Shown here: positions 1 through 24,184 of the stretch, in pieces | How positions within the stretch are numbered: the first letter of the stretch is position 1 | Layout of the letters: each line of letters opens with the position of its first letter | IMG/VR virus record: IMGVR_UViG_3300006802_012495 | Location: 1 to 24,184 of that record | From: a virus | Reading direction: 5' to 3' (one strand) | DNA length: 24,184 nt | Made by a program: the position numbers and the translations under genes | The notes under the pieces: generated by a model | Seen by the model: the letters and a program-made list of their open reading frames with translations, nothing else | Told to the model about the DNA's origin: nothing | The model's database searches: none

Positions 1-678
1 CGACTCAGGGTAAAGTCAGGGCAAGGCTCATCACTAAAATTGCTTGAACATTTTATCGCAACTCTAAAAATTAAAGGGTTAGGTCCAGCATCTATCAAAA
101 AGCTAGGACTAACCCATCCAATAGATCTATTTGAAGAACAACCGTGGCATAAACTTGGAGTAAACGGAGAAAAGATTGAAGAAGAGCTTGAACGAGCTAA
201 ACTACAACCGTATTCTACAGTACTAGGCGCTCTAGGTATTCCAGGACTCGGAAGAACCGCTGCTAAACTAGTAGTGCAGCATATTCCCGAGTTTCGTTCT
301 TTAAGAGATATTGACGTATTACCGATTAAGGGAATCGGACCTAAAACAATTGAATCAGTTTTAACCTGGCTAGATGATAACGAAGAATGGGTGATGCAAC
401 TCCCACTCCAACTAAAAGAAGAAATGTCAGTAACCGAAGTGTTACAAGACAACAAAAAAATCTGTATTACTGGTAAGATGGATATGACTCGTAATGAGTT
501 AGCCGATCATCTTTATCAATATGGATTTAAGTCTACTTCATCAGTTACAAAAGATTGCTATGCTCTAATTGTATCGGATGATAACCAATCGTCAAAGTAT
601 AAAAAAGCACAACAGCTGGGAATAAAAATTGTCAACTACTGGCAAAATAAAAGTGCTGTACTAAATGGCGATTTTTAA
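1..678 (+). CDS. ligA: NAD-dependent DNA ligase, C-terminal part (5' end outside window)
   Basis: The reading frame is open to the window edge, so this is the 3' part of a longer gene; the TTG at 40 is not needed as a start. The product seals 3'-OH/5'-phosphate nicks using NAD+, for example between Okazaki fragments. What is visible is the DNA-binding tail: helix-hairpin-helix motifs (IKGLGPASIKKL, IPGLGRTAAKL, IKGIGPKTIESVL), then a C-terminal BRCT domain beginning near KKICITGKMDMTR. The adenylation and OB domains would lie upstream. About 15 residues precede the LLEHF stretch, where cellular LigA carries the last cysteines of its zinc finger; none is a cysteine, so the finger looks reduced or absent. 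Family assignment is firm; the catalytic part cannot be judged here. Confidence 0.9.
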   Translation, partial: RLRVKSGQGSSLKLLEHFIATLKIKGLGPASIKKLGLTHPIDLFEEQPWHKLGVNGEKIEEELERAKLQPYSTVLGALGIPGLGRTAAKLVVQHIPEFRSLRDIDVLPIKGIGPKTIESVLTWLDDNEEWVMQLPLQLKEEMSVTEVLQDNKKICITGKMDMTRNELADHLYQYGFKSTSSVTKDCYALIVSDDNQSSKYKKAQQLGIKIVNYWQNKSAVLNGDF

Positions 679-689
679 TAGATTTTTTA

Positions 690-732
690 TAGAAGCAAAA
701 ACGTAAATACATTCATTTTAATCTTGCTTCTA
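690..732. repeat. 9-bp perfect inverted repeat overlapping a promoter -35 box
   Basis: TAGAAGCAA at 690-698 is the exact reverse complement of TTGCTTCTA at 724-732, with 25 bases between. The right arm contains the -35 hexamer of the next promoter. It could be an operator, or a 3' stem-loop on the ligase transcript; no T-run follows, so it is not a standard terminator. Confidence 0.5.
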
Positions 733-752
733 ATTAAAAAATCTCTTATAAT
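724..752 (+). promoter_or_regulatory. Promoter P0 for the abundant DNA-binding protein gene
   Basis: TTGCTT (724-729) and a perfect TATAAT (747-752) are separated by exactly 17 bases in the 148-base gap after the ligase gene. A start of transcription near 759 is expected. Four other sites in the window share the TTGC -35 start and the same spacing. Confidence 0.75.
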
Positions 753-762
753 CTAAACATAG

Positions 763-785
763 TCAAGAAGACAACAACTTCTTGA
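763..785 (+). other. 5'-end mRNA stem-loop
   Basis: TCAAGAAG (763-770) and CTTCTTGA (778-785) form a perfect 8-bp stem with a 7-base loop, starting a few bases after the predicted transcription start. A stem this close to the 5' end can protect mRNA from 5'-end-dependent decay (known principle; effect here is inferred). The ribosome binding site GAGG (815-818) lies free downstream. Confidence 0.55.
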
Positions 786-826
786 GTATCAACTCTAAAT
801 CTTAACTTTGTAATGAGGGAATCTAA

Positions 827-1516
827 ATGAGTAAGTTTGAATATACAGAAGATATGGAAGCTCGTATGCATGATGTATGCGCTTCAGGCGTCACGGAAGA
901 AATTATCGAAGAGCTAATGAGCGAGTTCGATTTTCCACGGCGCTCGGTTACTGCCAAGCTGCGTAAGCTCGGCTTTGATGTTCCTAAGAAGCCAGGCGCT
1001 GCCCCGGTCTTCTCACAGGAAGAGACTGACGCTCTTGCAGACTATCTACAAGCCAATTCTGGCACGATGACTGCTGAAGAAATTGCTGCTAACTTTGCCG
1101 ATGGTAAGTTTACAGCTCGTCAGATCAACGGTAAGGCTCTTTCCATGGAAATGACTTCACATGTAAAGCCCGCCGATAAGAAGGTAACTCCACGTACCTA
1201 CACCGCCGAAGAAGAGGCTCAGATTGAGTCACTCGTCGACGAAGGTGCTTTCCTGGAGGACATTGCTGAGAAGGTGGGTAAGCCAGTTAACTCAGTTCGC
1301 GGTAAGCTTCTTTCTATGGGTCGTCTACAAGACGTTCAGCAGAAGAATAAGAAGTCCGCAAAGACAGATCCTTATGAGGGGATTGAGGATCTACTTGACC
1401 AAACTGTTGAAGAGCTTGCTGAGCACTTTGACAAGACAGTTCGCGGTGTTAAGACCGTTCTAACTCGTCGTGGTCTTTCTTGCGCTGACTACACACCCAA
1501 GTCAGTGGCTGAGTAA
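827..1516 (+). CDS. Tandem helix-turn-helix-like DNA-binding protein, probably abundant
   Basis: 229 residues with four divergent repeats of about 40-50 residues (roughly 4-51, 61-109, 124-166, 182-222). The first three open with an aromatic/Thr/Glu pattern (EYTEDME, VFSQEET, TYTAEEE); all four end in a recognition-helix-like segment (SVTAKLRKLG, RQINGKALSM, SVRGKLLSMG, RGVKTVLTRRG). The arrangement resembles Myb/SANT or sigma-region-4-like helical repeats and suggests a protein that coats or scans duplex DNA. It sits just after ligase, like the abundant T5 D5 DNA-binding protein (positional analogy only). The gene is visibly richer in G+C than its neighbours and uses codons such as CGT, GGT, AAG, GCT and CTT, as highly expressed genes do. 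It has its own promoter, 5' hairpin and terminator. The start is supported by GAGG at 815-818. Confidence 0.8.
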   Translation: MSKFEYTEDMEARMHDVCASGVTEEIIEELMSEFDFPRRSVTAKLRKLGFDVPKKPGAAPVFSQEETDALADYLQANSGTMTAEEIAANFADGKFTARQINGKALSMEMTSHVKPADKKVTPRTYTAEEEAQIESLVDEGAFLEDIAEKVGKPVNSVRGKLLSMGRLQDVQQKNKKSAKTDPYEGIEDLLDQTVEELAEHFDKTVRGVKTVLTRRGLSCADYTPKSVAE

Positions 1517-1538
1517 TCTCAGACCTTCTTAACTAACT

Positions 1539-1568
1539 GGGGGGACAGTAGTGCGCTATTGTCCCCCC
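1539..1568 (+). terminator. Strong intrinsic-terminator-like hairpin
   Basis: A 13-bp stem (1539-1551 with 1556-1568) with one G-T wobble and tetraloop TGCG; six G-C pairs form the base. It begins 22 bases after the stop codon of the DNA-binding protein gene. The following sequence (tattggtattta) is T-rich but not a clean T-run, so some read-through into the next gene is plausible. Confidence 0.8.
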
Positions 1569-1581
1569 TATTGGTATTTAA

Positions 1582-1887
1582 ATGGAATCTCTTAATCTAT
1601 CAGAACTAGAAGATGAAACAATAGATTATATACTAGGACTAGATCCTCCCGCTAGAGCCGCTTACTTTGCAAGTTTAGTAAAATCTTTTTATCCTAAAGT
1701 AGAAATACAGTCAATAGAATGGCAGCACCTTATGGAAGCATATGCTGCTTCTTGGTATGCCGAAAAGATATATCGTTATAATCGGTTTTTTAATGAGTCT
1801 TTTACTGCCGTTTATACAGAAACAGGGCTAATTAGAGACATAGTTCTTGATATTTATTTTAATGATGACGATTTGATCGTTCACTAA
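1582..1887 (+). CDS. Hypothetical protein, 101 aa
   Basis: A short acidic protein I do not recognise; no membrane segment or cysteine motif. The N-terminal half looks helical (residues about 5-35), and the C-terminus is very acidic (FNDDDLIVH). The ATG lies 13 bases after the terminator stem and has no clear Shine-Dalgarno sequence; no promoter of the TTGC type precedes it. Expression may therefore depend on read-through of the terminator. Coding is supported by codon use like the neighbouring AT-rich genes, uninterrupted length and fit between its neighbours. It lies ahead of the P1 promoter. Confidence 0.6.
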   Translation: MESLNLSELEDETIDYILGLDPPARAAYFASLVKSFYPKVEIQSIEWQHLMEAYAASWYAEKIYRYNRFFNESFTAVYTETGLIRDIVLDIYFNDDDLIVH

Positions 1888-1897
1888 CAAACTCATC

Positions 1898-1926
1898 TTG
1901 CTATTTGGTTTGACATATGTTATACT
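1898..1926 (+). promoter_or_regulatory. Promoter P1 with extended -10
   Basis: TTGCTA (1898-1903), a 17-base spacer, and TATACT (1921-1926) preceded by TG at 1918-1919, an extended -10 feature. Transcription should start near 1933, giving a very short leader with GGAGG at 1936-1940 and ATG at 1946. A TTGACA at 1910-1915 also occurs but is too close to this -10 box. Confidence 0.75.
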
Positions 1927-1945
1927 CTACAAAATGGAGGAATAA

Positions 1946-2728
1946 ATGGCTCGACCACTAACAAAATCAACAGAAATTACAGAAGCTAAAATTCGTCAAG
2001 TTATTTGGATGCTTGAAAAAGCAAACAAAACGAAGAAAGAATGCTGTGAGCATCTTGGTATTGCTTATAATACTAAGAGACTACAAACAATTATTGATGA
2101 TTTTAGGGCTAAACAAGATCGAGAAGTAGCGCTAAAAAAGCTTGCTAAAACAAAAGTATTTAATGATGCTGAAAAAAGCGGGATAGTTAAAGACTATCTA
2201 AATGGAGAAACGCAAACAGCTCTTGCAAGACAGTATCATGTATCTCCACAAAGAATTAAAAAGATTTTAATAGAGATGAACGTGCCAATTAGAGCACGCA
2301 GTAAAAAAGCACAACCAACCGTAGATCACGTAGTTCAAAATTTAGATATAAAGTTTAAAATAGGAGATAAAGTATTTCTTCCACGTTCTAATGACTATGG
2401 CGTGATTAAACAAGTTTTTGATGAAGATTACATAGACTATTTACGGGAACCAAGACGTCGTAAATACGTAGAGCTTCATGCTTTTGAAGCAGCTAAAAAG
2501 AAGCATGGAGAAGAATTTGAAGGAAAAGAAGATATACACTGGAATATTTACTGGGAATATGATAATGGTAGTGAGTGGAAAGAGTTTGCTATAAAAGAAA
2601 AAATTAATAAAGTTGAGTCTATAATCGAAGAAACAGGTAGGGAGTATTACCGTATCTGGATTCAAGGAGATCATGGACATTTTACTGACGAAGTCAGACA
2701 AAATCTTTATCCAGTAGTCACACAATAA
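1946..2728 (+). CDS. Helix-turn-helix DNA-binding protein, first gene of the replication operon
   Basis: 260 residues. Two helix-turn-helix-like segments are visible: about 13-53, and a clearer one about 72-116 (GETQTALARQYHVSPQRIKK), typical of regulators and recombinase-type HTH. Residues 136-154 (KFKIGDKVFLPR and onward) resemble a small SH3/KOW-type beta-barrel, and the remainder is charged and hydrophilic. It is likely a phage transcription factor or a replication accessory protein, such as an origin-binding or helicase-loading factor. Its own promoter and a perfect GGAGG drive it, and its stop codon overlaps the helicase start by one base (TAATG), implying coupled translation. The exact role is not recognisable from sequence. 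Confidence 0.75.
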   Translation: MARPLTKSTEITEAKIRQVIWMLEKANKTKKECCEHLGIAYNTKRLQTIIDDFRAKQDREVALKKLAKTKVFNDAEKSGIVKDYLNGETQTALARQYHVSPQRIKKILIEMNVPIRARSKKAQPTVDHVVQNLDIKFKIGDKVFLPRSNDYGVIKQVFDEDYIDYLREPRRRKYVELHAFEAAKKKHGEEFEGKEDIHWNIYWEYDNGSEWKEFAIKEKINKVESIIEETGREYYRIWIQGDHGHFTDEVRQNLYPVVTQ

Positions 2729-4116
2729 TGGCATTAGATTTACAAAAAATTACTCTGCGTAGATTATTGGATACGCAGAGCCATGAACTATATTCTAAGA
2801 TATCTGGTGATTATTTTACCGGAATAAATCGTGTTATCTATGATAAAGTACAAACATTTTATAAAGCAAATTTACGTCTTCCTAGTATAGAAGAATTTCA
2901 TATTATTCGTAAAGATGAAGTACTTCAACAATATCTTGATACAGAAATCATTTCTGAAGATAATGTAAATGAAACAATTGCTAATGAGTTTTTGCTTTCA
3001 CAATTACAAGATTATTTTATTCGAGAAGAGACTATTGACTTTTTAGATAAATTTGTAGATTCTCTTGATAATTTAGAAAAAATAGAAATTGTAGATAAAT
3101 TTCAATCACACTTATTACACCTTAATTCTGCAATACCTTACGATGATGAGCTTTATGATGTGGCAGAACTTGAGTTTTTTCCGTCTGAAGATGATTTTCG
3201 TATTTTTCCAACAGGATTATCTGCTGAATATGATTCTGTTAATGGGGGTTTTGCTACACAAGAACTAGTATTGTTGGGTGGTCGCCGCGGTTCTGGTAAA
3301 TCTATTATCTCTTTAAACCTTGCTTTAAATAGGTTTTTAGAAGGTAATACTGTATCTTTTTTCTCAATTGAAATGCGGTACAAAGAAGTTTATGATAGAG
3401 TGCTTAGTATTATTTCTGGCGTTCCTTTCTTAGATTTATTTAGAAACAAACTTAATGACGGGCAAAAAATTCAATTAGCAGAAGCAAAGTTTAAAAACTT
3501 TTATGAAGAGTCTGATTTAGTTAAAAATCTTTTAGGAGAACTAAAACAGAAGAAAGATTTCAAAAAGTTTGAAACAAGAGTTAAAACAGAAAAACCAAAA
3601 CTAAAAGATCATAGATTATTTTTAATTGATGATGAATCTCTAACTCTTAATCGAATTGATCATTATTGTAATATGTTTACAAATAAATACCCAGACTATA
3701 ATATGGCAGTAGTAGACTATTTAAATATCGTAAAACACCCAGATCAAAAGAACTGGACTTCTCAAATTGAAATTGCAGATAATCTAAAATCTTTAGCGCG
3801 TAAACATGATGTGACAATGCTAACACCTTATCAAATTGATGCGACGGGAGAAGCTCGTTTCGCAAAAGGCATTTTAGATGCTGCAGACAGAGGTTTAAAC
3901 TTTTTTCCACCGCCTGAGAATGAGCAACGAGAACAAGAAAGCAAACTAACAATTCATACTACTAAAATTCGTAATGGTAAACATATGAGTTTTGATGTGT
4001 ATATGGATTGGAGCTGTGTTAAAATTGACCCTAATCAGTCTGCAATAATTAATGAAAAACCTCATAATTCTGTAAAATTTGGCTCTAATAAAGAAGAAGG
4101 GTCAAAAGACTTATAA
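2728..4116 (+). CDS. DnaB-like replicative DNA helicase
   Basis: 462 residues. It unwinds DNA ahead of the replication fork, 5' to 3', as a hexamer (family knowledge). The N-terminal 140 residues are helical, as in DnaB/T4 gp41 primase-interacting domains. The RecA-type core starts near 165 with Walker A GGRRGSGKS (184-192; K191), then the FFSIEM strand typical of DnaB, Walker B-like MAVVDYLNI (about 326-334) and a glutamine-bearing strand (LTPYQID). The C-terminal tail is acidic. A nearby primase gene supports a helicase-primase pair. It starts at the TAATG junction with the HTH gene and ends 12 bases before the next gene. Confidence 0.92.
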   Translation: MALDLQKITLRRLLDTQSHELYSKISGDYFTGINRVIYDKVQTFYKANLRLPSIEEFHIIRKDEVLQQYLDTEIISEDNVNETIANEFLLSQLQDYFIREETIDFLDKFVDSLDNLEKIEIVDKFQSHLLHLNSAIPYDDELYDVAELEFFPSEDDFRIFPTGLSAEYDSVNGGFATQELVLLGGRRGSGKSIISLNLALNRFLEGNTVSFFSIEMRYKEVYDRVLSIISGVPFLDLFRNKLNDGQKIQLAEAKFKNFYEESDLVKNLLGELKQKKDFKKFETRVKTEKPKLKDHRLFLIDDESLTLNRIDHYCNMFTNKYPDYNMAVVDYLNIVKHPDQKNWTSQIEIADNLKSLARKHDVTMLTPYQIDATGEARFAKGILDAADRGLNFFPPPENEQREQESKLTIHTTKIRNGKHMSFDVYMDWSCVKIDPNQSAIINEKPHNSVKFGSNKEEGSKDL

Positions 4117-4128
4117 AGGAAAGTACTT

Positions 4129-4920
4129 ATGATAGCCGTTAGATATCAGACATATACTATAGAAGATAGAGTCGCAAATAAAGATTTAGATCTTCTAAAA
4201 CAGTATGTAGAAGATATTAAAAAAACATATAAAGGACCTTTTGTACTAGTTACTGGAGACTCTTGGTCTGCGGGAGAATGGGATATTGATAAAGGAATAG
4301 AATGGGTAGCAGACCATTCTATTGCAAAGTATTTAGAAGATAATCACAGAATAGCTAGTTGTTGGGCAGCTAACCCAGGTCATGCAGATTTAATGAGCTT
4401 AGAACTAACCCATAGATATCACCATCTTTTTGATTATGTTGTATTTGTAAAATCTTGTTCGTCGAGAGCGTTAAGATACCTAACAGAAGAACAATTAGAG
4501 GCTATGCCTGATGCAAATATTTTCAATCAATGGACGAACCATTCAAATCTTATTTATAAAGAATTATCTTTATTACAAAATAAATTAATTTTAATAGGGG
4601 GATTAAATAAGATAAATGGAGAAGGATTAAAATTAAATACCTTTATGACTATTCCTTCTATTATGGAAGAATATGATCAAGAATATAAAGCATCAGAATG
4701 GTTTGGTGATGAAGATGCTTGGGATATATATAAAAAATACTCTAAATTTCAAAAATCATTACTAGAAGGAATGGAGCATTTTTATAAACAAAAATCTTAC
4801 TTGGCTTCTAAACCAGAATTATATAGAGCGGGTAATGACAAATACCATCCTAATAGAACAATTCATAAAGATTTAGCAGATAAAATTGCTAAAGAAATTA
4901 AAAAATACCATTATTTATAA
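4129..4920 (+). CDS. SGNH/GDSL-hydrolase-like protein
   Basis: 263 residues. The N-terminal strand VLVTGDSWSAG (GDSW at 43-46, candidate nucleophile Ser45) and the C-terminal DKYHPN (Asp237, His240, D-x-x-H) match blocks I and V of SGNH hydrolases. These enzymes remove acyl groups from lipids, sugars or glycans. The middle holds a conserved-looking NPGHADLMSLE and a LILIGGLN strand, but I cannot firmly assign blocks II and III. No signal peptide is visible, so it should act in the cytoplasm. It sits between helicase and primase with a good ribosome binding site (AAAGGA), an odd place for an esterase. The fold call is reasonable; the substrate is unknown. Confidence 0.65.
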   Translation: MIAVRYQTYTIEDRVANKDLDLLKQYVEDIKKTYKGPFVLVTGDSWSAGEWDIDKGIEWVADHSIAKYLEDNHRIASCWAANPGHADLMSLELTHRYHHLFDYVVFVKSCSSRALRYLTEEQLEAMPDANIFNQWTNHSNLIYKELSLLQNKLILIGGLNKINGEGLKLNTFMTIPSIMEEYDQEYKASEWFGDEDAWDIYKKYSKFQKSLLEGMEHFYKQKSYLASKPELYRAGNDKYHPNRTIHKDLADKIAKEIKKYHYL

Positions 4921-4939
4921 ACTATGGCAGGCAAGTTAA

Positions 4940-5800
4940 ATGGATATAATTGATATTTTAGATAAACGCGGGGTTAATTATCAGAAAACTAATAATCCTT
5001 TTGAGATATTAGTTAAGTGTACTTCTGGCGAGCACGAAGATAATAAGCCCAGCCTAAGTTATAATCTAGATAAAAACATATTTAACTGTTGGAGCTGTGG
5101 GTTTAGTGGAGGACAAACTAAGTTTCTTCAAAGTATTGGAGAATATACTGTTGTTACGTTTGATAGTAAACAGCCATATAAAATTGAAAAATTACGTCAA
5201 AAAATTAAAAAAATTTCATATAATATACCTTTAGAACTCCCAAAACAAAGACGAGACTATTCTCAAAGATTTAAAGGAATATCAAGTAGAATATTTAAAG
5301 AGTTTGATGCTTTTACGTGTAATGATACTAAATTAATTAATTATTTATGTATTCCTGTATATCAAAGAGGTGTTTTACAATTTATTGAGGGTAGGTATAC
5401 ATTAGATTCTACTAATAAACCTAAATATTATAGACAACCACAACACGCTTCTGTTTCTAACATCTTATTTCCCTTAGATAAAATAACAGATAAAAACTCT
5501 GTTATATTGGTTGAGGGTATTTTTGATATGCTTAACATGTGGCAACTTGGCTATACTAATACGCTTTGTATTTTTGGAGCTAATAATTTTAATGAAAAGA
5601 AGGTAAACCTACTTGATTCTATTGGAACTACTCGTGTATATATTATGATGGATGGAGATATTGCGGGTAGAAAAGCAGCAGAAAAAATATTAAAGTTCTT
5701 GGATTATAGTAATATTTTTGCTACAATAGTAAAAGTTCCTGAAGGAAGAGATCCAGGTAATATAACTAAAGAAGAAGTTAGGATATTGTTCGATGAGTGA
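4940..5800 (+). CDS. DnaG-type DNA primase (zinc-binding plus Toprim)
   Basis: 286 residues. It makes the RNA primers for lagging-strand synthesis. An N-terminal CHC2-type zinc site is visible: Cys27, His32, Cys50, Cys53 (CTSGEH and NCWSCGF). The Toprim domain carries the acidic VEGIFDML (about residue 192) and MDGDIAGRKAA (about residue 236), the DxD-type metal site. It is much shorter than bacterial DnaG and lacks an obvious helicase-interaction domain, as in compact phage primases. The gene overlaps the DNA polymerase gene by 8 bases, so the two are probably translated together. Confidence 0.9.
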   Translation: MDIIDILDKRGVNYQKTNNPFEILVKCTSGEHEDNKPSLSYNLDKNIFNCWSCGFSGGQTKFLQSIGEYTVVTFDSKQPYKIEKLRQKIKKISYNIPLELPKQRRDYSQRFKGISSRIFKEFDAFTCNDTKLINYLCIPVYQRGVLQFIEGRYTLDSTNKPKYYRQPQHASVSNILFPLDKITDKNSVILVEGIFDMLNMWQLGYTNTLCIFGANNFNEKKVNLLDSIGTTRVYIMMDGDIAGRKAAEKILKFLDYSNIFATIVKVPEGRDPGNITKEEVRILFDE

Positions 5801-8054
5801 TCTATGTTTTGTTTTTGCAAGTGCAGCGGAAAAAACTCCGCATAAGACAATTAATAAATATATAACCGATGTAGAATATGACGTAAAATTTTTATCATCT
5901 AGCTCAAAAGAAAAAATCTTAAAGAAAGATATTGATCTTAACTTAGAAGAATTAAATAAATATAAACTCATTTGTCCAGTAGGCGCAGAATCTTTAAAGT
6001 ATACCGCTGGTATTACTGGTATTCAAAAATATAATGGAATTCATATTGAGAAGAAGTATCTTCCAATTATGCATCCAAATATGACTATATTTAAGCCACA
6101 GCTTAATGACGATATTATTGCTGCCTTTGGTAAAATTAAACCTATTCTATCCGATGAAACTTTAGAGACACAAGTAGATAAAAACTATGATTCACTTGAT
6201 TCTCAAGCTAATTTTAATAAATATCTTCCACAATTAGAAGCCGCAAATACTATCGTAGTAGATATTGAGACGTCTAGCGTAAGTCCTTATACTGGCACAA
6301 TTCTTGGTATTGCTGTATCTACACGAGAGCACCAAGGTTTGTATATATCTAATCGTGTAGCTGAAAATAATCTCGAAACTCTTCATAATATTTTTTATAC
6401 AAAAAAATGTATTTTTCACAATGCAAAATTCGATATTCATTATCTAAATCATCATTATAAGTTTGTGTTTCCTGATTGGGAAGACACAATGCTTCTTCAT
6501 TACTGTTTAGAAGAATCAGTAGGAACGCACGGTCTTAAGCCATTGGCAATGCGTTTTACTGATCTTGGTGATTATGAACGTGAACTAGATGAGTATAAAA
6601 AGACTTTTGCAAGAAAGCATAAGATTAAACTAGCAGACTTTAGCTATTCTATGCTTCCTGAAGGTATTTTAGCTCCTTATGCTTGTAAAGATGCTGATGC
6701 TACTTTTCAACTATATAATAAGTTTAAGCCTCTTGTAGATAGAAGTAAAGAATTTACTCAGCTATATACAAATATTCTTAAGCCTGCTACAGACGCGCTA
6801 ATGACTCTTGAGCGTAATGGCGGTCCTATTAGTATGGAAAAACTATTATCGCTTGACGAAGAATATCAAATTGATATCGAAGAGTGTATGGCAGAAATTA
6901 CTCTACATCCTGACGTTCAAAGATTTGAACGAGTATTTGGAAAAACATTTAATCCAAATAGCACTGTTCAGTTACGAGAACTTTTTCAAACAGTTTGTGG
7001 AATTAAGCTAACAAAAAAGACGGCTACAGGCGCTGCAAGCGTAGACAAAGAAGTATTACAAGAAATTAATCATCCTTTAGCTCGCGCTATTCTTGACTTA
7101 CGAGAAAAAAGTAAAATGTCTGGAACTTACCTATCTAATATAGTTAAAGGGGTAGATAAAGACGGTCGTCTTCGTTCTGGTTTTAATATTCATGGAACAA
7201 CTTCGGGTCGTCTTTCTTCGTCAGGTAACTTAAACTATCAAAATATTCCTCGCGATAATAAAGACATTAAGAAAATTTTTGCAGCACGTCCAGGTTACAA
7301 AATTGTTCAATGTGACTTAGGCACTGCTGAGGTATATTATGCTGCTATTTTAAGTGGAGATTCTTTTCTACAAAAAGCATTTATTGAAAAGCTTGATTTC
7401 CATTCCTATGTAGCTAAACAAATGTTTAAGCTAGACTGCGAAGTAAAGGAAGTTAAATCACAATATCCGGCACAGCGACAGTATGCCAAAGCTATTACTT
7501 TTGGTATCATGTATCAAGCAGGTCCTGCTAAAATTGCAGAAACAGTTAATAAGGATGCGAAAGCAGGAGAAGAGATTAGCGTACCTCAAGCAAAACAATT
7601 TATTAGTAAGTATTTTGGTGAGGCTCGTTCCTTAAAGAAATATATTGATGCTTCTAATAGACAAATAGAAAGTCATGCGTATATTTATTCTTTCTTTGGT
7701 CGTAAACGAAGATTACCAGAATCTAAATCTCAAAACCCTGGTACAGCAAAACACGCAATTCGTTCTGGTGTAAACTTTCTAGTTCAGTCTGTTGCATCTG
7801 ATATTAACATTCTTGGTTTAATTGATTTAATTAGTTGGATTAATGAAAAAGGATACGAAAAGGATATTTTACCTTTTACGGTAGTTCATGACTCTATTGT
7901 ATCAGAAGTTAGAGAAGATTTACTAGACGAATATATAACAAATGCAAAACGCTGTATTCAAACAGATAGAGGATTAACAATTCCTAATTGTCCTATCAAA
8001 GTAGATTTTGAGGTTGGAACTACTTGGGGTGAGTTGGAGGAATATCATAGATAA
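5793..8054 (+). CDS. polA: DNA polymerase, family A, with 3'-5' exonuclease
   Basis: 753 residues; the replicative polymerase. After about 150 residues without a recognised domain come proofreading motifs: Exo I VVDIET (near 157), Exo II FHNAKFD (near 208) and Exo III YACKDADATF (near 296). Polymerase motif A is CDLGTAE (Asp508, Glu513). Motif B is RQYAKAITFGIMY (Arg562, Lys566, Phe570, Tyr574). Motif C is VVHDS (Asp700). Two departures from E. coli Pol I stand out: motif C has Ser in place of Glu (HDS, not HDE), and motif A lost the SQIELR pattern except the Glu. The residue equivalent to E. coli 762 is Phe. There is no 5'-3' nuclease domain; that activity is encoded separately at 22649. Catalytic aspartates are intact, so it should be active. 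Confidence 0.94.
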   Translation: MSDLCFVFASAAEKTPHKTINKYITDVEYDVKFLSSSSKEKILKKDIDLNLEELNKYKLICPVGAESLKYTAGITGIQKYNGIHIEKKYLPIMHPNMTIFKPQLNDDIIAAFGKIKPILSDETLETQVDKNYDSLDSQANFNKYLPQLEAANTIVVDIETSSVSPYTGTILGIAVSTREHQGLYISNRVAENNLETLHNIFYTKKCIFHNAKFDIHYLNHHYKFVFPDWEDTMLLHYCLEESVGTHGLKPLAMRFTDLGDYERELDEYKKTFARKHKIKLADFSYSMLPEGILAPYACKDADATFQLYNKFKPLVDRSKEFTQLYTNILKPATDALMTLERNGGPISMEKLLSLDEEYQIDIEECMAEITLHPDVQRFERVFGKTFNPNSTVQLRELFQTVCGIKLTKKTATGAASVDKEVLQEINHPLARAILDLREKSKMSGTYLSNIVKGVDKDGRLRSGFNIHGTTSGRLSSSGNLNYQNIPRDNKDIKKIFAARPGYKIVQCDLGTAEVYYAAILSGDSFLQKAFIEKLDFHSYVAKQMFKLDCEVKEVKSQYPAQRQYAKAITFGIMYQAGPAKIAETVNKDAKAGEEISVPQAKQFISKYFGEARSLKKYIDASNRQIESHAYIYSFFGRKRRLPESKSQNPGTAKHAIRSGVNFLVQSVASDINILGLIDLISWINEKGYEKDILPFTVVHDSIVSEVREDLLDEYITNAKRCIQTDRGLTIPNCPIKVDFEVGTTWGELEEYHR

Positions 8055-8541
8055 ATTTTATGACATAGTATTTCCCTTATTTGCTCTTAAAAAAGAGCCG
8101 TATGAGTTGGTATTTGATCATACTACTATAAAGGTTAGAAGAACAAGAGATTCTCATCTAGAAACAGTAGACGATAAAAAATTACAAGGTGATTATTTTG
8201 CTAGATTAATACAAATGCCTAAAAGATTAAAATTTGATTATACTTGTAGAAACATACAAGACTGCATTTATAGTAAAATTGTTTGGGGAGTAGATAAGAA
8301 AGCCAAAATACATCATTTAGATTTTAAAGAACCTTATCCAGCACGATGGATGCCGATTGAAAGAACCAAGAACAATCTTATTTGGATTAAAGGAATATCA
8401 TATCCTTATGAGTTAAACACAAAAGAAAATTTACAAATTACAGAAAAGACATATGCAAGAGTTGTAAAATATTATAATGAATGGTATTTATACGGTTTTT
8501 CTACAGAACCAAATGATGTAAATAAATATGAATTAATATGA
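8029..8541 (+). CDS. Hypothetical protein with uncertain start
   Basis: About 165-177 residues depending on the start; I do not recognise the family. It is basic and aromatic-rich, with no transmembrane segment. The frame has no ATG in its first part. Options are TTG at 8008, GTG at 8029 (given here, weakly supported), or a rare ATA at 8047 placed 6 bases after a perfect GGAGG (8036-8040). All overlap the end of the polymerase gene. The stop overlaps the following gene by 4 bases (ATGA), which supports real translation of this frame. Function unknown. Confidence 0.6.
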   Translation: MSWRNIIDKFYDIVFPLFALKKEPYELVFDHTTIKVRRTRDSHLETVDDKKLQGDYFARLIQMPKRLKFDYTCRNIQDCIYSKIVWGVDKKAKIHHLDFKEPYPARWMPIERTKNNLIWIKGISYPYELNTKENLQITEKTYARVVKYYNEWYLYGFSTEPNDVNKYELI

Positions 8542-8765
8542 GCGGTAAAATATTATTTTTAGCAGATATTATTGAACAAAAAATACGTAAAGAGAAAGAA
8601 CTTTCTTTTTATGAAAAAGAATTAGAAAAATTGAAACAAAAGATGGAATATTTAGAAAAAGACATACTTGTTACAAATATTATTATAGACGCAATTACAA
8701 ATGAAAAATTACAGATAAACGGTAATATAATTACACTTATAGAAGAAGAAGAAAAAAATGAATGA
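8538..8765 (+). CDS. Small coiled-coil protein, 75 aa
   Basis: Residues 12-50 are rich in Lys/Glu with heptad-spaced Leu/Ile (KELEKLKQKMEYLEKD), predicting a coiled coil, followed by a short hydrophobic segment and an acidic tail (LIEEEEKNE). It probably dimerises or binds a partner; function unknown. It overlaps the upstream gene by 4 bases and the downstream methyltransferase gene by 8 bases, consistent with an operon of coupled genes. Confidence 0.6.
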   Translation: MSGKILFLADIIEQKIRKEKELSFYEKELEKLKQKMEYLEKDILVTNIIIDAITNEKLQINGNIITLIEEEEKNE

Positions 8766-9390
8766 AGATGCCTTAGAAACAACAATTTTTGAAGACGGAA
8801 GCCGAATTTTTAAAGTAAACGGACATGATGTTTTTGGGTACTGTAGATACTTGCCTTTTTATCGAGACTGTGTTGAAGTAGCTAAAGATGGATGGCATTT
8901 TGTAGAAGTAGGTAGTTTTTTAGGACAATCTTCTTGTGTAATGGCATATTATATAAAAAAAAGCGGTAAAGATATTAAATTTGATTGTGTAGACTTATTT
9001 GAGATAAGTGACTACTCAGACGATAAACACGAAGAGTATGTAAAAGAACACGGAGGTGATTTTTTTAAAGCTTTTTTGTATAATATTGTAAAAGCAGAAG
9101 CAGATAATTATATAAATACTATTCATAAAGGACATTCTGTTAACGCTGCTGAAGAATATACAGATGATTCTTTAAATATGGTATATTTAGATGCCTCACA
9201 TGAAACTTTAGATTTGTATTTAGATATGAAGGCATGGTATCCTAAGCTGAAAGAAGGGGGAATATTTGCTGGGGATGATTGGGATCATCAAGGAGTTCCA
9301 AAAGCGGTGGCAGCTTTTATGATAAATAATAATATTCCGCAGGAAAAGCTTAATGTTGCTTCTTACGGAACCTGGTTTTTTAAAAAATGA
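8758..9390 (+). CDS. Class I SAM-dependent methyltransferase (Methyltransf_24-like)
   Basis: 210 residues. The glycine-rich SAM-binding strand is FVEVGSFLGQSS (48-59), followed by an acidic strand end (DCVDLFE) that would hold the ribose, then the motif VYLDASHE and LKEGGIFAGDDW. This pattern is that of the small-molecule or sugar-modifying methyltransferases grouped in Methyltransf_24, not of DNA methylases: the DPPY/NPPY and PCQ motifs are absent. The substrate is unknown; family members often modify sugars, antibiotics or nucleotides. It lies between a coiled-coil gene and a cytidylyltransferase gene, within the replication operon, suggesting a joint role with the latter. Confidence 0.75.
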   Translation: MNEDALETTIFEDGSRIFKVNGHDVFGYCRYLPFYRDCVEVAKDGWHFVEVGSFLGQSSCVMAYYIKKSGKDIKFDCVDLFEISDYSDDKHEEYVKEHGGDFFKAFLYNIVKAEADNYINTIHKGHSVNAAEEYTDDSLNMVYLDASHETLDLYLDMKAWYPKLKEGGIFAGDDWDHQGVPKAVAAFMINNNIPQEKLNVASYGTWFFKK

Positions 9391-9401
9391 GAGATTGATT
9401 T

Positions 9402-9806
9402 ATGAAAATAGGTTTTACTTGTAGTGCATTTGATTTACTACACGCAGGACACGTACAAATGCTTAGAGACGCAAAAGATCAATGTGAATATCTTATAGTT
9501 GGTTTACAAATAGATCCTAGTATAGATAGAGCAGATAAAAACGCACCAATACAAACAATTATTGAAAGATATACACAACTTAAAGCAGTTAAATATGTTG
9601 ATGAAATTATTCCGTATAGTACAGAACAAGATCTAGAAGATATACTACAAATGTATAATATTGATGTAAGAATACTAGGCGAAGAATACCGCGATAAACC
9701 CTTTACAGGAAGAGACATTTGTAGAAAACGTGATATAAAACTATTCTTTAATAAGAGAGATCATCGTTTCAGTTCCAGTGATTTAAGAAAGAGACTCAGT
9801 AATTAA
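9402..9806 (+). CDS. Glycerol-3-phosphate cytidylyltransferase-like nucleotidyltransferase (TagD family)
   Basis: 134 residues, the length of TagD-type enzymes. The HxGH nucleotide-binding motif is HAGH (14-17) after the FDLLH strand. The C-terminal RFSSSDLRKR (122-131) corresponds to the ISTT-x-I-R/K signature. Family members transfer CMP or AMP from NTP onto a phosphorylated small molecule, commonly glycerol-3-phosphate or a sugar phosphate, producing an activated donor. Here it is 11 bases after the methyltransferase gene. A glycosyltransferase-like gene lies 2.4 kb downstream, so an activated polyol or sugar could be made; this is inference. The substrate cannot be read from sequence. Confidence 0.85.
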   Translation: MKIGFTCSAFDLLHAGHVQMLRDAKDQCEYLIVGLQIDPSIDRADKNAPIQTIIERYTQLKAVKYVDEIIPYSTEQDLEDILQMYNIDVRILGEEYRDKPFTGRDICRKRDIKLFFNKRDHRFSSSDLRKRLSN

Positions 9807-9809
9807 AAA

Positions 9810-11093
9810 ATGAAAAGTGATGTAGGAACAATAATTATATTAGACAAAATATACATTAAAAAAGAAGAAGTATATGATATAGCTTCTTTAGAATCTTTGT
9901 ATACTTATCCTGGTCCAGATAAAATACTCACTACTATTTTAGAGTCTGACACACATTTTATCGTTCCTAGTAATTCTTATCATAAATTAAATTATAAAAA
10001 AGTTGTAGACAAAAGAAATTATGAAGAATCAAAAGAAGAATTTTCTTTTAGTGGTAAGCTTCGTTGGGAGCAGCAAGAGGTTGTAGATAAATTTTTTTCT
10101 CGTGGTCGCGCTAGATCAGGTATTATTCAAGCGCCGTGTGGTTGGGGAAAAACATATACTGGATGTAGTATTATTGCTCGTAATAACTTAAAAACTCTTA
10201 TTATGGTGCATACTAAATTACTATTTAGACAATGGATAGAAGAGCTTGAAAAACAAATTCCTAACGTAAAAATAGGAAAAATAGGTGATGGTATTTTACA
10301 AGTAGAAAACATTACGGTAGGTATCTATAAAAGCGTTTATAACAATCTATCTGAATTAAGAAATGCTTTTTCTATGGTAATAGTAGACGAGTGTCATTTA
10401 TGTCCAGCAGAGTTATTTTCTACAGCTCTTAATAACTTAAATGCAAAGATAAAAATAGGAATTTCTGCTACTCCAAAACGAAAAGACGGAAAACACGTAT
10501 TTTTAGCAGACTACTTTTCTCCTTTTTTAGTAGAAGCTAGAGACCCAAATAAAGCAATTGACCCTAGTGTTGAAGTAATTAGAACTGATTTTAGATTTCC
10601 TGTAATTGATCCAAAACGAGATTGGTCCAGACAACTTAATAAACTTTGTTCTAACCAAGATTATTTACAATTTATTGCTAATACAGCCATTAATAAAATA
10701 GCTAATAATCGTTGTCCTTTAATTTTAGGAGAACGAGTGCAGATGTTAAAAGATTTACAAACACTAATACCAGAAAGTGTATGTTTAATTGGAGAAACAG
10801 ATGAATCAACTAGAAAAGATGTTCTTTCTAACGTTGGAGGAAAATATAAAGCTGTGTTATCGACTAAGCTTTTTGATGAGGGTATTAGTTGTCATAGGTT
10901 GGATACATTGTTTCTTACTTGCCCTAGCAATAATCCTGTTAAGCTTGAACAACGAGTGGGTCGCATCATTCGTGAACACCCTGATAAATGCAACCCCCTC
11001 ATTGTAGATTTTTGGCTAGCGGGACCGATAGTTAGTAGACAACAAACTAAAAGATTAGATTGGTATAGAAATCGTGGTTACTACCTACTTTAA
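9810..11093 (+). CDS. SF2 DNA helicase (UvsW/T5 D10-like)
   Basis: 427 residues. ATP-driven duplex or branch unwinding in replication or recombination. Walker A is APCGWGKT (108-115), the DECH box VIVDECHL is near residue 193, motif III is ISATPKRKDG, and motif VI is EQRVGRIIRE (near 380), so both RecA-like lobes are complete. The N-terminal 90 residues form a short DNA-binding-like region. The arrangement matches the small UvsW/XPB-like phage helicases, and its place after polymerase is like D10 in T5. It begins 3 bases after the cytidylyltransferase stop and overlaps the next gene by 20 bases. Confidence 0.9.
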   Translation: MKSDVGTIIILDKIYIKKEEVYDIASLESLYTYPGPDKILTTILESDTHFIVPSNSYHKLNYKKVVDKRNYEESKEEFSFSGKLRWEQQEVVDKFFSRGRARSGIIQAPCGWGKTYTGCSIIARNNLKTLIMVHTKLLFRQWIEELEKQIPNVKIGKIGDGILQVENITVGIYKSVYNNLSELRNAFSMVIVDECHLCPAELFSTALNNLNAKIKIGISATPKRKDGKHVFLADYFSPFLVEARDPNKAIDPSVEVIRTDFRFPVIDPKRDWSRQLNKLCSNQDYLQFIANTAINKIANNRCPLILGERVQMLKDLQTLIPESVCLIGETDESTRKDVLSNVGGKYKAVLSTKLFDEGISCHRLDTLFLTCPSNNPVKLEQRVGRIIREHPDKCNPLIVDFWLAGPIVSRQQTKRLDWYRNRGYYLL

Positions 11094-11523
11094 TTGGATT
11101 GAATTAAGTCGTATAGCACGTCGAGACCCTGCTGCAATTGTAGTCTTGACATATGCTCAAACAAAAGATTATAATGAACCATTAGCTTGGGGAGGTAAAA
11201 ATTTATTACAAATTCTTCGGATTAATCATGTTCCTATGTTTTTATTCCAATCAGGTATATTAAACTCCGTAAAAGGTAAAATTACTTGTACATATAAAAC
11301 AGAAGATCCGCAGTGTTACATAAAAAATACAAAATTTCTTACATATAATGTAAGTGCCTATGACAAAGCTCTCTACATTAGAGCATTAGCTTATAGACGA
11401 ATTTCAGAAAAAGAAGATAAAATTCCAAGAATGTACTTTGGAGAAATTAAACCTAACCCTTTTATTACTTACGATGATGATTTTATATATTTTAGATACG
11501 AGTCCCTGGTATCAGGGAATTAA
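11074..11523 (+). CDS. Hypothetical protein, 149 aa
   Basis: A GTG start at 11074 inside the end of the helicase gene is the only reasonable start before residue 25. The protein is rich in Tyr, Lys and Ile with no recognised motif or transmembrane segment; it contains two cysteines in ITCTYKTEDPQCY. Codon use matches the flanking genes, and the frame is intact up to the SSB leader, so it is probably expressed as part of the operon. Function unknown; the overlap with the helicase suggests translational coupling. Confidence 0.6.
   Translation: MVTTYFNWIELSRIARRDPAAIVVLTYAQTKDYNEPLAWGGKNLLQILRINHVPMFLFQSGILNSVKGKITCTYKTEDPQCYIKNTKFLTYNVSAYDKALYIRALAYRRISEKEDKIPRMYFGEIKPNPFITYDDDFIYFRYESLVSGN
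11503..11518 (+). other. Small hairpin ahead of the SSB gene
   Basis: TCCCTG (11503-11508) and CAGGGA (11513-11518) form a perfect 6-bp stem with loop GTAT, at the end of the preceding gene and about 50 bases before the SSB start. No T-run follows. It may be an RNA processing or stability element that sets a separate SSB mRNA level. Confidence 0.35.
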
Positions 11524-11567
11524 TCCTATAAACAGAACTAATGTTCAACAAGAAAGGATACACAACA

Positions 11568-12233
11568 ATGGTTTCATGGGATAATGCAAAAGGAAAGAAA
11601 GCTACCAATTCTGGTGGACAAAGAAAAGAAATTGAAAGATTAACTTTACCTATTGGTGATACTAAAGTTAGGTTAATCGGTGACGTAATGCCGCGGTATT
11701 GTTACTGGGTTGTTACTACTGAAGGCAAAAAGATGCCTGTAGAGTGCCTTGAGTTCAATAGAGAAACAGAAGCGTTTAGCTCTTCTGCAGAAAATCCTTT
11801 TAAGGAAATTGACGAAGCTGTTTATTCTGATAAACCTCAGTTTTCTTATGTGTGTAACGTAATTGATAGATCAGACGGTAAAATTAAACTTTTTGATTTA
11901 CGTTCTACTATCTATGCGCAGATTGTGGACTATGCTACGAATCCTGATTATGGTAATCCAGCAGATCCAGAAGATGGTTATGATATCACGATTAAGAAAG
12001 AAAAAACGGGGCCACTTCCCCAAAATGTAAAATATACTTGTATCCCTGCAAGAAGCAACTCTCCTCTATCTGACGCTGAAAAAGAGCTTGAGCTTTTTGA
12101 GCTATCTCGAATCTATAAGCGTCAGACCTATGATGAGCAAAAAGAATGGTTACTTCAAAACACTTCTTATTTTGCTGGAGAGGTGGGAGACGAATTTAAA
12201 GCAACCGATGAAGGAGTTGATGATTTAGCATGA
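11568..12233 (+). CDS. Single-stranded DNA-binding protein (gp32-like)
   Basis: 221 residues. The ATG at 11568 is chosen because AAAGGA (11553-11558) sits 9 bases upstream; an in-frame ATG at 11541 has no ribosome binding site. The N-terminus is basic (KGKKATNSGGQRKE), the core begins LTLPIGDTKVRLIGDV and contains PRYCYWVVTTEGKKMPVECL, and the C-terminus is acidic (EGVDDLA). This layout is that of phage gp32-type proteins: basic cooperativity arm, OB-fold core, acidic partner-binding tail. It would coat single strands during replication and recombination. Its gene lies between helicase and recombination genes, as expected. Moderately sure, because gp32 families diverge strongly. Confidence 0.78.
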   Translation: MVSWDNAKGKKATNSGGQRKEIERLTLPIGDTKVRLIGDVMPRYCYWVVTTEGKKMPVECLEFNRETEAFSSSAENPFKEIDEAVYSDKPQFSYVCNVIDRSDGKIKLFDLRSTIYAQIVDYATNPDYGNPADPEDGYDITIKKEKTGPLPQNVKYTCIPARSNSPLSDAEKELELFELSRIYKRQTYDEQKEWLLQNTSYFAGEVGDEFKATDEGVDDLA

Positions 12234-13069
12234 GTAACAAAAAGTCTTTAAAAGACTTGATTGCTGCTGCTCCAGAAGGTATTACTGTAGACGAAACCCC
12301 GAAAGAAACTAGTAAAAAGTCTTTCGGGGCTTTCGTAAACGTAGAGGGTAATCAAGCTCAAATTGATTTAAATAAATTAAGAGAGTATGAAATATTTTTT
12401 GCCACTCCTTGTTATGGAGGGTTAATTACCGATCAATATTTTTTATCTATATTTAGAACCTGCCAGGTACTAATGCAACATGGTATTAAATTTAGAATTA
12501 CAACACTACGTAATGAAAGTTTAGTAACTCGGGCTAGGAATATCCTTTCTGCAATGTTCATGGAAAGTACTGCTAGTCATTTATTTTTTATTGACGCTGA
12601 TATTGAATTTGATGCAGAATCTATTTTAAGAGCATTAGCATATGATAAAGATATTTTAGCAGCGGCTTATCCAAAAAAAGCCCTACCTATTCAATATGCT
12701 GTTAATTTTAAATTTTTAAATCCAGAAACAAAACAAATTAGAATGGAAAACGGAGCAGTAGAAGTACTAGATGCTTCAACAGGATTTTTCTGTATTAAGC
12801 GTCGTGTGTTTGATAAGATGAGGGCAGAATATCCAGAACTTCATTATAAAAATGACTCTAATATTGATCCTATTTTTAATAAATACTGTTATTCATTTTT
12901 CGATACTATACACGATCCTGATGATAATCGTTATTTATCAGAAGACTATACTTTTTGCAGACGTTGGCAAAAGCTTGGCGGTGAGATATGGTTAGATGTA
13001 AATACAAAACTTAATCATGTTGGTTCCTATACTTTTGCTGGAGATGTAAGCAAAATTGTTAATAGATAA
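12230..13069 (+). CDS. GT-A-type glycosyltransferase-like protein
   Basis: 279 residues. After about 45 linker-like residues, the core begins EIFFATPCYGG, followed by the arginine-containing ESLVTRARN and FFIDADIEFD. The latter holds the DxD metal/nucleotide-sugar motif (Asp122, Asp124). Later LDASTGFFCIKR, SEDYTFCRRW (the conserved ED acceptor/base region) and a C-terminal His (LNHVG) match GT-A glycosyltransferases. Such enzymes move a sugar from a nucleotide-sugar donor; phage members may glycosylate DNA bases or surface glycans. The start overlaps the SSB stop by 4 bases (ATGA), after a GAAGGAG site. Fold is likely; acceptor unknown. Two hairpins lie in its first 110 bases. Confidence 0.78.
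   Translation: MSNKKSLKDLIAAAPEGITVDETPKETSKKSFGAFVNVEGNQAQIDLNKLREYEIFFATPCYGGLITDQYFLSIFRTCQVLMQHGIKFRITTLRNESLVTRARNILSAMFMESTASHLFFIDADIEFDAESILRALAYDKDILAAAYPKKALPIQYAVNFKFLNPETKQIRMENGAVEVLDASTGFFCIKRRVFDKMRAEYPELHYKNDSNIDPIFNKYCYSFFDTIHDPDDNRYLSEDYTFCRRWQKLGGEIWLDVNTKLNHVGSYTFAGDVSKIVNR
12242..12258 (+). other. Near-palindrome just after a start codon
   Basis: AAGTCTTTAAAAGACTT folds into a 7-bp stem with a 3-base loop, 12 bases downstream of the glycosyltransferase ATG. It could slow translation initiation of that gene. The 11-base word AAAAAGTCTTT recurs within the next hairpin at 12314-12324. Confidence 0.4.
12291..12336 (+). other. Long hairpin within the 5' coding part of the glycosyltransferase gene
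   Basis: CCCCGAAAGA (12297-12306) pairs perfectly with TCTTTCGGGG (12320-12329). The stem extends with ACGAAA (12291-12296) to TTTCGT (12331-12336) across a one-base bulge, giving 16 pairs. Only CTTTCGT follows, not a T-run. It may mark an mRNA processing or partial attenuation point that keeps SSB expression higher than the glycosyltransferase. Confidence 0.5.
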
Positions 13070-13077
13070 AGATTAGC

Positions 13078-13106
13078 TATGCAAAAATTGCATACCTATT
13101 ATGCAA
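13078..13106 (+). other. Mutually exclusive hairpins in a non-coding gap
   Basis: TATGCAA (13078-13084), TTGCATA (13088-13094) and TATGCAA (13100-13106) can form either a 7-bp hairpin with a 3-base loop or one with a 5-base loop, sharing the middle arm. A related GTTGCAAC palindrome follows at 13120-13127. This starts the 431-base stretch 13070-13500, which otherwise holds two promoters and two tiny ORFs. It may be a 3' end structure for the upstream operon or a regulator binding site. Confidence 0.45.
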
Positions 13107-13143
13107 TGTTCTACTTTATGTTGCAACGCAAAAAAAATTAATC

Positions 13144-13172
13144 TTGCACTGTCTTTTATTATTTGATATACT
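13144..13172 (+). promoter_or_regulatory. Promoter P2 with extended -10
   Basis: TTGCAC (13144-13149), a 17-base spacer, and TATACT (13167-13172) with TG at 13164-13165. It is the same pattern as P0 and P1. Transcription should start near 13179, at the first base of a hairpin, and reads a 52-codon ORF. Confidence 0.75.
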
Positions 13173-13177
13173 TTCAA

Positions 13178-13196
13178 AAGTAACGATAAGTTACTT
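13178..13196 (+). other. 5'-end mRNA stem-loop after P2
   Basis: AAGTAAC (13178-13184) and GTTACTT (13190-13196) make a perfect 7-bp stem with loop GATAA at the predicted transcript start. This repeats the promoter-then-hairpin arrangement seen after P0. Confidence 0.5.
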
Positions 13197-13213
13197 ATAA
13201 GAAAGGAAAAAAG

Positions 13214-13372
13214 ATGTGGTCGTACACAGAAGAAGAAAATAACTGGTTAACTAAAACAATAAAGTATTTTGAAAAAGCAGGAGCAGACAGAGCAGAAAAA
13301 GAATTACGTAAGTATCACAGTTTTTATAGCCCTACTCATCCTTTAAATTTTAATAAAAAAGAAGTACGTTAA
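13214..13372 (+). CDS. Small SANT/HTH-like protein, 52 aa
   Basis: A 52-codon gene with its own promoter (P2) and a strong ribosome binding site (AAAGGA, 13202-13207). It begins MWSYTEEENNWL, an aromatic/Tyr-Thr-x-Glu opening like the repeats of the tandem DNA-binding protein at 827, then a basic helix (RAEKELRKYH). It may be a single-repeat DNA-binding protein or a small host-directed early protein. No cysteine or membrane segment is present. Its promoter, leader and reading frame together make it more likely real than chance. Function is unknown. Confidence 0.65.
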   Translation: MWSYTEEENNWLTKTIKYFEKAGADRAEKELRKYHSFYSPTHPLNFNKKEVR

Positions 13373-13437
13373 TGTTAAGTTACTATCAATTATTATATCA
13401 GGCATACTTTAAAGAAAAACACTCCCTCCGTAAGTAA
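13372..13437 (+). CDS. Candidate 21-codon ORF coupled to the upstream gene
   Basis: The stop of the 52-aa gene and this ATG share a base (TAATG), an arrangement used by three other gene pairs in this window. The peptide starts with hydrophobic and aromatic residues (MLSYYQLLYQAYF) and ends basic (KEKHSLRK), so it could sit on a membrane. It is too short to be sure; it may be chance. Confidence 0.3.
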   Translation: MLSYYQLLYQAYFKEKHSLRK

Positions 13438-13445
13438 AAATTTTA

Positions 13446-13474
13446 TTGCATCCTCGTTATTAGTAGTATATAAT
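13446..13474 (+). promoter_or_regulatory. Promoter P3 for the SbcD operon
   Basis: TTGCAT (13446-13451), a 17-base spacer and a perfect TATAAT (13469-13474). Transcription should start near 13481, giving a leader of about 20 bases with GAGG at 13491-13494 before the ATG at 13501. Its spacer matches that of P4 at 22597 in the GTTAT-NN-GTA segment at identical positions. Confidence 0.75.
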
Positions 13475-13494
13475 ATAATATATTAATAACGAGG
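13452..13494. repeat. 11-bp perfect inverted repeat flanking the P3 -10 box
   Basis: CCTCGTTATTA (13452-13462) and TAATAACGAGG (13484-13494) are exact reverse complements, 21 bases apart, placed in the promoter spacer and just after the start of transcription. Because the left arm is not transcribed from P3, a DNA-level operator is more likely than an RNA hairpin. The right arm also supplies the ribosome binding site. Confidence 0.55.
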
Positions 13495-13500
13495 CTTGCA

Positions 13501-14469
13501 ATGAAAATATTACACTCAGCCGATTGGCACATTCTATTACACAAAAAGAAAGTTCCTTATGAATGGCAAATTAACAGATTTAAGTCATTCTTTAGAAAAT
13601 TAATAGCGTTAGAACAATCTTGTGATATTCACATTATTGCGGGAGATGTTTTTGATAAGAAACCAGAACCTGATGAAATATGTTTATTTCTAACATATAT
13701 AAATTCCGTAAACATTCCCACCTATATAATCCCTGGTAATCATGAAGCAACAAAAAGAGGGGAATCTTTCTTAGAACACTTTACACAAGAAAATGCTATT
13801 AAAAATCCAAACGTACATCTTATTACTAAAAATCAACGCATTGAAATTAATAACACTTGGTTTCAATTTTTTCCATATGGAGAAATGCAGATTGATAATT
13901 TACCTAAACCATATGATCAAGATATACTGGTCACTCACATTCGAGGGGAAGTACCGCCTCATATCACTGCAGAGTATGATTTCGAGAAACTTCGTCCCTG
14001 GAAACTTATTTTACTCGGGGATCTTCACTTTGCTCATAAGTACTTGGATTATCCAGCTTATTATCCTGGTAGTCCTGTTAATGTAACCTTTGATAGAGAC
14101 GAAAAAAGAGAATACGGAATTAATTTAATTGATTTTAAATCTATTGATAATTATTCCGTAGAGTTTATAGATTTAAAACTACCAAAGCTATTACGAAAAA
14201 CCATTTCTGTTAATGATAATATGTTAAAAGACTCTTTTAATCATATAATGTATGAAGTAACAGGGTCTGTGGATGAGTTATCTAAAATTAAAAATTCAGA
14301 ACTATTAGATAAAAAAATAGCAACTAAGGTAACAGAAGACTCAAAGCTAGATTTAAAAGATAAATCTATAGTTGAAGAGCTTGAGTTATATCTTAAATTT
14401 GTTAAAATTAAAAATATAGATGATATATTAAAAGACTTTAAAGATTTAAATTTACATGCACAATATTGA
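13501..14469 (+). CDS. sbcD: SbcD/Mre11-like nuclease subunit (gp47-like)
   Basis: 322 residues. Metallophosphoesterase nuclease that, with SbcC/gp46, processes DNA ends for recombination-dependent replication. Metal-binding motifs in order: DWH (Asp8, His10), GDVFD (Asp49), GNHE (Asn80, His81), VTHIRGE and GDLHFAH. The C-terminal 100 residues are Lys/Asp-rich and would contact the SbcC base. P3 drives it. Its partner gene is not adjacent: a PP-loop gene lies between, overlapping this gene by 14 bases and sbcC by 13. Confidence 0.92.
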   Translation: MKILHSADWHILLHKKKVPYEWQINRFKSFFRKLIALEQSCDIHIIAGDVFDKKPEPDEICLFLTYINSVNIPTYIIPGNHEATKRGESFLEHFTQENAIKNPNVHLITKNQRIEINNTWFQFFPYGEMQIDNLPKPYDQDILVTHIRGEVPPHITAEYDFEKLRPWKLILLGDLHFAHKYLDYPAYYPGSPVNVTFDRDEKREYGINLIDFKSIDNYSVEFIDLKLPKLLRKTISVNDNMLKDSFNHIMYEVTGSVDELSKIKNSELLDKKIATKVTEDSKLDLKDKSIVEELELYLKFVKIKNIDDILKDFKDLNLHAQY

Positions 14470-15418
14470 TTTATCTTTAAATAGGGTATTTTGGGAGTAT
14501 GCACAAACAAAATCATATATGAGACCTACAAAAGGATATTACTGTCATTCTGAAATTCCTAGTCTTGGTGTTTATGTTACCGCACCACACTACAAAAATT
14601 GTAGTAAAACTATCCGAGAAGACTATTTTAAAATTGTAAGTGCTTTTGCTGATAAGTATAAAGACTATAAGTTTGTTTTGGGTTTAAGTGGTGGCATTGA
14701 TTCAGAAGTTTGTGCAGAAACATTTTATCAACTAAATATTCCTTTTACAGCTATTAGTTTAAGATTATTTAACGGAGAAAATGATTTTGATTTAGTGTAT
14801 GCAGCTAAATATTGTAAAGATCGCGGTATAAAGCATAAAGTAATTCCTTTATCCTTTGATGTGTTAATAGAAAAAGTAGTACCAAAAGCTGTTAAATATG
14901 GACAGTTTACACACTCTATTAGTCAAGTAGCATTAACTTATTTATTTGAATTTATAAAACCTAATGAGATATTAATAAATAGCGGTCACAATCCAGATTA
15001 TTATAGTTCTTTAGGATTAGGTTGGTGGGAAGATTCTCCTAACTATGTAAAATACGCTATTAACACAAAGAATAAATTTATCACTTTTACCAGCTTAGAA
15101 CCAATCTTCTGTCATTACGCAAAAAATTACGATTCTTCCCAGCCAGGAGATAAAAATAATAATTTTCTCTATGAGTCATACGATAATTTACCAGAAAGAA
15201 TAAAAAGAACTGGGTGGGAAAATAGTAGCAAACAAACAATAGAAGGCACAGAGTTTTTACGGGAAAAATGTAATAGGGCACACCAAACTTTTATTACGTG
15301 GAAAAATCTTACATTAAGATATAAACAAACACTAGAAAAAGAACTAGATAAACACCTATTAGAAAATAAACAATGGGAACTATATAAATTATTAACAGGC
15401 GCTAAATGGCTAGTATAA
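14456..15418 (+). CDS. PP-loop (N-type) ATP pyrophosphatase-like enzyme
   Basis: 320 residues. The PP-loop is VLGLSGGIDSEV (SGGIDS at 78-83), which binds ATP and adenylates a substrate, as in QueC, asparagine synthetase, GMP synthetase and tRNA-modifying enzymes. Downstream NSGHNPDYYSSLG and the aromatic-rich N-terminus (GYYCHSEIP) are not diagnostic of one subfamily. No QueD, QueE or FolE neighbours are present, so a 7-deazaguanine pathway is not shown. A glutaminase domain is also absent, arguing against an asparagine or GMP synthetase. It is locked between sbcD and sbcC by overlaps at both ends. Likely activity: ATP-dependent adenylation of an unknown base, nucleoside or acid. Confidence 0.75.
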   Translation: MHNIDLSLNRVFWEYAQTKSYMRPTKGYYCHSEIPSLGVYVTAPHYKNCSKTIREDYFKIVSAFADKYKDYKFVLGLSGGIDSEVCAETFYQLNIPFTAISLRLFNGENDFDLVYAAKYCKDRGIKHKVIPLSFDVLIEKVVPKAVKYGQFTHSISQVALTYLFEFIKPNEILINSGHNPDYYSSLGLGWWEDSPNYVKYAINTKNKFITFTSLEPIFCHYAKNYDSSQPGDKNNNFLYESYDNLPERIKRTGWENSSKQTIEGTEFLREKCNRAHQTFITWKNLTLRYKQTLEKELDKHLLENKQWELYKLLTGAKWLV

Positions 15419-17244
15419 CATTAAAAAATTTAGAATTTTCAAACATGTTTTCTTATGGAGAAAACAATAAAATCTCTCTTAATAACAATAAAATAACACA
15501 ACTCACTGCTCCCAACGGTAGTGGGAAGTCTTCTATTGCTATTATTCTTCAAGAAACCCTATTTAATAAGAATATAAAAAGTATTAAAAAAGCAGATATA
15601 TCAAATCGTTATAGTAATAATACTTCTTGGACATCTAAACTTTATTTTAGTGTAGATGATAAAGATTTTAGTATTAATATTAAAAGAACAGGCGCTAAAA
15701 GTGAAGTATATTTTTATCAAGAAAGTCCTGAATATATTGATCTAACGGAGCATAAAGTACTAGATACTTATAAGAAAGTACAAGACATTTTAAATTTAGA
15801 TTTTGAAGTATTTTCTCAATTAACGTATCAGAGTTCAATTGATTTACTTGAGTTTTTAAAAGCAACAGATACTAATCGTAAAAAGTTTTTAATTAATTTA
15901 TTTAATTTAGAAAAGTATGTAAAGATAGGAGAAACTTTAAAAGTAAAAAGTAACTCGTTAGATAAAGAACTAGCTATTTTGCAAGGAGAGCTAAAATCAA
16001 TTGAAGACTTTTTAAATAATACAAGTATTTCAGATAAAATACAAGAAGTTGTTGTCCCAGAAACAGATGAAGCACTTATTAAAGAATTAGGAGCTATTGA
16101 AACAGAGCTACGAGTATATGAATCAACTTGTAAAAAAATTGATGTCAATAATATGTACATACAAGAAAGAAAAGCTCTTAAATTTGATATGGCAGCTAAA
16201 AAACCTGAAGGAGGACGAGAATTATTTAATGCTCTTGAAGAGTTAAAAAGAGATGCCAGATCTAAAGATTCTGATAGAAAAAGATTAGAAAGCTCTTTAA
16301 AGCAACTTGATTTAACAGATACTTGTTATGCTTGTGGTCAACATATTGATAATTCAAAAGCTAAAGAATTACAAAGAAGCTTAGACAAAGAATTACTAGA
16401 AGTAAATATTTCTTTAGACAATCTACAAAAAGAAATAGAGTATGCTAGAGATGTTTATTTATCATATAAAGACGATGCTCAAAATTATGAAATAAACCAA
16501 AAAGCTATAGAAAAATTTGAACAACTAAGTCAAGTTATTGATGAAACTATTCCTACAAATTATCCTAATTTTGGAGACTTAGAAACTAAAAAGAAAAACT
16601 TAGAACAACAAGTTAAATCTCAAGCAGAAATAAAACAAAAAGCAATAGACCACAATCAACAAGTTGGTATACATAATGCTAAGGTAGATGCCCTAATTGA
16701 GCAAAAAGAATCATTTTCTTCTAGACAGCATAGTATAAAAAATGATATTATTAATCTTTCTAATAAAGTTGCAAATTTAAATGTACTAAAAAAGGCATTT
16801 AGTACCTCAGGAATTGTTGCTTTTAAATTAGAAAACCTAACTAAAGAATTAGAATTAGCAATTAATCGTTATCTAGCTTCTTTGTCAGATGGACAATTTC
16901 AAGTTTCGTTTAAATTAGATAAAGAAAAATTAAATATTGTTGTCTCTAACAATGGGGTTGACACTCCTATAGAAACCGTATCTGGAGGTGAATTTAGTAG
17001 AATTCAGACCGCTATACTCTTAGCAATTAGATCTTTGCTAGCTAAACTTGGCGGTAGTAGTGTCAACCTACTTTTCTTAGACGAAATTACAGGTGTTCTA
17101 GATGATGAAGGTAAAGAAAAACTAATTGAAGTACTTCGTGAAGAAGATGATTTAAATGTATTTTTAATTTCTCACGATTTCACACATCCTATCATTGATA
17201 AAGTATCAATAGTAAAACAAAATAACATAAGCAGTATCCAATAA
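15406..17244 (+). CDS. sbcC: SbcC/Rad50-like ATPase subunit (gp46-like)
   Basis: 612 residues, close to phage gp46 and far shorter than bacterial SbcC. Walker A is APNGSGKSS (35-43). Long Lys/Glu/Leu-rich coiled-coil arms are interrupted by the zinc hook CYACGQ (Cys307, Cys310). The ABC signature SGGEFSR (near 526) and Walker B LLFLDEITGVLDDEG (near 556) follow, with a switch His in ISHDF. It forms the ATP-gated clamp partner of SbcD in DNA end resection. Confidence 0.93.
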   Translation: MASITLKNLEFSNMFSYGENNKISLNNNKITQLTAPNGSGKSSIAIILQETLFNKNIKSIKKADISNRYSNNTSWTSKLYFSVDDKDFSINIKRTGAKSEVYFYQESPEYIDLTEHKVLDTYKKVQDILNLDFEVFSQLTYQSSIDLLEFLKATDTNRKKFLINLFNLEKYVKIGETLKVKSNSLDKELAILQGELKSIEDFLNNTSISDKIQEVVVPETDEALIKELGAIETELRVYESTCKKIDVNNMYIQERKALKFDMAAKKPEGGRELFNALEELKRDARSKDSDRKRLESSLKQLDLTDTCYACGQHIDNSKAKELQRSLDKELLEVNISLDNLQKEIEYARDVYLSYKDDAQNYEINQKAIEKFEQLSQVIDETIPTNYPNFGDLETKKKNLEQQVKSQAEIKQKAIDHNQQVGIHNAKVDALIEQKESFSSRQHSIKNDIINLSNKVANLNVLKKAFSTSGIVAFKLENLTKELELAINRYLASLSDGQFQVSFKLDKEKLNIVVSNNGVDTPIETVSGGEFSRIQTAILLAIRSLLAKLGGSSVNLLFLDEITGVLDDEGKEKLIEVLREEDDLNVFLISHDFTHPIIDKVSIVKQNNISSIQ

Positions 17245-17284
17245 CGATGTGTCGTTTTGGATAACTTTAAACGAGTTTAAGGAG
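17243..17284 (+). other. Structured leader before the RNR gene
   Basis: The 46-base gap holds AACGA-TGTG-TCGTT (17243-17256, 5-bp stem followed by TT) and TTAAA-CGAG-TTTAA (17267-17280), which abuts the ribosome binding site AAGGAG (17279-17284). It is too short for a cobalamin riboswitch. A weak terminator followed by a structured ribosome binding site is possible. No TTGC-type promoter was seen here. Confidence 0.3.
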
Positions 17285-17290
17285 AAATAA

Positions 17291-19414
17291 ATGTTAGCAC
17301 CCGGAAAATTTCCGATTACGTTCGCTTTGCGAAATTCATTCAAAGAAGAGCTTAAATCTAAACCAGTAAATTGGGGATATGGAGGTTTATCAGAATTTAC
17401 TTTCTATCGTACCTATTCCCGTAAAAAATCAGATGGAACCATGGAGACATGGGCAGACTGTGTTATTCGAATTATTGAGGGTATGTTCTCTATTCTCAAA
17501 ACTCACTCTGTATCCTCTTATATTACCTGGGACGAAAAACGTGCTCATAAATTAGCAGAAGAAGCAGCTACAAGATTACTTGATTTTAAATGGATGCCTC
17601 CTGGTCGTGGTCTTTGGATGATGGGTACCCCTTTTATTTGGGAAAAAGGAGGCGCAGCTCTTAATAATTGCGCTTTTGTATCTACAATTGATATTGATGC
17701 AGAACTTTCTAAATCATTTGCCTTCCTCATGGACATGAGCATGGTTGGTGTAGGTGTTGGGTTTGACACCAAAGGAGCTGAAAAAATTACTTCTATAGAG
17801 CCAGAAGGCTCTCCAGAATTAATTCATATTGAAGATTCTAGAGAAGGATGGGTAGAAGCACTGTCTTGTTTAATTGATTCTTATTTAGAAGAAGGATCTA
17901 CACCTGTACAATTTGATTATTCACAAATCAGAGCTTATGGAGAACCTATTAAAGGGTTTGGTGGTGTAGCTTCTGGACCTGATCCTCTTCGTCACGGATT
18001 AGAAGGTATTAGAGATATACTTACTAAACGAGCAAAATCTGACAATCCTTTAGTTTCTTCTGTAGATATTACTGATATTATGAATATTATTGGTAAAATT
18101 GTTGTTGCAGGTAACGTCCGTCGTACTGCTGAAATTGCCTTTTCTGAACCAGAAGATAATGCTTTCATGAATATGAAGAACTGGGAAACAGCAGAAGTAG
18201 AAACAGGTTCTAAAGCACCAGAAGAGCTAAAAGAAATAAACTTAGAAGACTACAAAAAGTACAATTCAGATTGGGATTCAAGAACAGAAATTGCCAAAAA
18301 GTATAATGATGAACCTTGGGCATATAAATTTGGCGGTTGGCGTTGGGCTTCTAATAATTCTATTTTTGCACAAGTTGGAATGGATTATACAGAAGCTGCA
18401 AAATCAATTGCTATTTCTGGAGAACCAGGGTTTGCTTGGCTAAAAAATATGCAACAATATAGCCGTATGAAAGACCCCGCAGACTGGAAAGATAGAAGAG
18501 TTGCTGGAGGTAATCCTTGTTTGGAACAGTCTCTTGAGTCTTATGAGCTTTGTTGTTTAGTAGAAACATTTCCAGCTAAACACAATGATTACTGGGATTA
18601 TCAACGTACCTTAAAGTTTGCCTATCTATATGCAAAAACGGTTACGTTAATGGCTACTCATTGGCAAGATACTAACGATGTTATTAAACGTAATCGTCGT
18701 ATCGGCTGCTCTCAGTCAGGCATTCAAGAGGCTATTCTTAAATTTGGTCGTCGTAAGTATCTTGATGAATATTGTGATAGAGCCTATACTTATATTCAAT
18801 ATGTTGATAGAAAATATTCTGAATGGTTGGGTGTTCCTCTTTCTCGTAAAACTACCTCTGTTAAACCATCAGGAACTGTTAGTCTCGTAGCAGGTGCTTT
18901 ACCCGGTATTCATTATGCAGAAAATGAATCATATTATCGTACTGTACGTCTTTCTGCTATTTCTCCATTAGTAAGTATTCTTAAACAAGCTGGTTATAGA
19001 ATTGAGCCTGCTGTTTCAGATCCTATTCGTACTGTGGTAGTATATTTTCCTGTTGTTCACCCAGTAGGAACTATCTCAAAACACGATGTATCTATTTGGG
19101 AACAGTTTGCTAACGCAGTAGATATGCAAAAATATTGGGCAGATAACCAAGTATCTATTACAATTACTTTTAAACCGGGAGAGGCAGATCAAATTGCTCG
19201 TGCTCTTTCTTGTTTTGATTCTCAATTAAAAGGTGTTTCTTTATTGCCTATCTCTGAACATGGTTATGCTCAGGCTCCTTACATCACGACAGGTCGTCAG
19301 GAAATTGAAGCATACGCCTCAACACTTAAACCCCTAAACTTTAAGATACTTTCTGAAGAAGGAGAAAATGCAGACGCTAATAAATTCTGTGACTCGGATG
19401 GTTGCGTAATTTAA
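17291..19414 (+). CDS. nrdJ: Adenosylcobalamin-dependent (class II) ribonucleoside-triphosphate reductase
   Basis: 707 residues, similar in length to the monomeric Lactobacillus leichmannii enzyme. It reduces NTPs to dNTPs using vitamin B12 radicals, with or without oxygen. Catalytic residues: NPCLEQ with thiyl-radical Cys410 and Glu412, partner cysteines Cys127 (NNCAFVST) and Cys421 (ELCCLVE), the phosphate-binding VKPSGTVSL, and the C-terminal redox pair Cys700/Cys705 (CDSDGC). All essential residues are present. It is preceded by AAGGAG and shares one base (TAATG) with the DUF1289 gene. Glutaredoxin at 20270 could re-reduce its cysteines. Acquiring B12 from the host is a requirement. Confidence 0.94.
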   Translation: MLAPGKFPITFALRNSFKEELKSKPVNWGYGGLSEFTFYRTYSRKKSDGTMETWADCVIRIIEGMFSILKTHSVSSYITWDEKRAHKLAEEAATRLLDFKWMPPGRGLWMMGTPFIWEKGGAALNNCAFVSTIDIDAELSKSFAFLMDMSMVGVGVGFDTKGAEKITSIEPEGSPELIHIEDSREGWVEALSCLIDSYLEEGSTPVQFDYSQIRAYGEPIKGFGGVASGPDPLRHGLEGIRDILTKRAKSDNPLVSSVDITDIMNIIGKIVVAGNVRRTAEIAFSEPEDNAFMNMKNWETAEVETGSKAPEELKEINLEDYKKYNSDWDSRTEIAKKYNDEPWAYKFGGWRWASNNSIFAQVGMDYTEAAKSIAISGEPGFAWLKNMQQYSRMKDPADWKDRRVAGGNPCLEQSLESYELCCLVETFPAKHNDYWDYQRTLKFAYLYAKTVTLMATHWQDTNDVIKRNRRIGCSQSGIQEAILKFGRRKYLDEYCDRAYTYIQYVDRKYSEWLGVPLSRKTTSVKPSGTVSLVAGALPGIHYAENESYYRTVRLSAISPLVSILKQAGYRIEPAVSDPIRTVVVYFPVVHPVGTISKHDVSIWEQFANAVDMQKYWADNQVSITITFKPGEADQIARALSCFDSQLKGVSLLPISEHGYAQAPYITTGRQEIEAYASTLKPLNFKILSEEGENADANKFCDSDGCVI

Positions 19415-19590
19415 TGCCTAAAGCTAAATATTCTCCTTGTATTAAAGTATGTGAATACGATGATGAAGGTTACTGCCTCGGTTGTCAAAGAACAGCCGAG
19501 GAGGTGACTACTTGGAGAGATCGTACAGAAGAAGAACAATTAGCAGGAATTGAAATGCTAATAGAAAGAAGACTAGCGAGAATATGCTAA
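19414..19590 (+). CDS. DUF1289 family protein, 58 aa
   Basis: The cysteine pattern SPCIKVCEYDDEGYCLGCQR is the DUF1289 signature (Cys-x3-Cys ... Cys-x2-Cys), followed by the RT-x-EE-x-x-W segment and an Arg-rich tail. DUF1289 proteins are small, widespread in Proteobacteria, and suspected metal or Fe-S binders; function is not established. ATG at 19414 overlaps the RNR stop by one base and is preferred to the upstream TTG. The link to RNR suggests redox or metal handling. This may be a gene taken from a host. Confidence 0.85.
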   Translation: MPKAKYSPCIKVCEYDDEGYCLGCQRTAEEVTTWRDRTEEEQLAGIEMLIERRLARIC

Positions 19591-19751
19591 TAACAGGAAG
19601 ACGCAAGGGTGGTGTACCTACTAAGAAACTCCGTTTCTCACGCTGCGTTTCTCCGAAACAACGTGATGAAATAGTGTCCGCCGTGTTCGCCAGCTCTTCA
19701 ACTGCGTTGTACGCTAATCACCAGCTATTCAAAAATAATAGCACATTTTAA
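19584..19751 (+). CDS. Candidate 55-aa ORF with atypical base composition
   Basis: The ATG overlaps the DUF1289 stop (ATGCTAA). The predicted protein is basic and Ser-rich (MLITGRRKGG start, LRFSRCVSPKQR), then hydrophobic and ends FKNNSTF. Codons such as GCC, CGC, GTG, TTC and GCG are far more G+C rich than neighbouring genes, so this piece may be acquired, or the sequence may be functioning as RNA. No family recognised. The hairpins within it raise the possibility that it is not a protein gene. Confidence 0.4.
   Translation: MLITGRRKGGVPTKKLRFSRCVSPKQRDEIVSAVFASSSTALYANHQLFKNNSTF
19624..19666 (+). other. Tandem hairpins with TCC loops
   Basis: AGAAAC-TCC-GTTTCT (19624-19638) is followed by GTTTC-TCC-GAAAC (19647-19659), the latter enclosed by TCACG (19638-19642) pairing with CGTGA (19662-19666). 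The two small stems have the same loop and mirrored arms, so alternative pairing between them is also possible. They may form a compact structured RNA inside the 55-codon ORF. Confidence 0.4.
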
Positions 19752-19773
19752 GACCAATGGGAAATTATAAAAT

Positions 19774-20235
19774 ATGATAAATAGAATAGAAAATTTCAAG
19801 ATTCTTAGGTTAGATAAGGAATTGCCCCTCCCTAAATATGAAACAGCTCACTCGGCAGGAATGGATTTATACTGCTCTGAGGATGTAGAGATTTTTTCAA
19901 ATGCAATTACAATAGTGCCCACAGGAATTGCTATTGCTCTTCGTCCTGGTTATGAAGCGCAGATTCGTCCGCGAAGCGGACTTGCTGCAAAACATGGGAT
20001 AACGATAGTTAATTCCCCTGGCACAATTGATGCAGACTATCGAGGAGAAATTAAAGTATTACTTACTCGTATTGGACAAGCTACACCAAAAAGCATTTTT
20101 CTGGCTAAAGGATCACGTATCGCTCAAATGGTTATATCTAACATTTATCATGTTGAGTGGAAAGAAGTAGAAACTGGATTAGAGCTAGACGCCACAGAAA
20201 GAGGAACTGGTGGCTTTGGTTCTACTGGAATTTAG
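19774..20235 (+). CDS. dut: dUTP diphosphatase
   Basis: 153 residues with all five trimeric dUTPase motifs: SAGMDLY (Asp31), RPRSGLA (65-71), GTIDADYRGEI (catalytic Asp86, Tyr89), GSRIAQ (113-118) and RGTGGFGSTG (143-152). It hydrolyses dUTP to dUMP, preventing uracil in phage DNA and feeding ThyX. The motif set is complete, so it should be active. It follows a 22-base gap with only a weak GGGA ribosome site. A second, degenerate relative is at 23472. Confidence 0.95.
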   Translation: MINRIENFKILRLDKELPLPKYETAHSAGMDLYCSEDVEIFSNAITIVPTGIAIALRPGYEAQIRPRSGLAAKHGITIVNSPGTIDADYRGEIKVLLTRIGQATPKSIFLAKGSRIAQMVISNIYHVEWKEVETGLELDATERGTGGFGSTGI

Positions 20236-20269
20236 AAGTTAACATTTGCTAAAAGGAGTAAAAGATAGT

Positions 20270-20521
20270 ATGCTAAAAGCTACAGTTTGGACAAGAGATA
20301 ATTGTGATTTTTGTGAAATGGCTAAGAAAGAATTAACTCAACGAGGATACGAGATAGAAGAAAGAAATATCTTAGGAAATCAGTGGAGTAAAAATGATTT
20401 ATTAGTCGCGGTGCCAGACGCTAAAACTGTACCGCAAATCTTTATTAGAGAAAAATATATCGGAGGATATAACAGCTTAATGCAATATTTTGAAGAAACT
20501 ACTAGTAATTATGGACATTAA
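20270..20521 (+). CDS. Glutaredoxin-like protein
   Basis: 83 residues from ATG 20270, chosen because AAGGAG lies at 20253-20258; an upstream TTG at 20246 would bury it. The redox site is CDFC after VWTRDN, followed by the cis-Pro TVPQIFI and GGYNSL glutathione-binding segment, the standard glutaredoxin order. Expected role: electron donor to ribonucleotide reductase encoded upstream. Its stop overlaps the phoH start (TAATG). Confidence 0.9.
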   Translation: MLKATVWTRDNCDFCEMAKKELTQRGYEIEERNILGNQWSKNDLLVAVPDAKTVPQIFIREKYIGGYNSLMQYFEETTSNYGH

Positions 20522-21213
20522 TGGCAAACGGTAGACCCCTAAAACGGGTGCGAATTGATGATTTACTTACCTTTGCTCCTAAAACAGAAAACCAAGATAA
20601 GACATATAAGTCTTACAAAGAAAATAAAAACTTAGTTCTTCACGGATTAGCTGGAACCGGAAAAACTTTTATATCTTTGTATTTAGCGCTTGAAGAAGTG
20701 CTTGACAAAAGCACTGACCCAACAGATATATTTATCGTGCGTTCTATCGTTTCTACTCGCGATATCGGCTTTCTTCCTGGAGATGAACAAGAAAAAGTAT
20801 CTATTTACGAAGCTCCGTACAGATCTATCTGTTCGGAGCTTTTTAACGTGCCTGACGCTTATGAATCTTTAAAAGCACAAGGCACGATTAAGTTTATAAG
20901 TACATCTTTTGTTAGAGGCATAACCATAAATAAATCTGTAGTGATTGTGGATGAATGTCAGAACTTGAATTTCCATGAACTTGATTCTATAATAACAAGA
21001 GTTGGGCAAAATAGTCGTATTATTTTTTGTGGCGACTATACACAAACCGACTTAACAAGAGAAAATGATAGAAAAGGTATACTGAAGTTTATGGAGATAC
21101 TTTCCCACATTAAAGAATTTAAAACTGTTGAGTTTATGATTGACGATATTGTGAGAAGTGACTTTTTAAAATCTTACATAATCGCTAAGTATAAACTAGG
21201 AATTAATGGTTAA
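20521..21213 (+). CDS. phoH: PhoH-like P-loop ATPase
   Basis: 230 residues. Walker A GLAGTGKT (42-49), Walker B VIVDECQN, FCGDYTQTDL (sensor-like) and a C-terminal region with VEFMIDDIVRS match the PhoH family, common in phage. It is an RNA/DNA-stimulated ATPase with proposed helicase or RNase-linked function; the phage role is not established. It overlaps the downstream nuclease gene by 8 bases. A terminator-like hairpin lies within it. Confidence 0.9.
   Translation: MANGRPLKRVRIDDLLTFAPKTENQDKTYKSYKENKNLVLHGLAGTGKTFISLYLALEEVLDKSTDPTDIFIVRSIVSTRDIGFLPGDEQEKVSIYEAPYRSICSELFNVPDAYESLKAQGTIKFISTSFVRGITINKSVVIVDECQNLNFHELDSIITRVGQNSRIIFCGDYTQTDLTRENDRKGILKFMEILSHIKEFKTVEFMIDDIVRSDFLKSYIIAKYKLGING
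20810..20844 (+). terminator. Terminator-like hairpin inside phoH
   Basis: AAGCTCCG (20810-20817) pairs with CGGAGCTT (20834-20841); after a T-T mismatch, ACAGA/TCTGT closes a TCTA loop, and TTTTT ends the stem (20840-20844). This is the shape of a rho-independent terminator but lies in coding sequence, so it may cause attenuation or be neutral. Confidence is in the structure, not its action. Confidence 0.45.
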
Positions 21214-21652
21214 TAAATCAAAAATAAAAGGTTCGGCATACGAAGCTAAAATTAAACGATACTTAAACTCTCATCTAAACATTCAATTTGAGCGTATGCC
21301 GCTTTCAGGAGCAATTGAGTATTTAAAAGGTGATTTATGGACTCCGCACGATACCGCTGGTTGGCCCTATTGTATTGAGTGTAAGCACTATAAACATATT
21401 GAATGGAATAATCTATTAACCTCTAGAACAACAGATTTACTTCAATTTTGGCGACAAGCAGAAAGAGAAGCAGAGGTAATGAAAAAGAAACCTCTACTTA
21501 TTTTTCGCTGGAATCGTTCAAAAGATTTTGTCGGGTGGAACGATGAGATTGAGGTAGAACATTATGTTGAAGTTAAATCTTTTGGATGTCATTTCAAGAT
21601 TACACAACTTGATGATTGGGTAAAAGCTTTAAAAGATCAAAAGAATATTTAA
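21206..21652 (+). CDS. PD-(D/E)xK nuclease, Hjc-like Holliday junction resolvase
   Basis: 148 residues. The N-terminal KGSAYEAKIKRYL helix (Glu13), RMPLSGA, GDLWTP (Asp43) and the ECK motif (Glu58, Lys60, CIECKHYK) follow the archaeal Hjc/PD-(D/E)xK nuclease pattern. It would cut four-way junctions from recombination-dependent replication, fitting the SbcCD and helicase genes. Another PD-(D/E)xK role, such as an endonuclease, cannot be excluded. The gene overlaps phoH by 8 bases. Confidence 0.75.
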   Translation: MVNKSKIKGSAYEAKIKRYLNSHLNIQFERMPLSGAIEYLKGDLWTPHDTAGWPYCIECKHYKHIEWNNLLTSRTTDLLQFWRQAEREAEVMKKKPLLIFRWNRSKDFVGWNDEIEVEHYVEVKSFGCHFKITQLDDWVKALKDQKNI

Positions 21653-21653
21653 A

Positions 21654-22604
21654 ATGTCAGAATTAATTAAAGTTTCAACAGTAAATAAAAACAATTTTGA
21701 TTTAAAAATAGATTATCTATTAACTTTTAGATGCAATTATGATTGTTCTTACTGTATATCTCACGATACAAACCATCCTTCCTTACAACGAACTCCAAAC
21801 GAGATTATTGATGCGTTAAATTTTATTTTTAAACAATACTTAAATAAAAAAATTAAATTATCTATATTAGGTGGAGAGCCTTTTGTATATAAATATTTTA
21901 TAAACCTAGTTAATGAATTATCAAATAATAATTTTTTACAAATAAATATTGTAACTAACTTATCTGTGACTGAAAAATTATTAGAAAATCTTAAAGTGTC
22001 TAAAAATATCCGCATTGCTGCATCTTATCATCCAGAATATTCTAATAATAAAGATTTTGTAAATAAGATAAAATATTTACAAAATAGAGGGTTTAAAACA
22101 GCCTGCTCTGTAAGTATTCATCCTGATGAAAAATATTTAAAAAATTCGCTTTACGTTTTAGAAAATCTTACTGGTGAGGTGTTTCCTAAGTTTTTATCTT
22201 CCATGCAAGAATCAAACGTAAACATTTTTGGAAAGTCTTATGATTACTCTAAAAAAATAAAAACGGCTACTAGAAAATATCATAATAGAGTGCTTAGTCA
22301 CAATTTTAAATATGAATATGTAGATGAGACTAGTAAAATTTTCTCGTTCTCTGACATAACAATAAATAATTTAGACAATTTTAAAGGTTTACTTTGCAGA
22401 GCAGGACATGACAAATTACATATCAATGAGAGAGGAGATATATTTCCAGCTGCGTGTTTTTTAAACACTCGGGTTATGTTGGGTAATATGTTTAAAAATA
22501 CTTTTAAGAAACCAAGAAGTTACGTAACTTGTCCATTTACCTCTTGTAAATGCACAAGTGATTTAAGCTTGACTAAATTTAAAAGTAACAAATTAGTTGC
22601 TTAA
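21654..22604 (+). CDS. Radical SAM enzyme with SPASM-like C-terminal cysteines
   Basis: 316 residues. CNYDCSYC (Cys27, 31, 34) is the C-x3-C-x2-C site for the [4Fe-4S]-SAM cluster, and LSILGGEPF is the GGE motif that holds SAM. The C-terminal cysteines 248, 268, 293, 298 and 300 (LLCRAG, AACF, CPFTSCKC) suggest a SPASM or Twitch auxiliary cluster. That feature is typical of enzymes that modify peptides, proteins or nucleic-acid-linked substrates. It is not QueE-like in length or context. Start at ATG 21654 directly after the nuclease stop, with a weak ribosome site; the following gene has its own promoter, so this one ends the operon. Its substrate is unknown. Confidence 0.8.
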   Translation: MSELIKVSTVNKNNFDLKIDYLLTFRCNYDCSYCISHDTNHPSLQRTPNEIIDALNFIFKQYLNKKIKLSILGGEPFVYKYFINLVNELSNNNFLQINIVTNLSVTEKLLENLKVSKNIRIAASYHPEYSNNKDFVNKIKYLQNRGFKTACSVSIHPDEKYLKNSLYVLENLTGEVFPKFLSSMQESNVNIFGKSYDYSKKIKTATRKYHNRVLSHNFKYEYVDETSKIFSFSDITINNLDNFKGLLCRAGHDKLHINERGDIFPAACFLNTRVMLGNMFKNTFKKPRSYVTCPFTSCKCTSDLSLTKFKSNKLVA

Positions 22605-22625
22605 TAGTTATCCGTATTATATAAT
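22597..22625 (+). promoter_or_regulatory. Promoter P4 for the flap exonuclease gene
   Basis: TTGCTT (22597-22602), a 17-base spacer and a perfect TATAAT (22620-22625), partly inside the end of the radical SAM gene. The spacer carries GTTAT-NN-GTA at the same positions as in P3. Transcription should start near 22632 with AGGAG (22638-22642) ahead of ATG 22649. Confidence 0.75.
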
Positions 22626-22648
22626 ATATTATAACACAGGAGAACAAC

Positions 22649-23494
22649 ATGACTAAATCTTGGAATGACCTTGCAGATATCTCTGCACCTACTATTGATG
22701 ATACATTTGAAAATCTACTTTTAATTGACGCAAACAACGTAGCTTATCGTTGGTTACAGCGTGTAAACTACAATAACTTTGCAACAGATTTTCAACGCAC
22801 AATACAATCTCTCACTAAATCTTATGAAGCTGCTAGAACCATTGCCTGTTTTGACTTTGGTCGTAGCTATTATCGTTCTACGCTATACGAAGAATATAAG
22901 CAAAATCGTAAAAAACCTAAAGAGGAAGAAGAAGCCAAGAAGTACGAAGAATTCTTTGCAGTACTAAACGAGCTTCCCAAAAAACTTAATGAAGAGACGC
23001 TAAAGTTTCGTGGAGTAGAAGCTGACGACCTAATTACCTATGCAGTAAAGCACCTATCTCCTAAATATAATCATACTTGGATTATTTCTTCTGACCGTGA
23101 CCTTTACCAATTAGTTGATGATAATGTAAGTATTTTTAATATGTTTTCTCGTAGAGAAATTACAAAGCAAACTTTATCACAAGACTTTGAGCTAAATCCA
23201 AGTGAGTATCTTCTTTCTCGTATTATAGAAGGAGACAAGTCTGATAACATTTTGGGTATTGAAGGAATTGGTCCAAAACGGGCGCAGGGTCTTGCTAAAG
23301 AATATAAGTCTCTTGATAGCCTAATAAAAGCACTTCCTATAAAAGGACGGTCAAAGTATATTATCAATCTAAATGCGGGTAAAGAAATTCTGCTTCGTAA
23401 TGAAAAACTTATAGATCTAAAAACACATAATAAAGAAGCTATTATTAGTGGGAAAGAAGGTGATTCTATTTATGTCGAACTCTCTTCCTTATAA
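22649..23494 (+). CDS. 5'-3' exonuclease / flap endonuclease (T5 D15-like)
   Basis: 281 residues. It removes RNA primers and flaps. Metal-binding acids and motifs: LIDANN, CFDFGRSYYR, VEADDLITY, ISSDRDLYQL, then GDKSDNILGIEGIGPKRA with a helix-3-turn-helix that binds DNA. The arrangement is that of PIN-type phage nucleases (T5 D15, T4 RNase H). This supplies the 5' nuclease absent from the polymerase at 5793. Driven by P4; it overlaps the next gene by 23 bases. Confidence 0.92.
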   Translation: MTKSWNDLADISAPTIDDTFENLLLIDANNVAYRWLQRVNYNNFATDFQRTIQSLTKSYEAARTIACFDFGRSYYRSTLYEEYKQNRKKPKEEEEAKKYEEFFAVLNELPKKLNEETLKFRGVEADDLITYAVKHLSPKYNHTWIISSDRDLYQLVDDNVSIFNMFSRREITKQTLSQDFELNPSEYLLSRIIEGDKSDNILGIEGIGPKRAQGLAKEYKSLDSLIKALPIKGRSKYIINLNAGKEILLRNEKLIDLKTHNKEAIISGKEGDSIYVELSSL

Positions 23495-24032
23495 AATTGA
23501 CTATGAAATAAGTACAGAAGCACAAGAACTATCAAAACAACTAGGAGTTTCTTGGTTATTAGATCAAGAAACTCCTTTTGATCCTTTTTATAGGTTAAGA
23601 GCTGTTATTCAAGATAACGTAGAAATACAACCACATGAAACTGTACCTGTTTCTACAGGTATATATTTACAGAATGTAAACCCTTATATTCAAGCTGAAA
23701 TTTTATCTTTTTCTTCTTTAACGTATGAAAAAAATCTTATTGTGCTTGATAGTCCTGCTATATATAACTGGTCACACAGAAATCAAATTGTGGTTTTACT
23801 TCATAATGTAAGTAACAAAGTTGAATATATTTTTCCTAGCCAAATTATTGCTTGTTTAAGATTTACCACAATTCCTTTAGTGTTTTTTAACAGAGTATAC
23901 CAAGTAGAAGAAGCTCCCTATAGTTTTGATTGTCAAGGTTGGATTCAAAAATTGAAACAAAAAAAGAAGGAAGATAGACCTTCTGAAGAATATTCTAGAG
24001 AAGATATAGAGAAGTATTTAAATGACCGTTAA
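23472..24032 (+). CDS. Degenerate dUTPase-fold protein
   Basis: 186 residues from ATG 23472, which has AAGGTG 9 bases upstream. Residues 52-135 align by eye with the core of the canonical dUTPase at 19774: VSTGI with VPTGI, PYIQAEI with GYEAQI, SSLT with SGLA, then VVLLHNVSN with KVLLTRIGQ. The active residues are lost: RSG has become FSS, and the GTIDADY loop has become SPAIYNW. The Gly-rich fifth motif is absent. The acidic-basic tail (KKKEDRPSEEYSRED) is new. It may be a regulatory or partner-binding dUTPase/dCTP-deaminase relative without catalysis. It overlaps the thyX start by 11 bases. Confidence 0.6.
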   Translation: MSNSLPYKIDYEISTEAQELSKQLGVSWLLDQETPFDPFYRLRAVIQDNVEIQPHETVPVSTGIYLQNVNPYIQAEILSFSSLTYEKNLIVLDSPAIYNWSHRNQIVVLLHNVSNKVEYIFPSQIIACLRFTTIPLVFFNRVYQVEEAPYSFDCQGWIQKLKQKKKEDRPSEEYSREDIEKYLNDR

Positions 24033-24184
24033 ACTAATATCCTATTCACAACCTAAAAATACAGCTGCTTTTGATCACGGTTGGTCAAAGCTAGAAGATA
24101 TTGTTGCTTATTGTGCAAGAATATCTAACCCAAATAACCAAAATAATTCAAAAACTAGTAATAACCTATTAAGTTATTTAATTA
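24022..24184 (+). CDS. thyX: Flavin-dependent thymidylate synthase, N-terminal part (runs off window)
   Basis: The 54 visible residues hold VAYCARISNP and LLSYLI, which match the N-terminus of ThyX (YCARVSNP-type segment and L-x-YLI). ThyX makes dTMP from dUMP with FAD and methylenetetrahydrofolate. The RHR FAD-binding motif would lie beyond the edge. It starts 11 bases inside the preceding gene. Together with dUTPase and RNR it completes a dTTP supply route. Confidence 0.85.
   Translation, partial: MTVKLISYSQPKNTAAFDHGWSKLEDIVAYCARISNPNNQNNSKTSNNLLSYLI

Follow-up and report, generated by a model that had tools for sequence, protein, structure and literature searches.

A phage protein with a predicted dUTPase fold and no retained catalytic motifs in the T5-type dut slot

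Introduction

Why should a phage that encodes a canonical dUTPase also carry a second protein of the same predicted fold whose active site is gone? This question is raised by the window analysed here, which is the whole 24,184-base IMG/VR record IMGVR_UViG_3300006802_012495, a partial genome. The DNA polymerase, SbcD, SbcC, PDDEXK nuclease and 5'-3' exonuclease encoded in it share 33-41% identity with those of T5-like phages, and the window is therefore taken to derive from a distant, uncultured marine relative of T5. A first-pass annotation of the sequence had described a dUTPase fold without active site next to thyX, and had suggested that the protein binds ThyX or the true dUTPase, or acts as an anti-defence decoy sensing dUTP.

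Inactive dUTPase relatives are already known from animal viruses, as are non-catalytic roles of phage dUTPases. T5 phage without dut shows a growth defect, and the wild-type phenotype of a dut amber phage is restored by T5 dUTPase carrying S68A or D85N, both of which are catalytically dead, while the active enzyme lacking a six-residue loop fails to restore growth (PMC10815766). The authors of that study speculate on a role in particle assembly (PMC10815766). What appears to be new, within the literature and databases searched, is a phage clade that maintains the protein after its catalytic function was lost and taken over by other enzymes.

Gene neighbourhood

The features of the locus are collected in Table 1. 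The adjacency to thyX noted in the first pass is confirmed by the overlap of the two reading frames, and the identity of the truncated thyX was verified on an overlapping contig (L001), which contains the full thyX plus the end of the degenerate dUTPase gene. On its other side, the degenerate gene overlaps the exonuclease gene, an arrangement found in 53/53 degenerate members examined.

Table 1. Genes of the window and segments of the degenerate dUTPase-fold protein; positions are those of the window and residue numbers those of the degenerate protein
Feature	Position	Strand	Remarks
SbcD-like nuclease subunit	13501..14469	+	Relative of T5 (37.5%)
SbcC-like ATPase	15406..17244	+	Relative of T5 (33%)
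Canonical dUTPase	19774..20235	+	All five motifs; between ribonucleotide reductase and glutaredoxin genes
PDDEXK nuclease	21206..21652	+	Relative of T5 D14 (34%)
5'-3' exonuclease	22649..23494	+	Relative of T5 D15 flap endonuclease, 37% identity; 3' end overlaps start of degenerate dUTPase gene
Degenerate dUTPase-fold protein	23472..24032	+	186 aa, ATG start; ORF confirmed as real; sequence homology, predicted fold
N-terminal segment, residues 12-30	23505..23561	+	Not in canonical dUTPases; common to active and degenerate slot members
Motif I remnant, residues 37-42	23580..23597	+	DPFYRL vs DAGYDL (AGxD to DPFYR)
Motif II remnant, residues 78-84	23703..23723	+	LSFSSLT vs RPRSGLA (RSG to FSS)
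Motif III remnant, residues 93-105	23748..23786	+	Catalytic Asp is Asn99
Motif IV remnant, residues 122-128	23835..23855	+	PSQIIAC (GDRIAQ to SQIIAC)
C-terminal helix, residues 155-164	23934..23963	+	QGWIQKLKQK; I158 and K162 >90% conserved
Tail motif	23991..24017	+	YSREDIEKY; in most of the degenerate clade, replaces the motif V arm
thyX, 5' part only	24022..24184	+	Gene cut by window end; overlaps degenerate dUTPase gene by 11 bases

Homology and predicted fold

The degenerate protein shares 28% identity with the canonical dUTPase of the window (E=3.8e-4), in agreement with the core alignment claimed in the first pass. Searched against PDB dUTPases, the single sequence gave E=6.2e-8 (phmmer) and a 31-member profile gave E=2.6e-18. 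Scans with the single sequence returned no match in Pfam and nothing usable in PHROG. The AlphaFold2 model has a mean pLDDT of 86.5, and its top matches listed in the PDB are exclusively dUTPases, with TM-scores to the target of 0.72-0.92, so that structure prediction and superposition bear out the fold proposed for this protein. A second member of the degenerate clade (L018) gave the same outcome in homology and structure comparison, and the alignments behind both AlphaFold2 models contained no canonical dUTPase. By predicted fold and by sequence homology the degenerate protein belongs to the homotrimeric dUTPase superfamily; the models are of single chains, and the trimer is putative.

Loss of the catalytic motifs

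None of the five dUTPase motifs is retained in the window protein (0/5, with the catalytic Asp and Ser included in the criterion): motifs I to IV persist as remnants (Table 1) and motif V is absent. The active-site loss, first described for the catalytic Asp loop and the RSG motif, therefore extends beyond these two elements to all five motifs. In keeping with this, the protein scores 33.9 bits against the NCBIfam dUTP diphosphatase model, compared to a cut-off of 103 bits. The E. coli dUTPase row in the alignments served as a visual guide only, and the motif counts are independent of it.

The motif state is all-or-none in the slot family, with 0/5 in every degenerate member, 5/5 in the active-slot members described below and no intermediates seen. 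Across the degenerate clade the position of the catalytic Asp is occupied by D, P, E, N or G. Two other positions have become largely aromatic: after weighting, 90% of the degenerate sequences have Phe or Tyr instead of the motif I glycine, and 91% instead of a neighbouring motif III Val. Judged from the sequences, such bulky aromatics at the old pocket would fit a pocket that has been filled, and the window protein is best read as a pseudoenzyme, probably without dUTPase catalysis.

Distribution and phylogeny

The exonuclease was used as bait to retrieve 80 related loci, in most of which the next gene encodes a relative of the degenerate protein, and a profile search added further family members to this set. 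In total, the degenerate gene was found in about 70 IMG/VR contigs (~72 by contig names), forming ~30 clusters at 80% identity. Seven contigs (L072, L075, L076, L078, L079, L080 and L114) carry, in the same slot, active relatives with five intact motifs. All records of the degenerate gene are metagenomic contigs, none of the isolated phages searched carrying it. A scan of viral contigs with a single degenerate sequence returned one overlapping contig (L001), and a scan of bacterial genomes for the degenerate gene returned ordinary cellular dUTPases only.

In a tree of slot genes and other dUTPases, the slot family forms one group (100/99), within which the degenerate proteins are a single clade (100/100) with the active-slot proteins as sister clade. 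Active and degenerate slot members have in common two additions that the other dUTPases compared lack, ~10 residues ahead of motif I and a helix at the C-terminus. In the exonuclease tree, the active-slot phages are nested among the degenerate ones, on a long, moderately supported branch, and the slot gene may therefore have moved between lineages; gene exchange and long-branch error are both possible sources of this discordance.

Substitute pyrophosphatases

A substitute pyrophosphatase is encoded near the ribonucleotide reductase genes in 32/32 degenerate-gene records that cover this upstream region, a number that is lower when counted independently because several records are near-copies; nine further searched records stop short of the region and are not included in the 32. 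The substitute is a MazG type A protein in 26 records and in G052, and a DR2231-like MazG protein unrelated to type A in G044, G045 and G049, where a weak MazG match was identified as this enzyme on closer checking. In the window and L009 it is a canonical dUTPase. The dUTPases at this position between reductase and glutaredoxin genes score low with strict motif patterns, and by eye all of them carry the motifs. From their families, the MazG enzymes would be expected to hydrolyze dUTP: the MazG superfamily includes the dimeric dUTPases, and a MazG-like enzyme of D. radiodurans cleaves dUTP (PMC5122711).

G051, the sole active-slot record to cover the region, has no second dUTPase there and no MazG-type enzyme either. 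Six further records (L034, L037, L038, L040, L070 and L083) have a canonical dUTPase in the region and no slot gene matched beside the exonuclease.

Selection and conserved features

The degenerate gene has a median dN/dS of about 0.22-0.23 across 78 close pairs, which are not independent of one another, compared to 0.03 for the exonuclease and 0.10 for thyX in the same pairs (Nei-Gojobori; an all-pairs version was saturated and dropped). The gene is under purifying selection, yet evolves faster than its neighbours. Its reading frame is intact in all 53 distinct degenerate members and has been kept across divergence down to about 27-30% identity.

In the N-terminal segment A17 and W28 are invariant, and E12, L20 and E21 are conserved at 93-97%. 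The tail has the consensus Y-S/E-R-x-x-I, with three members lacking it (L004, L006 and L042) and two showing a changed form (L073 and L082). The distance of this tail motif from the thyX start varies, so the ribosome-binding site of thyX does not by itself account for it. The N-terminal segment, the C-terminal helix and the tail are where a second function may lie.

Comparison with the T5 dUTPase

In six T5-like isolates the flap endonuclease gene is followed by dut in 6/6 cases, with the two genes overlapping or nearly so. The degenerate gene has the same placement, 3' of and overlapping the flap endonuclease gene within the SbcCD-D14-exonuclease cluster, just as the gene for the T5 dUTPase (PDB 8QKY; PMC10815766) lies downstream of SbcD-SbcC-D14 and overlaps the flap endonuclease gene that precedes it. 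The correspondence is positional only, because sequence trees do not group the T5 dUTPases together with the slot family described here. Furthermore, the T5 protein is enzymatically active, with all motifs and the functional loop (residues 30-35, between beta2 and beta3), none of which is found in the window protein. This loop was considered as a shared functional element and rejected, as the degenerate protein has no insertion at that place and the family's own extra segments lie elsewhere. The dUTPase of the T5-like Vibrio phage PG07 also appears to be without most of the loop.

The feature of the T5 dUTPase that matters here is its non-catalytic growth role, which survives catalytic mutation (PMC10815766). 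The degenerate family can be regarded as repeating that experiment in nature: the protein has been retained and its catalytic residues are gone.

Function of the degenerate protein

Selection maintains a gene whose chemistry is now supplied by another enzyme, so it is probably kept for something other than catalysis. The explanation we consider probable is that of a pseudoenzyme in the T5 dut slot that keeps a non-catalytic role, probably one of protein contact. Catalysis by the slot gene would have become dispensable once a trimeric dUTPase or a MazG-type enzyme had taken over dUTP clean-up, and the slot protein would have been kept for a further, catalysis-independent part that the slot dUTPase was already playing in the lytic cycle, as the T5 enzyme does. 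This role could be exerted through the lineage-specific N-terminal segment, the C-terminal helix and the tail motif, probably displayed on a trimeric barrel. Bacterial and phage dUTPases have been suspected of an extra role that outlasts catalytic mutation, and evolution appears here to have split the two roles.

Other explanations account for parts of these observations. Simple decay towards a functionless gene could explain the complete loss of the catalytic motifs and a dN/dS above that of the neighbouring genes, but is very improbable given the intact frames, the dN/dS of close pairs and a new tail motif conserved in a protein this divergent. A new enzyme, with the shape kept and a different active site or substrate, would be in line with purifying selection and with the near invariance of the polar residues E12, E21, R103, E105, N112 and K162. 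These residues look structural, however, because the active-slot dUTPases have them too, and the old pocket shows no new invariant polar cluster but fixed aromatics and a variable former catalytic position, so that a new activity is improbable. The same low probability is given to a regulatory or dominant-negative subunit mixing with an active dUTPase of phage or host. The sharing of dUTPase active sites between subunits and the presence of genes for both proteins in the window and L009 speak for such mixing, but most carriers have a MazG-type enzyme and no canonical dUTPase. This makes the phage's own canonical dUTPase, one of the partners named in the first pass, unlikely as an obligate partner; a host enzyme could still take part in such mixing.

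A counter-defence protein or antirepressor that mimics dUTPase to engage a regulator of the host or of a satellite, in the way that staphylococcal phage dUTPases bind Stl, would draw on the known catalysis-independent antirepressor activity of phage dUTPases and on the faster evolution of the gene. Its fixed position in a conserved replication and recombination operon across ~30 clusters is nevertheless not that of a variable defence-type locus, and a PADLOC scan of the degenerate protein gave no match; this explanation is accordingly held to be improbable, if slightly less so than a new enzyme or a mixed subunit. The proposed decoy sensing dUTP is likewise unlikely, as the residues that hold uracil and phosphate are gone and the motif I glycine has mostly become aromatic.

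For the favoured pseudoenzyme with a contact role, ThyX was rejected as a constant partner from gene positions. thyX is the usual next gene, but in L073 and L074 it lies ~31 kb away while the degenerate gene still overlaps the exonuclease gene, and there are phages with thyX and without the degenerate gene (L034, L070). Taken with the universal overlap described above, this makes the exonuclease the constant neighbour, as in T5. Owing to this constancy, and to the precedent of the M. tuberculosis dUTPase and AdnAB, the best guess for a partner is the exonuclease/SbcCD/D14 cluster, although we put it forward tentatively. A narrower proposal, likewise held with low probability, is that an old enzyme survives in a whole phage clade solely as a protein-contact factor for the exonuclease and recombination proteins, and that the catalytic arm has given way to a new docking motif (YSRExI) at the C-terminus. 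Were this so, it would demonstrate in a natural system that a T5-type dUTPase has a second function which can be separated from the chemistry and outlive it. Overall, the first-pass observation holds in a stronger form than claimed, and its outline of a protein acting by binding rather than by catalysis is probably right, with the fold kept and all five motifs lost, whereas the partners it named are not favoured.

Relation to known non-catalytic dUTPases

The reuse of dUTPase folds after loss of catalysis is shared with the dUTPase-related proteins (DURPs) of herpesviruses and the inactive dUTPases of betaherpesviruses (PMC11599850). Those proteins, however, have two or three domains and come from animal viruses, whereas the window protein is a single phage domain of 186 aa, and its sister clade in the same position is active. 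The dUTPase-related protein of bovine immunodeficiency virus likewise has no dUTPase activity, and mutation of its gene blocks virus production, but it is a truncated remnant of 74 residues, whereas the window protein keeps the whole predicted barrel (PMC4261571).

The M. tuberculosis dUTPase physically contacts and modulates the helicase-nuclease AdnAB with the involvement of a lineage-specific surface loop, but its catalytic inactivation also lowers the effect, in contrast to the window protein, which is without catalytic residues (PMC13309787). Staphylococcal phage dUTPases that bind Stl signal non-catalytically via an extra motif (motif VI), but these proteins retain the dUTPase motifs and cannot signal without motif V, which the window protein lacks (PMC4914113, PMC5593958).

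Variation in neighbouring genes

The genes around the slot differ among relatives in several respects. A protein weakly similar to NAD synthase and asparagine synthase is encoded between the SbcD and SbcC genes of the window (14456-15418). Radical-SAM-type genes are found at 21654-22604 of the window and at 4506-5498 of L001; the former lies between the D14-like nuclease and exonuclease genes, at a spot that is variable among relatives. L120 carries between its PhoH-like and PDDEXK genes an ORF that by eye resembles serine hydroxymethyltransferase (7508-8653). In L004, an S-adenosylmethionine decarboxylase gene (3031-3396) lies near the reductase gene, and a gene for SAICAR synthetase of purine synthesis (7294-8025) is inserted between the degenerate dUTPase gene and thyX. 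The G050 contig (L083) encodes a ThyA-type thymidylate synthase (84964-85809), and its 112.8-kb record gave no ThyX match, while other relatives carry ThyX.

The ribonucleotide reductase type also differs, being class II in the window (17291-19414) and L007, and class I with large and small subunits in L114 (159-3216) and L120 (1471-4943); in L114 and L111 the class I small subunit has a glutaredoxin-like N-terminus. Directly 5' of the canonical dUTPase gene, the window encodes a small DUF1289 protein (19402-19590), and a stretch similar to this gene also precedes the dUTPase in L034, L037, L038 and L040.
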